From: Mycolicibacterium neworleansense
Lineage (GTDB): Bacteria > Actinomycetota > Actinomycetes > Mycobacteriales > Mycobacteriaceae
Direction: 5' to 3'
Length of the DNA: 64,000 bases
Assembly: GCF_001245615.1 (NCBI RefSeq)
Contig: NZ_CWKH01000003.1
Coordinates: 248,001 to 312,000, forward strand
Within the stretch, counting starts at the first letter, position 1; every line of letters begins with the position of its first letter. Made by a program: the position numbers and the translations under genes. Positions 1 through 64,000 of this stretch are shown piece by piece. The notes beneath the pieces were generated by a model that did no database searches, was not told the origin of the DNA, and saw nothing but the letters and a program-made list of their open reading frames with translations.

Positions 1-1374
1 AAGGTGGCGATGCTCGTCGTCGTGGTGATCTGCCTGTTCTATCTCGCCCCGCAGTATCAGGGCGCCGGTCTGGCCCTGAAAACGCTTCTGGGCGTTCCGG
101 TCTGGGTCGGCCCGCTGCTGGTCGCCGCGATCGTCATCACCAACGTGGTGGCCGGCGGCATGCGGTCGATCACGTTCGTGCAGGCGTTCCAATACTGGCT
201 CAAGCTCACCGCCGTCGCGGTCCCGGCGCTGGCGCTGCTCGGGCTGTTCATCAACGATCGCGGCGAATTGGGTGGACCGCTGCCGCCGACGGTGCAGCAA
301 CAGACCACCGTGCAGATCGAAAACGATGTCATGGTCCAGGTGATCGACCCGGCAGGCATCACCGTGTCCGGCGATCTCGACGGCCGCCACGTCGAATCCG
401 CCACGATCACCGTGCCGGGGCAACACACCCTCGGCGCGGGCACCACGCTGACGCTGGCGGCCGGCGCCGCCACACCCGTGGTAGCCGGCACCCCGGGCAC
501 CGGCAGCGAGTGGATCGCCTCGGGCGGCGGCCTGGGCGGCGGTCATCCGCTGTACCAGGTGTTGTCGATCATCGTCGCGACATTCCTGGGCACAATGGGT
601 CTGCCGCATGTGCTGGTCCGCTTCTACACCAACCCCGACGGGCGGGCGGCCCGGCGCACCGCACTCGCGGTGGTGGCGCTGCTGTCGGCGTTCTACTTCT
701 TCCCGATTCTGCTCGGCGTGTTCTCCCGGTTGTACGTCCCGCAGCTGCTGATCACCGGAACCGCCGATGCCGCAGTGCTATTGGCACCGGGCGCCGCCGT
801 CGGCGGGATCGGCGGCCAACTGCTCGCCGCACTGGTGGCCGCCGGTGCGATCGCGGCGTTTCTGGCCACCTCGTCGGGGCTGCTGATCAGTATCGCCGGC
901 GCATTGGCCACCGATGTGCTGCGCGGCCGGGTGCGCGATTTCCGGATCGCCGCGGTGGTCGGCGGCCTGATCCCGATTCCGTTGTCGCTGATGGTGTCCG
1001 GGCTGGAGCTGTCGCGCAGTGTCGGTCTGGCCTTCGCCGTCGCGGCCTCGACGCTGTGCCCGCTGTTGGTACTCGGGATCTGGTGGCGCGGCCTGACCGT
1101 CGTCGGCGCGGCCTGCGGGCTCGTGGTGGGGGGATGCGTGTGCGGCGGCGCGGTGCTCGTCGCGATCACCGGCGGCGTCGACGACGCGGTGCTCGGCGGG
1201 TGGCCCGCGGTGATGGTCGGTTACCCCGCGGCGGTCAGCGTGCCGATCGCCTTCCTCACCATGATCGTCGTCAGCCTGTTCACCCACCCGACTCCCGGCG
1301 TCGCGCAGATCTTCGCGCGCATGCACGTGCCGGAGCGCCTCGGCCTGGGCGTCGAGCGGGTCCCGGCGGGCTGA
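1..1374 (+). CDS. Sodium:solute symporter (SSS family), 5' end outside the window
   Basis: The reading frame is open from base 1 and aligns with the interior of the symporter at 1865-3496, so roughly 130 N-terminal residues lie upstream of the window. About ten hydrophobic segments are visible. The core GTMGLPHVLVRFYT closely matches GTAGLPHVLMRFYT of the downstream paralogue. Family role: sodium- or proton-coupled uptake of small organic acids such as acetate, propionate or pyruvate. Unusual: between the helices at about residues 80 and 185 there is a hydrophilic Thr/Val/Gly-rich stretch of about 85 residues that looks beta-rich; the paralogue has a shorter loop there. Neighbours are a DUF485 protein and a second SSS protein. 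Substrate is inferred only. Confidence 0.88.
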   Translation, partial: KVAMLVVVVICLFYLAPQYQGAGLALKTLLGVPVWVGPLLVAAIVITNVVAGGMRSITFVQAFQYWLKLTAVAVPALALLGLFINDRGELGGPLPPTVQQQTTVQIENDVMVQVIDPAGITVSGDLDGRHVESATITVPGQHTLGAGTTLTLAAGAATPVVAGTPGTGSEWIASGGGLGGGHPLYQVLSIIVATFLGTMGLPHVLVRFYTNPDGRAARRTALAVVALLSAFYFFPILLGVFSRLYVPQLLITGTADAAVLLAPGAAVGGIGGQLLAALVAAGAIAAFLATSSGLLISIAGALATDVLRGRVRDFRIAAVVGGLIPIPLSLMVSGLELSRSVGLAFAVAASTLCPLLVLGIWWRGLTVVGAACGLVVGGCVCGGAVLVAITGGVDDAVLGGWPAVMVGYPAAVSVPIAFLTMIVVSLFTHPTPGVAQIFARMHVPERLGLGVERVPAG

Positions 1375-1456
1375 CCGCCTGCCGCTCAGCCCCGACGACC
1401 GACCGTTCAACGCAACGATGGCCGAATTCGGCGTATCGACGGCGATACCACTCCTG

Positions 1457-1472
1457 TGTGACCCACCTCTCA
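1457..1472. promoter_or_regulatory. Candidate CRP/GlxR-type site
   Basis: TGTGA-N6-TCTCA matches the actinobacterial CRP consensus TGTGA-N6-TCACA at nine of ten positions. It lies about 52 bases upstream of the GTG start of the DUF485-symporter pair, in the only sizeable gap of the symporter cluster. CRP/GlxR control of acetate and monocarboxylate uptake is known in related actinobacteria. The site itself is a sequence match only. Confidence 0.4.
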
Positions 1473-1523
1473 ATTAGGTTCAGTGCCCATCCGCTTTGCA
1501 CAGCCAACTGTCAGGAGCCCTCG

Positions 1524-1865
1524 GTGCCCGAAACCGACCTTTCCGAGAGGATTGCCCCCACTGGCGAGCAGTTCCTCGCCATGCAGGCAAGTCCCGAATT
1601 CCAGGAACTACGTACCAGACTGCGCCGCTTCGTCTTTCCCATGACCGCGTTCTTCCTGGTCTGGTATGGCCTCTACGTCGCCCTCGGCGCTTTCGCCCAC
1701 GACTTCATGGCCATCCGGGTTTTCGGCAACATCAACGTCGGCTTGTTGATCGGGTTGGGCCAGTTCCTGACCACATTCGTGATCACCGGGCTCTACGTGC
1801 GCTTCGCCAACAGGGAGTTCGACCCGCGGGCCACGGCTATCCGTGAAGAACTGGAAGGCGCCTGA
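1524..1865 (+). CDS. DUF485 membrane protein, symporter partner
   Basis: This 113-residue protein has two predicted membrane segments (about residues 38-58 and 72-95), the usual DUF485 architecture. The GTG at 1524 is chosen because AGGAG ends 6 bases upstream and the protein then has the usual family length. Its stop overlaps the next start (TGATG), so it is translationally coupled to the following SSS symporter. In Corynebacterium glutamicum a DUF485 gene likewise precedes the monocarboxylate transporter mctC, and E. coli yjcH precedes actP. It probably assists assembly or activity of the transporter; the mechanism is unknown. Confidence 0.88.
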   Translation: MPETDLSERIAPTGEQFLAMQASPEFQELRTRLRRFVFPMTAFFLVWYGLYVALGAFAHDFMAIRVFGNINVGLLIGLGQFLTTFVITGLYVRFANREFDPRATAIREELEGA

Positions 1866-3496
1866 TGACCATCACGACCCTCGCCGCCGAAACCGTCGGC
1901 AACCCGGCCGCCAACATCGGCATCTTCAGCCTGTTCGTCGTCGTCACGATGATCGTGGTGATCAAGGCCAGCAAGCGCAACGCCACCGCCGACGAATTCT
2001 TCACCGGTGGTCGCGGCTTCTCCGGCCCGCAGAACGGCATCGCCATCGCCGGCGACTACCTGTCGGCGGCCAGCTTCCTCGGCATCGCCGGAGCCATCGC
2101 CGTGTACGGCTATGACGGATTCCTCTACTCCATCGGCTTCCTGGTGGCCTGGCTGGTGGCCCTGCTGCTGGTCGCCGAATTGCTGCGCAACACCGGCAAA
2201 TTCACCATGGCCGACGTGCTGAGCTTCCGGCTCAAGCAACGGCCGGTGCGGCTGGCCGCGGCCATCTCCACGCTGACGGTGTCCCTGTTCTACCTGTTGG
2301 CCCAGATGGCCGGCGCGGGCGGTTTGGTCGCCCTGCTGCTCGACGTCAACAGCCGGGCCGGACAGTCGATCGTGATCGCCGTCGTCGGCGTCCTGATGAT
2401 CGTCTACGTCCTCGTCGGCGGTATGAAGGGCACCACCTGGGTACAGATCATCAAGGCCGTGCTGCTGATCGCCGGTGCCGGACTGATGACCTTCATGGTG
2501 CTCAGCAAGTTCGGGCTGAACTTCTCCGAAATCCTCGGCTCGGCGCAGTCGGCGATTTCCGAGGCCACCACCAAGGGCGTGTCCGGCCGCGACGTGCTGG
2601 CCCCGGGCGCACAGTACGGCGGATCGCTCACCTCGCAGATCAACTTCATCTCGCTGGCGCTGGCGTTGGTGCTCGGCACCGCGGGCCTGCCGCACGTGCT
2701 GATGCGCTTCTACACCGTGCCGACCGCGAAAGAGGCTCGGCGGTCAGTGGTCTGGGCGATCGCGCTGATCGGTGCCTTCTACCTGTTCACCTTGGTGCTC
2801 GGCTACGGCGCGGCCGCGTTGGTCGGACCCGACCGGATCCTCGGTGCGGCCGGCGGCGTCAACTCCGCGGCGCCCCTGCTGGCGTTCGAACTCGGCGGGG
2901 TGATCCTGCTCGGCGTCATCTCGGCAGTGGCGTTCGCGACCATCCTGGCGGTCGTGGCCGGCCTGACCATCACGGCGTCGGCTTCCTTCGCCCACGACAT
3001 CTATGCCTCAGTGCTCAAGTCCCACAAGGTGACCGAGGACGAGCAGGTGCGGGTCTCCCGTATCACCGCGGTCGTGCTGGGCGTGTTCGCGATCGGACTG
3101 GGCATCCTGGCCAACGGCCAGAACGTGGCGTTCCTGGTCGCCCTGGCATTCGCCGTGGCCGCCGCGGCCAACCTGCCGACGATCCTGTACTCGCTGTACT
3201 GGAAGCGGTTCAACACCCGCGGCGCACTGTGGAGCATGTACGGCGGCCTGATCTCGACCATCGTGCTGATCGTGTTCTCCCCCGCCGTGTCCGGCAGCAA
3301 GACGGCCATGATCCCCGGTGCCGACTTCGCGTACTTCCCGCTGGCCAACCCGGGCATCGTGTCCATTCCACTGGCGTTCGCGCTCGGCATCATCGGCACG
3401 CTCACCTCGCGCGACACCGGGGACGCCGTGCTCAACGCCGAGATGGAAGTGCGGTCGCTGACCGGAGTGGGCGCCGAGAAGGCCGTCGCACACTAG
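1865..3496 (+). CDS. Cation:monocarboxylate symporter (ActP/MctC-like, SSS family)
   Basis: This 543-residue protein has about 13 membrane segments and is full length for the family. The N-terminus carries the typical SSS motif region (TADEFFTGGRGFSGPQNGIA), followed by the GDYLSAASFLG motif and GTAGLPHVLMRFYT. It should import acetate, propionate or pyruvate with Na+ or H+ across the inner membrane. The start overlaps the DUF485 stop by one base. The divergent paralogue ending at 1374 may have another substrate range. Likely catabolite-controlled if the CRP-like site upstream is real. Exact substrate is not readable from sequence. Confidence 0.9.
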   Translation: MTITTLAAETVGNPAANIGIFSLFVVVTMIVVIKASKRNATADEFFTGGRGFSGPQNGIAIAGDYLSAASFLGIAGAIAVYGYDGFLYSIGFLVAWLVALLLVAELLRNTGKFTMADVLSFRLKQRPVRLAAAISTLTVSLFYLLAQMAGAGGLVALLLDVNSRAGQSIVIAVVGVLMIVYVLVGGMKGTTWVQIIKAVLLIAGAGLMTFMVLSKFGLNFSEILGSAQSAISEATTKGVSGRDVLAPGAQYGGSLTSQINFISLALALVLGTAGLPHVLMRFYTVPTAKEARRSVVWAIALIGAFYLFTLVLGYGAAALVGPDRILGAAGGVNSAAPLLAFELGGVILLGVISAVAFATILAVVAGLTITASASFAHDIYASVLKSHKVTEDEQVRVSRITAVVLGVFAIGLGILANGQNVAFLVALAFAVAAAANLPTILYSLYWKRFNTRGALWSMYGGLISTIVLIVFSPAVSGSKTAMIPGADFAYFPLANPGIVSIPLAFALGIIGTLTSRDTGDAVLNAEMEVRSLTGVGAEKAVAH

Positions 3497-3511
3497 GCAG
3501 GGAAGCTCAAG

Positions 3512-3556
3512 CGCCCCCGGGACGTTTCAATGGCACATGCCCAACTCCCGGGGGCG
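3512..3556 (+). terminator. Inverted repeat after the symporter gene, overlapping the next start
   Basis: Perfect 11-base arms, CGCCCCCGGGA (3512-3522) and TCCCGGGGGCG (3546-3556), are separated by 23 bases. Both arms are followed by CGTTTC or a variant of it. It begins 15 bases after the symporter stop and its distal arm lies inside the first codons of the MFS gene at 3537. It may end the symporter transcript, fold over the MFS start, or both. Confidence 0.5.
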
Positions 3557-4727
3557 TTTCGCCTTTCCCCTCCTCGCGTACGCGTTCGCCGCGATCATGG
3601 TGGGGACCACGCTGCCCACCCCGATGTACGCGCTGTACGCCGAGCACATGCATTTCGCGGTCCTGACCACCACCGTCATCTACGCCACGTACGCCGGCGG
3701 CGTGCTGTTCGCGCTGCTGGTGTTCGGCCGCTGGTCTGACGCCGTGGGCCGGCGACCCATGCTGCTGGCCGGTGTGGCAGCAGCCCTGGCCAGCGCCGCG
3801 GTGTTCCTGGTCGCCGACTCGGTCCCGACGCTGCTGATCGGACGGGTGCTCTCCGGCCTGTCGGCGGGTCTCTTCCCCGGAACCGCCACTGCGGCCGTCA
3901 TCGAGGCTGCCCCACCGGCCTGGAAGACCCGGGCCGCGGCCGTGGCGACCGTGGCCAACATCGGCGGCCTCGGCGCAGGTCCGCTGCTGGCCGGCCTGCT
4001 GGTGCAGTACGCGCCGCAACCACTTCACCTGCCGTTCGTCGTGCACATCGGACTGGCCCTGCTGGCCGGTATCGCGGTGCTGGTGGTCCCCGAGACCTCG
4101 TCGCGCACCGGCCGGATCGGGTTGCAGCGCCTGTCGGTGCCCGCTGAGGTGCGGACCGTGTTCGTCATCGCCGCGCTGGCGGCCTTCGCCGGATTCGCGG
4201 TCACCGGGCTGTTCACGGCGGTCGCGCCGTCGTTCCTGTCCACGGTGATCGGTATCGGCAACCACGCGGTGGCCGGTGCGATCGCCTGCACCATCTTCGC
4301 GTCCTCGGCATTGACCCAGATCGCCGCCAATCGCATGGCCGCCGAGCGGGCGGTCGCAGTGGGGTGCGCCCTGCTGATCGCGGGGATGACGATCCTGACT
4401 GCGGCACTGCACTTTTCGTCGCTGGCCGGCCTGATCGCGGCCGCGGTGGTGTCCGGTGTCGGCCAGGGCATGAGTTTCAGCCGCGGGCTGGCCGCGGTGG
4501 TCGAGCGGGCGCCGGCCCAACGCCGCGCCGAGGTCAGCTCCACCTACTTCGTCGTCGCCTACGTCGCCATCTCACTGCCGGTGATCGGTGAAGGCTTGGC
4601 CGCGCAATCCCTGGGGCTGCGCACCGCCGGGGTGACTTTCGCGATCGCCGTCGCACTGCTGGCCGCCATCTGCCTGGCGGCGATCCTGGTCGCCGAGTCC
4701 CGGGAGAAGTTGAGTGCTTCTACCTAG
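3537..4727 (+). CDS. MFS transporter, 12 TM drug-exporter type
   Basis: This 396-residue protein has 12 predicted membrane helices. Between helices 2 and 3 it carries the MFS signature RWSDAVGRRPM, and a GRVLSGLSAGLFPG stretch typical of drug:H+ antiporters follows. It would export a small hydrophobic compound using the proton gradient. ATG at 3537 gives a normal short N-terminus before helix 1; no clear Shine-Dalgarno is seen and the start lies within an inverted repeat. No adjacent regulator or biosynthetic gene hints at the substrate. Confidence 0.85.
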   Translation: MPNSRGRFAFPLLAYAFAAIMVGTTLPTPMYALYAEHMHFAVLTTTVIYATYAGGVLFALLVFGRWSDAVGRRPMLLAGVAAALASAAVFLVADSVPTLLIGRVLSGLSAGLFPGTATAAVIEAAPPAWKTRAAAVATVANIGGLGAGPLLAGLLVQYAPQPLHLPFVVHIGLALLAGIAVLVVPETSSRTGRIGLQRLSVPAEVRTVFVIAALAAFAGFAVTGLFTAVAPSFLSTVIGIGNHAVAGAIACTIFASSALTQIAANRMAAERAVAVGCALLIAGMTILTAALHFSSLAGLIAAAVVSGVGQGMSFSRGLAAVVERAPAQRRAEVSSTYFVVAYVAISLPVIGEGLAAQSLGLRTAGVTFAIAVALLAAICLAAILVAESREKLSAST

Positions 4728-4762
4728 GGACTACGCAGCCGCGGGACCATAGCGTTCTAGCC

Positions 4763-6085
4763 ATGACCGTTGCTGCTGACACAGCTGCCGAGAAAGCCCC
4801 GGCGAAAGCGCTTTTCCCGTCCCCCGCCGAGGTCGAGGCTCAAACCCCCGCCGACCGGGACCGGGCCATCGACGTCATCCGGATCGTCTCGCTGGTCGGT
4901 GTGGTTCTCGGCCACACCGTCATGGCCACCAGCACGATCCGCGACGACGTCTTCATCTGGAGCAACCTGCTCACCTCCTCCACCGTCTTCCAGGCCCTGA
5001 CCTGGGTGTTCCAGATCATGCCGCTGTTCTTCTTCGCCGGAGTGGCCGCGTCGGTGCAGTCCTGGCGGCCCGGCTCCTCCTGGGGTGGCTGGTTGTTGAA
5101 GCGCTGCACCCGGTTGTACCGGCCGGTGTTCTACTACCTGGCGTTCTGGACCGTCACCCTGGCGGTGCTGCGGTTCGTGCTTCCGGAGCACGTCTACGAA
5201 CCCATCGCCGGGATCTCGATCCAGCTGTTGTGGTTCCTGGGTGCCTACGTCCTGGTGCTCGCGGCGGTGCCACTGCTGGCCCGCATCACCACGACCGCGC
5301 AGATGGCCGGCGCGATCATCGGCACCTACGGGCTCATCGCCGCGATCGACGCAATCCGGATCAACATGGAGGGCTACGCCTCGCTGGGCTACCTCAACAC
5401 CGTGGTGTGGTTGATCCCCGGCGTGTTCGGTGTGGCCTACCGGCGCAACCTGCTGCCCAGCGGCGCCGCCCTCAAGATCGGGATCGGCATGCTCGGGGTG
5501 AACCTGGCGCTGCTGTACTTCGGCCCCTACGAGCTGAGCCTGGTCGGCATCGAGACCCAGCAGCTGAAGAACATGACCCCGCCGTCACTGCTGCTGGCTG
5601 GTCACGCAATCATGATGTGCGCGTTCGCGATTGCCGCCGCCCCGGCGATCAACCGCTGGGCGCAGAGGCCGCGGGTGTGGTGGCTGACCGCGATCGGCAA
5701 CTCCGGCGCGATGACGCTCTACCTGTGGCACATGCCGCTGCTGCTCGGCCTGCACCTGGTGTTCGACTACCTCGGACTGGACCGCTACGACCCCTCGTCC
5801 CCCGGATTCGTCGCCCTGTCGGTACTGCAGCTGGCGGTGATGGCCGGCCTGGTCGCGATCGCATTCGTGGCGCTGCGCCCGCTGGAGAACTCACCCCTGC
5901 CGTTGTGGGACGGCGGCAGCGTGGCCCGCACCGGGATCCGCAGCGCCGCGGTGGGCTGGCTGCTGTGCGTGGCCGGTGCGGCCACCCTGGCCTCGGTGGC
6001 CTGGGGTCTGAAGGATCAGGGCGTGTACTGCGTGGCGGTCATGCTCGCCGCGCTCGTCGCGGCCCGCGTGCTGGCAGACGACTGA
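4763..6085 (+). CDS. Acyltransferase family 3 membrane protein
   Basis: A 440-residue integral membrane protein with about ten hydrophobic helices. The cytoplasmic N-terminus leads into RAIDVIRIVSLVGVVLGH, the acyltransferase-3 signature, with the conserved His at residue 51 and Arg at residue 40. Family members (OatA, OafA, NodX types) move acetyl or other short acyl groups across the membrane onto sugars or lipids. The acceptor here is unknown; in mycobacteria glycolipids or the cell wall are plausible. It converges on the small DUF5302 gene across a palindromic element. Confidence 0.82.
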   Translation: MTVAADTAAEKAPAKALFPSPAEVEAQTPADRDRAIDVIRIVSLVGVVLGHTVMATSTIRDDVFIWSNLLTSSTVFQALTWVFQIMPLFFFAGVAASVQSWRPGSSWGGWLLKRCTRLYRPVFYYLAFWTVTLAVLRFVLPEHVYEPIAGISIQLLWFLGAYVLVLAAVPLLARITTTAQMAGAIIGTYGLIAAIDAIRINMEGYASLGYLNTVVWLIPGVFGVAYRRNLLPSGAALKIGIGMLGVNLALLYFGPYELSLVGIETQQLKNMTPPSLLLAGHAIMMCAFAIAAAPAINRWAQRPRVWWLTAIGNSGAMTLYLWHMPLLLGLHLVFDYLGLDRYDPSSPGFVALSVLQLAVMAGLVAIAFVALRPLENSPLPLWDGGSVARTGIRSAAVGWLLCVAGAATLASVAWGLKDQGVYCVAVMLAALVAARVLADD

Positions 6086-6090
6086 GACAT

Positions 6091-6146
6091 CGAGACTGCG
6101 CACAGGTCGCGATTCTGCGGAAATTCGCGATCTGTGCGCAGTCTCG
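6091..6146. repeat. Palindromic element A (CTGCGC family), possible bidirectional terminator
   Basis: Arms of 22 bases (6091-6112 and 6125-6146) pair at 21 of 22 positions; the one mismatch becomes a G-U pair in RNA. The loop is 12 bases. It sits between convergent genes. The arm sequence recurs as variants at 36116-36213 and 60874-60936, so it is a dispersed element and not merely a local hairpin. Confidence 0.75.
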
Positions 6147-6165
6147 GTGAGGGTGAGGGCCGCCG

Positions 6166-6336
6166 CTATCCGCTCTTACGTCGGAATTCTCGGCGGTTCT
6201 CCACCGGGCCGTGCGCCCGCGGTTGATTACGGCCGCCGTCCTTGTGCGCCGTTCCTCCCGATGACTGCGCCTTCTTGCGCTCCAGGGCCTCCCGGAATTT
6301 GCGCTTGTTGTCGTCTTCCGGTGTGTCGTCAGCCAT
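6166..6336 (-). CDS. DUF5302 small protein
   Basis: This 56-residue, highly charged protein reads MADDTPEDDNKRKFREALER at its start and ends AHGPVENRREFRRKSG. These features match the actinobacterial DUF5302 family as I know it, and the length fits. No membrane segment or signal peptide. Function unknown. It converges on the acyltransferase gene, with palindromic element A between the stops, and lies just downstream of the PPOX gene on the same strand (42-base gap), so it may be cotranscribed with it. Confidence 0.82.
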   Translation of the reverse strand: MADDTPEDDNKRKFREALERKKAQSSGGTAHKDGGRNQPRAHGPVENRREFRRKSG

Positions 6337-6378
6337 ACGCCGCAGCGTAGCGCGACCACGACGCCACAGTCACGCGCT

Positions 6379-7684
<1,306 letters not shown>

Positions 7685-7698
7685 CCAGCCGCGACGAT

Positions 7699-8667
7699 AT
7701 GGCGCTACGGAACCGACGCCTGCCGGCGGCGCTCGCCACACTGCTCGTCGCCGGGGCCACGCTCTCCTGCGCGACGCCACCGGCGACGGAGAAGAGAACC
7801 GCCCAGATCGCGGTGGTGCCCGAGGTACTGACGCTGCCCGATCTGACCGTGACGCGGTTCCACTACCTGTCCGAGGGCGACGCCGGCGGCAGGTACCCGG
7901 ACCAGAACTGGGCCGATCTCTACCTGCCGTCCGGCGCGCAGGCGTTCAACTCGGTTCCGCTGGTGGTGCTCATCCACGGCGGTGGGTGGCGGAGCACGAT
8001 GGGTGCCGTCGTGTTCGACGGATTGGCCCGTGAGCTCGCCGGCCGCGGAATGGCCGTCTACAACATCGAATACCGCAGGATCGGCTCGGGCGGTGGCTGG
8101 CCCACCACGTTCGACGACGTGGCTCACGCCATGGACTACGTCGCCGAGATGAATCTTCAGTACCCGCAACTGGCCGTCGACGATGCACTGGTGGTCGGTC
8201 ACAGCGCGGGGGCCCAGCTGGCGGTGTGGGCCAGTACCCGCCACGACCTGCAGGGCGGCGAGGTCGGCTCCCGGCCCCTCTTCCGGCCGACCAAGGTCAT
8301 CTCCCTGGCCGGCCCGCTCGACATGGTCTACGCCGCCAACCACGGAGACAGGCACATCGTCGCGGTGCTCGGTGGCCGCCCGGCGGAGGTGCCGCAGCGG
8401 TACGCCTCGGTCGACCCGATCCAGAACCTCGACCCGGCGGTGCCGGTGATCGCGATCCACGGGACGCTCGACACTGTTGTGGCACCGGCCAATTCGCAGC
8501 GGTATGTCGCGGCGCTCAAGAAGCGCGGCGGCCGCGCCGGCGTCGAACTGCTGCCCGGCGAGAACCACACGTCGATCATGTCGACGCGCTCCCCCGGCTT
8601 CCGGCGGGTCCTACAGCTCATCACCGCCACTTCGGAGGCCGAACCCGACCAGCTTCCGGTCAAGTGA
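7699..8667 (+). CDS. Exported alpha/beta hydrolase (carboxylesterase, BD-FAE type)
   Basis: A 322-residue protein. The N-terminus MALRNRR followed by a hydrophobic stretch to about residue 25 is a signal peptide; a Cys at the end (ATLSCAT) could be a lipid-attachment site, though the lipobox is atypical. The mature part has HGGGW (oxyanion hole), GHSAG (nucleophile elbow), GTLD (acid) and NHTS (His), the full catalytic set of the esterase/arylformamidase-like family. It should hydrolyse small esters outside the membrane or at the cell envelope. It follows the methyltransferase closely and may be cotranscribed. Confidence 0.82.
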   Translation: MALRNRRLPAALATLLVAGATLSCATPPATEKRTAQIAVVPEVLTLPDLTVTRFHYLSEGDAGGRYPDQNWADLYLPSGAQAFNSVPLVVLIHGGGWRSTMGAVVFDGLARELAGRGMAVYNIEYRRIGSGGGWPTTFDDVAHAMDYVAEMNLQYPQLAVDDALVVGHSAGAQLAVWASTRHDLQGGEVGSRPLFRPTKVISLAGPLDMVYAANHGDRHIVAVLGGRPAEVPQRYASVDPIQNLDPAVPVIAIHGTLDTVVAPANSQRYVAALKKRGGRAGVELLPGENHTSIMSTRSPGFRRVLQLITATSEAEPDQLPVK

Positions 8668-8683
8668 CGTTTACGCTGGAGCG

Positions 8684-9199
8684 GTGACCCGCTACATCGC
8701 GTTCCTGCGTGGCGTCAACGTCGGAGGCGTCAACCTCAAGATGGCCGAGGTCGCCAAGGCCATGGAGGCCGCCGGGTTCACCGAGGTGCGGACCATCCTG
8801 GCGAGCGGAAACGTCTTGCTGGACAGCACTTCCGGTGCCGCGAAGGTGCGCAGTACGGCCGAGCGGGCACTGCGCGACGCCTTCGGTTACGAGGCCTGGG
8901 TGCTGGTGTACGACCTGGCGACGCTGCAGAAGATCTCCGACGGATACCCGTTCGAGCGCGAGGTGCCCGACCACCACTCCTATGTCACGTTCGTCAGTGA
9001 CACCGAGATGCTCGACGAGCTCGCAGCCCTGACGCCGGGCCACGGCGAGAAGGTGCAGCGCGGTGACGGTGTGCTGTACTGGCAGGTCGCGCGCGCCACC
9101 ACGCTGGACAGCACGATCGGCAAGACCATGGGCAAGAAGCGCTACAAGTCCTCGACGACGACGCGAAACCTGCGCACGCTCGACAAGGTGTTGCGCTGA
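8684..9199 (+). CDS. DUF1697 protein
   Basis: A 171-residue cytosolic protein starting VTRYIAFLRGVNVGGVNLKM, the DUF1697 hallmark, with TILASGNVLLDS and a Lys/Arg/Thr-rich end (GKTMGKKRYKSSTTTRN) also typical. The GTG at 8684 gives the exact family start. The family is widespread and of unknown function. It is 16 bases downstream of the esterase gene on the same strand and converges on the isomerase gene. Confidence 0.9.
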   Translation: MTRYIAFLRGVNVGGVNLKMAEVAKAMEAAGFTEVRTILASGNVLLDSTSGAAKVRSTAERALRDAFGYEAWVLVYDLATLQKISDGYPFEREVPDHHSYVTFVSDTEMLDELAALTPGHGEKVQRGDGVLYWQVARATTLDSTIGKTMGKKRYKSSTTTRNLRTLDKVLR

Positions 9200-9203
9200 G
9201 GCG

Positions 9204-9989
9204 TCACCCGCGCGCTCGTCGCAGCCACCCCAACCCGTCGCTCGTGCCCGCCGCCGGGCGGTACTCACATCCGACCCAGCCGTCGAAGCCCGTCTCGTCG
9301 ATGACCGCCAGCAGGTAGTCGATAGCCAGTTCGCCGCTGTCCGGCTCGTGCCGGTCGGGAACTCCGGCGATCTGCAGATGCCCTACCCGCCCGGTCGGAA
9401 TGTCCGACCGCAGCCGGACGGTCACGTCGCCCTCGGTGATCTGGCAGTGGTAGAGGTCGAGCTGCACCTTGAGGTTCGGTGCCCCGATCTCGGTCACGAT
9501 CCGGTGTGCCTCGTCCTGCAGGCTCAGCAGGTAGCCGGGCATGTCACGCTGGTTGATCGGTTCGATCAACACGTCGACGCCACGTTCCCCAGCCTGTTCG
9601 GCAGCCCAGCTGAGGTTGCCGCGATACACCGCCAACCGGTCTTCGCGGGGGGCACCGGCAGGGACGACGCCGGCCATCACATGCACCCGCGGGCAGTCCA
9701 GGGTCTCGGCATAGTCGAGCGCACGGCCGAATCCGTCGCGGAACTCGGCCTCGCGCCCGGGCAGCGACGCGGTGCCGCGTTCCCCGGCCTCGAAGTTCCC
9801 GGGTGGCGCGTTGAACAGTGCCTGACGCAGGCCGTTGGCGTCGAGCAGCCCACGCAGTTGCCCGGCCGGATACTCGTACGGGAAGAGGTACTCCACCGCG
9901 GTGAATCCATCTGCCGCCGCGGCGGCGAACCGGTCGGGAAAGGCATGTTCGGCGTACATCATGGAGAGGTTGGCCGCAAAGCGTGGCAC
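9204..9989 (-). CDS. Hydroxypyruvate isomerase-like TIM-barrel protein (Hyi/OtnI family)
   Basis: A 261-residue xylose-isomerase-like TIM barrel. The start [21 protein letters not shown] is the family N-terminus, and GTG at 9989 is preceded by AAGGAG at 6-base spacing. Metal-binding/catalytic acids are visible in [24 protein letters not shown] and GWVGCEYRP. Family members isomerise hydroxypyruvate/tartronate semialdehyde or 2-oxo-tetronate. There is no glyoxylate cluster next to it, so the physiological substrate is uncertain. Start is divergent from the methyltransferase at 10093. Confidence 0.87.
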
Positions 9990-10092
9990 GGCAGGCTCCT
10001 TCCAACTGAGCTGATCAGCGGCTGATGTCATCTTTGCGCGTGCCGCCGGCTGCGATGGCACCCCCCGCCCGATCGCGGGTACATTCGCGCCA

Positions 10093-10926
10093 ATGACCGG
10101 TACCTCAGGCAAGGTGAGCGGCAGCGTGCTCACCGGTGTTTCCGAGACTGCACTGATGACCTTGCAGGTCCGCGCCCACGAGGCGCGGCGCGCGGACGGT
10201 CTCATCGACGATCCGGTGGCCGTGCAGCTGGTCGATTCGATCGATTTCGACTTCGCCAAGTTCGGCTACACCCGGCGCCAGGACATGGCCCTGCGGTCGC
10301 TGCTGTTCGACCGGATGACCGGCAACTACCTGCGCGACCATCCGAAGGCCACGGTGGTGGCACTGGCCGAAGGGCTGCAAACCAGCTTCTATCGGCTGGA
10401 CGCCGCCGGACTGGGACATGAGTTCCGTTGGCTCTCAGTTGATCTGGAGCCGATGATCGCGCTGCGCAACAAGCTGCTGCCGAAGCCCGACCGGGTCACC
10501 CAGTGTGCCCAGTCAGCACTCGATCTCACCTGGATGGACCGCGTCGACGACGAGAACGGCGTCTTCATCACGGCCGAGGGCCTGCTGATGTATCTGCAGC
10601 CCGAGGAGGCCATGTCGCTGATCCGCGCCTGCGCGCAACGTTTTCCGGGCGGGCAGATGCTGTTCGACCTGCCACCGGCATTCTTCGCGTTCCTGACCCG
10701 GAAGGGGCTGCCGACGTCGATGCGCTACCGGGTGCCGCCCATGCCGTTCAGCCTGTCCCCCACCGAGCTGGCCGACTTGGTCAACACCGTCCCCGGGGTG
10801 CGGGCGGTGCGCGACGTGCCGATGCCGCCCGGCCGGGGCAGGATCTTCAACCTCCTGCTGCAGACCTACCAGCTGGCGCTCTTCGACCCCGTCCGCCCGG
10901 TGGTCGGGCTGCTGGAGTTCGGCTAG
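10093..10926 (+). CDS. SAM-dependent methyltransferase, LCMT/COG3315 family (paralogue 2, Omt-like)
   Basis: 277 residues; same family as 6854-7684. Landmarks: [54 protein letters not shown] and a C-terminal GLLEFG. M. tuberculosis Rv1153c (omt) has this length and sits in a comparable place between Rv1152 and Rv1155, so this is the likelier orthologue of the two. Probable O-methyltransferase of an unidentified small molecule. It converges on the flavin monooxygenase gene. Confidence 0.85.
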
Positions 10927-10935
10927 ACCGCCGAA

Positions 10936-12435
10936 TCAGACGGTCGCGCCGACCTTTTCCACCCGGGCCGCCTCGAACCGCAGGCTGGGGTCGGTCACCG
11001 GACCGTTGCGCAGCAGATCGGCGTCGTAGGTGTAGTTCATCGACATCACCCACGGCCCCGTGACACCTTGGCGCGGCAATTCGTCGGCAGCGCGCTGCAC
11101 GTAGCCCGCGGCGAAGTCCAGCAGCGGCAGCGTCGCGATGCCGGGGTCGTCGAACACCGGAGACACGGTGTCGAATCCGTTGTCGTCCATGTGCTTCAGC
11201 AGCCGGCAGAAGTGCTCGCAGAGCAGCCCGACCTTGAGCGTCCACGACGAGTTGGTGTAGCCGAAGGCGAACGCGAAGTTCGGCACGCCCGAGAGCATGA
11301 TGCCCTTGTAGGCCACGGTCTCGGCGAAGTTCACCGGCTGGCCATCCACGGTGAGCGTCATCCCGCCGAACAGCTGGATGTTCAATCCGGTTGCGGTGAC
11401 GATGATGTCGGCGTCGAGCTCGCGGCCGGACTCCAGCAGGATGCCCTTCTCGGTGAACGTCGCGATGCGGTCGGTGACCACCGAAGCACCGCCGTTACCA
11501 AGCGCGGCGAACAGGTCACCGTCAGGCACTGCGCACAACCGCTGGTCCCACGGGTTGTAGTGGGGGCTGAAATGCTCGTCCACCGGATACCCCGCGGGCA
11601 GCTTGGCGGCGTTGATCCAGCGGATCACAGCCCGGGCCGCCGTCGGGTACTTCTGGCAGAACGTGTAGACCCCACGCTGTTTGAGGATGTTCTTACGCCG
11701 GGTCAGCGCGTAGCCACGCTTGTCGCCCAGCAGCCGCTTGGCGGTGTTGGCGAACTTGTCCTTGGCCGGCACCGGCATCACGTAGGTCGGTGAGCGCTGC
11801 AACATGGTGACGTGGGCCGCGGTCCCCGCCATCGCCGGGACCAGCGTGACCGCGGTGGCACCGCTGCCGATCACGACGACCTTCTTGTCGGTGTAGTCGA
11901 GATCCTCGGGCCAGTGCTGGGGGTGCACGATGCGTCCGGTGAACCGCTCCTGGCCTTCGAAGCGCGGGGTGTAACCCTGGTCGTAGCGGTAGTAGCCGCC
12001 CCCGCAGAACAACCAGCTCGCCGAGATCTGCACGAATTCGGGATCCGCGCCCTCACCGTCGGTCCGCTCGATGTCCACCGTCCAGCTCGCCTGCACCGAA
12101 TCCCAGGCCGCGCCCAACACCTTGTGGTGGAACCGGATGTGGCCGTCGATGCCGTTCTCGGCGACGGTCTCACGCAGGTAGGCCAGGATCTTGTCGGCGG
12201 TGGCGATGGCATGCTCGTCGCGCCACGGCTTGAACTCGTAGCCGAAGGTGTGCAGGTCCGAATCCGACCGGATGCCCGGGTAGCGGAACAGGTCCCACGT
12301 GCCGCCGGTGGCGCCACGGGCCTCCAGGATCGCGTAGCTGCGGCCCGGATGTTCACGCTGCAGGTAATAGGCGGCACCGATGCCGGAGATGCCGGCGCCG
12401 ATGATCAGTACGTCGACGTGCTCGGTGTGGTTCAT
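10936..12435 (-). CDS. Baeyer-Villiger/flavin monooxygenase (EthA/MymA-like)
   Basis: A 499-residue soluble flavoenzyme. Two Rossmann motifs are present, GAGISG (residues 13-18, FAD) and VVVIGSGATAV (about 187-196, NADPH). Between them is the Baeyer-Villiger fingerprint, F165 to W175 (FTGRIVHPQHW). Similarity to M. tuberculosis EthA (Rv3854c) and MymA (Rv3083) is high, including RYPGIRSDSDLHTFGY and TATGLNIQLFGG. Such enzymes oxygenate ketones or thioamides. An ethA-type neighbour, tetR-family ethR, is absent; the divergent gene is a PucR-type activator, so this is a paralogue with its own control. Confidence 0.92.
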   Translation of the reverse strand: MNHTEHVDVLIIGAGISGIGAAYYLQREHPGRSYAILEARGATGGTWDLFRYPGIRSDSDLHTFGYEFKPWRDEHAIATADKILAYLRETVAENGIDGHIRFHHKVLGAAWDSVQASWTVDIERTDGEGADPEFVQISASWLFCGGGYYRYDQGYTPRFEGQERFTGRIVHPQHWPEDLDYTDKKVVVIGSGATAVTLVPAMAGTAAHVTMLQRSPTYVMPVPAKDKFANTAKRLLGDKRGYALTRRKNILKQRGVYTFCQKYPTAARAVIRWINAAKLPAGYPVDEHFSPHYNPWDQRLCAVPDGDLFAALGNGGASVVTDRIATFTEKGILLESGRELDADIIVTATGLNIQLFGGMTLTVDGQPVNFAETVAYKGIMLSGVPNFAFAFGYTNSSWTLKVGLLCEHFCRLLKHMDDNGFDTVSPVFDDPGIATLPLLDFAAGYVQRAADELPRQGVTGPWVMSMNYTYDADLLRNGPVTDPSLRFEAARVEKVGATV

Positions 12436-12500
12436 GTCTCAATGGTGGCCGCGGGCCCACCGCCACCCAAGGTCGGAACTGCCAAACATCCCCCATCTGA

Positions 12501-12517
12501 TGGTGCACTTTGCACCA
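12501..12517. promoter_or_regulatory. Operator-like dyad between monooxygenase and PucR-type regulator
   Basis: Perfect inverted repeat TGGTGCA-CTT-TGCACCA, 7-base arms and 3-base spacer. It lies in the 100-base gap between divergent genes starting at 12435 and 12536, just upstream of the regulator start. This is the expected place for an autoregulatory site also controlling the monooxygenase. Confidence 0.5.
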
Positions 12518-12535
12518 CAGATCTACGCTGGGCTG

Positions 12536-13765
12536 ATGGTGTGGCATCCACCGTCGCAACGGGTGAGGGACCTGATCCGGCAGTGCGCACACATCGTCCT
12601 CAACCCACGCCAGGAATGGCTCGACGAGTTCGACGCTGCGGTCCTGGCCGCCAGCCCGACCATTGCGTCCGACCCTGAACTCGCCGCGGCGGTGGTCCGC
12701 AGCAACCACGCCAACTTGTTCTTCTGGGGCACGGCGAACGTACGCGACCCGGGTGCGCCCGTGCCGCCCAACACCGGACCGGAGCCGCTGAGCATCGCGC
12801 GGGAGCTGGTGCGCCGCGGCGTCAGCGAGTTCCCCCTCGATGCCTACCGGGTAGGCGAAGGGGTGGCGTGGCGTCGGCTCATGGAGATCGCCTTCGAGCT
12901 CACGTCCGACCCAGCCGAACTGCACGAGCTGCTCGACGTGTGTTCGCAGTCCATCAGTGCGTTCGTCGACGCCACGCTGGCCGGAATCGCCGCCCAGATC
13001 GAGCTGGAACGCGACGACCTGACCCGCGGCACCCACGCCGAACGGCGCGAGACCGTCGCGCTCCTGTTGGAGGGCGCCCCGATCCCCCGGCAGCGCGCCG
13101 AGGCGCGACTGGGTCACGCGCTCACCGGAACGCACACCGCGGCGGTGATCTGGAGCGAAGACCCGGCGGGCGACCTGTCCGGTTTGGACCGGGCTGCCGA
13201 GGCATTCGGCCAGGACTGCGGCGATCCCCGGCCGTTGAGTGTCCTGGCCAGCACCGCCACCCGCTGGGTGTGGGCCGCCGGCAGCCCCGGCGTCCAGGAC
13301 GGCTTCCCGGCGCTGATCCGTGCCGCCGCAGAGTGGGACGGCGTCCGGATCGCCGTCGGACCGGCCGCCGACGGTCTGGATGGCTTCCGGCGCAGTCATT
13401 TCGATGCCATCACCACCCAGCAGATGATGGCCCGGCTGCACTCCACACAGCAGATCGCGCGGTTCGCCGATGTCGAACTGGTCGCCCTGATCACCGCCGA
13501 GCCCGATCGCGCCACTGATTTCATCAGCCACAACCTGGGCGCCTTCGAAACCGCCGATACCGAATTACAGGAAACGGTAAGGGTTTTCGTCAACGAGCAG
13601 TGCAACGCCTCGCGCGCCGCGGCACGGCTGTACCTGCATCGCAACACGCTGCTGCGCCGGCTCGCCCGCGCCGATGAACTCCTGCCCCGCCCACTTGCCG
13701 AAAACAGCATCGCGGTCGCCGTCGCGCTCGATGTGCTGCGCTGGCACGGCAACCGGACCGGGTGA
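12536..13765 (+). CDS. PucR/CdaR-type transcriptional regulator
   Basis: About 409 residues from the ATG at 12536 (an upstream in-frame ATG at 12500 would run through the dyad and is less likely). The N-terminal two-thirds is a ligand-sensing and GGDEF-like region without obvious catalytic motifs. The C-terminus [13 protein letters not shown] followed by [20 protein letters not shown] is the PucR C-terminal helix-turn-helix. Family members activate catabolic genes. Being divergent from the monooxygenase, it probably controls that gene and itself through the dyad at 12501-12517. Effector unknown. Confidence 0.85.
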
Positions 13766-13773
13766 GGCCAAGA

Positions 13774-14139
13774 TCAATCGAATGCGGTGTCCAGGTACCG
13801 CATGGCGTCGGTCTTGCCGATCCCCAGCGCACGGGCGGCCTCGGCGAACGAGTGCGCGGCCGCGGCCATCGCGGCATCGGCCGGATCGGCCCGGGCGACG
13901 AATGTGCCGTACCGCCCTCGGGTCTCCAAGACCCCTGCCGACTCCAACTCGCGATAAGCCCTGGCCACGGTGTTGACCGCGAGCCCAACCTTCCCCGCCA
14001 GCTCACGAACTGTCGGCAGCCGGGTACCCGGCGCCAGACGCCCCTGCCTTATCCCATCGATAATCTGGATTCTCAATTGATCGAACAACGGCTTTTCCGC
14101 GCTCGAATCAATCAGAACCCAATCCCCCAACTCGGCCAC
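13774..14139 (-). CDS. GntR-family regulator, YtrA type (Rv1152-like)
   Basis: 121 residues. A winged helix occupies about residues 15-83 ([40 protein letters not shown]). The C-terminus is short, with no large effector domain, which is the YtrA pattern. The GTG at 14139 is chosen for family length; an internal TTG is possible. Length and location next to the sirtuin match M. tuberculosis Rv1152/Rv1151c as recalled. YtrA regulators usually repress transporters or stress genes and themselves. Confidence 0.87.
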
Positions 14140-14148
14140 GTGCCCAGT

Positions 14149-14175
14149 ATCACCCAAACCGACTACGTTGGTGAT
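14149..14175. promoter_or_regulatory. Candidate GntR operator between regulator and sirtuin
   Basis: ATCACCCAA (14149-14157) pairs with TTGGTGAT (14168-14175) apart from one bulged C. The dyad fills the 36-base space between two divergent start codons and ends on the base before the sirtuin GTG. Its position suggests that the GntR protein could control both genes. Confidence 0.45.
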
Positions 14176-14901
14176 GTGCAAGTGACTGTCCTGTCCGGTG
14201 CCGGAATCTCGGCTGAAAGCGGTGTGCCGACGTTCCGCGACGTCGAGACGGGTCTGTGGGCACAGGTGGACCCCTACGAAATCTCCAGCATCGAAGGGTG
14301 GCAGCGACACCCCGAGAAGGTCTGGGCCTGGTACCTGTGGCGCCACTACATGATGGCCCACGTGCAGCCCAATGACGCGCATCGGGCCGTGGCCGCCTGG
14401 CAGGACTTCGCTGACGTCCACGTCATCACCCAGAACGTCGACAATCTGCACGAGCGTGCGGGCAGTACGAACGTCTACCACCTGCACGGCAATCTGTTCG
14501 AGTTCCGTTGCGATGCTTGCGGTTCGAGGTTCGAGGGCGACCTGCCGCAGATGCCGGAGCCGGTCGAGACGATCGAACCCCCGGTGTGCCCGTGCGGCGG
14601 CCTGATCCGGCCGAGTGTCGTGTGGTTCGGCGAGCCGTTGCCCGACGATGCCTGGCAACGATCGGTACAGGCGGTCGGCAACGCCGACGTGGTGATCGTG
14701 GTGGGCACCAGTTCGGTGGTCTATCCCGCAGCAGGGCTGGCCGAAGCCGCCGTGGCCGCAGGGACCGTGGTGATCGAGGTCAATCCGGAACGCACGCCGC
14801 TGTCCGACAGCGCGACGGTCTCCCTGCGCGAGACCGCGGCCGGCTCCCTGCCGCACCTGCTGCAGCGGTTGCCCACGCTGCTCGGATCTAGGCAGGCCTG
14901 A
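14176..14901 (+). CDS. cobB: NAD-dependent protein deacylase, sirtuin class III
   Basis: 241 residues. NAD-binding [15 protein letters not shown] (residues 8-22), [11 protein letters not shown] (86-96), catalytic His104 in YHLHG, and zinc-binding Cys at 112, 115, 138 and 140. Tyr53 and Arg56 (YLWR) are the class III pair that accepts succinyl or malonyl lysine besides acetyl. It therefore should remove acyl groups from protein lysines using NAD+. GTG at 14176 gives the same N-terminus as M. tuberculosis Rv1151c. Its 3' end overlaps the convergent methyltransferase gene by 14 bases. Confidence 0.93.
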
Positions 14902-15523
14902 CCGCGCGACCGATCGCGAACTCCGTGACCGGTAGCGGCACCCAGGCCGGCATCGCCAGTTCGCGGTGAGCAACGGCGACCTCGAATCCGCTGTCGGTGA
15001 TGGCCTGTTCGGTGTGCCGATGGGTGTGGCAGTTTCCGAACAACCGCGGCCACACGGTGGCATCGGCCACGCGCTGCATCCCGGCCCGCCAGCCGCTGCC
15101 CGCGACATGCTCCAGATATCGCAACTCACCGCCCGGTCGGAGCAACGAAAACAACTGGCGCAGCACACTGTCGGGTTGATCGATGGAGCACAGCACCAAC
15201 GAGCACACAACGGCGTCGAACGGCTCTGCGCTGCTGAACCTCTCGGCGGTGTCACTGGTGACGGTCACCGGCACCGGAGCCGCCGCTGCCGCGCGGCGGG
15301 CCACCTCGGCCAGGTGACGTTCCGGCTCGATGGCGACCACCTCGGTCACCGTCGACGGATAGAAGGCGAAGTTCGTCCCGGTGCCGGCACCGATCTCCAG
15401 CACCCGCCCGCTGAGCCCGGCGAGGTTCTCGCCGCGCAGCCGGCGCAGAGCCTTGGGCTCCGAACTCGACAGCGTCTTCCACACCCGGGCGAAAAACGGG
15501 TTGTCCACGGTCTTGTCAGTCAA
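14888..15523 (-). CDS. Class I SAM methyltransferase (Rv1147-like)
   Basis: 211 residues with Rossmann motif [15 protein letters not shown] (residues 41-55), acidic loop VVAIEPE and a later [10 protein letters not shown], the pattern of METTL7-like small-molecule or lipid methyltransferases. The start is a rare TTG at 15523: GGAGG sits 7 bases upstream, and it overlaps the tetR stop by four bases (TTGA). It is the last gene of an mmpL13-tetR-methyltransferase operon. The substrate may be the lipid or compound handled by that transporter, by inference only. Confidence 0.83.
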
Positions 15524-16224
15524 GATCTTCCTCCGTCGGCGTATTCACCGGCCAATTCCTGCAGCCGGGCGATGGTCTCGGCCGGCTCGAGGTCTGCTCC
15601 GATGATTCCGGACACGATCTGGCCGGTACACACCGCCCGCAACACGCGATCGGTGAACTCCTCGACATTTCCCCATGGCAGATACGGTTTGGCGATCAGG
15701 ATGGCGGCCACCCCGTGCGCCGCGGTCCACAGCTCCAGGGCCAGCATCGTGGCGTCGCCGGGCGGGTAGACACCCTCGGCGATCAGCGCTTCCATGGCCG
15801 CGCGCATGTGCTGGAACGCCGAGCTGTTGAGCGTGGTGTCGACATCGCTGCCGGGCCTGCCCTCTCCCATGGTCGCCAGCCGGTACAGCTCCGGCGTGCG
15901 CCTGGCGAAGTTCACATACGCGTGCCCCTGGGCCCGCAGCACCTCGATGGTCGAGGAATGAGCGGCGGCCGCCCGCTGCATCTCCTCGTCTAGCTTTTCG
16001 AAATACCGCGAGCACACCGCGTCCAGCAGCGCATCCTTGTCGGCGAAATGTAGATAGATCGACGGCGAGGTGACCCCGACCCGCTGGGCAACCGAGCGGA
16101 TCGAAACCGCCTTGGCATGCCCGGTCTCCAACAGCAATTCGGTGGTGGCATCGAGGATCTCATCACGCAGCAGCTCACCGGAGCCACGGGGGGCGCGGCG
16201 CCGCTTACACGGTTGGATCCCCAC
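15520..16224 (-). CDS. TetR-family regulator with WHG-type C-terminal domain
   Basis: 234 residues. The N-terminal helix-turn-helix is visible in AVSIRSVAQRVGVTSPSIYL (about residues 39-58) followed by HFADKDALLDAV. The C-terminal part resembles the TetR_C_13/WHG ligand-binding domain. GTG start at 16224 lies two bases after the mmpL13 stop region, with no clear Shine-Dalgarno, so translation is probably coupled. It probably represses the mmpL13 operon from the intergenic region near 18585. Confidence 0.85.
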   Translation of the reverse strand: MGIQPCKRRRAPRGSGELLRDEILDATTELLLETGHAKAVSIRSVAQRVGVTSPSIYLHFADKDALLDAVCSRYFEKLDEEMQRAAAAHSSTIEVLRAQGHAYVNFARRTPELYRLATMGEGRPGSDVDTTLNSSAFQHMRAAMEALIAEGVYPPGDATMLALELWTAAHGVAAILIAKPYLPWGNVEEFTDRVLRAVCTGQIVSGIIGADLEPAETIARLQELAGEYADGGRS

Positions 16225-16226
16225 GC

Positions 16227-18557
16227 TCAGCCCGCGTCCGTCACACCGGCGCCGGCCCGTTCGCGGTTGCCACCACCCGGGGGACCGTCGCCGGGCCCGT
16301 CAGGGTCCAACTCGGCCGGACCTGACTCGCTGATCCCGAATCGCTTGTGCAGGCGCGCCAACGGGGCGGGCGCCCACCAGTTCCACTGCCCCATCAGATG
16401 CATGAAGGCCGGCACCAACAACATTCGCACCAACGTGGCGTCGACCAGTACCGCAATGGTCAGGCCGAGGCCGAACATCCGCATGAAGGCCACCTGCGCG
16501 GCGATCAGCGCCGCGAACGAGATCGACATCAACAGTGCCGCGGCGGTCACCACTCGGCCGGTGCGGGCCAGACCGAGCGCAACGCTCTCGTCATTGCGGA
16601 CGCGAGGAGCAAGGTCGGTACCGTCGGCGCGGGTCTGCCCGGATTCGAGCCAGTACTCGCGGATCCGCGAAACCAGGAACACCTCGTAGTCCATGGACAG
16701 CCCGAATGCGATGCAGAACAACAACACCGGCAGGTTGGCGACCAACGTGCCCGTCGACGTCGTACCCAGCGCGCCGAGGTGGCCGTCCTGGAAGATCCAC
16801 ACCAGCGCACCGAACGCCGCCGACAGCGACAACACGTTGAGCACCAATGCTTTCAGCGGAAGCACCACGCTGCCGGTGAGCAGGAACAGCAGCACGAACG
16901 TGATCGCGGCGATGATGCCGAGCACCATCGGCAGGCGTGAGGTGATCGCGTGCGAGCTGTCCCGGTTGACCTGGGCGATGCCGGTGAACTTCACCTCGGC
17001 CGGTGCCGGCACCGCGTGCAGGGCGTCGAGCTGGGCCTCGGAGGCGTCGCTGAACAGCGGCACGTCGCTGCCGACGGTCAGATAGGCACTGCCATCGGCG
17101 ATTCCGGTTCCCGAGGTCGGCGGGCCGACCCGGCGACCGTCGATGAAGGTGCCGCCGGGCGCCGAGACCGAGACCCCGTCGGCAGCCCGCGAAAGGTCCC
17201 CGGCGTAACGGTCGATCTCGGTCGGCGGCAGTCCCGTCACATCGGGTAGCACCACGGTGACAGCGGTGGAGGAATCGACGGCGAAATCGTTGCGCAGCTC
17301 GTCGCCGACCTGGCGGGCCGAGGCCGAGGACGGCAGCACGCGGTCGTCGGGAAAGCCCCACTTGATGCCGAGGAACGGTGCGCCCAGCATCAGCAGCAAC
17401 GCGATCACCGCGAGCCCGATCGGGATCGAGCGACGCATGACGCGCTTGGTCGTCCGGTACCAGAAGGTCTGCTCGACGGGCTTGGCCACCGGCTCGGGCC
17501 GGCCCAGGATGCGGCGGATGAACCGGCGCACGTCGTAGGCGTCGAGCCGGTCACCCAGTAACGCGATGGCCGCCGGGGCCACCACGATGGCCGCGAACGC
17601 CGCCAGCGCCACCACCGCGATGCCCGCATAGGCGAACGACTTGAGGAAGTACATCGGGAACAGCACCATCGCCACCATCGACAGCGCCACCGTCATCGCC
17701 GAGAACAGCACGGTGCGCCCGGCCGTGACCATGGTGCGCACCAGCGCGCGGTCCGGGTCGACGCCCTCGGCGAGTTCGTCGCGGTACCGGCTGACGATCA
17801 ACAGGGTGTAGTCGATGGCCAGCGCCAGGCCCATGGCCACGGTGAGGTTGAGCGCGAAGATCGAGACGTCGGTGACCATCGTGAACCCGCGCAGCACGGC
17901 CAGGGATCCGAGGATCGCGAATCCGCCGACAGCGAGCGGCAACGCCGCGGCGAGCAATCCGCCGAACACCCACACCAGCACGACGAAGCTCAGCGGAATC
18001 GCGATGGATTCCATCATCAGGAGGTCTTTTTCGCTCTGCCCGTTGATCTGGACGTAGATCATCGCCTCGCCGCCGGCCCGCACGGTCACGCCGTCACGGT
18101 CGTGGACGAGTTGATCGGTGAGCTCCTTGGCGTGCTTCTGCGCCCCGCTCTCCCCGCCCGTGATTCCAGCCAGGACGAGACCGGTCTTGCCGTCCTCACT
18201 CATCAGGGTGGCCGCCGCCGGTGGTGGCACGGTCCACGTCGAGCTGACCTCGGTCACGTACGGCGACGCCTTGAGCTGGGCGGCGATGTCGGTGCCCACG
18301 GCCCTGGCCGCGGGACTGTCCGCCCCGGCGCGGTCATCGGTGACTGTGATGGCCAACTGCATGTCACCCCGGGCGAACTTGTCCGAGAGCAGCTGGGTGG
18401 CCTCGGCCGATTCCGACGTCGGGTCCTGGAAGCCGCCGGCCGACAGGCTGTTGGCCACCGGAATTCCGAAGATGCCGGCAGCCACCATGACCAGCGCGGC
18501 GACCACGAGGACGCGGCGCGGCGCGGCGATGGCCAGATGGGCGATTCGGTGCAGCAC
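16227..18557 (-). CDS. mmpL13: MmpL/RND-family lipid transporter (MmpL13-like)
   Basis: 776 residues, two MmpL halves each with one leading helix, an external loop and a five-helix bundle. Asp-Tyr proton-relay pairs are present at 249-250 (LAIDYTLLIVSRYRDEL) and 623-624 (SMDYEVFLVSRIREYW). It would export or flip a lipid or siderophore-like molecule using proton motive force. M. tuberculosis has the corresponding gene split into mmpL13a and mmpL13b (303 and 470 residues as recalled), whereas here it is one intact frame. GTG start at 18557 with GGAAGGA upstream. First gene of an operon with tetR and a methyltransferase. Confidence 0.9.
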   Translation of the reverse strand: MLHRIAHLAIAAPRRVLVVAALVMVAAGIFGIPVANSLSAGGFQDPTSESAEATQLLSDKFARGDMQLAITVTDDRAGADSPAARAVGTDIAAQLKASPYVTEVSSTWTVPPPAAATLMSEDGKTGLVLAGITGGESGAQKHAKELTDQLVHDRDGVTVRAGGEAMIYVQINGQSEKDLLMMESIAIPLSFVVLVWVFGGLLAAALPLAVGGFAILGSLAVLRGFTMVTDVSIFALNLTVAMGLALAIDYTLLIVSRYRDELAEGVDPDRALVRTMVTAGRTVLFSAMTVALSMVAMVLFPMYFLKSFAYAGIAVVALAAFAAIVVAPAAIALLGDRLDAYDVRRFIRRILGRPEPVAKPVEQTFWYRTTKRVMRRSIPIGLAVIALLLMLGAPFLGIKWGFPDDRVLPSSASARQVGDELRNDFAVDSSTAVTVVLPDVTGLPPTEIDRYAGDLSRAADGVSVSAPGGTFIDGRRVGPPTSGTGIADGSAYLTVGSDVPLFSDASEAQLDALHAVPAPAEVKFTGIAQVNRDSSHAITSRLPMVLGIIAAITFVLLFLLTGSVVLPLKALVLNVLSLSAAFGALVWIFQDGHLGALGTTSTGTLVANLPVLLFCIAFGLSMDYEVFLVSRIREYWLESGQTRADGTDLAPRVRNDESVALGLARTGRVVTAAALLMSISFAALIAAQVAFMRMFGLGLTIAVLVDATLVRMLLVPAFMHLMGQWNWWAPAPLARLHKRFGISESGPAELDPDGPGDGPPGGGNRERAGAGVTDAG

Positions 18558-18584
18558 TCGGCATCCTTCCCGATGGATATCGCC

Positions 18585-18595
18585 GTTAAGTTAAC
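18585..18595. promoter_or_regulatory. Candidate TetR operator upstream of mmpL13
   Basis: GTTAA-G-TTAAC, perfect 5-base arms, 28 bases upstream of the mmpL13 start in the divergent mmpL13/doxX gap. A partly related TAAGTT follows about ten bases further. Short, so only suggestive. Confidence 0.35.
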
Positions 18596-18713
18596 AGCGG
18601 TAAGTTGCCGACGTCAATGTGGGCCTCGCTCTGGATACGGGCTCCGACGCGCAGCGGTTCACCCAAGAACGCACCTGCGATGAATCGGGCCGCCGATATG
18701 CGTCTAATAAGTC

Positions 18714-19250
18714 ATGACCAACACCCTCGACGCCGCGCCCAGCACCACCGCAATGACCGACACCGGGCTGCTCATTCTGCGCATCGGCACCGGCGCAACC
18801 ATGTTGCAGGCCGGCCTGATCAAGGCATTCGACTTCGGCAGCGCCGTCGGATTCATGGAATCCAGCGGCTGGCGCCTCCCCCAGTTCGGCGCGTTCCTGG
18901 TGACCGCGGCCGAAACCCTCGGCGGCATCGGCCTGCTCCTGGGCCTGCTCACGCCACTTGCGGCCTGCGCGGTGATCGGCGCGATGGTCGACGCCTGGGC
19001 CGTCAACGTCTCGGCGGACGCCTTCTGGTCCCAGCCGTTCAACGTTCCGTTCCTGGTCGCGTTCGCCGCCGCGGCGCTGTTGTTCACCGGCTCCGGCCGG
19101 TTCTCGGTCGATGATCGGGCGTTCGGCCGCTCCCGATTGTCGGCCAGGGCCGCGGTGGGCATTTTGGTGATCGGCGTCGCAGTCGCGGTGGTGACCTGGA
19201 TCGCGCTGAACGGGACGAACCCCATCCACTTCACCAGCCCTACTGCATGA
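18714..19250 (+). CDS. DoxX-family membrane protein
   Basis: 178 residues with four main hydrophobic helices plus a C-terminal one. TDTGLLILRIGTGATMLQAG and GFMESSGWRLPQFGAFLVTA are typical of DoxX proteins. In mycobacteria DoxX has been linked to a membrane oxidoreductase complex with SodA and SseA that handles oxidative stress. Here neither partner is adjacent. It is divergent from mmpL13, so both may respond to the same regulator. A second, more distant DoxX protein lies at 38404-38925. Confidence 0.82.
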   Translation: MTNTLDAAPSTTAMTDTGLLILRIGTGATMLQAGLIKAFDFGSAVGFMESSGWRLPQFGAFLVTAAETLGGIGLLLGLLTPLAACAVIGAMVDAWAVNVSADAFWSQPFNVPFLVAFAAAALLFTGSGRFSVDDRAFGRSRLSARAAVGILVIGVAVAVVTWIALNGTNPIHFTSPTA

Positions 19251-19385
19251 GACCCGGGCTGGGCCCTTCTGCGGCAGGAATCGGCGCGGCCACTACACAC
19301 CGGCCGGCGGCTGGGCTACTCGCCAGAAACCTACCCAAAAGTAGGATTGCCACCATTTTCCGAACCGTGACTCAAAGATTCCTTA

Positions 19386-19541
19386 ATGGTGACCCATACG
19401 CTCAGTGTCATGTGGATCGACGACACCAGTGCCGATGTCATCAAGGTTGACTTCGAGGCCCTCTACCACGGCGATGTTCTCGTCGAGGGTGAAACCTCCG
19501 AGCAGTTTGACGACTTCCAAGAACTGCCCACCGCAGTATGA
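19386..19541 (+). CDS. Small acidic protein, 51 residues, unknown
   Basis: An open frame from ATG 19386 (or ATG 19410, 43 residues). The peptide contains MWIDDTSADVIKVDFEALYH and ends FDDFQELPTAV; it is acidic and soluble, with no signal peptide. Its stop is two bases before a perfect 12-base terminator hairpin, and upstream sequence is AT-richer than the surroundings, as expected for a promoter. These features support a real gene; I do not recognise a family. Clear Shine-Dalgarno is absent at either start. Confidence 0.5.
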   Translation: MVTHTLSVMWIDDTSADVIKVDFEALYHGDVLVEGETSEQFDDFQELPTAV

Positions 19542-19542
19542 G

Positions 19543-19570
19543 GAAACGCGCGCCTCGCGGCGCGCGTTTC
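19543..19570 (+). terminator. Strong hairpin terminator after the small ORF
   Basis: Perfect 12-base arms GAAACGCGCGCC and GGCGCGCGTTTC with loop TCGC. It directly follows the stop at 19541. There is no long U-tract, as is usual for mycobacterial terminators. Confidence 0.75.
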
Positions 19571-19597
19571 CCATCTTGAGTTTGCCCGTTACGGGCC

Positions 19598-20632
<1,035 letters not shown>

Positions 20633-20664
20633 TTAGCTGTGTTTTCTGCTCTTCGCGCAAGCGC

Positions 20665-21420
20665 TCATCGCGGGGCCATGCGGATGGCGCCGTCGAGACG
20701 GATCACCTCGCCGTTGAGCATCGGGTTCTCGATGATGTGCACGGCCAGGGCGCCGTACTCGTCAGGATCGCCCAGCCGGGCCGGGTGCGGCACCTGCTGC
20801 CCCAGCGAGCGCTGCGCCTCCTCGGGCAGCGAGCCCAGCAGCGGCGTCTTGAACAGACCGGGCGCGATGGTGCACACACGGATCAGCTCACGCGACAGGT
20901 CGCGTGCGATCGGCAGGGTCATGCCGACCACACCGCCCTTGGACGCCGAGTAGGCGGCCTGCCCGATCTGACCGTCGAACGCCGCCACCGAGGCGGTGTT
21001 GATGATGACGCCGCGCTCCTCGTTCTTGAGCGGCTCGGTCTTCGCGATGCGCTCCGCGCTCAACCGGATCACGTTGAACGTGCCGATCAGGTTGACCTCG
21101 ACCACCTTGCGGAAGCCGTCGAGCGGGAACGCACCGTTCTTGCTCAGCGTCTTGATCGCATTGCCGATACCCGCGCAGTTGACGTTGATCCGCACCGGGC
21201 CAAGCGATTCCGCGACGTCCAGCGCCTCGGTCACGCCAGCCTCGTCGGTGACATCGGTCGCGACGAACTTGGCCCGGTCACCCAGCTCGGCCACGACCTC
21301 TTCACCCTTGAGGTCGATCACGACCACCGATGCGCCCGCATCCAGCAGTCGCTTGGTGGTGGCCAGGCCCAGGCCGGAGGCACCGCCGGTGACGACGGCT
21401 ACCGCGTCCTTGATCTCCAT
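20665..21420 (-). CDS. Short-chain dehydrogenase, type-2 3-hydroxyacyl-CoA dehydrogenase-like (Rv1144-like)
   Basis: 251 residues. NAD-binding [14 protein letters not shown], catalytic Ser in NTASVAAF and YSASK. The family resembles human HSD17B10, which oxidises short branched 3-hydroxyacyl-CoA and steroids. ATG at 21420 is selected because GGAAAGGA lies at suitable spacing; an ATG three codons upstream abuts the same site. Operon: mcr (63 bases upstream), this gene, then the flavoprotein. Together with mcr it suggests oxidation of methyl-branched acyl-CoA. Confidence 0.88.
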
Positions 21421-21460
21421 GTACCGCATTCCTTTCCAGCCGGCTTCCGCCGGCCCCTTT

Positions 21461-21489
21461 GGTCGAACCAAACAGTGGTCGAACTAAAC
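21461..21489. repeat. Short direct repeat between mcr and SDR genes
   Basis: GGTCGAACCAAAC (21461-21473) and GGTCGAACTAAAC (21477-21489) match at 12 of 13 bases; the second copy includes the mcr stop codon. It could be a regulator site or a small duplication. Confidence 0.4.
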
Positions 21490-22575
21490 CCAGTCCTGCA
21501 GAACGGCTTCCGTGTCGGCTCCGCGGGGACGCGGCGGCGTCGGCTCGGCCGTGGTGCTGCGGGAGAACCGCGGTGCCGGCATCGGTTGCAGGTGGCCCCC
21601 GTCGTCGAAGAACGTGTCACGCTCGGCGATGTGCGGTTCGGTGAGCACCTCGGCGAACGACAGCACCGGCGTCGCACAGGCATCGGTGCCGGCGAACACC
21701 TTGGCCCAGTGATCGCGATCGTGGGCCGCGAAAGCCTTGGCGAAGGCCTCACGCAGCTCGGGCCAGCGGGCCATGTCGTTCTGACCCGGAAGGTCGGCGT
21801 CCTCCAGTCCAAGCCCCTTGAGCAACTCGGCGTAGAACTGCGGTTCGATGGCGCCGATGGCCATGTACTTGCCGTCGGCGGTCTCGTAGGTGTCGTAGTA
21901 GGGCGCGCCAGTGTCGAGCATGTTGGTGCCACGCTCGTCGGACCACATGCCCTGGCTACGGAAGCTCCACATCATCTGCATCAGCACCGACGACCCGTCG
22001 ACCATCGCGGCGTCGATCACCTGCCCCTTGCCCGAGGTCTGCCGCTCGAACAGGGCCGAGAGGATGCCGACGAGCAGGAACATCGACCCGCCACCGAAAT
22101 CACCGGCCAGGTTCAGCGGCGGCACCGGCCGCTCGCCCTTGCGGCCGACCGCGTGCAGCAGGCCGTTGAGCGAGATGTAGTTGATGTCGTGGCCGGCCTG
22201 CAAGGCGCGCGGGCCCTGCTGACCCCACCCCGTCATCCGGGCGTAGATCAGCCGGTCGTTGATCTTGGCGCAATCCTCGGGACCGAGCCCCAGACGTTCG
22301 GTCACACCCGGCCGGTAGCCCTCGATCAGCACGTCGGCCTTGGCGATCAGCTTGAGCACCAGCTCGCGGCCCTCGTCGCTCTTGAGATCCGCCGCCACCG
22401 AGCGGCGATTGCGCAGCATCGAATCGCGTTCACCGGCGGGCACTCCCCCGCTCCGGCCCGGTCGTTCGACGCGCACGACGTCGGCACCCAGGTCGCCGAG
22501 AATCATCGCCGCGTGCGGACCGGGGCCGATACCGGCCAACTCCACAACGCGCAAACCCTGCAGTGGTCCTGCCAT
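21484..22575 (-). CDS. mcr: Alpha-methylacyl-CoA racemase
   Basis: 363 residues, class III CoA-transferase fold. [20 protein letters not shown] and the catalytic residues His129 ([10 protein letters not shown]) and Asp159 ([11 protein letters not shown]) match the structurally known M. tuberculosis MCR (Rv1143) with a three-residue offset. It interconverts the (R)- and (S)-2-methylacyl-CoA epimers so that methyl-branched fatty acids and the sterol side chain can enter beta-oxidation. ATG at 22575 is preceded by GGAAG. First gene of the operon and divergent from echA10. Confidence 0.95.
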
Positions 22576-22709
22576 GCTCTTCCGCCCTTCGCGTGTTAGG
22601 CCTTGGTTGACCGGTGACATAGCTTACTTGTATAACCTTCTCGACCGGCATGGCCATAACCGGCCCCGCCGCCAACGGGCCTCCCGCCCGCCGGACCTAA
22701 GGTGCATAG

Positions 22710-23513
22710 ATGACCGTGACCCGCGAATACCCCGACGTTAAAGACGTATCCGTATCGCTCGAGGGCGGCGTGCTGTCGGTGACGCTCAGCCGGCCCGACA
22801 GTCTCAATTCCCTGACCCAGGGCATGCTCGTCGCGATCGCCGACGCCATGGACCTGGCCGCCTCCGACCCGGAGGTGCGGGTGGTCCGCCTGGGTGGAGC
22901 GGGCCGCGGATTCAGCTCGGGCGCGGGCATCAGCGAGGAAGACCAGAACGCCGACAGCCATGACGCCGAGGGCGTGCTCGACGCCGCCAACCGCGCGGTC
23001 GCCTCCATCGTCGCGCTGCCCAAGCCGGTCGTGGCCGTCGTGCAGGGGCCGGCCGCCGGCGTGGGCGTGTCGCTGGCCCTGGCCTGCGACGTCGTCCTGG
23101 CCTCCGAGGCCGCCTTCTTCCTGTTGGCCTTCACCAAGATCGGACTGATGCCCGACGGCGGCGCCTCAGCCCTCGTCGCCGCCAACATCGGCCGAATCCG
23201 CGCCATGCGCCTGGCCCTGCTCGCCGACCGGCTCACCGCGACCGACGCCTACGACTGGGGTCTGATCAGCGCCGTGTACCCGGCCGACGAGTTCGACGCC
23301 GCCGTGGACAAGATCATCGCGAAGCTGCGCTCCGGCCCGGCAGTGGCTCTGCGCGAGACCAAGCAGGCCGTCAACGCCGCGACGCTCACCGAGCTCGAGG
23401 GTGCCTTCGCCCGCGAGCGCAAGGGCCAGCTGCAACTGCTGGTGTCCAACGACTTCCGCGAGGGCACCCAGGCCTTCCAGCAGAACCGGCGCCCGGAGTT
23501 CACCGACTCCTGA
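22710..23513 (+). CDS. echA10: Crotonase-family protein (EchA10-like)
   Basis: 267 residues with crotonase fold: GRGFSSGAGISEED forms the first oxyanion-hole segment and VQGPAAGVGVSLALACD the second. Both glutamates of classical enoyl-CoA hydratases are missing (GVSL and FTKIGLMPD at the two positions), while the Asp in GLMPDGG is kept, as in PaaG-type isomerases. It is therefore more likely an isomerase or another crotonase activity than a hydratase. Position divergent from mcr matches Rv1142c/Rv1143 in M. tuberculosis. Confidence 0.88.
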   Translation: MTVTREYPDVKDVSVSLEGGVLSVTLSRPDSLNSLTQGMLVAIADAMDLAASDPEVRVVRLGGAGRGFSSGAGISEEDQNADSHDAEGVLDAANRAVASIVALPKPVVAVVQGPAAGVGVSLALACDVVLASEAAFFLLAFTKIGLMPDGGASALVAANIGRIRAMRLALLADRLTATDAYDWGLISAVYPADEFDAAVDKIIAKLRSGPAVALRETKQAVNAATLTELEGAFARERKGQLQLLVSNDFREGTQAFQQNRRPEFTDS

Positions 23514-23516
23514 AAG

Positions 23517-23606
23517 TCACTGCTGCACCAGCGCGAACGCCACGCAGGCGAGCAGGATGAGTGCGGTCACCGCGACCGCGGTCCAGCGGGTGTGCCGGTG
23601 ACGCAT
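23517..23606 (-). CDS. Small single-span membrane peptide, 29 residues
   Basis: The frame reads MRHRHTRWTAVAVTALILLA and ends VAFALVQQ: a basic N-terminus followed by one hydrophobic helix. AGGAG lies about 10 bases upstream of the ATG. It begins 21 bases downstream of the flavocytochrome gene on the same strand, so it is likely cotranscribed and could be a small subunit of that membrane protein. I know of no named family. Confidence 0.55.
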   Translation of the reverse strand: MRHRHTRWTAVAVTALILLACVAFALVQQ

Positions 23607-23626
23607 GGCAGCTCATCTCCTAGAAC

Positions 23627-24946
23627 TCAGACGAAGTTGAAGCGCTCGGTGTGAATTCGGTCGTCGGTGACGCCGAGCGCACCGAGCGCGTCCTCCATCG
23701 CGTCCATCATCACCCCGGGGCCACAGATGAAATATTGCAGTCCTTCATGGCCGGCGGGCAGATGGCGGCGCAGCGTTTCCGCCGTGATGTGACCACGTTC
23801 GCCCGTCCAGTCGTCCGGAGGATCACTCACGACGTATGTCACCGTCAAGGACAGCCTCGACGTCAGCGTCTCGAGCTCTTCGTCGAAGGTGGCGTCCTCG
23901 ATGCGGTTCACGCCGAAAAACAGGTGACACGGCCGACGTTCGCCGCGCGCGGCGAAGGTGCGCAGCATGCTCATCAGCGGCACGATCCCTACCCCGCCGG
24001 CTATGAACACGAAGCCGGGGCCGCTGTAGCGATCGGGTGTGAACACACCGTGCGGGCCGTCGAGGTAGGCACGGGTTCCCGGCGCGATGGAACTGACGGT
24101 GCGGGTGAAATCCCCGAGCTCCTTGACACTCATCTGGAGAGCCGATGCGTCATCACCGTTGGACGCGAACGAGAATGGGTGCTGGGTCAATGCGAACGGA
24201 GACCGGCGCACAGACAGCCAGCCGAACTGCCCGGGGGCAAACGTGAAACCGCGATGCCCCGCGGGCCGCATCGTGATCGTGTTGACGCCGCCTCGTTCGC
24301 GGTGCACCGACACGATCTCCCACGGGCGCCGCATCCGAATGATGGGGCGGATGACGCGCACCCACAGGAAGATCATCAGAAATGCCGCGCTCATCACGAT
24401 CCACAGCCCGCGTTTCAACGGATGGTTGACGTAGTGGTGAATCATCTCGACGTGCGCCACCGCAGCGACGATCGCAACGGTTGACAACACCAGATGGATG
24501 CCCTGCCACACCTCGTAGGAGATGCGCAGCGCCAACCGCCACGCCGACGTCGCGATGACGACGAGCAGGCACACGATCGACAAGGTCCCGAACCGTCCTG
24601 CCCACGGCGCGGTCAGGGGGTTCACCCGCTCGATGTAGCTGGGATCCACCAGCACGATCAACAGGATCGGATGGGCCAGGATGAACAGCGTTCCGGCGTA
24701 ACCCATGTAGCGATGAAAGTGCACCAAGGCGTCCTCGCCGAACGGCGCGGCCAGCACCTTGATCCGCGCAACGAGGACGAACTGCAGGCCCAGCATGGCG
24801 AGTCCGACGAAGCCGAGCGCCACCGCGAACTCCCGCCAAAAGCCTCGGTGCTCGTCGGCGACACCGATCCCGGCGAAGATCAACGGCGCCCCGACGAGGG
24901 CCAGATAGGCGCCGAACCAGATCATTCCCTTGACCGCGGTGCGCAT
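23627..24946 (-). CDS. Ferric-reductase-like flavocytochrome (heme b, FAD and NAD(P)H domains)
   Basis: 439 residues. The N-terminal half has about six membrane helices with heme-ligand histidines in FHRYMGYAGTLFILAHP and GIHLVLSTV/AHVEMIHHY. The C-terminal half is a ferredoxin-NADP reductase module with FAD motif HPFSFAS and nucleotide motif GGVGIVPLMSM, ending in FICGPGVMM and an aromatic C-terminus. It would pass electrons from NAD(P)H across the membrane to iron or another acceptor. ATG at 24946 gives a compact start with GGGGG upstream. Partner: the 29-residue peptide downstream. Confidence 0.87.
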   Translation of the reverse strand: MRTAVKGMIWFGAYLALVGAPLIFAGIGVADEHRGFWREFAVALGFVGLAMLGLQFVLVARIKVLAAPFGEDALVHFHRYMGYAGTLFILAHPILLIVLVDPSYIERVNPLTAPWAGRFGTLSIVCLLVVIATSAWRLALRISYEVWQGIHLVLSTVAIVAAVAHVEMIHHYVNHPLKRGLWIVMSAAFLMIFLWVRVIRPIIRMRRPWEIVSVHRERGGVNTITMRPAGHRGFTFAPGQFGWLSVRRSPFALTQHPFSFASNGDDASALQMSVKELGDFTRTVSSIAPGTRAYLDGPHGVFTPDRYSGPGFVFIAGGVGIVPLMSMLRTFAARGERRPCHLFFGVNRIEDATFDEELETLTSRLSLTVTYVVSDPPDDWTGERGHITAETLRRHLPAGHEGLQYFICGPGVMMDAMEDALGALGVTDDRIHTERFNFV

Positions 24947-25057
24947 TCCGAATTCCCCCTCAGCGATGCGTCCACAGAGTACCCGCAGGACGTGGACGGT
25001 CACCGAAAATCGTTGGACTCAACCGGCCCGGGGTAGGCACCATCGAATGCTGTGAGC

Positions 25058-26347
25058 ATGCAGCACTCCGTAGCGAAAGGGGAGCCGCCGGTCGACCAGA
25101 CCGGCGGCTGGCGTGTGCTCGCTCCGTTCCGCATCCGCGAATACCGGCTGCTGATCGCCGCGGTCACGTTGTCGATCTTCGCCGAGGGCATGTGGTCGGT
25201 GGTGATGGCGTTGCAGGTCATCGCGATCGACAACGATCCGGCCTCGCTGTCCCTGGTTGCCACCTGCCTCGGGCTCGGCCTGGTGGCGTTCGTTCTGGTC
25301 GGCGGCATCACCGCCGACCGGGTCAACCAGCGCACCATCATCATCGCGGTGGAGACGGTCAACCTGGTGACGGTCACGATCGTCGCGGCGCTGGGTCTGC
25401 TCGACCTGCTCAAGATCTGGCATCTGGCCGTCGCCGCAGGCATTCTCGGTATCGCCGCGGCGTTCTTCTTCCCCGCCTACAGCGCGCTGCTGCCGCGCAT
25501 CCTGCCGCCGGAACAACTGTTGGCGGCCAATGGCGTTGAGGGCGTGGTACGCCCGGTGTTCCAGCGTTCGGTCGGGCCCGCGGTGGCGGGCATGGTGATC
25601 GCCGCGACGTTCCCGTCACTGGGCGCGGCCGTGGTGGCAGTGTTGTTCGGCCTGGGCCTGGCCCTGCTGGTCGCCACCCGGCCCACGGTGGATTCGGTTG
25701 CGGCGCAGGACGATGACGAGCGCCCGCACGTATTGCGTGATCTGCGCGAGGGTTTCGCATTCATGGTGCGCACCCCGTGGTTGCTGTGGACGCTGCTGTT
25801 CGCCAGCATGTTCGTCCTCGTCGTCCTCGGGCCGATCGAGGTGCTGCTGCCGTTCATCGCCCAAGACCGGTTCGCCGACGGTGCCCGCGCCTACGGATTC
25901 ATCCTGGCGTTCTTCGGATTCGGCAGCGCACTGGGAGCGTTGACGGTGTCTTCCCGCCGGATGCCGCGGCGCTACCTGACCACGATGATGCTGATGTGGG
26001 GCCTGGGATCGGTGCCGCTGGTGATCGTGGGTGTCACATCGTCGTTCCCGTTGATGGCGCTGGCCACGTTCTGCATCGGTGTCACCGACGGTGCGGGGAT
26101 GGTGATCTGGGGAACGCTGCTGCAGCGCCGGGTGCCGACGGAGATGCTGGGCCGGGTATCGAGCCTGGACTTCTTCGTATCGCTGGCGTTCATGCCGCTG
26201 TCGTTCGCGATCGTCGGCCCGTTGTCCAAGGTGGTCTCGATGGAGGCCATCTTCCTGGTGGCCGGGCTGCTGCCGGCCCTGCTGGCCGCGGTGGCCGTGA
26301 CGGCGGCCAGGATGCCGCGCGACGAGCTGGCGCACCCACTGCGCTAG
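25058..26347 (+). CDS. MFS transporter, EntS/Tap-like
   Basis: 429 residues from ATG 25058; a GTG two codons upstream is also possible. Twelve helices; FAEGMWSVVMALQVI, GGITADRVNQR and FFFPAYSALLPRILPPEQLLAANG are typical of the MFS_3 group, which includes the enterobactin exporter EntS and the mycobacterial multidrug pump Tap. Probable proton-driven exporter of a drug or siderophore. Its stop overlaps the convergent CPBP protease gene by four bases. Confidence 0.84.
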   Translation: MQHSVAKGEPPVDQTGGWRVLAPFRIREYRLLIAAVTLSIFAEGMWSVVMALQVIAIDNDPASLSLVATCLGLGLVAFVLVGGITADRVNQRTIIIAVETVNLVTVTIVAALGLLDLLKIWHLAVAAGILGIAAAFFFPAYSALLPRILPPEQLLAANGVEGVVRPVFQRSVGPAVAGMVIAATFPSLGAAVVAVLFGLGLALLVATRPTVDSVAAQDDDERPHVLRDLREGFAFMVRTPWLLWTLLFASMFVLVVLGPIEVLLPFIAQDRFADGARAYGFILAFFGFGSALGALTVSSRRMPRRYLTTMMLMWGLGSVPLVIVGVTSSFPLMALATFCIGVTDGAGMVIWGTLLQRRVPTEMLGRVSSLDFFVSLAFMPLSFAIVGPLSKVVSMEAIFLVAGLLPALLAAVAVTAARMPRDELAHPLR

Positions 26348-26985
26348 ACACCGAAGATCGGTGGCAGTGCCAGCACCATGATCAGGCCCCAGAAGAAGTG
26401 GGTCAGCATGGGCGCCAGCACACCACCGGTCATCCGGCGTTCATACGCGCAGACCGCACCGAGCAGGATGGCGGCGAAGCCGAGCATCGGATTGCCGGAC
26501 GCCATCACCGCGGCGACATAGATTACCGTCGAGATCGTCGCCGGGTGACGGTTACCCAGTGCGGTGTACAACGCGCCGCGAAAGAACAACTCCTCGGCCA
26601 ACCCGTTGATCAGGGTGATCAGCACGACCACTGCCAGGGAGCCGTGGTTCGCGAACTCGAGTACCGCACTGACGTATTCGCGGATCCCTGGGATCAACCG
26701 GGCGACCAACCCGCCCAGCACGAACCCTAGACCGAGGCCAAGACCCACGGCGCTGCCGAGCAGCACCGGCCGATACGCGCTGCCCAGGAACAGTGGTCCG
26801 GACACCACGGCGCCCACACTCCACACCGCGGCCAGCGCCAGAGTCAGCCAATAGAAAGAACTTTCGCCCGGTTCGGTCCCGAGAGAAACCGCCAGCAGCG
26901 CGGCTCCGGCCAACAGGGTGACGGCGACCACGACTGGCCGGCGCAGCCCCTCATTCGGGGCTTGCCGATCGGTGGTGGTCGTCAT
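26344..26985 (-). CDS. CPBP (CAAX/Abi-type) intramembrane metalloprotease
   Basis: 213 residues with seven or eight hydrophobic helices. The catalytic EExxxR motif appears as NGLAEELFFRGALY, with the second and third motifs in ASGNPMLGFAA and MLTHFFWGL, giving the metal-binding His. Family members cleave within membranes or modify prenylated/bacteriocin peptides; the target here is unknown. ATG 26985 is 10 bases after the stop of the upstream epimerase gene on the same strand, so the two are probably cotranscribed. Confidence 0.83.
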   Translation of the reverse strand: MTTTTDRQAPNEGLRRPVVVAVTLLAGAALLAVSLGTEPGESSFYWLTLALAAVWSVGAVVSGPLFLGSAYRPVLLGSAVGLGLGLGFVLGGLVARLIPGIREYVSAVLEFANHGSLAVVVLITLINGLAEELFFRGALYTALGNRHPATISTVIYVAAVMASGNPMLGFAAILLGAVCAYERRMTGGVLAPMLTHFFWGLIMVLALPPIFGV

Positions 26986-26995
26986 CGGCCCGGCG

Positions 26996-28144
26996 TCACG
27001 CCCCGCTCGGAACCAGCCTGGCCGCCACATCAAGACCTGAGCGCAGCACCGCCGCCAGTGGTCCCGGGATCGGCGGGATCAACCCGAGGACGGGCCGGAC
27101 GAATCCGGGGGTGAGCTGTCGGATCCGTGCGGTGTCACCGCCGGCCCACTGCGGGTCGGTGTCGGCCAGATCATGTGGATCGGCCAGCGCATTGACCGGC
27201 GCACGCTCGGCAGCGGACCCGCCGGGCCCGAGCGCCAGCCGGATCGCCTCTTCAACACCCAACAACCCGGTAGGTGGATCGGGCACCACCGAACGGATGC
27301 TCTCACCGGCCGCGATCGTCGGATGATCAAGCGAGACAATCAAATCCGTTGCGAGGCCGTCGGGAACCGGCAGCGCCGCCGCCGACAACCGTGCCGTCAT
27401 ACCCGCGGTCAGTCCGCGGACCGGCACCGTCAGCCGTCGTTTGCCCGCCAACCGCGCGTAGGTTGCCACCAGTGCCCGGTACGTCGTGGTCTCCGGTCCG
27501 CAGATGTCATAGCTGCCGGCCGGAACCCGCTCCGAGTCCCCGGCAGCCACCAGATAGTGCAATACGTCGCGAATCGAGATCGGGTCGGTCCGATTGTCCA
27601 TCCACGGCATGGCCGGCATGACCGGGAATCGGTCGGCCACGTAGCGCAGGATTTCGAACGACGTCGACCCGGCGCCGACGATCAGCGCGGCACCCAGCCA
27701 CACCACCTCGGCACCGCCATCGACGTTCAAGGCCGCAGCCACCTCGGCACGGCCCGCGAGATGGTCGGACAGCGATCCCTCGGGCACGAAGCCGCCGAGA
27801 TAGACGATCCGCTCGACGCCGGCGTCGCGGGCCGCGGCCGCCACATTGGCCGCCGCGCGGTTGTCGGCCTCGCGGAAATCCGGCTGCCCGATGCCGTGCG
27901 CCAGGTAGTACACCAGATCGACCGGGCCGATCTCGCGGAATGCGGCCTCGGTGGACAACGGGTCCTCGGCATCGAGCTGCACCGCGGTGACGTCGTGGAA
28001 CCACCCGTAGTCGGCGAGCTTGTCGAGGCTGCGCCCCGCCGCCACTACTCGGTGCCCGCCTGTCAGCAGCACGCTCACCAGGCGCGAACCGACGTAGCCG
28101 CTCGCACCGATCACCAGAATCCGTTTACTCACCGAGTCCGTCAC
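26996..28144 (-). CDS. NAD(P)-binding epimerase/NmrA-like protein
   Basis: 382 residues. The first third is an atypical SDR Rossmann domain (ILVIGASGYVGSRLVSVLL, VDLVYYLAHG, RIVYLGGFVPEG). The classical YxxxK pair is not evident, as in NmrA-like or NDUFA9-type SDR proteins that bind nucleotide without clear catalysis. The C-terminal part ending PGFVRPVLGLIPPIPGP could contact a membrane. GTG start at 28144 gives VTDSVSKR before the Rossmann strand. Upstream of the CPBP protease in a probable operon. Confidence 0.8.
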   Translation of the reverse strand: MTDSVSKRILVIGASGYVGSRLVSVLLTGGHRVVAAGRSLDKLADYGWFHDVTAVQLDAEDPLSTEAAFREIGPVDLVYYLAHGIGQPDFREADNRAAANVAAAARDAGVERIVYLGGFVPEGSLSDHLAGRAEVAAALNVDGGAEVVWLGAALIVGAGSTSFEILRYVADRFPVMPAMPWMDNRTDPISIRDVLHYLVAAGDSERVPAGSYDICGPETTTYRALVATYARLAGKRRLTVPVRGLTAGMTARLSAAALPVPDGLATDLIVSLDHPTIAAGESIRSVVPDPPTGLLGVEEAIRLALGPGGSAAERAPVNALADPHDLADTDPQWAGGDTARIRQLTPGFVRPVLGLIPPIPGPLAAVLRSGLDVAARLVPSGA

Positions 28145-28190
28145 GCCCCGGTTGGTACCCAGCCGGAGCCGGCGGCAATCGTCGGACGCG

Positions 28191-28712
28191 TCACTCCGCG
28201 TCTCGGTGCAACCCCGTCAGGTGGGTGTAGGCCGCCGCATTGAGCTGGTTGTGGCCGACCTCGTCATCGCTGAGTTCCCGGCGCACCTTCGCCGGGACTC
28301 CGGCCACCAGCGACCGCGGCGGCACCACCATGCCCTGCGGCACCACGGCACCGGCGGCCACCAGTGACCCGGCACCGATCACCGCGCCGTTGAGCACCAC
28401 CGCGCCCATGCCGACCAGGCTGTCCTGCTCGACGGTGCAGCCGTGCAGCACCACGTTGTGACCCACCGTCACCCCGGTGGCGATGCGGCACGGGAAGCCG
28501 GGGTCGACGTGGACGGTCACGCCGTCCTGGATGTTGCTGCCCGCGCCGACCTCGATGGGCTCGACCTCGGCGCGCAGCGTGGCGCCGTACCAGACGCTGG
28601 CACCGGCGGCCAGCGAAACCTGGCCGATCACACTGGCATTGGGGGCAACCCAGGCGTCCGGGTCGATCTGCGGGGTATGACCGGCAACGGACACGATCAG
28701 GGGCTCAGGCAT
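28191..28712 (-). CDS. Gamma-carbonic anhydrase-like left-handed beta-helix protein
   Basis: 173 residues with hexapeptide repeats (for example ASVIGQVSLAAGASV and GAVVLNGAVIGAGSLVAAGA). The three zinc histidines have gamma-CA spacing: His68, His85 and His90 (VHVD, VGHNVVLHG). A homotrimer with metal at the interfaces is expected; activity as carbonic anhydrase or as an acyltransferase-like relative cannot be separated by eye. ATG 28712 is chosen; ATG 28721, three codons upstream, is also possible. Confidence 0.87.
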   Translation of the reverse strand: MPEPLIVSVAGHTPQIDPDAWVAPNASVIGQVSLAAGASVWYGATLRAEVEPIEVGAGSNIQDGVTVHVDPGFPCRIATGVTVGHNVVLHGCTVEQDSLVGMGAVVLNGAVIGAGSLVAAGAVVPQGMVVPPRSLVAGVPAKVRRELSDDEVGHNQLNAAAYTHLTGLHRDAE

Positions 28713-28743
28713 GCCGGTCATGGTAAAGGGCCGAGCGGTCGGC

Positions 28744-29700
28744 TCACGCGCCCTGGTAGACCTTGCGGTAACTCGACGGAGACATGCCGACGCCGCGTCG
28801 CAGATGATGGCGCAGATTGCCCGCCGTGCCCAGACCCGACCGGCGGGCCACCTCGTCGACGGACAGATCGCCGGATTCCAGGAGTTCGCGGGCCAGGTCG
28901 AGCCGTCGGCTGCGGATCCAGGCACCGGGGGCCTGTCCGGTCTCCTCACGGAAGCGACGGTTGAAGGTGCGGGCGCTCATGTGGGCCTGGGCGGCCAGCC
29001 GCGTCACGGTCAGTTCCTCGTCCAGGTGCCCCAGCGCCCAGTCGCGGGTGGCGGCGGTCGAGGCGTGATCGGTGACGGCGAACCCGTGATCGATGAACTG
29101 CGCCTGCCCGCCTTCGCGCCACGGCGGCACCACGCAGTACCGGGCCACCGCATTGGCCACCTGAGCACCGTGGTCGGAGCGAATGATGTGCAAGCACAAG
29201 TCGATTCCGGCCGCCAGGCCCGCCGAGGTAAGTACGTCACCGTCATCGACGAACAGGATGTCCTCGTCGAGGCGGACCCGTGGATGCAGCCGGCGCATAT
29301 CCGCGGCGAAGCGCCAGTGCGTGGTGGCCGGCCGCCCGTCCAGCAGACCCGCGGCGGCCAGCACGAAGGCCCCCGTGCAGATCGACACCAGCCGGGTGCC
29401 GGGCCGAATCCGCGCCAGGGCCGCCGCCACGTCGGCACCCAGCACGCCGTCGCCCCGCGCCGGGGCGTATCTGGTGCCCGGGATCACCACGGTGTCGGCG
29501 GACTCCAACGCCTCGGGTCCCGAGGCGGGCACCATCGCGAATCCGGTCGTCGACGGCACCGGGCCGGTGGCGAGCCCACACGTCACCACGTCGTAGAGGG
29601 GATTCCCGTCGCCATCGGTGGCATTGGAGAACAGCAGCGGCGCGATGGTGGCGTCGAAGCCGACCACCGGAGCCAACAGCAGGACCGCGATACGGTGCAC
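28744..29700 (-). CDS. GlxA-type AraC-family regulator with DJ-1/PfpI domain
   Basis: 318 residues. The N-terminal domain has the class I amidotransferase-like fold of GlxA regulators, with the elbow Cys in SICTGAFVLAAAG and a following TTHW; such domains sense ligands and need not be catalytic. The C-terminal AraC module carries LTVTRLAAQAHMSARTFNRR and a second helix-turn-helix LSVDEVARRSGLG. GTG at 29700 gives a normal N-terminus. It is divergent from an MFS carboxylate transporter at 29782 and likely controls it. Confidence 0.88.
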   Translation of the reverse strand: MHRIAVLLLAPVVGFDATIAPLLFSNATDGDGNPLYDVVTCGLATGPVPSTTGFAMVPASGPEALESADTVVIPGTRYAPARGDGVLGADVAAALARIRPGTRLVSICTGAFVLAAAGLLDGRPATTHWRFAADMRRLHPRVRLDEDILFVDDGDVLTSAGLAAGIDLCLHIIRSDHGAQVANAVARYCVVPPWREGGQAQFIDHGFAVTDHASTAATRDWALGHLDEELTVTRLAAQAHMSARTFNRRFREETGQAPGAWIRSRRLDLARELLESGDLSVDEVARRSGLGTAGNLRHHLRRGVGMSPSSYRKVYQGA

Positions 29701-29703
29701 GAC

Positions 29704-29750
29704 GCCAGTGTGGCACGTTTTTGATGATTGCTGTCGTTTATGCCACTGGC
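29704..29750. promoter_or_regulatory. Inverted repeat in the glxA-type/MFS intergenic region
   Basis: GCCAGTGTGGCA (29704-29715) and TGCCACTGGC (29741-29750) are complementary apart from two extra bases. The arms flank the AT-richer centre of an 81-base divergent gap, where an AraC-type protein would be expected to bind. Confidence 0.4.
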
Positions 29751-29781
29751 ACCGACTGGCCCCCTCGGCCACAGTGATCGG

Positions 29782-31059
29782 GTGACTCGAAACCTCCACT
29801 GGGCCTGGGTGGTCGCCGCCGTCAGCTTCGTGGCGATCCTGGGCGCGGCCGGGTTCCGGTCCATCCCGGGCGTGATGATGCACCCGCTGCACCACGAGTT
29901 CGGCTGGTCGCACGGCACGGTCGGGCTGGCGATGTCGGTCAACATGATGTTGTACGGGCTCACCGCGCCATTCGCCGCCGCACTCATGGACCGCTTCGGC
30001 GTCCGGCCGGTGCTGACCGTGTCGCTGCTGCTGATCGCGACCGGCTCGGCGTGCAGCGTCGCGATGACGGCCAGCTGGCAGCTCGTGCTGCTGTGGGGTG
30101 TGCTGGTCGGTATCGGCACCGGGTCGATCTCGATGGGTTTCGTGGCCATCATCGCCACCCGCTGGTTCGAGCAGCGCCGAGGACTCGTCACCGGCGTGCT
30201 CACCGCCGCCAGCGCCACCGGTCAACTGCTGTTCCTTCCGGTCGTCGCGGCCGTCACGACACACCACGGCTGGCGCTGGGCATCGTTGATCGTGGCGGCC
30301 GCCTCGCTGGCCGTCGTTCCCCTCGTCGCCGCGTTCCTGCGCAACCGCCCCGCCGACGTCGGACTGGCCCCCTACGGCGCCACCGAACTCGCCCCTACCG
30401 CCCCGACCCCGGCGGGTGGCTTCAGAACGGCCTTCGACGGCTTGCTCATCGGGGCGCGGACCCGGGTGTTCTGGTTGTTGGCCGGCAGCTTCGCGATCTG
30501 CGGAATGACCACCAACGGCCTGATCGGAACGCACTTCATCCCGGCCGCCAACGACCACGGCATGCCGACCACGGTGGCCGCGGGCCTGCTCGCCACCATC
30601 GGCATCCTCGATGTCGCGGGCACGGTGTTCTCCGGCTGGCTCACCGACCGGGTGGACCCGCGGCTGCTGCTGCTCGTCTACTACGCGGGCCGCGGGTTGT
30701 CGCTGCTGCTGTTGCCGTCACTGCTGTCCCCGCGCGCCGAACCCAGCACCTGGGTGTTCGTCATCTTCTACGGCCTGGACTGGGTGGCCACCGTGCCGCC
30801 GACCATCGTGCTGTGCCGGGACTACTTCGGGGATCGTTCGCCGGTGGTGTTCGGCTGGGTGTTCGCCTCCCACCAGGTCGGTGCGGCCATCGCCGCCGCG
30901 GGCGCGGGCTGGCTGCGCGATCTGAACGGCAATTATGACGTGGCCTTCCAATTGGCTGCCGGCCTGTGTTTCGTCGCCGCGGCACTTTGCCTCAGTATCC
31001 GAAAAGCCCAGTTCACAGCCCCCGATTTGCCGCGAGTAGACACTTCGGCTTTGCCGTAA
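29782..31059 (+). CDS. MFS transporter, monocarboxylate/OxlT-like
   Basis: 425 residues from GTG 29782, 12 helices. FRSIPGVMMHPLHHEFGWSH, SMGFVAIIATRWFEQRRG and a late VFASHQVGAAIAAAGAGWLR are typical of the monocarboxylate porter/oxalate-formate antiporter group. Probable uptake of an organic acid, with the divergent GlxA-type regulator as its likely sensor. A longer in-frame start at 29740 would overlap the inverted repeat and is less likely. Confidence 0.82.
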   Translation: MTRNLHWAWVVAAVSFVAILGAAGFRSIPGVMMHPLHHEFGWSHGTVGLAMSVNMMLYGLTAPFAAALMDRFGVRPVLTVSLLLIATGSACSVAMTASWQLVLLWGVLVGIGTGSISMGFVAIIATRWFEQRRGLVTGVLTAASATGQLLFLPVVAAVTTHHGWRWASLIVAAASLAVVPLVAAFLRNRPADVGLAPYGATELAPTAPTPAGGFRTAFDGLLIGARTRVFWLLAGSFAICGMTTNGLIGTHFIPAANDHGMPTTVAAGLLATIGILDVAGTVFSGWLTDRVDPRLLLLVYYAGRGLSLLLLPSLLSPRAEPSTWVFVIFYGLDWVATVPPTIVLCRDYFGDRSPVVFGWVFASHQVGAAIAAAGAGWLRDLNGNYDVAFQLAAGLCFVAAALCLSIRKAQFTAPDLPRVDTSALP

Positions 31060-31216
31060 CCGCTTCGTTACCCTTACCATCCGATGCGGCGCCGCGGGGA
31101 ACGCTGAGGCTGTCATGCTCGCGGTTGCTCGCCTTAGTCGCGCGGATAACCGCGTAACGCGTCACCGACAGCCGACGAATACCAGGCTAGGCATGAGCGG
31201 GAGGAAAACCCACCAA

Positions 31217-31924
31217 ATGAAGACTCGCACCAAGACACTGGGCGTTGCTGCGGCCGTCGCCGCGATCACGGCTTCGCTGCCGTTGGCGGTCACCGCCTAC
31301 GCCGACCCGGCGCCGACGACGACTGCCACCCCGGTGGTGGAGATCCCCGATCCGCAGGGCTCGGGCTGCGACAACTTCAAGAAGGCCCTGCCGGATTGGA
31401 AGAACCTCGCCGAACTGCCGGCGGGCAAAGTTCTGGCCAGCATCCCCGACATCAGCACGTTCAACGCCGCGCTGTCCGGCGGGCTGAACCCGAGCGTCAA
31501 CGTCGTGCCGGTGCTCGACAACGGCCCGTACGTGATCTTCGCGCCGACCAATGACGCGTTCGCCGCCATGGAGCCCGGCAAGCTCGACGCGCTCAAGGCC
31601 GATGTGGCCGCGCTGACGAGCTTCGACTACTACCACGCATTCCTCGGCCTGCTCGGCCCCGATGACGTCAAGGGCCAGCGGCCCACCCAGCAGGGCGCCG
31701 AGGTCAAGGTGACCGGCAAGGGCGGCGACATCAAGGTCAACGACACCGCCAAGCTGGTGTGCGGTCCGATCCAGGCGCAGAACGCCCGGATCTACCTGAT
31801 CGACACCGTGCTCGATCCCAACACCCCGCCGGAGGCCCTGGTGCCGACGATCACGGGCACCAGCACCATGACCACCACGAAGGCCCCGGAGGCGACCCCG
31901 GCTGCCGACGCGCCGATCGGCTGA
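31217..31924 (+). CDS. Secreted fasciclin (FAS1) domain protein, MPT70-like
   Basis: 235 residues. Signal peptide MKTRTKTLGVAAAVAAITAS to AYA|DPA (cleavage about residue 29). The FAS1 domain has its H1 motif VIFAPTNDAFAAM, a Tyr-His H-like segment (DYYHAF) and final IYLIDTVLDP. Cys51 and Cys182 could form the disulfide seen in MPT70. The C-terminus is Thr/Pro/Ala-rich and disordered. Family members are secreted or lipid-anchored and bind host or matrix ligands. No lipobox here, so it should be freely exported. GGAGG lies upstream at a long spacing. Confidence 0.88.
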   Translation: MKTRTKTLGVAAAVAAITASLPLAVTAYADPAPTTTATPVVEIPDPQGSGCDNFKKALPDWKNLAELPAGKVLASIPDISTFNAALSGGLNPSVNVVPVLDNGPYVIFAPTNDAFAAMEPGKLDALKADVAALTSFDYYHAFLGLLGPDDVKGQRPTQQGAEVKVTGKGGDIKVNDTAKLVCGPIQAQNARIYLIDTVLDPNTPPEALVPTITGTSTMTTTKAPEATPAADAPIG

Positions 31925-31973
31925 TCGGCTTCTCTGCGCGAGCAGTCCCCCGCAAGCGGGTGGGGCCCCAGCA

Positions 31974-32007
31974 AAAGTCCCCCAAATCATTTGATTTGGG
32001 GGACTTT
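31974..32007. terminator. Bidirectional terminator between fas1 and fadE
   Basis: Perfect 16-base arms (31974-31989 and 31992-32007) with AAAGTCCCCC at one end and GGGGGACTTT at the other. A runs precede and T runs follow on both strands, so it can end both converging transcripts. It begins 50 bases after the FAS1 stop and ends 21 bases before the fadE stop. Confidence 0.85.
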
Positions 32008-32027
32008 CGCGTCTTGTCGTCGAAGGG

Positions 32028-33170
32028 TTAGACGCCGAGCTCGCGGCCGATGATCTCCTTCATGATCTCGGTGGTGCCACCGAAGATCGTCTGGATTCGT
32101 CCGTCCACGTAGGCGCGGGCGACGCGGTATTCCATCATGTAGCCGTAGCCGCCGTGCAGCTGCACGCACTGGTCGACGACCTTCTTGGCGACCTCGGTGG
32201 CCCACCACTTGGCCTTGGCCGCCTCGACGGCGGTCAGCTCACCGTCGACCACGCCCTGCAGGCAGCGGTCGAGGTAGTTCTCGGTGACCTCGAGCTCGGT
32301 CTCCATCTCGGCGAGCAGGAACCGGTTGTGCTGGAAGCTGCCGATCGGCTGGCCGAAGGCCTTGCGGTCCTTGGCGTATTGCAGCGTCTCCTGGAAGACC
32401 GCGCGCGCACCGTAGATCGCCGAGATGGCGATCCCGAGCCGCTCGGAGGGCAGGTTGGTCATCAGGTGGTAGAAACCACGACCTTCCTTGCCCAGCAGGT
32501 TGGCATTCGGCACGCGCACGTTCTCGAAGTGCAGCTCTGAGGTGTCCTGGCTGTGCAGGCCCATCTTGTCGAGCTTGCGGCCGCGGGTGAAGCCCTCCAT
32601 GCCCCGCTCCACCACGAACAGCGTGAAGCCCTTGTGGCCGGCCTCTGGATCGGTGCGGGCGACCACGACACACAGGTCGCAGTTGATGCCCGAAGAGATG
32701 AAGGTCTTGGAGCCGTTGATGATCCAGTCGTCACCGTCGCGCACCGCCGAGGTGCGGATGCCGGCCAGGTCGCTGCCCGCGCCCGGCTCGGTCATCGCGA
32801 TCGCGATGATCAGTTCGCCGTTGGTGATGCCGGGCATCCAGCGCTGCTTCTGCTCGTCGTTGGCCAGCTCCTTGAAGTAGGGGCCGACAACGTCGTTGTG
32901 CAGGCTCAGCGCCGGGCCGTGCACACCGGCCTTGGCGATCTCCTCATCGATGATCGCGTTGAACCGGAAGTCATCCGAGCCGCCGCCGCCGAACTCCTCT
33001 GGCATGTTGAAACCGATGAGGCCGTACTTGCCGGCAGCGGTGTACGCCGACCGGTCGACGATGCGCTCGGTCTCCCACTTCTCGGCGTTGGGCACGAGCT
33101 CGCGCTCGATGTACTCCTTGACCGTCTCACGGAACGCTTCGTGTTCTGCGGTATAGATCTGTCGCTTCAT
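32028..33170 (-). CDS. Acyl-CoA dehydrogenase (FadE, LCAD/IVD-like)
   Basis: 380 residues. FAD/acyl motifs AMTEPGAGSDLAGIRT and ISSGINCDLCVVVARTD, and the C-terminal QLHGGYGYMMEY region. The Glu of MCAD-type enzymes in IYEGT is Gly364 here (IFGGTTE), whereas Glu243 in LPSERL aligns with the catalytic base of long-chain and isovaleryl-CoA dehydrogenases. So it is likely active, with the alternative base position. It introduces the first double bond of an acyl-CoA. Last gene of the fadA-echA-fadE operon, three bases after echA. Confidence 0.9.
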   Translation of the reverse strand: MKRQIYTAEHEAFRETVKEYIERELVPNAEKWETERIVDRSAYTAAGKYGLIGFNMPEEFGGGGSDDFRFNAIIDEEIAKAGVHGPALSLHNDVVGPYFKELANDEQKQRWMPGITNGELIIAIAMTEPGAGSDLAGIRTSAVRDGDDWIINGSKTFISSGINCDLCVVVARTDPEAGHKGFTLFVVERGMEGFTRGRKLDKMGLHSQDTSELHFENVRVPNANLLGKEGRGFYHLMTNLPSERLGIAISAIYGARAVFQETLQYAKDRKAFGQPIGSFQHNRFLLAEMETELEVTENYLDRCLQGVVDGELTAVEAAKAKWWATEVAKKVVDQCVQLHGGYGYMMEYRVARAYVDGRIQTIFGGTTEIMKEIIGRELGV

Positions 33171-33173
33171 GTC

Positions 33174-33971
33174 TTACCTTGCCTTCCAAACAGGTTCGCG
33201 CTTCTGGGCGAAGGCCAGCGGCCCTTCCTTGGCGTCCTCGGTCTGCAGCAAGGTGCTGAACTCACGATTGGTGCGCTTCCAGCCATCCTTGTCGCCGGTG
33301 ATGACGCCCTCGTCGGCACCGTAGGCGACCCGCTTGCTGGCCTGCACGGCCAGCGGTGCGTTGCCGGTGATCCGTTCGGCCAACTTGAGTGCCGCGTCCA
33401 CGACGGTGCCGTCGGGCACCACCTGGTTGATCAGGCCCCAGCGGAGCGCGTCGGCCGACGACATCGGCTCACCGGTGAACAGCAGTTCGTTGGCCACCTT
33501 GCGGGGCAGCTGCTCGGCGATGCGGAAGACGCCGCCGGCACCGGCGATCAGGCCCCGCTTCACCTCCGGCAGACCGAATTTGGCGCTCTCCTCGGCCACG
33601 ATCAAGTCACTGGCCAGGGCCAGCTCGGTGCCGCCGCCCAGAGCGGTGCCGTTGACCGCGGCGATCGTCGGCTTGTCGATGAAATGGCTGACGTAGCCGG
33701 CGAATCCGTACTCCGGGTGCTCGGGGTGAAAGAGGTTCTCGCCCCGCGAGATCGCCTTCAGGTCGGCGCCGGCGCAGAACGACTTGTCGCCCGATCCGGT
33801 GATCACGACGACCCGGACCTCGGGATCGTTCTGGGCCTGCTCCAGCGCATCGCCGACGGCGGTGCTGACCGAGCCGTTGATCGCGTTGCGCGCCTCGGGC
33901 CGGTTGATCGTGATGAGCAGGACGTTGCCGCGCTTTTCAACAATCGCGCCGAGGGCGCCTTCGTCGGTCAC
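33174..33971 (-). CDS. Enoyl-CoA hydratase (crotonase)
   Basis: 265 residues. Oxyanion-hole segments KSFCAGADLK and AAVNGTALGGGTELALASD; both catalytic glutamates are present (GGTEL and GLPEVKRGL), so it should hydrate trans-2-enoyl-CoA. GTG at 33971 overlaps the thiolase stop by four bases, showing translational coupling. Middle gene of the fadA-echA-fadE operon. Contrast with the EchA10-like protein at 22710, which lacks both glutamates. Confidence 0.9.
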   Translation of the reverse strand: MTDEGALGAIVEKRGNVLLITINRPEARNAINGSVSTAVGDALEQAQNDPEVRVVVITGSGDKSFCAGADLKAISRGENLFHPEHPEYGFAGYVSHFIDKPTIAAVNGTALGGGTELALASDLIVAEESAKFGLPEVKRGLIAGAGGVFRIAEQLPRKVANELLFTGEPMSSADALRWGLINQVVPDGTVVDAALKLAERITGNAPLAVQASKRVAYGADEGVITGDKDGWKRTNREFSTLLQTEDAKEGPLAFAQKREPVWKAR

Positions 33972-35116
33972 AGGAGCTCCAGGATGGTCGCGTTGGCCTG
34001 GCCGCCACCTTCACACATGGTCTGCAGGCCGTACTGAATGTTGTTGTCCCGCATGTGGTACAGCAGCGTGGTCAGGATGCGGGCGCCGGAGCCGCCGAGC
34101 GGGTGGCCCAGGGCGATCGCGCCGCCGTTGGGGTTGAGCCGGCTCTCGTCGGCGCCGATGTCCTTGAGCCAGGCCATCGGAACCGGGGCGAACGCCTCGT
34201 TGACCTCGAACGCGCCGATCTGGTCGACGGTCAGGCCGGACTTGGCCAGCGCCTTCTGGGTGGCCGGGATCGGCGCGGTCAGCATGATGACCGGGTCGGC
34301 GCCGGCGAGCACCGCGGTGTGCACCTTCGCAAGCGGCTTGAGCCCCAGGTCTTTTGCCTTGTCGGCCGACATGATCAGCAGCGCGGCCGACCCGTCGGAG
34401 ATCTGACTGGAGTTACCGGCGTGGATCACGCCGTCTTCCTTGAAGGCCGGCTTGATGGCAGCCATGGATTCCACGGTGCCGCCGCGGCGGATGCCGCCGT
34501 CTTCCAGCACGACGTTGCCGTCTTGGTCCTTGATGCCGACGATCTGATCCTTGAACGCACCGGAATCCTGTGCGGCCGCGGCCTTCTCGTGCGAACGGAG
34601 GGAGAACTCGTCGAGCTGGGTGCGGGACAGCCCCCACTGCTCGGCGATCATCTCGGCGCCGACACCCTGGTTGGGGGTCTTGTGGTCGTAGCGCTCGCGG
34701 AAGGCCTCCGGGTAGGGGTGTCCGCCGTTGGCCAGCGAGGAGCCCATCGGCGTGCGCGACATCGACTCGACGCCACCGGCGACGACGACGTCGTAGTGGC
34801 CGGCGACCACGCCGGCGACGGCGAAGTGCAGGGACTGCTGGCTCGAACCGCACTGACGGTCGACCGTCACGCCCGGAACGGTCTCGGGCCAGCCGGCGGT
34901 AAGCACGGCGGTGCGGGCGATGTCCAGGGCCTGCTCACCGGCCTGCATGACGCAGCCCCAGATGACGTCGTCGACGAGGGCTGGGTCGATGCCGGCGCGC
35001 TCCACGAGGCCGTTGAGCACCTGGGCCGACAGATCCGAAGGGTGCACACCGGACAGGGCGCCGTTGCGCTTCCCGACTGGCGACCGGACGGCCTCGACGA
35101 TGACGGCTTCAGCCAT
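33968..35116 (-). CDS. Thiolase, acetyl-CoA C-acyltransferase (FadA)
   Basis: 382 residues. Nucleophile Cys89 in VDRQCGSSQQS, His338 in ALGHPLGGSG, Cys368 in TMCEGGG and NEAFAPV are the full thiolase set. Overall similarity is to the FadA6/FadA2 group. It cleaves 3-ketoacyl-CoA in the last step of beta-oxidation. First gene of the operon; together with echA and fadE it covers most of one beta-oxidation cycle, with no 3-hydroxyacyl-CoA dehydrogenase included. The operon faces a FadR-type regulator across a palindrome. Confidence 0.9.
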   Translation of the reverse strand: MAEAVIVEAVRSPVGKRNGALSGVHPSDLSAQVLNGLVERAGIDPALVDDVIWGCVMQAGEQALDIARTAVLTAGWPETVPGVTVDRQCGSSQQSLHFAVAGVVAGHYDVVVAGGVESMSRTPMGSSLANGGHPYPEAFRERYDHKTPNQGVGAEMIAEQWGLSRTQLDEFSLRSHEKAAAAQDSGAFKDQIVGIKDQDGNVVLEDGGIRRGGTVESMAAIKPAFKEDGVIHAGNSSQISDGSAALLIMSADKAKDLGLKPLAKVHTAVLAGADPVIMLTAPIPATQKALAKSGLTVDQIGAFEVNEAFAPVPMAWLKDIGADESRLNPNGGAIALGHPLGGSGARILTTLLYHMRDNNIQYGLQTMCEGGGQANATILELL

Positions 35117-35185
35117 GACTTCTCCTTTGAAGGGTGGGTGGCGCGACCCCCATGGAGCTCAACGGGGCGCTCGAGGTGAAAATAG

Positions 35186-35216
35186 ACCAGTAGGTTTACT
35201 AGGTCAACCTACTGGT
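35186..35216. promoter_or_regulatory. Perfect operator-like palindrome upstream of the fadA operon
   Basis: ACCAGTAGGTT and AACCTACTGGT, perfect 11-base arms with a 9-base spacer, centred in the 202-base gap between fadA (start 35116) and the FadR-type regulator (start 35319). A partner motif GTTTACTGAG lies 40 bases further toward the regulator. The likely binder is the FadR-type protein, although a distant TetR-type repressor cannot be excluded. Confidence 0.6.
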
Positions 35217-35318
35217 TGGTAGATGCCGATGTACCGTCCTTGCGGGGTACAGATGGTTTACTGAGTTGTACAGCTGACCATCCGGCCAGCTTAAAGTTGT
35301 CTCACCTGGGAGTGTCTG

Positions 35319-36110
35319 GTGGCTCGAACCACACCACTGGCGCCGATGATCGGCCCTGACGCGATAGCACCGCAGGCGCCGGTCCGTTCCCCGAAGACCG
35401 CTGAACTCGTCGCAGGCACGTTGCGGCGCATGGTCGTCGACGGCCAGCTCAAAGAGGGCGACTTCCTGCCCAACGAAGCCGAGCTCATGGAGCATTTCGG
35501 GGTCAGCAGGCCGACGCTGCGGGAGGCCGTGCGGGTGCTGGAATCCGAGCGTCTGGTCGAGGTCCGGCGCGGCTCCCGCACCGGGGCGCGCGTGCGCGTT
35601 CCCGGCCCCGAGATCGTCGCCCGCCCGGCCGGCCTGCTGCTCGAGCTCTCCGGCGCCGATATCGCCGACCTGTTGGTGGGGCGTGCCGCGATCGAACCGA
35701 TGGCCGCACGCCTGCTGGCCGAGAAGGGTGACGAGGCGGCGATCGCCGAACTGGAACAGATGCTCGACGAGCACATCCCGACCGACCACCAGTCGGACCG
35801 GCTGGCCGAGACCACCGGCGATTTCCACCGCCGCGTCGTGGAGCTGTCGGGCAACGCCACCCTCGGCATCATCGCCGGCATGCTGCACGAGATCACCGTG
35901 CGCCACCACGCCTTCCTGTTCAAAGAGCGCCGGCCGGTTTCCAAGACCGACTATGAAAAGTTGATGCGGTCCTACCGCAAACTGATCCAGATCATCCGCT
36001 CCGGTGACGGCGACGCCGCCGAGGCTCATTGGCGCAAGCATCTCGACACCGCGCGCATCCTGATGCTGCAGGACATCGAGAGCGTCAAGGTCCGCGACGT
36101 CATGCGCTGA
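35319..36110 (+). CDS. GntR-family regulator, FadR/FCD subfamily
   Basis: 263 residues. Winged helix at about residues 24-95 (TLRRMVVDGQLKEGDFLPNE, HFGVSRPTLREAVRVLES). The alpha-helical FCD domain shows the metal-binding pattern with GDFHRRVVELSGN and HEITVRHH. FCD proteins sense carboxylic acids or acyl-CoA. GTG at 35319 is used. Its place opposite the fadA-echA-fadE operon suggests that it represses the operon until a fatty-acid-derived ligand appears. Confidence 0.88.
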   Translation: MARTTPLAPMIGPDAIAPQAPVRSPKTAELVAGTLRRMVVDGQLKEGDFLPNEAELMEHFGVSRPTLREAVRVLESERLVEVRRGSRTGARVRVPGPEIVARPAGLLLELSGADIADLLVGRAAIEPMAARLLAEKGDEAAIAELEQMLDEHIPTDHQSDRLAETTGDFHRRVVELSGNATLGIIAGMLHEITVRHHAFLFKERRPVSKTDYEKLMRSYRKLIQIIRSGDGDAAEAHWRKHLDTARILMLQDIESVKVRDVMR

Positions 36111-36115
36111 GCCTG

Positions 36116-36213
36116 CGAGTCTGCGCACTAGTCCGCCGAGTCTGCGCCCAGATCGCGTTTCGCGGCGATTTTGCGATCCGTGCGCAGTTTCGACGATCCG
36201 TGCGCAGTTTCGA
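36116..36213. repeat. Palindromic element B (CTGCGC family), nested tandem units
   Basis: Two forward units beginning CGAGTCTGCGC (36116 and 36137) are followed by two reverse-oriented units that end GTGCGCAGTTTCG (near 36192 and 36212). Each unit is about 20 bases, and they resemble the arms of element A at 6091-6146. It lies between convergent genes, five bases after the regulator stop, and may act as a terminator. Confidence 0.72.
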
Positions 36214-36222
36214 GCACCAAAG

Positions 36223-36606
36223 CTAGTCCGGCCACACCGCCAGCCGCGTATCGGTATCGCGCCAACCGTCACCGGTCTTCCACCGCATCGGCAGCAGCCG
36301 GTAGCGCCAGCTGCCGGCCGGTCCGTGCGGGCCCACATGATCGACCGTGATCGAGATCAGGTCGGCGTCAAGCTGTTTGGCGTGTGTCTCCAGGTAGATG
36401 CCGGCCTCGTCGTCGAGCTCCGACATCAACTCACCGAACAGCAGCCGCGGCCCCGGCGCCCGATGCAGCAGGACGCATTGCGGCCGCTCCGGACAGTGCC
36501 CGGCCCGGACGGAGACGTGACATTGCGTGTCGACGCCGCCCAGGTCGCTCATCAACCGCCCGGACTCGTCGACCCATACCGCGACCGGTTCAGATGGTGG
36601 CGTCAT
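36223..36606 (-). CDS. Conserved-looking hypothetical protein, 127 residues
   Basis: Starts MTPPSEPVAVWVDESGRLMS and contains VSVRAGHCPERPQCVLLHRA and DADLISITVDHVGPHGPAGSW. It appears soluble and mixed alpha/beta; no family recognised. The start lies 17 bases inside the end of the DUF3556 gene on the same strand, so it is probably cotranscribed and translationally coupled to that gene, and would share its KstR box. A start four codons earlier (36618) is also possible. Confidence 0.6.
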   Translation of the reverse strand: MTPPSEPVAVWVDESGRLMSDLGGVDTQCHVSVRAGHCPERPQCVLLHRAPGPRLLFGELMSELDDEAGIYLETHAKQLDADLISITVDHVGPHGPAGSWRYRLLPMRWKTGDGWRDTDTRLAVWPD

Positions 36607-38323
36607 CTCGCTGGACATGGACCGGCAGTTCGTCGTCCCAGGGCTGGCGCGTGACCATGTCGGCCACGTTGACGTAGCCCCGCTCGAACTCTCCGGTGGC
36701 CGCGTCGACGAGCCGGTACTGCTGGGTCTGGCGCTGGATCGGCTGAGCGTCGAGCATGACGATCCGCACCTCCCCCGGCTCGAAATGGCACCTCTTCTGC
36801 AGGGCGGCCACAAGTTGTTCGTTGCTCATGTGCCCGTCACCGAAGTTCCAGCCGATGGCCGTGGAGACGATCCGCTCGCCATCGGTCAGCACGTAGTCGT
36901 CCTCGTTCTGGCCGGCCATCGCCCGGTGCGCCAGGGTGAACAGGGCCCGGCCGTGAGAGTTGAAGCCCCGGAACGCATATCCCATGTACAGGTACATCTG
37001 GGCGATCTCGGGGCTGCCGTAGTACCGCTCCATCTGGGCGGCAGGCATGCTGGCGATCGCGACGATGTTCTTCTCGATCTTCTCCGCGGCCGAGGGCTTG
37101 ACGCACCACAGCGAGGTGTCCCAGTTGCCGGCGTAGTACCGCATGCCGGGCAGGAAGGAGATCTTGCGCGGGAACAGGTTTCCCAGCACCACGGTGCCCG
37201 CGACCACTGCGAACAACACGATCGGCCATGGGCTGCCCAGATCCCCCAGTCCGATCCCGGGGTGCCCGACGAACAGGGCCAGCACGGAGAACATCATGAA
37301 GACGTTCCATTCCAGCGGCACGCCCATCGGGATGGCGCTCAGGATGCCGAAGTGGAACACCAGCATCACAAAGGCAGCGCAGGCCGTCACCCAGCCGCCA
37401 TGGGAGAAGAAGAGCACCAGCGGCACCAAACCCTCGATCACAGTGGAGAAGTGGGCCACGAAGCGTGACGGACGCCCGGGCCGCAGGTCGTCCGGGAAGT
37501 GCTCGAAGAACTTCCGCTTGATCCAGCGAGGCCGGAACACGGGGTTGTTGCTCATCATCGTCGAGATGACGAACGGGAAATGTTTGGTGAGCTTGGAGGC
37601 CGCCGCGCCGATCCAGATGGTCAGACAGATCAGCTTGGCCGCGATGACGATGTCGGCACCGCTGAACAGGAAGCAGACCGCCAGCGAGCCGTAGACCTCG
37701 CCCCGGGCGGCCAGGAAGATCACCTTGTCGCGCAGGCCGGCCAGGGCGAGCAGGCCGACGATCGCCGCGGTCTGCCACACCGGGAGCACGCCGATCTCGC
37801 TGCCGAGGGCCGGGATCGGGCCGGTGCCGTCGGATGCCAGCGCCACCACCAACATCACCAGCAGCGCCGCGTACAGCGCGACATCGACGACGGTGCGGCT
37901 GTCACCCTTGGTCAGCGGCACCCGCTCAGGCCACGGTGGCAGGCGAATCGTCTTGGGCCGCAACCAGTAGAGGATCGATCCCATGGGCGGGAAGAACCGG
38001 TTGTTGAGCGGACCGAATCCGCAGCCGAGGCCGATGACCTCGAACAGCATCGTGTAGAACACGACCTTCTGGTAGACGATCGGCTCGGCGTACCAGGAGG
38101 CGACGTTGGTGAATCCGTCGACGCCGTCAGTGGTGAGCGCGATCAACCAGGCACCGAGAATGTACGCCAGGATCTTGACGACGTAGAACAGGTGCAGCGC
38201 CACCGGAGTCCCGAAGCCGACCTCGGCCCAGTGCCGCGCCATCGGCTGGATCTTCTCCGCGCGGGTGCCCTTGCTCCACTGCTCGAAGTCGATCTGGGGA
38301 GATTCCTGTTTGAGAAAACCCAT
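36590..38323 (-). CDS. DUF3556 membrane protein
   Basis: 577 residues with about ten hydrophobic helices between residues 40 and 400 and a cytosolic C-terminal region. MGFLKQESPQIDFEQWSKGT and RPKTIRLPPWPERVPLTKGD fit the actinobacterial DUF3556 family, whose members have this length. Function unknown. A consensus KstR box lies 12 bases upstream of its ATG, which suggests expression during cholesterol or other sterol use and a role in sterol or lipid handling at the membrane. That role is inferred only from the box. Confidence 0.8.
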   Translation of the reverse strand: MGFLKQESPQIDFEQWSKGTRAEKIQPMARHWAEVGFGTPVALHLFYVVKILAYILGAWLIALTTDGVDGFTNVASWYAEPIVYQKVVFYTMLFEVIGLGCGFGPLNNRFFPPMGSILYWLRPKTIRLPPWPERVPLTKGDSRTVVDVALYAALLVMLVVALASDGTGPIPALGSEIGVLPVWQTAAIVGLLALAGLRDKVIFLAARGEVYGSLAVCFLFSGADIVIAAKLICLTIWIGAAASKLTKHFPFVISTMMSNNPVFRPRWIKRKFFEHFPDDLRPGRPSRFVAHFSTVIEGLVPLVLFFSHGGWVTACAAFVMLVFHFGILSAIPMGVPLEWNVFMMFSVLALFVGHPGIGLGDLGSPWPIVLFAVVAGTVVLGNLFPRKISFLPGMRYYAGNWDTSLWCVKPSAAEKIEKNIVAIASMPAAQMERYYGSPEIAQMYLYMGYAFRGFNSHGRALFTLAHRAMAGQNEDDYVLTDGERIVSTAIGWNFGDGHMSNEQLVAALQKRCHFEPGEVRIVMLDAQPIQRQTQQYRLVDAATGEFERGYVNVADMVTRQPWDDELPVHVQRDDATI

Positions 38324-38334
38324 GCCGGTCAGAT

Positions 38335-38348
38335 TAGAACGTGTTCTA
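38335..38348. promoter_or_regulatory. KstR-box match upstream of the DUF3556 gene
   Basis: TAGAACGTGTTCTA fits the published KstR consensus TnnAACnnGTTnnA at every fixed position and is palindromic with 6-base arms. It lies 12 bases before the DUF3556 start, where a repressor would block the promoter. KstR controls cholesterol catabolism in mycobacteria. Confidence 0.7.
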
Positions 38349-38403
38349 GTCCGGTGGTAGTCGTTCTGACCGGCAAGTGGTCGTCATTCTCGGCAGGCAG
38401 GTA

Positions 38404-38925
38404 CTACGACTTCACCGGCGGGCGGAAGAAGATCGCCAGCTGGCCGATGCCGCCGAGAAGACCCAGCACCACCGCGATCGCCAGGCCGTACCAGCCGTGC
38501 AGCAGATCGTAGAAGCCACAGTTGGAGAACAGCAGGTGGTCAAGGCTGTAGCGACCGGCGCCGGTACCGGCGATCGCCACCGCGGCCACCGCCAGGATCA
38601 GGTTGTACTCCCAGCCTTCCTTGACGATGAAGAACCCGTTGCGCCGGTGCACGGTCCAGGCCGCGACCAGCATCAGTGCCACGAACCCCGCCGCGGGCAC
38701 GGGGGTGAGCAGGCCGAGGGCCAGACCGAGACCGGCGGCGATCTCGGTGCTGGCCGCGACCCGGGCGTGGAACAGGCCCGGCTTCATGCCGATGCTGTCG
38801 AACCATCCCGCGGTGCCGGGGATCCGTCCCCCACCGAAGAACTTGTTGTAGCCGTGAGCGGCCATGGTCAGGCCGAGCACCACGCGCAGGAGCAGGATCG
38901 CAGTGTCGTAAGCGGAGGAAGCCAT
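38404..38925 (-). CDS. DoxX-family membrane protein
   Basis: 173 residues with four hydrophobic helices. TAILLLRVVLGLTMAAHGYN and KFFGGGRIPGTAGWFDSIGM are classic DoxX features. ATG at 38925 follows an operator-like palindrome directly upstream, so it probably has its own promoter although the SDR gene lies 22 bases upstream on the same strand. May take part in a membrane redox or thiol-stress system; no partner genes adjacent. Confidence 0.85.
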   Translation of the reverse strand: MASSAYDTAILLLRVVLGLTMAAHGYNKFFGGGRIPGTAGWFDSIGMKPGLFHARVAASTEIAAGLGLALGLLTPVPAAGFVALMLVAAWTVHRRNGFFIVKEGWEYNLILAVAAVAIAGTGAGRYSLDHLLFSNCGFYDLLHGWYGLAIAVVLGLLGGIGQLAIFFRPPVKS

Positions 38926-38926
38926 G

Positions 38927-38950
38927 TAACAGAATGTAGGACATCTGTTA
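38927..38950. promoter_or_regulatory. Inverted repeat at the doxX start
   Basis: TAACAGAATGT (38927-38937) and ACATCTGTTA (38941-38950) pair except for one extra A. It begins next to the DoxX ATG and ends on the SDR stop codon. Such a dyad beside a start codon is typical of a TetR-type operator. Confidence 0.5.
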
Positions 38951-39712
38951 AGCCGCCGCCCAGCCCCCATCCACACTGAGGATCACGCCGTGGATGTTGC
39001 CTGCGTCGTCACCGGCCAGGAATGCCACTGCCGCGGCGACCTCCTCGGGGGTACTCATGCGCCGGGACGGGATGCGCGCCAGCACCGGTGCGATGTGGTC
39101 GGCCGCTTCGACGGCACGCTCTGTGGCGATCGGCCCGGGCGCCACGGCGTTGACTCGCACCCCGCGCGGCCCGTACTCGACCGCCCACGACTTGGTCAAC
39201 GAGTGCACCGCGGCCTTGGTCGAGGAGTACAGCGCCGACTGGTCGCCGCCGATCAGGCCGGTGATCGACCCGACGTTGACCACCGCGCCGTGGCCGCGCT
39301 CGGCCATCGCGGGCACCAGCGCGCCGGTCAGCAGGAAGGGAGCGATGACGTTCGTCTGATACGACTCCAACAGCGACTGCTCGGAAACCTCACCGGTGGG
39401 TTCCGGCATGCCCCACACTCCGGCGTTGTTGACCAGGATGTCGACGTGGCCGCCACCGGCTGCTGCCGCTTCGCGAGCCAGCCGGTCCACTTCCTCGCCC
39501 CCGGCGCCCAGATCGGCCGCGACGAATTCGGCCCGCCCTCCGGCAGTCCGGATCTCGGCGACGACGGCATCGCCACGTTCCTTGTTGCGACCGCTGACGA
39601 TGACGAAGGCGCCCTGGGCCGCCAGCGCCTTGGCGATGGCGACGCCCAGGCCGCCGGTGGATCCTGTGACAAGTGCTGTGCGGCCTTGCAGGCGCGTAAT
39701 GTTTGGACTCAT
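38948..39712 (-). CDS. Short-chain dehydrogenase/reductase
   Basis: 254 residues, classical SDR. VTGSTGGLG (NAD(P) binding), NNAGVWG, catalytic Ser in NVGSITG and YSSTK. The Arg in SGRNKERGD suggests NADP preference. ATG 39712 lies within a perfect 16-base palindrome that also precedes the divergent TetR gene. The substrate is unknown; relatives reduce 3-ketoacyl groups or small ketones. Likely under control of the adjacent TetR protein. Confidence 0.86.
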   Translation of the reverse strand: MSPNITRLQGRTALVTGSTGGLGVAIAKALAAQGAFVIVSGRNKERGDAVVAEIRTAGGRAEFVAADLGAGGEEVDRLAREAAAAGGGHVDILVNNAGVWGMPEPTGEVSEQSLLESYQTNVIAPFLLTGALVPAMAERGHGAVVNVGSITGLIGGDQSALYSSTKAAVHSLTKSWAVEYGPRGVRVNAVAPGPIATERAVEAADHIAPVLARIPSRRMSTPEEVAAAVAFLAGDDAGNIHGVILSVDGGWAAA

Positions 39713-39719
39713 GAGTCCA
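39704..39719. promoter_or_regulatory. Perfect 16-base palindrome between SDR and TetR genes
   Basis: TGGACTCATGAGTCCA is fully self-complementary and includes the SDR start codon. A half-conserved copy TGGAC-N6-GTCCA (39738-39753) lies inside the first TetR codons. Probable operator of the TetR protein for both genes. Confidence 0.65.
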
Positions 39720-39730
39720 GGTATAGGCCG

Positions 39731-40339
39731 ATGAAAATGGACCTGCAAGTCCAGAAGCTGACCGCCAAGGGCGAGGCCACCCGGCGCCGCATCATCGAGG
39801 GCGCCGCGGCGGTGATCCGTACCAACGGCGTCGCCACCACCACCCTCGATGACATCCGAGCCCACACCCAGACCTCCAAGAGCCAGCTGTTCCACTACTT
39901 CCCCGACGGCAAGGATCAACTGCTGCTCGCGGTCGCCGAACGCGAAGCCCAGATGGTGCTGGAGGATCAGCAGCCCTACCTCGGCGAGCTGACCTCATGG
40001 GCCGCCTGGCAGCGGTGGCGCGACGCCGTGGTGGAGCGCTATCGCCGCCAGGGCCAGAGCTGCCCGCTCAGCCTGCTGATGTCGGAGATCGGCCGCACCA
40101 CGCCAGGCGCCCAGGCCGTCACCAAAGCCCTGCTCCGACAATGGCATGACGAGATCAGCACCGGTATCCGGCACATGCAGGAGCAGGGAAAGATGGCCGC
40201 CGATCTGGATGCCGACCGCGCGGGTGCCGCCTTGCTGGCCGGGATCCAGGGCGGCGTCAGCGTGATGCTGGCCTCCGGCGACCTGAGCTACCTGGAATCC
40301 GCGCTGGACGTCGGGATCGCCATGATGCGGCGCGGTTAG
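39731..40339 (+). CDS. TetR-family regulator
   Basis: 202 residues from ATG 39731 (ATG 39737 also possible). Helix-turn-helix in TTLDDIRAHTQTSKSQLFHY (about residues 38-57), preceded by TRRRIIEGAAAVIRTNGVAT. The C-terminus is a ligand domain of the TetR_C_6-like type (LLMSEIGRTTPGAQAV). It is divergent from the SDR gene with 18 bases between starts and a perfect palindrome there. Its stop overlaps the convergent acyltransferase gene by four bases. Confidence 0.86.
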   Translation: MKMDLQVQKLTAKGEATRRRIIEGAAAVIRTNGVATTTLDDIRAHTQTSKSQLFHYFPDGKDQLLLAVAEREAQMVLEDQQPYLGELTSWAAWQRWRDAVVERYRRQGQSCPLSLLMSEIGRTTPGAQAVTKALLRQWHDEISTGIRHMQEQGKMAADLDADRAGAALLAGIQGGVSVMLASGDLSYLESALDVGIAMMRRG

Positions 40340-41589
40340 CCGAGCGCCGCATTCAGCCGGGCCATATAGGCGTCGATGTCCCCGACCGCCGACTGCGCTG
40401 CATGCACGCTGACCGCCACCGTTTCGCCGATGCCGTGCACCCCGTGGGTCAGGCCCATCATCAGCGACAGCGACGGATATCCGGCCGTCACCACCACCCC
40501 GGCAGTCCCGAGCCTCAGATCGGCAGCGCCCCGATTGACGCTGGACACCACCGTGTTGCCGGTGACCATGGGCGCGCGCACCGTCGGATCGAACTGAGCT
40601 ATCCCCCAACGCAACAACGGCGCGGGCGTGGCGGCGAACGCCCGGCTGGACGCGATCATCGCCGGATGCGCCGCGCGGCGGCGACGATCGGCGAAATCCG
40701 CGACGATTCGGGCAATGCGGTCCGGTTCGGCGACTTCGGGATACAGCCCGATGCCGACGTTGCCGAAGTGGTTGTGAGCCCGACGCACACCGGCTTTGGC
40801 CATCGGTACCTCGGCGCCGAGCTCAGCGATGTCATCACCGAGCTCACGCAGATGCTCCCCCAGCGCCGAGGAGATGGCCGCCAGAACCCCGACGGTCACG
40901 GTCGGTCCGCCTATCTGGGCGCGGTGCCGAACAAGGGTGCGGACCCAGCGCTGTCCGGTCGGCGCGGCGTTGCTGTGCAGTACCGGTCGCGACGGTGCCT
41001 GCGACGGCACTGCTCCGGATGCGTTGTCGCGCTCCAACTCCCGGTAAGTGCGAGCCGCCTGCACCGCACGCCACGGCAGCCGCGCGGTGGGGAGCCGCTG
41101 CGTGGGCACGGGGACCACCTCGCCGGGCCGACCCAACAACCAGGCAGCCAGCGCCGAGGCCAGGGTGCCGTCGGCGAGGGCGTGGGACATCTGCAGCACA
41201 GCGACGGCGCCGGCCTCGGCCTCGGTTCCGGGGACCTCCCGTACCCGGGCGAACACATGCAGACGCCAAGGTGCGACGGTGGCGTCGAGCTGCTGACCGC
41301 CCAGCCCGGCCACCACGTCCAGACACTCGATCCAGCCCAGTTCGGCGTCGTACCTGACGAACTGATCGTCACCCACCACCCGTGGCGCCCACGCCGGATA
41401 GGTCAGCCGGCAATCGTCGCGAACCCGCACCGCAAGGTCTGGGCAGCGCTGCGCACGGTCGCGCACCACGGCCAGCGCGGCATCCAGATCATCGGGCACA
41501 CCGTCGAATCCGTACAGCAGGAACTGATCGTTGGGAAGTTTGGCCGACATCCACCAGTTCTGGGCGTCGATTGCGGCCAGCCGGCGCAC
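40336..41589 (-). CDS. WS/DGAT-like acyltransferase family protein
   Basis: 417 residues. HALADG in LQMSHALADGTLAS corresponds to the HHxxxDG active-site motif of wax-ester synthase/diacylglycerol acyltransferases, although the first His of the pair is Ser. The second His and the Asp are kept. The C-terminal half has the DUF1298-like SSVNRGAADLRLGTAGVVV region. Activity on triacylglycerol or another acyl acceptor is uncertain. GTG start at 41589 lies three bases after the hydrolase stop. Last gene of a four-gene operon with Mce-associated proteins. Confidence 0.75.
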   Translation of the reverse strand: MRRLAAIDAQNWWMSAKLPNDQFLLYGFDGVPDDLDAALAVVRDRAQRCPDLAVRVRDDCRLTYPAWAPRVVGDDQFVRYDAELGWIECLDVVAGLGGQQLDATVAPWRLHVFARVREVPGTEAEAGAVAVLQMSHALADGTLASALAAWLLGRPGEVVPVPTQRLPTARLPWRAVQAARTYRELERDNASGAVPSQAPSRPVLHSNAAPTGQRWVRTLVRHRAQIGGPTVTVGVLAAISSALGEHLRELGDDIAELGAEVPMAKAGVRRAHNHFGNVGIGLYPEVAEPDRIARIVADFADRRRRAAHPAMIASSRAFAATPAPLLRWGIAQFDPTVRAPMVTGNTVVSSVNRGAADLRLGTAGVVVTAGYPSLSLMMGLTHGVHGIGETVAVSVHAAQSAVGDIDAYMARLNAALG

Positions 41590-41592
41590 CGG

Positions 41593-42504
41593 TCAACTCC
41601 TCCCGGGACTGCCGACGAAATCCACGATGTGCTTGGCCACCACATCCGGCTGTTCGAGCTGCAGGAAGTGCCCGGCGTGATCGACGATGTTCACCGCGCT
41701 GCCCGACGGCAGAACTCTCCGCACCCACCGGGCGTAATCCGGTGTCGCGCAGCCATCGTCGGTGCCGTGCAGGTACAGCGTCGGCACCGACGGCGGCAGC
41801 AGCCAGTGGTGGTGTAACTCGGCGTACTGCGGCGGCGGCTTGCTGAGGCGGATGGTCGCCCGGTAATACCCCAGCGCGGCGCGCCACCGATCCCGCGCCC
41901 CGATGGCGGCGTCGACGTGGCGTACGTCCTCGGCCGCGTCGTACCCCGGTGACCACAACTTCCACAGCCGGGGCACCACCCAGGACGCGGAACGGTCAGG
42001 CAGCCAGGGCAATTGGAAGTACATCATGTACCAGCTGCGCAGCATCTGGCGCGGCAGCCTGGCCATGAGCTTGCCCGCCTCGGGTACCCGGCCCAGTGGC
42101 TGGAACGACGCCGGAGGCGGTACCGACATGATCACCGTCTTGGCGAATGCGTTGTCCGGCATGGCGGCCAGGCCCGCGGCCGCGATGGCGCCCCAGTCGT
42201 GCCCGATGAGGACGTCGCGTCCGGTCGGTCCTGCGGCCTGCAGCACGCGCAGCGCGTCGTCCATCAACGCCCCGACGTGATAGCTCCCATCGGCCGGAAT
42301 CGAGGATGGCACGTACCCGCGCAGGAACGGCGCCACAACTTTCCAGCCGGCCTCGGCCAGCGCCGGGGCCACCTTGCGCCAGCCGTAGGCCGTATCGGGA
42401 AAGCCGTGTAGACACAACGCAACCGGGCCGTTTTCTGGACCCCAAACGAGTGCCCGCAGTTGCACGGCCGGGGTGGCGACGTCGATCCAGCGAGGCTCGG
42501 TCAT
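41593..42504 (-). CDS. Alpha/beta hydrolase, epoxide hydrolase/haloalkane dehalogenase-like
   Basis: 303 residues. Oxyanion HGFPDT, nucleophile Asp in IGHDWGAI, acid in HGTDDGC and His in DHAGHFLQLE. An Asp nucleophile points to epoxide hydrolase or dehalogenase chemistry and not an esterase. ATG 42504 overlaps the preceding stop by one base (TGATG). Part of the tightly coupled mam-mam-hydrolase-acyltransferase operon, so a lipid epoxide or related lipid substrate is plausible. Confidence 0.84.
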   Translation of the reverse strand: MTEPRWIDVATPAVQLRALVWGPENGPVALCLHGFPDTAYGWRKVAPALAEAGWKVVAPFLRGYVPSSIPADGSYHVGALMDDALRVLQAAGPTGRDVLIGHDWGAIAAAGLAAMPDNAFAKTVIMSVPPPASFQPLGRVPEAGKLMARLPRQMLRSWYMMYFQLPWLPDRSASWVVPRLWKLWSPGYDAAEDVRHVDAAIGARDRWRAALGYYRATIRLSKPPPQYAELHHHWLLPPSVPTLYLHGTDDGCATPDYARWVRRVLPSGSAVNIVDHAGHFLQLEQPDVVAKHIVDFVGSPGRS

Positions 42505-43259
42505 CACAGCGGCACCGGCTCGTACTGGGACATCAACCAGCGGTCGCCCTCTTTGACCATGGTGACCCGGGCAACCGACGGGGTCTTCTCCGGCATGTGA
42601 TCTCCGACCTGGACGCTCTGGTTGACGAACAATACGATCTCGGCGGTGTCGGGTTTGGCGCTCACCACCCCCGCACGCAACACGTCAGCGACAGCCGCGA
42701 TCCGCTGGGCCTGCGCCGCCGGGATGACCTCGTTGATCATCGCGGTATAGGTGCCCAGGAAGTCCCCCGTCATCCGTTCACGGACCGCGGTGAGCTGCTC
42801 CTCGACAGACTCCGTCTCATACGACAGCATCTGGACGGTGATCTCTTTGGCGGCCTGAACCGATTCGACTCGGGCCGTGTCACTTTCATCCTGCGCCACG
42901 GTCAGCCACCGGAACACCCCGGAGGTGATTGCCAACACCAGAGCGATGGCCGCCAGCACGACCGGCAAGCTGACCCGCCGGCGAGCGGGCGCCGGCTCGG
43001 CTTCCTCGGACTCGGCTTCCTCGGACTCGGCTTCGTCGGGCGCTTCGGTCTCTTCGGTCTCTTCGGTCTCTTCGGGCTCGGCGTCGACCGACTCCTCGGC
43101 GACCGGCTCCTCGGCGACCGTTTCCTGAACCGGCTGAGGTTCCTCGACGGCCGTGTCCGCGGCCGCTTCGGGCTCGGGACTTACCTGCTCGGCGCTCTCC
43201 ACGGGTTCCACTGCGGCCTTACGACGCCCGGCCGGCGGCATCTTGTGCCGGCCGCTCAC
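42504..43259 (-). CDS. Mce-associated (orphaned Mam) membrane protein 2
   Basis: 251 residues. An acidic, low-complexity N-terminal tail of about 95 residues (Glu/Ser/Thr/Ala/Pro-rich) is followed by RRRVSLPVVLAAIALVLAIT (single membrane helix) and an external domain of the Mam type ending RVTMVKEGDRWLMSQYEPVP. The gene pair resembles the OmamA/OmamB or Rv1362c/Rv1363c pairs. Orphaned Mam proteins stabilise Mce lipid-import complexes encoded elsewhere. GTG start at 43259 overlaps the previous stop by four bases. Confidence 0.82.
   Translation of the reverse strand: MSGRHKMPPAGRRKAAVEPVESAEQVSPEPEAAADTAVEEPQPVQETVAEEPVAEESVDAEPEETEETEETEAPDEAESEEAESEEAEPAPARRRVSLPVVLAAIALVLAITSGVFRWLTVAQDESDTARVESVQAAKEITVQMLSYETESVEEQLTAVRERMTGDFLGTYTAMINEVIPAAQAQRIAAVADVLRAGVVSAKPDTAEIVLFVNQSVQVGDHMPEKTPSVARVTMVKEGDRWLMSQYEPVPL
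43042..43075. repeat. 9-base tandem repeat in the mam gene tail
   Basis: Just over three copies of a 9-base unit TTCGGTCTC encode an EET repeat in the acidic tail on the minus strand. A 15-base imperfect repeat lies nearby (about 43008-43040). Length could vary between strains by slippage in steps that keep the frame. Confidence 0.6.
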
Positions 43260-43912
43260 TGGATGAACTCCACGTTGGAAACCTTTGCCTTGCCTTCAAT
43301 GTCCTGCACCGTCAACACCATTCGCCACACCTGCGGCGCCTGCTCCGGTACACCCGCATTCGTCGACCGCACGGTCACCGACACCAGGACATCCGCGGTG
43401 TCGTTCGAGTAGGACTCCAGCCCGGAAGAGGTGACCGTGCCCACCGACTTCGACTTGATCTGCTTGACCACGTCGAGGAAGGATTTCGAACGCTTCTCGA
43501 AGTCGTCGTAGAACCGACCGGTCGACGAGTCCAGCACTCGCTGCACGTCACCCTCGGCGTGCTCCCAATCGATGCTCGTCAGGTTCGTCGCACCCTGCCG
43601 CGCTGTGTCCACGAACATGTCGCGCCGCTGCTGTTCGTGATGGACCTGATAGAAGCCGTAGCCCAGCCAACCGGTCAGCACCACCAGCGCGAGGACGAGC
43701 ACCCCTCCGACAAGCCCGCCGGTCGGCGCGCGCAGGAACCCGCGGCGCGCCGGTTCCGTGTCGTCGACCGGTGCTGCGGCCTCGGGTTCGGTGGGCTCAG
43801 CCGTCTCCTTTTCAGCCTCGGATTCTGGAACCTCGGCTTCGGGGGCGGACTGGCTCGACTCCTCGGACTCGGTCGGTTCGACCGCCTCGGTGTCGGCGCT
43901 GTCGTCTGCCAT
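43256..43912 (-). CDS. Mce-associated (orphaned Mam) membrane protein 1
   Basis: 218 residues. Acidic N-terminal tail (about 55 residues), then GGLVGGVLVLALVVLTGWLG as one membrane helix, then a periplasmic domain of Mam type with VDTARQGATNLTSIDWEHAE, an NTF2-like start. It ends VLTVQDIEGKAKVSNVEFIQ. First gene of the operon. Same architecture as the next gene, so the two probably form a heterodimer. No mce genes lie in the window, so it would act with an Mce complex from another locus. Confidence 0.83.
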   Translation of the reverse strand: MADDSADTEAVEPTESEESSQSAPEAEVPESEAEKETAEPTEPEAAAPVDDTEPARRGFLRAPTGGLVGGVLVLALVVLTGWLGYGFYQVHHEQQRRDMFVDTARQGATNLTSIDWEHAEGDVQRVLDSSTGRFYDDFEKRSKSFLDVVKQIKSKSVGTVTSSGLESYSNDTADVLVSVTVRSTNAGVPEQAPQVWRMVLTVQDIEGKAKVSNVEFIQ

Positions 43913-44029
43913 ACATCTGCTCCTCGGTGGCACTACGGGGGTGCGTGCACGTCACGCGTGCGGTCCAACGTACGTGGCACCGGTCACACCGTCATCAGCG
44001 GTACCGGCAGTCCCGGGTAGGCCTGACGG

Positions 44030-44671
44030 TCACGCGCCGCCGGACTCCGTACACGTGAATTGCGCCCCGACCGCACGCAGCGCGAAGTCGATCACCTCGG
44101 CCTGCGCTACCTCACATTCGCCGTCGGAGCACAGGCGCGACATCGCATGGCTGACCACCGCGCCGATCGCGATCGCGTCCTGCTCCGGTTTGGCCGAGGG
44201 AAACGACCCGTCGTCCAGGCCCCGGCGCAGGATCGCCGCCAGCGATCGCTCACGGTCGTCGTGCCACTGTTCCCGGGCCGAGCGATAGCCCTTGGCCGCA
44301 CGCACCTCGTCCGAATCGAGCACGGTCATGTGCATGTTCAACCGCGCGTCCTGCAGAAGGCCGAAGATCTGGCCGAGCCAGACCCGCAGTTGATCAGGGG
44401 GCGGACCGTCGTAGTGGTCGGCGATTCGATCGAGCCGACGCGCCAACGAGTCGCCCTCCCCGCGCATCATGGCCAGGAACAAGGCGTCCTTGGATTCGAA
44501 GTGCCGGTAGAACGCGCGAGTGGACAATCCGGCCCTGGCCAGCATGGCTGCCACCGGCACCGCGCCGGTGTGGGGCTCGGAAAGGCAGCTGAAGGCGGCC
44601 TCGATGATGGCGTCGCGTTCGCTGACGTCGCCCACCACGTCATCCGCCTCGGCACCCGACTCGATCTGCAC
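44030..44671 (-). CDS. TetR-family regulator
   Basis: 213 residues from GTG 44671. Helix-turn-helix region VPVAAMLARAGLSTRAFYRH (about residues 38-57) is followed by FESKDALFLAMM. The remaining part is an all-helical ligand domain with no recognisable specificity. A longer in-frame ATG at 44719 would take in the intergenic region and is less likely. Divergent from the hydrolase at 44755 with 83 bases between starts; TTCTAGAA at 44681-44688 in that gap is a possible operator core. Confidence 0.82.
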   Translation of the reverse strand: MQIESGAEADDVVGDVSERDAIIEAAFSCLSEPHTGAVPVAAMLARAGLSTRAFYRHFESKDALFLAMMRGEGDSLARRLDRIADHYDGPPPDQLRVWLGQIFGLLQDARLNMHMTVLDSDEVRAAKGYRSAREQWHDDRERSLAAILRRGLDDGSFPSAKPEQDAIAIGAVVSHAMSRLCSDGECEVAQAEVIDFALRAVGAQFTCTESGGA

Positions 44672-44754
44672 GATTGACGATTCTAGAAACGGCACGCCGC
44701 AGATGCGGCCAAAACCCACCTGGGTAACGTGACCTTCGGGGGCCGGCGAGAGGA

Positions 44755-45633
44755 ATGTCTGTGAGCACCGGGAACACCGAGCACAGCGAATCGCGCACCG
44801 TCACGTTCCGGGGAGTCGACGACCTGAACCTGGTTGGCGACGAATGGAACCGCGACGCCGGGTCCGCTGCTGACCGACCCACTGTCCTGCTGCTGCACGG
44901 CGGCGGACAGAACCGGTACTCCTGGAAGAACACCGGACAGATCCTGGCCGATCGTGGTCTGCACGTGATCGCCCTGGATGCACGTGGTCACGGCGACAGC
45001 GACCGCTCACCCAGTGCGAACTATTCGGTGGAAGCGCTGTCCGCCGATGTGCAGCACGTGCTCTATCAGATCGGGCGCCCGGTGGTCCTCATCGGAGCCA
45101 GCATGGGCGGTCTGACCAGCATCCTGGCCGCGCACGAGGCAGGCCCGGAGCTGGTCACCAAGCTGGTCCTGGTCGATGTGGTGCCGCGGTTCGAGAAGAG
45201 CGGCAGCGCGCGCATCCGCGAATTCATGTTCAGCAACGTCGACGGCTTCGACTCGCTGGAGGAAGCCGCCGAGGCCGTCGCGGCCTACCTGCCCTACCGC
45301 ACCAAGCCCCGCAGCCCGGAGGGACTGAAGAAGAATCTGCGGCTGCGCGACGGGCGCTGGTACTGGCACTGGGATCCGGCCTTCCTGACCAAACCCGAAG
45401 ACGACCCGTTCGTGCGGGTGGAGAAGCTCGAACAGGCCGCGATGAACCTGACCATCCCGATCCTGCTGATCCGCGGCAAGCTCTCCGACGTCGTCAGCCC
45501 GGAAGGCGTGCAGGACTTCCTGGACAAGGTGCCCGCCGCCGAGTTCGTCGAGTTGTCCGACGCGGGACACACCGCCGCCGGTGATGACAACGACGCGTTC
45601 TCCCAGGTCGTCGTGGAGTTCGTCGGACGGTGA
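44755..45633 (+). CDS. Alpha/beta hydrolase
   Basis: 292 residues. LLLHGGGQNRYSW (oxyanion region), DARGHGDSDRS, nucleophile Ser in IGASMGGLTS, acid in RGKLSDVVS and His in DAGHTAAGD. With a Ser nucleophile it should be an esterase, lipase or C-C hydrolase, close to the mycobacterial group annotated as haloperoxidase or bromoperoxidase-like. Controlled in all likelihood by the divergent TetR protein. ATG 44755 has GAGAGGA upstream. Confidence 0.85.
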   Translation: MSVSTGNTEHSESRTVTFRGVDDLNLVGDEWNRDAGSAADRPTVLLLHGGGQNRYSWKNTGQILADRGLHVIALDARGHGDSDRSPSANYSVEALSADVQHVLYQIGRPVVLIGASMGGLTSILAAHEAGPELVTKLVLVDVVPRFEKSGSARIREFMFSNVDGFDSLEEAAEAVAAYLPYRTKPRSPEGLKKNLRLRDGRWYWHWDPAFLTKPEDDPFVRVEKLEQAAMNLTIPILLIRGKLSDVVSPEGVQDFLDKVPAAEFVELSDAGHTAAGDDNDAFSQVVVEFVGR

Positions 45634-45702
45634 GCTCGGCAGCCCTGGTAAACCAAGCCGCCGTTGAGCATTGAGGTGGACGGCGCCGATTTCTACACCG
45701 GC

Positions 45703-45873
45703 TTACCGCGCCTGCTCAGTCCCTTCGGCCTCGGCCAGCCGCTGGTGCAAGCGCTCGCGAATGTCCTCCGGGGTGTAGGCATTTCGGCGACGCTGATCAC
45801 GCGCCACCATCACACCGCCCGCCACGACTCCGGCGACACCGGCCAGCCCCACCCACTTCCAGATGCTACGCAT
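45703..45873 (-). CDS. Small membrane-anchored protein, 56 residues
   Basis: Starts MRSIWKWVGLAGVAGVVAGG: a short basic/aromatic N-terminus and one hydrophobic helix (about residues 7-24), then a charged cytosolic tail with RRRNAYTPEDIRERLHQRLA. The clean layout, with anchor then amphipathic helix, and high GC in third codon positions support a real gene. No family recognised. It converges on the hydrolase and is divergent from the peptidase-like gene at 45900, 26 bases between starts. Confidence 0.7.
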   Translation of the reverse strand: MRSIWKWVGLAGVAGVVAGGVMVARDQRRRNAYTPEDIRERLHQRLAEAEGTEQAR

Positions 45874-45899
45874 GCTCTGAGTGTGCCTAAGCTGCGGAC

Positions 45900-46595
45900 G
45901 TGAATGCGAACACGGTGTCGTTGACCAAGGCGCTGGAGGACACCCGGACCGGTGACATCTGGCTGTTTCGCGGTGGCTCCGGACCGGACCGGGCGATCCA
46001 GACCCTGACCAACAGCCCGGTCAACCACGTCGGCATGACGGTGGCGATCGACGACCTGCCACCGCTGATCTGGCACGCCGAGCTCGGCGACAAGCTGCTC
46101 GACGTGTGGACCGGCACCAACCATCGCGGGGTGCAACTCAACGATGCCCGCCAGGTGGTCGAACGCTGGGCACAGAGCTACGGGCAGCGCTGCTGGTTGC
46201 GTCAGCTCACCCCGTTTGCGTCTCGGGAGCAGGAGGACCAGCTCCTCAAGGTGATCGCCCGCATGAACGGTACGGCCTTCCCCACCACGGCGCGCCTGAC
46301 CGGACGCTGGCTGCGCGGACGGATACCGATCGTCAGCGATTTCACCCGCGGAATCCCCTTCGTGCACAAAAAGGTTCGCGAGTCCGCCGAACGCAAGAAG
46401 GCGCAGAGCCGCCAGGTCGGGTTGGAGACTGCGTACTGCGCCGAGACGGTGGCCATCACTTATGAGGAGATGGGCCTGCTGAGCACCGAGAAGCACTACA
46501 ACTGGTTTGATCCGGGCTCGTTCTGGAGTGGTGACGAGTTGCCGCTGGCCACCGGTTACGGATTGGGCGACGAGATCTCGGTGATCATCGACTGA
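45900..46595 (+). CDS. Permuted papain-like (YiiX/NlpC-type) cysteine peptidase or amidase
   Basis: 231 residues from GTG 45900. TGDIWLFRGGSGPDRAIQTL then NSPVNHVGMTV gives the family's N-terminal strand and His43; the Cys comes later at residue 180 (ETAYCAETV). His before Cys is the permuted order of YiiX/LRAT-like enzymes. These cleave amides or thioesters in peptides or lipids. No signal peptide is evident, so it should act in the cytosol. Substrate unknown. Confidence 0.7.
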   Translation: MNANTVSLTKALEDTRTGDIWLFRGGSGPDRAIQTLTNSPVNHVGMTVAIDDLPPLIWHAELGDKLLDVWTGTNHRGVQLNDARQVVERWAQSYGQRCWLRQLTPFASREQEDQLLKVIARMNGTAFPTTARLTGRWLRGRIPIVSDFTRGIPFVHKKVRESAERKKAQSRQVGLETAYCAETVAITYEEMGLLSTEKHYNWFDPGSFWSGDELPLATGYGLGDEISVIID

Positions 46596-46680
46596 CTGAA
46601 TTCGCCGGTTTGCCGCGTGGCGAAGGCCGGGCGATGCACAATTTGCTGAAGACATGGCGCCTCGCAGGAGGGGAGCAACC

Positions 46681-47088
46681 ATGGACTCAGTTACCCGGCT
46701 GGTCGTCGTCGCAGCGTCCGGCGCCCTGGCCCTGGCCGGCTGGGGATTGAACGTAGCCCAGGCCGATCCGGCCTTCGGGCCGAGTTATCAGGGCGGGAAC
46801 TGTCCGGGCGGGATCACCTGCACGCACTGGTGTCCGGGTGATCCGCCGATACCGGGCAGCCAGGTCATCACCTGGGATGCCGGCATCTGCCACGACTGGT
46901 ACTGGAATTCAGAGGGTGTCGTGGACATCGCCTCCAACACGATCTATCCGTGGCACGGGGTTCCGCATGAGGCTCCCCCTCCGCCGGTTCTGGGACCACC
47001 GCCACCCCCGGCTCCACCACAGCCGCTCCCCCCGGATTGCCCGCCCTGGTCACCAATCCTGGCCCCGTCGCGATGTGGCGGGCTGTAG
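46681..47088 (+). CDS. Secreted proline- and cysteine-containing protein, 135 residues
   Basis: GAGGGGAG lies upstream of ATG 46681. Signal peptide MDSVTRLVVVAASGALALAG to AQA|DP (about residue 33). The mature part has six Cys (NCPGGITCTHWCPGD, GICHDWY, DCPPW, RCGG), suggesting disulfides, and a Pro-rich segment (PPPPPAPPQPLPPD). This resembles many small exported mycobacterial proteins of unknown role. No enzymatic motif. Confidence 0.75.
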   Translation: MDSVTRLVVVAASGALALAGWGLNVAQADPAFGPSYQGGNCPGGITCTHWCPGDPPIPGSQVITWDAGICHDWYWNSEGVVDIASNTIYPWHGVPHEAPPPPVLGPPPPPAPPQPLPPDCPPWSPILAPSRCGGL

Positions 47089-47262
47089 CGCTCATTTCCG
47101 TTTCGGGGCCAAGGCCGGTTCCCCATATACCTGGCAGCACAAGGCATTCCACCGATAGCAGGCATGCTCGAGTTGCTGGAGAAGGCTAGCGGGGAGACGA
47201 AACATCAGTTGGAGGTCGGACAGGTCAACCTCGGCCCCTGAGGTCGCCCTGCCGCTCTTCAA

Positions 47263-48009
47263 TCACACCGTTCCGCGGGCGGCCCACGCGCAGGCGGTGA
47301 CGGTGACGGGTCCGCCGCCCAGATGTTCGCGAGCCACTGCCATGAGATGCGCACGACCGTCGTCATCGAGGCCTTGGACATAATCACCGGCGGGTCCCAC
47401 ACCGAATGTGTACGGCTCCCACCACTCCTGGAAAGTGGGATGCACAACCTCGACCGTGAGGGGACGCTCGTCCACCTGGCGCAGACCTGCGGCTTCGAGC
47501 ATTTCGTTCAGGTGGCCCCGATGCGCCCCGGACAGTAAGGCCTCATCCTCGGCGTTCGGATCGATGAGGTGAACCGCCTCCCAAAAAGGCGCCAGTGCGC
47601 CAGTCGGCCCGTCCCACACGCAGGCCGCGATGACGCCGCCCGGGCGGGTCACCCGCGCCATCTGCCTGATGCCGGCCACCGGGTCCGTCATGAAGTGCAC
47701 GACCAGTTGCGCCAGGGACGCATCGAAAGTGGCTGCGCCATAAGGCAATTTCTCGGCTACACCGTGGCGCGCGTCGACACTGGGGAAGCGCGCGTGAATC
47801 GCGTCGATGAACGGCGGCGAGGGGTCGATCGCCGCAACGTCGGCTCCGACCGACAACAGATGCGCGGTCAGCGCACCCGGCCCACACCCGACATCGAGCA
47901 CCTTGTCGCCCGCGCCAATTCCGGCGAATGCCACGAAGACCTCCGCCAGAGGCTCGGCGTACCGGCCCATGAAGCGCGTGTAAGCGTCCGGTGGGACGAG
48001 AAACCCCAC
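47263..48009 (-). CDS. SAM-dependent methyltransferase (UbiE/type 11)
   Basis: 248 residues from GTG 48009. SAM motif VLDVGCGPGALTAHLLS (about residues 37-53), acidic loop DVAAIDPS, and post-motif LPYGAATFDASLAQLVVHFM. The N-terminal YTRFMGRYAEPLAEVFV is common in the group. The target is unknown. It is divergent from the glyoxalase-like gene. The 174 bases after its stop side (47089-47262) hold no supported gene. Confidence 0.85.
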   Translation of the reverse strand: MGFLVPPDAYTRFMGRYAEPLAEVFVAFAGIGAGDKVLDVGCGPGALTAHLLSVGADVAAIDPSPPFIDAIHARFPSVDARHGVAEKLPYGAATFDASLAQLVVHFMTDPVAGIRQMARVTRPGGVIAACVWDGPTGALAPFWEAVHLIDPNAEDEALLSGAHRGHLNEMLEAAGLRQVDERPLTVEVVHPTFQEWWEPYTFGVGPAGDYVQGLDDDGRAHLMAVAREHLGGGPVTVTACAWAARGTV

Positions 48010-48042
48010 GAGAGAAGGCTATCCCCACAGGCCCGGGGCGAT

Positions 48043-48168
48043 ATGCGATTTGTCAGCGCTCGGATCTGGGCCGATGTCAACATGAACGTGTTTCACGCAG
48101 AGGCCGCGGGCCTCCCGCCGGTGCAGTGGAAGGATCTGCTGGAGTGCCGCCAACCCCGGGGAGACTGA
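48043..48168 (+). CDS. Possible 41-residue leader ORF coupled to the VOC gene
   Basis: Starts MRFVSARIWADVNMNVFHAE and ends with TGA overlapping the ATG of the VOC gene (TGATG). About 78 percent of third codon positions are G or C, as in real genes here. It has no family that I can name and no clear Shine-Dalgarno. It could be a translational leader or the residue of a gene; it could also be chance in GC-rich DNA. Confidence 0.3.
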   Translation: MRFVSARIWADVNMNVFHAEAAGLPPVQWKDLLECRQPRGD

Positions 48169-48548
48169 TGGCCAACCGCTGGTCCGGAGTGACGATCGAC
48201 TGCGCTGATCCCAGCCGGATGTCTGCATTCTGGGCCGCACTGCTCGGTATTCCAGCGTCGAGCGAGCATGGGGATGATCCGAACTGGGCGACCGTGGGCT
48301 CGCGCTCGGGACGGTTTCCCCGACTCACCTTCCAGCGCGTACCCGAACCGAAGGTCACCAAGGTGCGCATCCACCTGGACGTACAAGTAGACGACATCGC
48401 CGTGGGCCGTGAACAGGTCGAGGCCCTCGGCGGACGCTGGGCGGGCATCCGTAACGACTACGACGAGGGAGTGGTCCTCGTGATGCTCGACCCCGAAGGC
48501 CACGAATTCTGCCTGGTCCAATACTTCGACTGCCACGCAGCGGACTGA
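48168..48548 (+). CDS. VOC/glyoxalase-like protein
   Basis: 126 residues. MANRWSGVTIDCADPSRMSA with FWAALLG is the mycobacterial glyoxalase-like (Glyoxalase_6) start; LHF-like strand VRIHLDVQVDDI, and LDPEGHEFCLVQ at the end supply the betaalphabetabetabeta fold with a Glu/His. Metal-dependent lyase, dioxygenase or binding protein; specificity unknown. GGGGAGA upstream of ATG 48168 is a good ribosome site. Confidence 0.85.
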   Translation: MANRWSGVTIDCADPSRMSAFWAALLGIPASSEHGDDPNWATVGSRSGRFPRLTFQRVPEPKVTKVRIHLDVQVDDIAVGREQVEALGGRWAGIRNDYDEGVVLVMLDPEGHEFCLVQYFDCHAAD

Positions 48549-48561
48549 TCGTTTCAGCGCC

Positions 48562-48924
48562 CTATTTGCGGTTGACCCGGACTGCCTCTTGAATCAGCGC
48601 TTTGAACGCTTTGGCGTCCAACTCGTCATCTTCACGTAGGTCGATGGAGCGCCCGACCGGGGCCTCGAGGCTCGCGTTGAACAAATGGTCGGGGTCCCTG
48701 ACGGACGAGCCCTTGGCGAAATTCACCTTGACCTTGCCCTTGTACATCTCCAGCGTGCAGATTAGGCCGTCGAGCGAGAACGCCGGAACGCCATCAGGGT
48801 TCGATGGCTTGCGCCACTTGATCTCCTCGACGACATCGGGTTCGGCCGGGACACAAACCGCGACGGCCCGACGAGCGTGGGCCTTGTGCACGCGAATGGC
48901 GGAAATTCCGTGCATATCCCCCAC
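48562..48924 (-). CDS. DUF1801 protein, apparently with degraded N-terminus
   Basis: 120 residues at most (GTG 48924; ATG 48915 also possible). From residue 30 on it is a good DUF1801 protein: EPDVVEEIKWRKPS, AFSLDGLICTLEMYKGKVKV and NFAKGSSVRDPDHLFNASLE. The usual N-terminal helix with a WR..TLA..R..I pattern is missing; residues 1-28 look unrelated. The frame starts 19 bases after the ychF stop, which suggests a deletion at that border or a new start. The family is of unknown function, with a SCP2/YdhG-like fold. Confidence 0.65.
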   Translation of the reverse strand: MGDMHGISAIRVHKAHARRAVAVCVPAEPDVVEEIKWRKPSNPDGVPAFSLDGLICTLEMYKGKVKVNFAKGSSVRDPDHLFNASLEAPVGRSIDLREDDELDAKAFKALIQEAVRVNRK

Positions 48925-48943
48925 GCTCGGAGGCCCGCCAGGA

Positions 48944-50017
<1,074 letters not shown>

Positions 50018-50101
50018 AGGGAACACAGTCTAGGACGGTGTGACAGGCACGCCAGCGCCAGCTGGCGGCACACGGCCAGACTGAGCCGGTACGGTCTACG
50101 T

Positions 50102-51059
50102 GTGTCAGGACAGCGCGCACAGTCGGCAGTGCCGGCTGACCACCGCTCTGTACACCCGCGATTCGCCGGTGTGCCGTGGTGGGGAGCTGCGCTGGTGGCG
50201 ATCACGGCAACCGCGATCGGCTTTGCCTTCGATGCCGGTTCGGGCAGTCGCGAGCTCAGCGCGGTGTTCGCGACCTGCTATTCCCTCGGCTGCATCCTGG
50301 CCGTTCTGGCGGTTCAGCAGGCCGGTTTGTTCACCGCGGTGATCCAGCCTCCGCTCATTCTGTTCGTAGCCGTTCCCGGGTCTTATTTCCTGTTCCACGG
50401 GGGCGAGCTCGCAGGAGTGAAAGACCTTGCGATCAACTGCGGATATCCGCTGATCGAACGCTTTCCGCTGATGCTGTTCGTCTCCGCGGCGGTGCTGCTG
50501 ATCGGGCTGGGCCGGTGGTACGTCGGTCTGACGTCTCACCGCGGGGCCGACGCGGCCGAATCGACCGACCCCGCGACGGCCAAACAGACCGGCGCAACGC
50601 CGGTCGCGGGAATTGTGTCATCTGTCACAGCGAAACTTTCTGGGCTGGTTCTCCGCAAACCCGCTACTGCCTCGTCACGCCGGGACCGGACTGCCGAGCA
50701 GGATGCGTCCGCGGCCCCCGCGCTCGGCCGAGCCGGGGAGCGGCGAGCCCCGCAGAAGGGTGCGGACCCAGCCGCGCGAACCCCGCAAGCAGCCGCCGCC
50801 GGAGCGACGTGAGAAGGGCTCGTTCGACACCCCGCGTGAGCGGCCGCAACGTCCGCGGCGCCGATTCGACGACTACCAGCCGTTCGAGGAATCGTTCGAC
50901 CCGCCGACAGGTTCGGGCCGTTCTACGCATCATCCGGTGTCGCGCGTGCGTTACCGCGGTACCGAGGACGAGGACCACCGGGTCGAGCACCGCACGCGCC
51001 CCCGGTCGCCCAAGGGGACAGCCGCCAGAGGTCGGCACTCCTGGGAGTACGACGACTGA
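50102..51059 (+). pseudogene. DUF6542 membrane protein gene with probable frameshift (Rv1111c-like)
   Basis: Frame 1 (50102-50812) encodes a basic N-terminus and four membrane helices (for example WWGAALVAITATAIGFAFDA, AVFATCYSLGCILAVLAV), then a disordered region ending at a stop at 50812. A different frame, open from 50613 to 51059, carries a typical mycobacterial tail: Arg/Pro-rich, VSRVRYRGTEDEDHR and the end GRHSWEYDD. Joining them needs a +1 shift somewhere in about 50640-50710. Homologues, as recalled, are one protein of about 320 residues. It may be a real mutation, a sequencing error, or a shorter functional protein. Confidence 0.6.
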
Positions 51060-51091
51060 CGGCGCGTTGGGCTGCCCCGGTCAGGGGCCGA

Positions 51092-52105
51092 TCAGGAGCG
51101 CGGCGGACGGATCTCACGCGGCAGTGCGAACACCAATGTCTCGTTGGCCGTGGTCACCGGCTGCACAGTCCCGTAGCCATATTCGGCAAGCCGCTCGAGC
51201 ACGCCGCGCACCAGTACCTCGGGCACTGACGCCCCGGAGGTGACGCCCACGGTGGTGACGCCCTCCAGCCAGGCCGGGTCGATGTCTTCGGCGTAGTCCA
51301 CCAGATGTGACGCCTGCGAACCGGCGCCGAGGGCCACCTCGACCAGCCGCACCGAGTTCGACGAGTTGCGTGAGCCCACCACGATGACGAGCTCGCATTC
51401 GGGGGCCATCGCCTTGACGGCCACCTGACGGTTCTGCGTCGCGTAGCAGATGTCGTCGCTCGGCGGATCCTGCAGCGTCGGGAACTTCTCGCGCAGGCGG
51501 CGCACCGTCTCCATGGTCTCGTCGACGCTCAGCGTCGTCTGCGACAACCAGATGACCTTCTCCGGGTCCCGGACCGTGACCTTGTCCACCGCATCCGGGT
51601 TGTCGACAACCTGGACATGATCGGGTGCCTCGCCGGCAGTGCCGACCACCTCTTCGTGGCCCTCGTGGCCGATGAGCAGAATGTCGAAATCGTCGCGGGC
51701 GAACCGCTTGGCCTCGTTGTGGACCTTGGTGACCAGCGGGCAGGTGGCGTCGATGACCTGCAGGCTGCGCTCAGCGGCGGTCTCGTGGACGGTCGGTGCC
51801 ACGCCGTGCGCGGAGAAGACCACGATGGCCCCTTCTGGCACCTCGTCGGTCTCGTCGACGAACACCGCACCGGCCTTGGCCAGCGTCTCCACCACGTGCT
51901 TGTTGTGCACGATCTCGTGGCGCACGTAGACCGGCGCGCCGTGCTTCTCCAGGGCGCGTTCCACGGTCTCGACGGCACGGTCCACACCCGCGCAGTACCC
52001 GCGAGGCTCGGCCAGCAGGACCCGCTTGCCAGAAGCGTGCGAACCGCCGCCTGACCTCACCGAGCTCGTGGCACCCGGGATACCCATGTTGATTGTCGGC
52101 GGCAT
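51092..52105 (-). CDS. ispH: 4-hydroxy-3-methylbut-2-enyl diphosphate reductase
   Basis: 337 residues. The three [4Fe-4S] cysteines are Cys38 ([11 protein letters not shown]), Cys122 (DATCPLVTK) and Cys220 ([11 protein letters not shown]). Substrate motifs HEIVHN, FSAHGV, GHEGHEE and SRNSSNS are intact. It catalyses the last step of the MEP isoprenoid pathway. It matches M. tuberculosis LytB2 (Rv1110), including the [15 protein letters not shown] N-terminus, so ATG 52105 is used. Divergent from the lipid-droplet-type gene. Confidence 0.96.
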
Positions 52106-52167
52106 GTCTCCAGGGTACGGGGCGACAACACAACGGAGCCAACCGTGGCTGTGGCTAGTCTGTGCAC

Positions 52168-52746
52168 ATGGGAACTGCACCGTACGGGGTCCGGCTGCTG
52201 GTGGGTGCGGCAGCGACCGCGATCGAGGAAACTCGCAAGCTGCCCCAAACCATCCTGACCTATCCCATGACGGTGGCCAGCCAGGCGGCCAACCTCGTCA
52301 TGCACGTCCAGCAGAACCTCGCCGAGCTGGTGGTCAAGGGCGACGAGACACTCGAGCAGCTGTTTCCGCCCAAGGACGAGCAGCCCGAGTGGGCCACGTT
52401 CGACGAGGACCTCGATTCGGGCTCCGATGAGGAAGCCGAAGCTCCCGCAGCCGGCGACGGTGAGCGGCGCACCGAGGGACGCTTCGCCCTCTACAGCACC
52501 GGTGAGCCCGAGACGGCCACCGCGAGCAACGGCAAGGCCTCGGGTGCCACCAAGGCGGGCGCCGCGCCCGACATCGCCGGCGAGCTCGGGTACGACGCGT
52601 TGACGCTGGCGCAGCTGCGCGCCCGGTTGACCTCGCTGCGGGTGACCGACCTTGAGGCGCTGCTGGCCTATGAAGAGGCCGGCCGGGCCCGCGCACCGTT
52701 CGTCACGCTGCTCGCCAACAGGATCACCCGCGCGACCGCGAAGTGA
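52168..52746 (+). CDS. Lipid-droplet-associated-type protein (Rv1109c-like)
   Basis: 192 residues from ATG 52168 (GTG 52162 also possible). N-terminal [20 protein letters not shown] leads into an amphipathic helix region [20 protein letters not shown]; then an acidic linker ([16 protein letters not shown]) and a C-terminal helical segment [20 protein letters not shown]. This is the mycobacterial conserved protein placed between lytB2 and xseA, which annotation pipelines link to lipid droplets; that link is recalled and not shown by motif. Its stop overlaps xseA by four bases (GTGA). Confidence 0.78.
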
Positions 52747-53972
52747 CCGAACCGGGTCAGTCACCTGAGAACCCCTGGCCGGTCCGGGCGGTCGCCACCC
52801 GCGTCGCGAAGTGGATCGACCGGCTTGGCACGGTGTGGGTCGAGGGTCAGCTGACCGAACTCAAGATCCGCCCGGATTCCAAGACCGTCTTCATGGTGCT
52901 GCGTGATCCGGCGGCCGACATGTCGCTGACGCTGACGTGCCCGCGCGATCTGGTGCGCAATGCCCCGGTCAAACTGACCGAGGGCACGCAGGTGATCATC
53001 TGCGGCAAACCCAACTTCTACACCGGCCGCGGCACATTCTCGTTGCGGGTCAACGAGATTCGCGCGGTCGGGATCGGTGAGCTGTTGGCCAGGATCGAGC
53101 GCCTGCGCCGGTTGCTGGAGGCCGAGGGACTGTTCGATCCGCGGCTCAAACGGCCAATCCCGTTCCTGCCCAACACCATCGGCCTGATCACCGGCCGGGC
53201 GTCGGCTGCCGAGCGTGACGTGACCACGGTCGCCGGAACCCGCTGGCCCGCGGTGCGCTTCGCGATCCGCAACACGATCGTGCAGGGGCCCAACGCGGTG
53301 CCGCAGATCATAGAGGCCCTGGCGGCCCTGGATGCCGACGACGAGGTGGACGTGATCGTCCTGGCTCGCGGCGGTGGCAGCGTCGAGGACCTGCTCCCGT
53401 TCTCCGACGAGACGCTGTGCCGGGCCATCGTCGCCTGCCGCACCCCGGTGGTGAGCGCGATCGGCCACGAACCCGACACTCCCCTGTCCGACCTCGTCGC
53501 CGACATGCGCGCGGCCACCCCGACCGACGCGGCCAAGCGGATCGTGCCCGATGCGGCCGCCGAACAGGCCCTGATCACCGATCTGCACCGCCGCAGCGCC
53601 CGCGCCCTGCGCAACTGGGTGCACCGCGAGCAGCACCACCTGGATCAGTTGCGCAGCCGCCCGGTGCTGGCGCAGCCCCTGGCGGGGCTGTCCGCGCGGG
53701 CCGACGAGATCGCGCGGGCTCGGGCCACCGCGCAGCGCGACATCACGCGACTGATCGCCGGGGAGAGCGACACCGTCGGCCACCTGTCGGCGCGGCTGAC
53801 CGCGCTCGGTCCGGCGGCCACGCTCGCGCGCGGCTACGCGGTGGTGCAGGCGGTCCCGGCGTCGGGCGCGCCGACGGTTCTGCGTTCGGTGGCCGACGCA
53901 CCGAGCGGCACCCGGTTGCGGGTGCGGGTGTCCGACGGCGTGGTCTCGGCTGTCAGTGAGGGTGGCGAGTAA
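52743..53972 (+). CDS. xseA: Exodeoxyribonuclease VII large subunit
   Basis: 409 residues. N-terminal OB fold ([31 protein letters not shown]), catalytic domain with [39 protein letters not shown] and [20 protein letters not shown]. With XseB it degrades single-stranded DNA from both ends. GTG start overlaps the preceding gene; xseB follows nine bases downstream. Confidence 0.95.
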
Positions 53973-53980
53973 GGGTGAGC

Positions 53981-54193
53981 ATGAAGCCTATTAGTGAATT
54001 GGGCTATGAAGAGGCCCGTGACGAGCTGATCGCGGTCGTGCAGCAGCTGGAGCAGGGCGGGCTGGATCTCGATGCTTCGCTCAACCTCTGGGAACGCGGC
54101 GAGAAGCTGGCGCAACGCTGTGAAGAACACTTAGCTGGAGCCCGGCAGCGCGTCGAACAGGCACTGGCCGCGCGCGAGTCTGACGAAGATTGA
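53981..54193 (+). CDS. xseB: Exodeoxyribonuclease VII small subunit
   Basis: 70 residues from ATG 53981, which has AAGG at 6-base spacing; a GTG two codons upstream is too close to that site. [20 protein letters not shown] and [20 protein letters not shown] form the long helical hairpin typical of XseB, which coats the XseA helices. The usual next gene in M. tuberculosis, the 3-beta-hydroxysteroid dehydrogenase, follows. Confidence 0.94.
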
Positions 54194-54227
54194 TCCAGCA
54201 ACCATTTTTGCTGATCAAGCTCGAAAC

Positions 54228-54241
54228 TGGAACCTGTTTCA
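54228..54241. promoter_or_regulatory. KstR-box match upstream of 3-beta-HSD
   Basis: TGGAACCTGTTTCA fits the KstR consensus TnnAACnnGTTnnA at every fixed position. It sits in the 51 bases between xseB and the 3-beta-HSD gene. Rv1106c is a reported member of the KstR regulon in M. tuberculosis, which supports the site. Confidence 0.75.
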
Positions 54242-54256
54242 GTTATGCTGCCCGTC

Positions 54257-55342
54257 ATGGGTGACGCATCTTTGACCACCGACCTCGGCCGTGTTCTGGT
54301 GACCGGGGGCTCCGGCTTCGTCGGCGCCAACCTGGTGAACGAACTGCTCGACCGCGGATACGCGGTGCGGTCATTCGACCGAGTGCCCTCGCCGGTGGGC
54401 GATCACGCCGGCCTGGAGGTCATCGAGGGCGACATCTGCGACCAGCAGACCGTCGCCGCGGCCGTCAAGGACATCGACACGATCATCCACACCGCGGCGA
54501 TCATCGACCTGATGGGCGGCGCCTCGGTCACCGACGAGTACCGGCAGCGCAGCTTCGCGGTCAACGTGGAGGGCACCAAGAACCTCGTCCACGCGGCCCA
54601 GCAGGCGGGCGTCAAGCGCTTCGTCTACACCGCTTCCAACAGCGTGGTGATGGGCGGACAGGACATCGTCAACGGTGACGAGACCATGCCCTACACCGCC
54701 CGGTTCAACGACCTCTACACCGAGACCAAGGTGGTCGCCGAGAAGTTCGTCCTCGCTGAGAACGGCAAGCACGACATGCTGACGTGCGCGATCCGTCCCA
54801 GCGGTATCTGGGGCCGCGGCGACCAGACCATGTTCCGCAAGGTGTTCGAGAACGTGCTCGCCGGCCACGTCAAGGTGCTCGTCGGCAACAAGAACATCAA
54901 GCTCGACAACTCCTACGTGCACAACCTGATCCACGGATTCATCCTGGCCGGCCAGCACCTGGTCCCCGGTGGCACCGCCCCCGGACAGGCCTACTTCATC
55001 AACGACGGCGAGCCGATCAACATGTTCGAGTTCGCCCGCCCGGTGATTGCCGCCTGCGGCCGCAAGCTGCCGACGTTCTATGTGTCAGGCCGCCTGGTGC
55101 ACAAGGTGATGATGGCCTGGCAGTGGCTGCACTTCCGGTTCGCCCTGCCCGAGCCGTTGATCGAACCGCTTGCGGTGGAACGGCTTTACCTCAACAACTA
55201 CTTCTCGATCGCCAAGGCCCGCCGCGACCTCGGCTATGAGCCGTTGTTCACGACCCAGCAGGCCATGGCCGAGTGCATGCCCTACTACGTCGACCTGTTC
55301 CGCCAGATGGAGTCCGGCACCAAGCAGTCCGTCACCGCGTGA
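54257..55342 (+). CDS. 3-beta-hydroxysteroid dehydrogenase / cholesterol dehydrogenase (Rv1106c-like)
   Basis: 361 residues. Extended SDR: VTGGSGFVGANLVNELLDRG (NAD binding), HTAAIIDLMGG and active-site YTETK. IRPSGIWGRGDQTMFRKVFE and DNSYVHNLIHGFILAG match the mycobacterial 3-beta-HSD that oxidises cholesterol to cholest-4-en-3-one, starting sterol degradation. ATG 54257 is preferred over ATG 54245 because the KstR box ends only 3 bases before the latter. Either is possible; M. tuberculosis annotation uses the longer form. Confidence 0.92.
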   Translation: MGDASLTTDLGRVLVTGGSGFVGANLVNELLDRGYAVRSFDRVPSPVGDHAGLEVIEGDICDQQTVAAAVKDIDTIIHTAAIIDLMGGASVTDEYRQRSFAVNVEGTKNLVHAAQQAGVKRFVYTASNSVVMGGQDIVNGDETMPYTARFNDLYTETKVVAEKFVLAENGKHDMLTCAIRPSGIWGRGDQTMFRKVFENVLAGHVKVLVGNKNIKLDNSYVHNLIHGFILAGQHLVPGGTAPGQAYFINDGEPINMFEFARPVIAACGRKLPTFYVSGRLVHKVMMAWQWLHFRFALPEPLIEPLAVERLYLNNYFSIAKARRDLGYEPLFTTQQAMAECMPYYVDLFRQMESGTKQSVTA

Positions 55343-55353
55343 GCGATTACCGC

Positions 55354-55629
55354 TCAGCGGTACAGGTGCACCGGATGGTGCGTGGACTGTTCGATCCGTG
55401 CCGACGCGGCATGCAGTAGATCGCTGCCCAATGCGATGAGCGCACGGGCCGCGGCGATCTCCTCGCCGATCATCGGCGCGCCCGGGTCCTTGGGGTTTCG
55501 ATAGGCATCACCGGTGGTGGACATGGTGTCGTCGCGCACCTGTGCCCGGGCCGAGGCGTGAGTGTGGATCTCGTCTTCGGAGAACTCGATCTCGACGAGC
55601 CATTTGTTGGTCAGATCCTTGTCGTACAT
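55354..55629 (-). CDS. DUF1876 protein (Rv1738-like family)
   Basis: 91 residues. MYDKDLTNKWLVEIEFSEDE, THASARAQVRDD and ARALIALGSDLLHAASARIE match DUF1876, whose M. tuberculosis members (Rv1738, Rv2632c) are small dimers; Rv1738 is a dormancy protein whose fold resembles ribosome hibernation factors. ATG 55629 follows the TDT stop by a single base and its ribosome site lies inside the TDT gene, so the two are cotranscribed. Confidence 0.87.
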   Translation of the reverse strand: MYDKDLTNKWLVEIEFSEDEIHTHASARAQVRDDTMSTTGDAYRNPKDPGAPMIGEEIAAARALIALGSDLLHAASARIEQSTHHPVHLYR

Positions 55630-55630
55630 G

Positions 55631-56716
55631 TCAATCACCCTCCACCTCCAAGGGTGCTCTCGATACGGTCCGGACACCAGGGCGCAGCGCGACGAAAAGG
55701 TGGTGCAGCATCGCCACGAAGGCCACGGCCCACGCCGCCAGCGCGACCCAGCTCTCGGCGTACCCGATGTACTGCACGATCGGCAACTGGTCGGCCTGGC
55801 CGAGGTAGTGGCCACCGACGCCGTACATGCCGAGCGGGAAGACCACGCTCCACCACGTGGCGTCGTAGCGCACCGGGATGCGATGGACCAGGTGCCGCCA
55901 GATCCCCGCAGCGATCAACGGCGGAATCAGCCAGGTACCGAAGGCCCAGAAGAACACGGATGCCCCGGCGATGAGACCGCGAGTGGCCGCGACCATCGGG
56001 GCGTCCGCCATCTCCACGATGCGGGCCCCGGCCACCACGGTGATGGCGGTGGCACCCATCGCCACCCAATACGGCGGCGTGAGATCGGTGGGCAGCAGGG
56101 GATACACCAGGAGCCGGACGGCCACGAAGATGCCCGCTGCGCCGTACAGAAATATCCCAACCGACCACGAGAACACCGCCAACAACGCCAATTCCGATCG
56201 TCCCTCGGCGATTTCGGGTTGCAATGCCGCGGCCAGCACGGCGACGGACTGGCTGGCCACCACCCAGATGAACCAGGTGCCGTTGGCGCGTTGCAGCACC
56301 GGCCGCACGGCCTGGCCGAGAACCGCAGTCCAGGGCACCACATAGCCCAGCACCATCCACGCGGCCCAGCCGATTGCCAGGAGCGCGAACGCCAGCCCGT
56401 AGTGGCCATCGGCGGCCAGTCGGGTGCCGACCACACACGTTGCCGCCACGAACGTGAACATGGCGAAACCGCGGCTCGGATCGGTCAGGTCGGCAACGAA
56501 TTCACGGCGGTAGAAGACGGTGCGTGCCACTGTGAGGACCACCAGGACCACATAGGCGATCGCCGCCACCCACAACAGCACCACCGAAAGTGCGTAGGCC
56601 CGGTGGTAATTCATCGCGATGGACAGAATTCCGGTGGCCATGACAAGGGCGAAGTAGCCGGGATGCAGGGTGCGCACCGCCTCACGTCCGGTCGGCTCGC
56701 TCATGGATCTGGTCAT
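55631..56716 (-). CDS. TDT-family transporter (tellurite-resistance/C4-dicarboxylate, SLAC1-like)
   Basis: 361 residues from ATG 56716 (ATG 56704 also possible), ten membrane helices. HPGYFALVMATGILSIAMNY is the family start. Late helices carry FGTWLIPPLIAAGIWRHL and VVFPLGMYGVGGHYLGQA. Members transport anions such as malate, sulfite, nitrate or tellurite. The downstream DUF1876 partner suggests expression in stress or hypoxia, by inference. Divergent from the sulfatase cassette, which makes sulfite or another sulfur anion a possible substrate. Confidence 0.83.
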   Translation of the reverse strand: MTRSMSEPTGREAVRTLHPGYFALVMATGILSIAMNYHRAYALSVVLLWVAAIAYVVLVVLTVARTVFYRREFVADLTDPSRGFAMFTFVAATCVVGTRLAADGHYGLAFALLAIGWAAWMVLGYVVPWTAVLGQAVRPVLQRANGTWFIWVVASQSVAVLAAALQPEIAEGRSELALLAVFSWSVGIFLYGAAGIFVAVRLLVYPLLPTDLTPPYWVAMGATAITVVAGARIVEMADAPMVAATRGLIAGASVFFWAFGTWLIPPLIAAGIWRHLVHRIPVRYDATWWSVVFPLGMYGVGGHYLGQADQLPIVQYIGYAESWVALAAWAVAFVAMLHHLFVALRPGVRTVSRAPLEVEGD

Positions 56717-56845
56717 ACCACTGGATGGTCCGGCTGATGCCTAAATTTCAGGCGACAGGGGCGTGAAGCGATGCCCCGCACGTCACCGAGCGCCTACTGT
56801 CGAAATCGGATCGGGGAACGATCGAAACGGGCGAGGGAGCCGACA

Positions 56846-58387
56846 ATGCCAAACGGCAAACCGAACATCTTGGTGATCTGGGGCGACGACATCGGCATCA
56901 GCAACCTGAGTTGCTACAGCGACGGCCTGATGGGCTACCGCACCCCGAACATCGACCGCCTGGCGGACGAGGGCATGCGCTTCACCGATTCCTACGGTGA
57001 GCAAAGCTGCACCGCCGGGCGGGCGGCCTTCATCAGTGGGCAGAGTGTCTATCGCACCGGGATGAGCAAAGTGGGTGCACCAGGGTTCGACATCGGTTGG
57101 GCCGCCGAGGATCCCACGATCGCCGAGCTGCTCAAACCGCTCGGTTATGCGACGGGGCAGTTCGGCAAGAACCACTTCGGTGATCTCAACAAGTACCTGC
57201 CGACCCTGCACGGCTTCGATGAGTTCTATGGCAACCTCTACCACCTGAACGCCGAGGAAGAGCCCGAACAATTCGACTACCCGCACGCCGACCAGTTCCC
57301 CGTTCTGCATCAGCTGGCCATGCCTCGCGGCGTGCTGGACTGCAAGGCCGCCACCGAGGTGTCGCCCGAGCCCGACGACCCGAAATTCGGGCCTATCGGC
57401 AAGCAGACCATCATCGACACCGGTCCGCTGGACACCAAGCGGATGGAGACCATCGACGAGGACATCGCAGACCGGACCGTCGACTACATCAAACGCCAGC
57501 ACGAGGCGGGCAATCCGTTCTTCGTGTGGTGCAACTTCACCCACATGCACGTCTACACCCACACCAAGCCCGAAAGCCGTGGGCAGGCCGGCCTGTGGCA
57601 GTCGCCCTACCACGACACGATGATCGACCACGACCGCAACGTGGGCACCGTGCTGGATGTGCTCGACGAGCTCGGGATCGCCGAGGACACCATCGTCATC
57701 TATTCGACCGACAACGGACCGCACCGCAACACCTGGCCCGACGGCGGCACCACTCCCTTCCGCAGCGAGAAGGACACCAACTGGGAGGGCGCCTTCCGGG
57801 TGCCGGAAATGATCCGCTGGCCGGGGAAGATCAAGGCGGGCAGCGTCTCCAACGAGATCATCCAGCACCACGACTGGCTGCCCACACTGCTGGCCGCAGC
57901 GGGTGACCCGGACATCAGTGACAAGCTGAAGAAGGGCCACAAGATCGGTGACATCGAATACAAGGTGCACATCGACGGGTTCAACCTACTGCCCTATCTG
58001 ACCGGAGAAGTCGAGGCCAGCCCGCGGCGCGGGTTCTTCTACTTCTCCGACGACGGCGACCTCGTGGCCCTGCGGTTCGAGAACTGGAAAGTCGTGTTCA
58101 TGGAGCAGCGCTGCCAAGGTACTCTGCGGATCTGGGCCGAGCCGTTCACCCACCTGCGGCTGCCGAAGCTGTTCAATCTGCGGACCGACCCGTACGAATA
58201 CGCCGATCTGACGTCCAACACCTATTACGACTGGTTCCTGCACCACGACTACTTCGTGTTCTACGCGATCGCGATGGCGACGAAGTTCCTCGACACGTTC
58301 AAGGAGTTCCCGCCGCGGCACGCGCCGGCCAGCTTCACCATCGACCAAGCTGTGGAAAAGCTCGAAAAGTTCCTCGCCAAGGACTGA
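56846..58387 (+). CDS. Type I sulfatase (arylsulfatase-like), copy 1
   Basis: 513 residues, cytosolic (no signal peptide). Metal ligands Asp14-Asp15 (GDDIGIS), formylglycine motif CTAGR at residues 55-59, GKNHFGDL (Lys108, His110) and STDNGPH (Asp289, Asn290). Cys55 must be converted to formylglycine by the FGE encoded at 60938. It would release sulfate from an organic ester. GAGGGAG lies upstream of ATG 56846. Strongly similar to copy 2, which starts 16 bases after its stop. Confidence 0.92.
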   Translation: MPNGKPNILVIWGDDIGISNLSCYSDGLMGYRTPNIDRLADEGMRFTDSYGEQSCTAGRAAFISGQSVYRTGMSKVGAPGFDIGWAAEDPTIAELLKPLGYATGQFGKNHFGDLNKYLPTLHGFDEFYGNLYHLNAEEEPEQFDYPHADQFPVLHQLAMPRGVLDCKAATEVSPEPDDPKFGPIGKQTIIDTGPLDTKRMETIDEDIADRTVDYIKRQHEAGNPFFVWCNFTHMHVYTHTKPESRGQAGLWQSPYHDTMIDHDRNVGTVLDVLDELGIAEDTIVIYSTDNGPHRNTWPDGGTTPFRSEKDTNWEGAFRVPEMIRWPGKIKAGSVSNEIIQHHDWLPTLLAAAGDPDISDKLKKGHKIGDIEYKVHIDGFNLLPYLTGEVEASPRRGFFYFSDDGDLVALRFENWKVVFMEQRCQGTLRIWAEPFTHLRLPKLFNLRTDPYEYADLTSNTYYDWFLHHDYFVFYAIAMATKFLDTFKEFPPRHAPASFTIDQAVEKLEKFLAKD

Positions 58388-58403
58388 CAGGAAGGACTCG
58401 CGA

Positions 58404-59957
58404 ATGCCCAACGGAAAACCCAACATCCTCGTCATCTGGGGTGACGACATCGGGATCTGGAATCTGAGTTGCTATAGCCGGGGAATGATGGGCTACCAGA
58501 CCCCCAACATCGACCGGATCGCCAATGAGGGAATGCTTTTCACCGACTCGTACGGTGAACAGAGCTGCACCGCGGGCCGGGCTTCGTTCATCACCGGTCA
58601 GAGTGTCTACCGGACCGGGATGAGCAAGGTGGGCATGCCCGGCGTGGACGTGGGTCTGCAGAAGGAAGACCCGACCATCGCCGAGCTGCTGAAGCCATTG
58701 GGTTATGCCACAGGGCAATTCGGCAAGAATCACCTGGGCGATCTGAACAAGTACCTACCAACGGCGCACGGATTCGATGAGTTCTTCGGCAACCTGTACC
58801 ACCTCAACGCCGAAGAGGAGCCCGAGCACGAGGACTACCCGACCGAGCAAGAAGCACCCCTGCTCCGCAAGGCGCTACTGCCCCGCGGCGTCATCCACTC
58901 ATGGGCCACCGACGAGGACGCTGGCGACGTTGATCCACGATACGGACCCGTCGGCAAGCAGCGGATCGAGGACACCGGCCCGCTGACGAAGAAGCGCATG
59001 GAGACCATCGACGATGAAACCACCGCGGCCTGTGTGGATTTCATCAAACGTCAACATGATTCCGACACCCCGTTCTTTGTGTGGATGAACGCGACCCACA
59101 TGCATTTCCGGACACACACGAAGCCGGAGAGCAGAGGCCAGGCCGGACGCTGGCAGTCCCCCTACCACGACACGATGATCGACCACGACGGTCACGTCGG
59201 GACGCTGTTGGACCTGGTCGACGAACTCGGCATCGCCGAAGACACCATCGTCATCTACTCCACCGACAACGGACCGCATGCCAACAGCTGGCCCGATGGT
59301 GCCACCACCCCGTTCCGCAGCGAGAAGAACACCAACTGGGAAGGCGCCTTCCGCATTCCCGAAATGATCCGCTGGCCCGGAAAGATCAAGGCCGGTTCGG
59401 TCTCGAACGAGATTGTGCAACACCATGACTGGCTGCCGACCTTCGTCGCGGCAGCAGGCGACCCCGACATCGTGGAGAAGCTCAAGAAGGGCTACAAGGC
59501 CGGGGCCGACGGGCAGACCGAATACAAGGTGCACGTCGACGGGTACAACTTGCTGCCCTATCTCACCGGTGAGGTCGACAGATCCCCACGCCGCGGAATG
59601 ATCTACTTCTCCGACGACGGCGATGTGCTGGGTGTCCGTGCCGACAACTGGAAAGTCGTCTTCATGGAGCAACGCTGCCAGGGCACCCTGGAAGTGTGGT
59701 TCGAACCGTTCACCAAGCTGCGGGCCCCCAAGCTGTTCAACCTGCGCACCGATCCTTTCGAACACGCCGACGTCACGTCGAACACCTACTGGGACTGGGT
59801 GATCGATCGCCTGTACCTCATGTTCTACGCCGGAGCGATCGTCAACCAGTTCCTGGAAACCTTCAAAGAGTTCCCGCCCCGTCAGGAGCCGGCCTCGTTC
59901 ACCATCAACCACGCCGTGGAGGAGCTCGAGAAGTTCCTGGCCACGCGGGGCGGCTGA
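58404..59957 (+). CDS. Type I sulfatase (arylsulfatase-like), copy 2
   Basis: 517 residues, a tandem paralogue of copy 1 with nearly identical motifs: GDDIGIWN, CTAGR (Cys55), GKNHLGDL and STDNGPH. The two differ mostly around residues 140-210 (substrate-facing region, for example PTEQEAPLLRKALLPRGVIH) and by a four-residue insert near 373, so they may accept different esters. AGGAAGG precedes ATG 58404. The HAD gene starts two bases after its stop. Confidence 0.92.
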   Translation: MPNGKPNILVIWGDDIGIWNLSCYSRGMMGYQTPNIDRIANEGMLFTDSYGEQSCTAGRASFITGQSVYRTGMSKVGMPGVDVGLQKEDPTIAELLKPLGYATGQFGKNHLGDLNKYLPTAHGFDEFFGNLYHLNAEEEPEHEDYPTEQEAPLLRKALLPRGVIHSWATDEDAGDVDPRYGPVGKQRIEDTGPLTKKRMETIDDETTAACVDFIKRQHDSDTPFFVWMNATHMHFRTHTKPESRGQAGRWQSPYHDTMIDHDGHVGTLLDLVDELGIAEDTIVIYSTDNGPHANSWPDGATTPFRSEKNTNWEGAFRIPEMIRWPGKIKAGSVSNEIVQHHDWLPTFVAAAGDPDIVEKLKKGYKAGADGQTEYKVHVDGYNLLPYLTGEVDRSPRRGMIYFSDDGDVLGVRADNWKVVFMEQRCQGTLEVWFEPFTKLRAPKLFNLRTDPFEHADVTSNTYWDWVIDRLYLMFYAGAIVNQFLETFKEFPPRQEPASFTINHAVEELEKFLATRGG

Positions 59958-59959
59958 GC

Positions 59960-60859
59960 GTGGAAGAACTGCACTCCTGGAACGACGGGCCCACGAAGTC
60001 GGCGATCGTCGACTTCGTGGGCCGCGCCACCGAGCAGGTGCCGCCCGAAGAGCGCGTCGCGGTCTTCGACAACGACGGCACCCTTTGGTGCGAGAAGCCG
60101 GCCTACATCCAATTGGACTTCTTGGTACGCCGGCTGGCCGAACAGGCAGCCGCCGACCCCGCTCTGGCCGCCGAGCAGCCGTATCAGGCTGCCGCGGCCG
60201 GTGATCTGGCCTGGTTCGGAGATGCTGTCACCAAGCACTACAACGGTGACGATTCGGCACTCAAAGTTCTTGCCGGAGGAATCCTTTCGGCCTATGCCGG
60301 GATGTCCGTCGAAGACCACGCCGACCGGATCAAGGATTTCTTCGCCGAGGCGCGACACCCGTCGTTGGGACGTCCGTACACCGCGTGCGGGTATCTGCCG
60401 ATGATCGAACTGCTGCGGTATCTGGAGACCAACGGCTTCACGAACTACATCGTCTCCGGCGGCGGCCGCGATTTCATGCGCCCGGTGACCCCGTCGATGT
60501 ACGGCGTTCCGCCGGAGCGGGTGATCGGCAGCTCGGTGGGCCTGGATTTCGTCGACGGCGAACTCAGGACAACAGCCACACCGGAATTCCTGAACGACGG
60601 CCCGGTCAAGGCAGTGCGTATCTGGGGACGCGTCGGGCGTCGGCCGATCTTCGCGGCGGGCAACTCCAACGGCGACATCCAGATGCTGCAGTACACCGCC
60701 GGCGGGCCAGGCCCGTCGTTGGGTCTGCTGGTCCGTCACGACGATGCCGCCCGCGAATTCTCCTACACCGCAGGCGCCGAGAAGGCGCTGGACTTGGCGG
60801 AGTCCAGCGGCTGGGCGGTCGCAAGCATGCGTGACGATTGGACGTCGGTCTTTGACTGA
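59960..60859 (+). CDS. HAD-superfamily hydrolase, phosphoserine-phosphatase-like
   Basis: 299 residues from GTG 59960. Motif I VFDNDGTLW (nucleophile Asp37, acid Asp39), motif II in YIVSGGGRDFM and motif IV AGNSNGDIQML are intact, with a helical cap of about 100 residues between I and II. It should hydrolyse a phosphate ester. Third gene of the sulfatase cassette, so it may process a phosphorylated product or sulfated/phosphorylated substrate. A palindrome and then the FGE gene follow. Confidence 0.87.
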   Translation: MEELHSWNDGPTKSAIVDFVGRATEQVPPEERVAVFDNDGTLWCEKPAYIQLDFLVRRLAEQAAADPALAAEQPYQAAAAGDLAWFGDAVTKHYNGDDSALKVLAGGILSAYAGMSVEDHADRIKDFFAEARHPSLGRPYTACGYLPMIELLRYLETNGFTNYIVSGGGRDFMRPVTPSMYGVPPERVIGSSVGLDFVDGELRTTATPEFLNDGPVKAVRIWGRVGRRPIFAAGNSNGDIQMLQYTAGGPGPSLGLLVRHDDAAREFSYTAGAEKALDLAESSGWAVASMRDDWTSVFD

Positions 60860-60873
60860 GTTCGCACTGAGGT

Positions 60874-60936
60874 CATCGACTCTGCGTCCAAGGCGCAAAA
60901 GTGCGAGTAAACCTCGCCCTCACCGCAGAGTCGATG
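60874..60936. repeat. Palindromic element C (CTGCG family) just before the FGE gene
   Basis: Perfect 13-base arms CATCGACTCTGCG and CGCAGAGTCGATG. It ends one base before the FGE start codon. The arm start CGACTCTGCG resembles units of elements A and B. Inside the loop, GGCGCAAAAGTGCGAG contains a further partial dyad. It could end the HAD transcript or control FGE translation. Confidence 0.68.
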
Positions 60937-60937
60937 C

Positions 60938-61822
60938 ATGACGGCAACAGCTCTGGTCTGGATTCCCGAGCAGACGACAATCCTCGGCTCTGACGAGCAC
61001 TACCCCGAGGAAGCGCCGGCCCGCGAGGTCACCACCGCGGGGTTCTGGATTCAGCGCCATCAGGTGACCAATGCCGACTACGCCGAATTCGTCGAGGCCA
61101 CCGGGTATGTCACCGTCGCCGAGCGTCCGGTGAACCCGGAGGACTTCCCCGGCGCCCCACCGGAAAACCTGGTGCCCGGCTCGATGGTGTTCCAGCGCAC
61201 GGCGGGCCCGGTGGACCTGCGGCACATCAGCCAATGGTGGGCGTGGACGCCGGGCGCGTGCTGGAATCACCCCAGGGGGCCACGCTCCTCGTTGAAGGGG
61301 CGTGAGCAACATCCCGTGGTGCACATCGCCTTTGACGACGCCGCGGCGTATGCGGACTGGGCGGGCCTGGAGCTGCCGACCGAAGCGGAGTGGGAGATCG
61401 CGGCCCGCGGCGGCCTGTCCGCGGCGGCCTACACCTGGGGCGACGAACCCGAGCCGCCCGGACAGCGGCTGGCGAACTACTGGCACGGCGAGTTTCCGTA
61501 CCTCCCCGACACCGGATACGGGACAACCAAACCGGTCGGCAGCTTCGAACCCAACGGCTACGGCCTGTTCGACATGGCGGGCAATGCCTGGGAGTGGACC
61601 ACCGACTGGTACGGCGAGGACCGGGCCACCACGCCGTGCTGTGCCGCCGAGACCTACGACCCGAACCAGCCGCAGTTCCAGATCGGGCGTAAGGTGATCA
61701 AGGGCGGCTCGTTCCTGTGCGCCGACAGCTACTGCATGCGGTACCGCCCCGCTGCGCGGCGGCCTCAGATGGTGGATACCGGCATGAGCCACATCAGTTT
61801 TCGATGTATCAAACGGCCCTAA
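60938..61822 (+). CDS. Formylglycine-generating enzyme (sulfatase maturation, SUMF1/FGE)
   Basis: 294 residues. WIQRHQVTNADYAEFVEATG, CWNHPRGP, HPVVHIAFDDAAAYADWAGL, LPTEAEWEIAARGG and GGSFLCADSYCMRYR are FGE hallmarks. Cys261 and Cys266 are the copper-binding redox pair. It oxidises the Cys of CxPxR/CxAxR motifs to formylglycine with O2, so it should activate both CTAGR sulfatases upstream. The start is fixed by the family N-terminus; no Shine-Dalgarno is visible because a palindrome abuts the ATG. Confidence 0.94.
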   Translation: MTATALVWIPEQTTILGSDEHYPEEAPAREVTTAGFWIQRHQVTNADYAEFVEATGYVTVAERPVNPEDFPGAPPENLVPGSMVFQRTAGPVDLRHISQWWAWTPGACWNHPRGPRSSLKGREQHPVVHIAFDDAAAYADWAGLELPTEAEWEIAARGGLSAAAYTWGDEPEPPGQRLANYWHGEFPYLPDTGYGTTKPVGSFEPNGYGLFDMAGNAWEWTTDWYGEDRATTPCCAAETYDPNQPQFQIGRKVIKGGSFLCADSYCMRYRPAARRPQMVDTGMSHISFRCIKRP

Positions 61823-62373
61823 CCGAAGGCTGGTGCCACGAAGCGCCTCAGGATCTCCTGCTCGGCAGCCTCGTCTGACCCCGGCCAGACCAGCAGCGAC
61901 AGGACCAGACGCACAATCCATGCCGCGGCCGCCGGGTCGTCCTCGTCCAGCCCGGTGAGTTCGGTGGCGAACGCGGCCGGCACCGGCGATCGCGCCAGAT
62001 CCGCCATCCCACCTTCGCCGCGCAGCGAGCCGAGCAGCAGATTGAACATCGGATCGGCTCGAATACGTTGCAGTGCAACGGTAATGGCGGTGAGGACGCG
62101 TTGCGCTCCGGTCAGGCCGTCGACCGCTCGACGCACCTCCCCCACGATCGAGGCGGCCAACCGGGCGAGCACCGCGTCGCGGATCTGCGCCTTGCCGCCC
62201 GCGTGCCGGTAGATCGTCGCGCGCGAGCAGTGCACCCTAGCGGCCAGCGAATCGATGTCCAGTGCGTCGAGCCCGTCGCGGGCTGCCATCTCGGCGGCCG
62301 CGGCATAGATACGCTCGGCCGCCGCGGCACGTCGGTCGCCACCGACCAACCAATCCGCACCCTTGGGAGACAT
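61819..62373 (-). CDS. TetR-family regulator
   Basis: 184 residues from ATG 62373. Helix-turn-helix LDIDSLAARVHCSRATIYRH (about residues 38-57). The C-terminal domain has no recognised specificity. It converges on the FGE gene (four-base overlap) and is divergent from the P450 gene, with 165 bases between starts, so it probably regulates the P450. A perfect 10-base palindrome lies 13 bases upstream of its start. Confidence 0.85.
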   Translation of the reverse strand: MSPKGADWLVGGDRRAAAAERIYAAAAEMAARDGLDALDIDSLAARVHCSRATIYRHAGGKAQIRDAVLARLAASIVGEVRRAVDGLTGAQRVLTAITVALQRIRADPMFNLLLGSLRGEGGMADLARSPVPAAFATELTGLDEDDPAAAAWIVRLVLSLLVWPGSDEAAEQEILRRFVAPAFG

Positions 62374-62385
62374 GACATCCAATTT

Positions 62386-62395
62386 ATCGCGCGAT
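62386..62395. promoter_or_regulatory. Candidate TetR operator core
   Basis: ATCGCGCGAT, a perfect 10-base palindrome, flanked by TTT and GAG, lies just upstream of the TetR gene in the TetR/P450 divergent gap. Short, so chance is possible in GC-rich DNA. Confidence 0.35.
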
Positions 62396-62538
62396 GAGAC
62401 AGAACTCCGAATAATTCTCACCGGATACGCAGGTCACCGCCCTGCGCTGAGACGCCCTCGCCGCGGCCCGCCGACCTGGAGATATCAACCTGCCCGGGCG
62501 TCGTTGACTCCTCCGGAAATGCCAGCCAACCTGGGCAA

Positions 62539-63738
62539 ATGCTTCAGGCACACGAACTTTTCGAACCGACTTGCCTACAGGATCCGTATCCGCTCTACGA
62601 CCGGTTGCGCACCGAGGCACCGGTGGCGCAGGTCGGCGACTCACCGTTCTTCGTGGTGACGTCATTCGACGCGGTCGTCGAGGCCACCGCACGCTCGCAG
62701 GACTTCTCCTCGAATCTCACCGCGACCATGTGGTCGCAGCCCGACGGCACCGTCTCCGCATTCGGCATGGGCGAGCCGGGCAACCCCATCCACGTGTTGG
62801 CCACCGCAGACGATCCCGCTCATGCCGTCCATCGCAAGATGGTGCTGCCCCGAATGGCGGCCAAGCGGATCGCCGAGCTCGAACCGTTCATCGCTGACCT
62901 CACCGCTGAGCTGCTGACCGACGCGAGCGGCGAGTTCGAGTGGATGTCCACACTGGCCGACCGGCTGCCCATGCTGGTGGTGGCACAACTGCTGGGACTG
63001 CCGGCCGCGGACGTGGATCTGCTGGTGGCGTGGGCCTACGCCAGCACCCAACTGCTCGACGGGCTGGTCGACTCCGAACAACTGACCGCGTCGGGGATCG
63101 CGGCCGTCGAGCTCGGTGGGTACCTGACCGAACAGTTCGGTGCGGCTTCGGCAAACCCGCGAGAAAACCTGCTGGGAGACCTGGCCGCGTACTGCGCGGC
63201 CGAGCGGGTGTCCCCGGAGGTGGCGGTATTCATGCTGATCCAGCTGGTCGGCGCGGGGGCGGAATCCACGGCGTCGTTGATCGGCAGCGCGGTGTGGATT
63301 CTGAGTCGCCGGCCCCAGCTCGCCGAGCGGCTGCGGCACGAGCCCGCGATGATCGCGCCGTTCCTCGAAGAGGTGCTCCGGTTCGAGTCCCCGTTCCGGG
63401 GGCACTACCGGCACGTGTTGACCGACGCCGAGCTCGCCGGCGTGGCGGTCCCGGCGGACAGCCACCTACTGCTTCTGTGGGGCGCGGCCAACCGCGACGG
63501 CGCGGTATTCGAGGATCCGAACGAATTCCGGCCGAATCGGCCGAACATCAAGAACCACCTGGCATTTGGCAAGGGCGGGCACTTCTGCCTCGGCGCCGCC
63601 CTGGCCCGCCTCGAGGCACGGATCGTGATCTCGTCACTCTTGACGGCCGGCGGCACCATCTGCCCGGCAGGCGATGCCGAATGGCAGCCCAGCCTGCTGG
63701 TGCGCCGGTTACGCCGGCTTCCGCTGAGCGTGCGGTGA
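62539..63738 (+). CDS. Cytochrome P450
   Basis: 399 residues. Heme-ligand Cys350 in FGKGGHFCLGAALARLE, I-helix AGAEST (239-244), ExxR at Glu278-Arg281 and a normal HAVHRKM C-helix region. It would hydroxylate or otherwise oxidise a small hydrophobic molecule with electrons from ferredoxin. No ferredoxin gene is adjacent. The oxygen-activating Thr244 is present. Possibly controlled by the divergent TetR protein. The CYP family cannot be named by eye. Confidence 0.92.
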   Translation: MLQAHELFEPTCLQDPYPLYDRLRTEAPVAQVGDSPFFVVTSFDAVVEATARSQDFSSNLTATMWSQPDGTVSAFGMGEPGNPIHVLATADDPAHAVHRKMVLPRMAAKRIAELEPFIADLTAELLTDASGEFEWMSTLADRLPMLVVAQLLGLPAADVDLLVAWAYASTQLLDGLVDSEQLTASGIAAVELGGYLTEQFGAASANPRENLLGDLAAYCAAERVSPEVAVFMLIQLVGAGAESTASLIGSAVWILSRRPQLAERLRHEPAMIAPFLEEVLRFESPFRGHYRHVLTDAELAGVAVPADSHLLLLWGAANRDGAVFEDPNEFRPNRPNIKNHLAFGKGGHFCLGAALARLEARIVISSLLTAGGTICPAGDAEWQPSLLVRRLRRLPLSVR

Positions 63739-63750
63739 ACTACGCGGAAC

Positions 63751-64000
63751 TCAGGCGGCTTGCGCCGCGAGCGCGATGCTGTCGTCGTCGACGAACACCA
63801 GGCCACCGTCGTCGAGGTTGACGGCCCACCGTCGCGCCGGTTCGACGATGCGCTCCCCAGCGACCTCGACCGCGGTCCCGGCCAAGTCGGCGAAATCTTC
63901 GACGACAGTGCCGTGCAGTTCTTCGTCAGTTCCCGGATACACGATCACCGAGGACCCAACAGCAACCTCTTCGGCAATTTCGCCGGAGTCGCTGTCGTTA
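63751..64000 (-). CDS. Acidic hypothetical protein, 5' end outside the window
   Basis: The minus-strand frame is open from the window edge to the stop at 63751-63753 (at least 83 residues). The visible part is acidic and beta-rich: VAVGSSVIVYPGTDEELHGT, ERIVEPARRWAVNLDDGGLV and FVDDDSIALAAQAA. It may start inside the window (GTG near 63954 or 63948) or further out. It looks like a small SH3-like or KOW-like barrel, but no family is recognised. Converges on the P450 gene. Confidence 0.6.
   Translation of the reverse strand, partial: NDSDSGEIAEEVAVGSSVIVYPGTDEELHGTVVEDFADLAGTAVEVAGERIVEPARRWAVNLDDGGLVFVDDDSIALAAQAA

Follow-up and report, generated by a model that had tools for sequence, protein, structure and literature searches.

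A gene for a DUF3556 membrane protein in Mycolicibacterium neworleansense is preceded by a DNA site of the KstR type, and it is highly probable that this site is a working KstR operator, placing the gene in the mycobacterial cholesterol regulon. The reading is based on the site itself, its strength, its position and its conservation, and on the presence of a KstR gene in the genome. For a single orthologue group of DUF3556 genes it is very likely correct, and the conserved, strong operator would tie this group of transmembrane proteins to mycobacterial sterol use. The DNA analysed, referred to as the window, is the whole stretch of 64,000 nucleotides from contig NZ_CWKH01000003.1. The following features were found around the gene.

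32028..35116, minus strand: genes for a thiolase, an enoyl-CoA hydratase and an acyl-CoA dehydrogenase (NCBIfam; thiolase TIGR01930, 445.9 bits, cut-off 240.55)
35319..36110, plus strand: GntR/FCD (FadR-type) regulator (PF00392/PF07729), convergent with the DUF3556 gene; counterpart of MSMEG_5201 by gene order
36223..36606, minus strand: open reading frame (ORF) of 127 aa, overlapping the end of the DUF3556 gene by 17 bp
36590..38323, minus strand: DUF3556 membrane protein of 577 aa (PF12077, 933 bits)
38331..38336, minus strand: predicted -10 element TAATCT, read from the sequence, with an overlap at the box edge and 7 bp between it and the ATG
38335..38348, minus strand: putative KstR-type operator, 14-bp core, TAGAACACGTTCTA on the strand of the gene, 18-bp match at 38333-38350 (KstR matrix and conservation)
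38404..38925, minus strand: DoxX-family membrane protein (PF07681, 80.3 bits), upstream of the DUF3556 gene

Sequence and strength of the box

A palindromic consensus KstR box had been proposed at 38335..38348 in the initial annotation, and the observation was confirmed. TAGAACGTGTTCTA was found exactly at 38335-38348 of the window. The arms, TAGAAC and GTTCTA, form a perfect inverted repeat around a central GT, which is not self-complementary. The ATG of the DUF3556 gene is located at 38323-38321 on the minus strand, which leaves a spacer of 11 bases between the box and the start codon. Scoring was performed with a symmetrised KstR matrix of 18 positions, made from 42 sites in Table 3 of Kendall 2007 (PMC1995591) with the MSMEG_5202 site excluded. 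The box scored 30.9 bits, and the 42 training sites span 18.1-31.0 bits. The second-best position in the window scored 24.5 bits and the third 11.2 bits, and mononucleotide shuffling of the window, repeated 20 times, gave at most 16.4 bits. The loose consensus TNNAACNNGTTNNA is weak evidence when used alone, because 75 matches were present in the 6.29 Mb genome compared to 29 for the reversed pattern. For TNNAACRYGTTNNA, 37 matches were observed in the same genome compared to 5 for the reversed pattern. Judged by its sequence, the site in front of the DUF3556 gene is of the KstR type. The box of KstR2 is AnCAAGnnCTTGnT.

KstR and further KstR-type sites

KstR is encoded in the source genome (L223:2045-2797; NF033703, 339.8 bits, cut-off 280), and the KstR chains in the PDB matched this TetR protein with E-values of 6e-112 or better. 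A site of 30.9 bits, equal to the score of the DUF3556 box, is located between kstR and the gene for a 640-aa acyl-CoA dehydrogenase, and another KstR-type site precedes fadA5 (steroid thiolase FadA5, 733.7 bits, NCBIfam cut-off 515). KstR and FadA5 were the only named sterol genes near such sites to pass their NCBIfam cut-offs. Further sites in the genome precede several other genes, and among the genes beside KstR-type sites are those we take to be fadE34, kshA, echA19 and fadE26. In a side observation, a LipL/beta-lactamase-like esterase gene (L035:1837-2991; 169.7 bits, below the cut-off of 650) was found behind a KstR-type site of 30.9 bits.

The window holds a second site of this type.

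54226..54243, plus strand: KstR-type site, 24.5 bits, directly before ORF 54245-55342

The ORF behind it, presumably 3beta-HSD-like, did not pass any NCBIfam cut-off. It is likely the counterpart of MSMEG_5228, for which the site ACTGGAACGTGTTTCAGTTA has been published (PMC1995591) and which has been called a 3beta-HSD (PMC4881515). A third site, TGCAACACGTTCTA, scored 20.0 bits and lies 400 bp beyond the end of the window (G000:C3:312400-312413, L211), where the ORF reads like an NAD-dependent oxidoreductase; it has the same core as the published site of MSMEG_5232/5233.

Instead of KstR, a different TetR-type repressor, for instance the second KstR-like protein of some of these genomes, could read this real and conserved box and respond to some lipid other than cholesterol. 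The source genome does carry a second TetR gene with a weaker likeness to KstR (C2:1628568-1629098, 159 bits, below the cut-off of 280). Counting it, such a second match was observed in at least 19 of the 60 genus genomes examined, at least 18 of them other than the source, when at most 45 candidates per genome were scored at E 1e-40. Furthermore, a membrane protein of R. opacus that is 67% identical to a DUF3556 protein was reported to be up on polyethylene (PMC8556283), so relatives of DUF3556 can answer other lipids. However, no match to TNNAACNNGTTNNA was found within 100 kb of the second KstR-like gene of the source genome, the same kind of site stands beside kstR itself and fadA5, and the box is kept also in genomes where no second KstR-like gene is among the matches listed. 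Control by another repressor is consequently regarded as improbable, and KstR is retained as the probable reader of the box.

Conservation of the box among DUF3556 genes

A search for PF12077 covered 60 genus genomes, among them the source genome, and found the family in 58 of these at 110 places, of which 102 were compared and eight were excluded as fragments. Orthologues were assigned by identity to the protein of the window (71.3-100%; the next gene had 68.6%) and not by the box, which gave 56 of the 102 genes, one per genome. The initial annotation had proposed a search for the same box upstream of orthologues. In 51 of the 56 a box that scored at least 18 bits was found, its core ending 10-12 bp from the start codon, so the refuting condition set there for the sequence, no box upstream of orthologues, did not come true. 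Three further orthologues had a decayed box at the same place (L013, 15.3 bits; L114, 13.6 bits; L012, 5.5 bits, where position alone distinguishes it from background), and in two (L120 and L129) the box was absent. None of the 46 other DUF3556 genes of the genus had such a box by the KstR matrix, and the rest of the same loci, 527,236 positions, held no further site of 18 bits. Matrices with permuted columns gave 0-3 sites per run on the same loci in 20 runs.

It could also be argued that the box is a relic of evolution, or matches by chance, and has no regulatory effect. Its absence in two and decay in three of the orthologues, in genomes that have kept KstR, would fit such a reading. Against this, 51 of the 56 retain at least 18 bits at a gap of 10-12 bp while the flanking bases vary, with no such box before the 46 other DUF3556 genes and no other site in the 527,236 positions, and we consider a box without effect very improbable. 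Parallel loss of KstR and box was considered as a further line of evidence and was uninformative, as KstR passed the NCBIfam cut-off in 58 of the 60 genomes, and the five in which the box is decayed or missing were all among these. In the other two, a KstR piece of 264 bits was found at a contig end (G007), and a genome 87% complete (G052) gave a KstR match of 198 bits only, yet its orthologue (L027) has a box of 29.8 bits.

The FastTree tree did not resolve the 56 orthologues as a single clade (38 of 125 inner branches were weak, with long-branch warnings), and among the orthologues it placed a well-supported group of 13 genes without boxes together with some genes of other genera. The minimum number of changes of box state on this tree was six. 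In a wider sample, drawn from the family, DUF3556 was present in 39 of 81 genomes, four of the 81 belonging to the genus. Twenty-seven new loci were scored, and one of these, L186, was a genus member already counted, leaving 26. Ten of the 26 have 63-76% identity to the protein of the window and the others are more distant. Outside the genus a site was found at only one of the 26 loci (L184, 22.6 bits, at a gap of 27). A class-wide sample had DUF3556 in 15 of 148 genomes. With one site in 26 loci outside the genus and none before the 46 other genes within it, the box, in the samples examined, is a sequence feature of this genus and there of a single orthologue group.

The other mycobacterial DUF3556 proteins belong to the same Pfam family as the protein of the window and share K244, E297 and H324 with it, but unlike the orthologue group their genes have no KstR box (0/46). 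Their regulation is therefore different, and perhaps their role too. A lead for the DUF3556 family as a whole, as originally suggested, is thus narrowed to the one group in which 51 of 56 genes carry the box.

Gene neighbourhood

The 127-residue gene had been regarded as coupled to DUF3556 and part of the same regulon. No Pfam or NCBIfam match was found for this ORF. A tblastn search of the 56 orthologue loci gave a full-length copy at two only, L004 and the locus of the window, and a 29-residue piece at L111. Of the 48 named loci, L088, L093 and L094 have the ORF, and L070 has part of it at its edge. As a partner of DUF3556 it was rejected, since a full-length copy stands beside only two of the 56 orthologues, and it is probably outside the DUF3556 unit. 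The assignment to the cholesterol regulon is supported for the DUF3556 gene, by a conserved KstR-type operator in a genome with KstR, and is dropped for the 127-residue gene.

The box lies 55 bp past the stop codon of the DoxX gene, and the DUF3556 gene therefore probably has its own promoter. The DoxX gene is found beside 23 of the 56 orthologues when flanks are compared. As an operon mate it is not favoured, as the box and the -10 element stand between the two genes. Its sole NCBIfam match was the HvfX copper-RiPP maturation family (56.6 bits, below the cut-off of 80). By gene order the thiolase in the set at 32028..35116 corresponds to MSMEG_5199, and that gene set holds no position among the window's 15 highest scores with the KstR matrix.

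A thiolase, GntR or DoxX neighbour was observed within the flank retrieved in 31 of the 56 orthologue loci. Among the other 25, ten (10/56) have prpD or prpC of the methylcitrate cycle in the flank. Breakdown of the sterol side chain yields propionyl-CoA, and because of this the prp neighbourhood supports a link to sterols. At L224 the order is prpD-prpB-prpC, followed about 1.2 kb on by DUF3556, and all three prp proteins pass their NCBIfam cut-offs. DUF3556 orthologues near methylcitrate-cycle genes were noted in L224, L226, L008, L009, L010, L012, L014, L015, L018, L020, L022 and L114.

Promoter geometry and proposed mechanism

A predicted -10 element, TAATCT, overlaps the edge of the box. 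The pattern TANNNT, starting within the box edge and ending 4-9 bp before the start codon, was present in 53 of 53 aligned promoters, these being the 51 orthologues with a strong box together with L013 and L114. The TA itself belongs to the box, which leaves the final T as the one independent base, and the overlap across the 53 promoters is suggestive. With 7 bp from the -10 element to the ATG, a leaderless transcript is predicted.

The following mechanism is proposed. A KstR dimer would cover the -10 element at its upstream edge and block RNA polymerase. An early sterol breakdown product would bind KstR and release it from the operator; 3-oxo-4-cholestenoic acid has been named as the inducer (PMC4881515). 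After release, a short mRNA encoding the membrane protein, probably leaderless and starting at or next to the ATG, would be made. KstR binding, repression and induction at this promoter are inferred. The motif itself is not proof of binding by KstR, since a probe for Rv0223c with a predicted box was not bound in the gel shifts of Kendall 2007 (PMC1995591). In the same work derepression was reported at 26 of 31 M. smegmatis motifs, and in a sterol-using mycobacterium KstR sites were reported before 57 operons, 43 of these with induced genes (PMC6593523).

Fold of the DUF3556 protein

The best match of the predicted structure was the human vitamin K-dependent gamma-glutamyl carboxylase (GGCX), well above any other fold, with a Foldseek E-value of 8.5e-3 and 16 GGCX entries matched, for example 9wfc and 9bvq. 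Identity between DUF3556 and GGCX/HTTM is 10-13%. No PDB sequence match was found for the DUF3556 protein, and a Pfam search to E 10, in which the HMMER filters drop most weak matches, gave DUF3556 as the sole match and no HTTM (PF05090). A whole-length profile comparison of DUF3556 with HTTM, a domain that GGCX contains, gave a Prob of 0.3. Widened profiles restricted to the membrane part (60-405 against 20-300) gave a score of 34.2, E 5e-4 and a Prob of 31%, above all controls run; the widening and the cutting were chosen after the whole-length comparison had failed, and the controls used widened and cut profiles as well. From the predicted structure together with the profile comparison, the DUF3556 protein, a polytopic membrane protein, is probably distantly related to the HTTM/GGCX fold.

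K244, E297 and H324 were invariant in 489 of 489 DUF3556 sequences. The HTTM lysine and histidine that the widened-profile alignment pairs with K244 and H324 are kept in 30 of 31 and 31 of 31 sequences, respectively. The histidine of the NNH motif of GGCX, which we take to be His160, has no counterpart in DUF3556, where RGE is found instead in a low-confidence part of the alignment. At the position of this RGE, five of ten bacterial HTTM proteins have SGD. Candidate active residues for the orthologue group are accordingly K244 and H324, with E297 and R207-G208-E209 nearby.

The likeness to GGCX/HTTM is new here and is the most interesting new lead, and it offers a class of chemistry to examine in the orthologue group. 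Among the products of the cholesterol regulon, a membrane protein of the GGCX fold would come as a surprise. Our guess, in preference to a transporter, is a membrane enzyme that uses a lipid or quinol cofactor and has a lipophilic compound as its substrate while sterols are consumed. A more specific proposal is that DUF3556 is a divergent branch of HTTM/GGCX, within which the member under KstR control would be a membrane enzyme of mycobacterial sterol catabolism that depends on a quinol and has a sterol-derived or propionate-related lipid as its substrate. In this full form the proposal is speculative and rather unlikely to be right; if true, it would add a previously unrecognised chemical step to a well-studied sterol pathway. 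It is also possible, though again on the unlikely side, that the protein is a helper in uptake or export of sterols or lipids and that the likeness to GGCX reflects a common arrangement of a helical bundle, which would be compatible with the operator. An unassigned member of the regulon is worth knowing, because sterol-transforming mycobacteria serve industry.

Comparison with Mycobacterium smegmatis

The box had been presented as a first functional lead, a claim that cannot be kept, as a site for the M. smegmatis gene was printed in 2007. Kendall 2007 lists ATTAGAACGTGTTCTAGTCG before MSMEG_5202, which is unannotated in the available text and marked 'not determined' for RT-qPCR (PMC1995591). 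DUF3556 is not named in the available part of that text, and none of the 16 M. tuberculosis entries in its list is marked as an orthologue of MSMEG_5202. A full-text search of the available papers found MSMEG_5202 mentioned in Kendall 2007 only and DUF3556 in PMC8556283 only, and the available parts of PMC10398937, PMC3068626 and PMC5270728 held nothing further on this DUF3556 gene.

MSMEG_5202 is very probably the DUF3556 orthologue by gene order. MSMEG_5199 is an acetyl-CoA acetyltransferase (PMC5430705) and MSMEG_5201 a FadR-type GntR regulator (PMC2018728). The order of the published sites, MSMEG_5202, MSMEG_5228 and MSMEG_5232/5233, matches that of the sites at 38335 and 54226 of the window and the one 400 bp past its end, and the assignment of MSMEG_5202 to DUF3556 is based on these two agreements in order. 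The 20-mer ATTAGAACGTGTTCTAGTCS alone is not diagnostic for DUF3556: in 48 stretches from named genomes it precedes DUF3556 in ten, a 405-aa gene (that of L213) in 12, and 26 are unassigned. The loci with the 20-mer before the 405-aa gene are L060, L061, L063-L065, L073, L078, L084, L090-L092 and L098, and the same gene is present in L213.

The KstR operators published for M. smegmatis and M. tuberculosis have the same 14-bp core and flanks as the site in the window, and the MSMEG_5202 site ATTAGAACGTGTTCTAGTCG differs from it by one base over 20 (PMC1995591). The overlap with the -10 element predicted at the DUF3556 gene resembles the partial overlap of box and -10 element described for kstR itself (PMC1995591).
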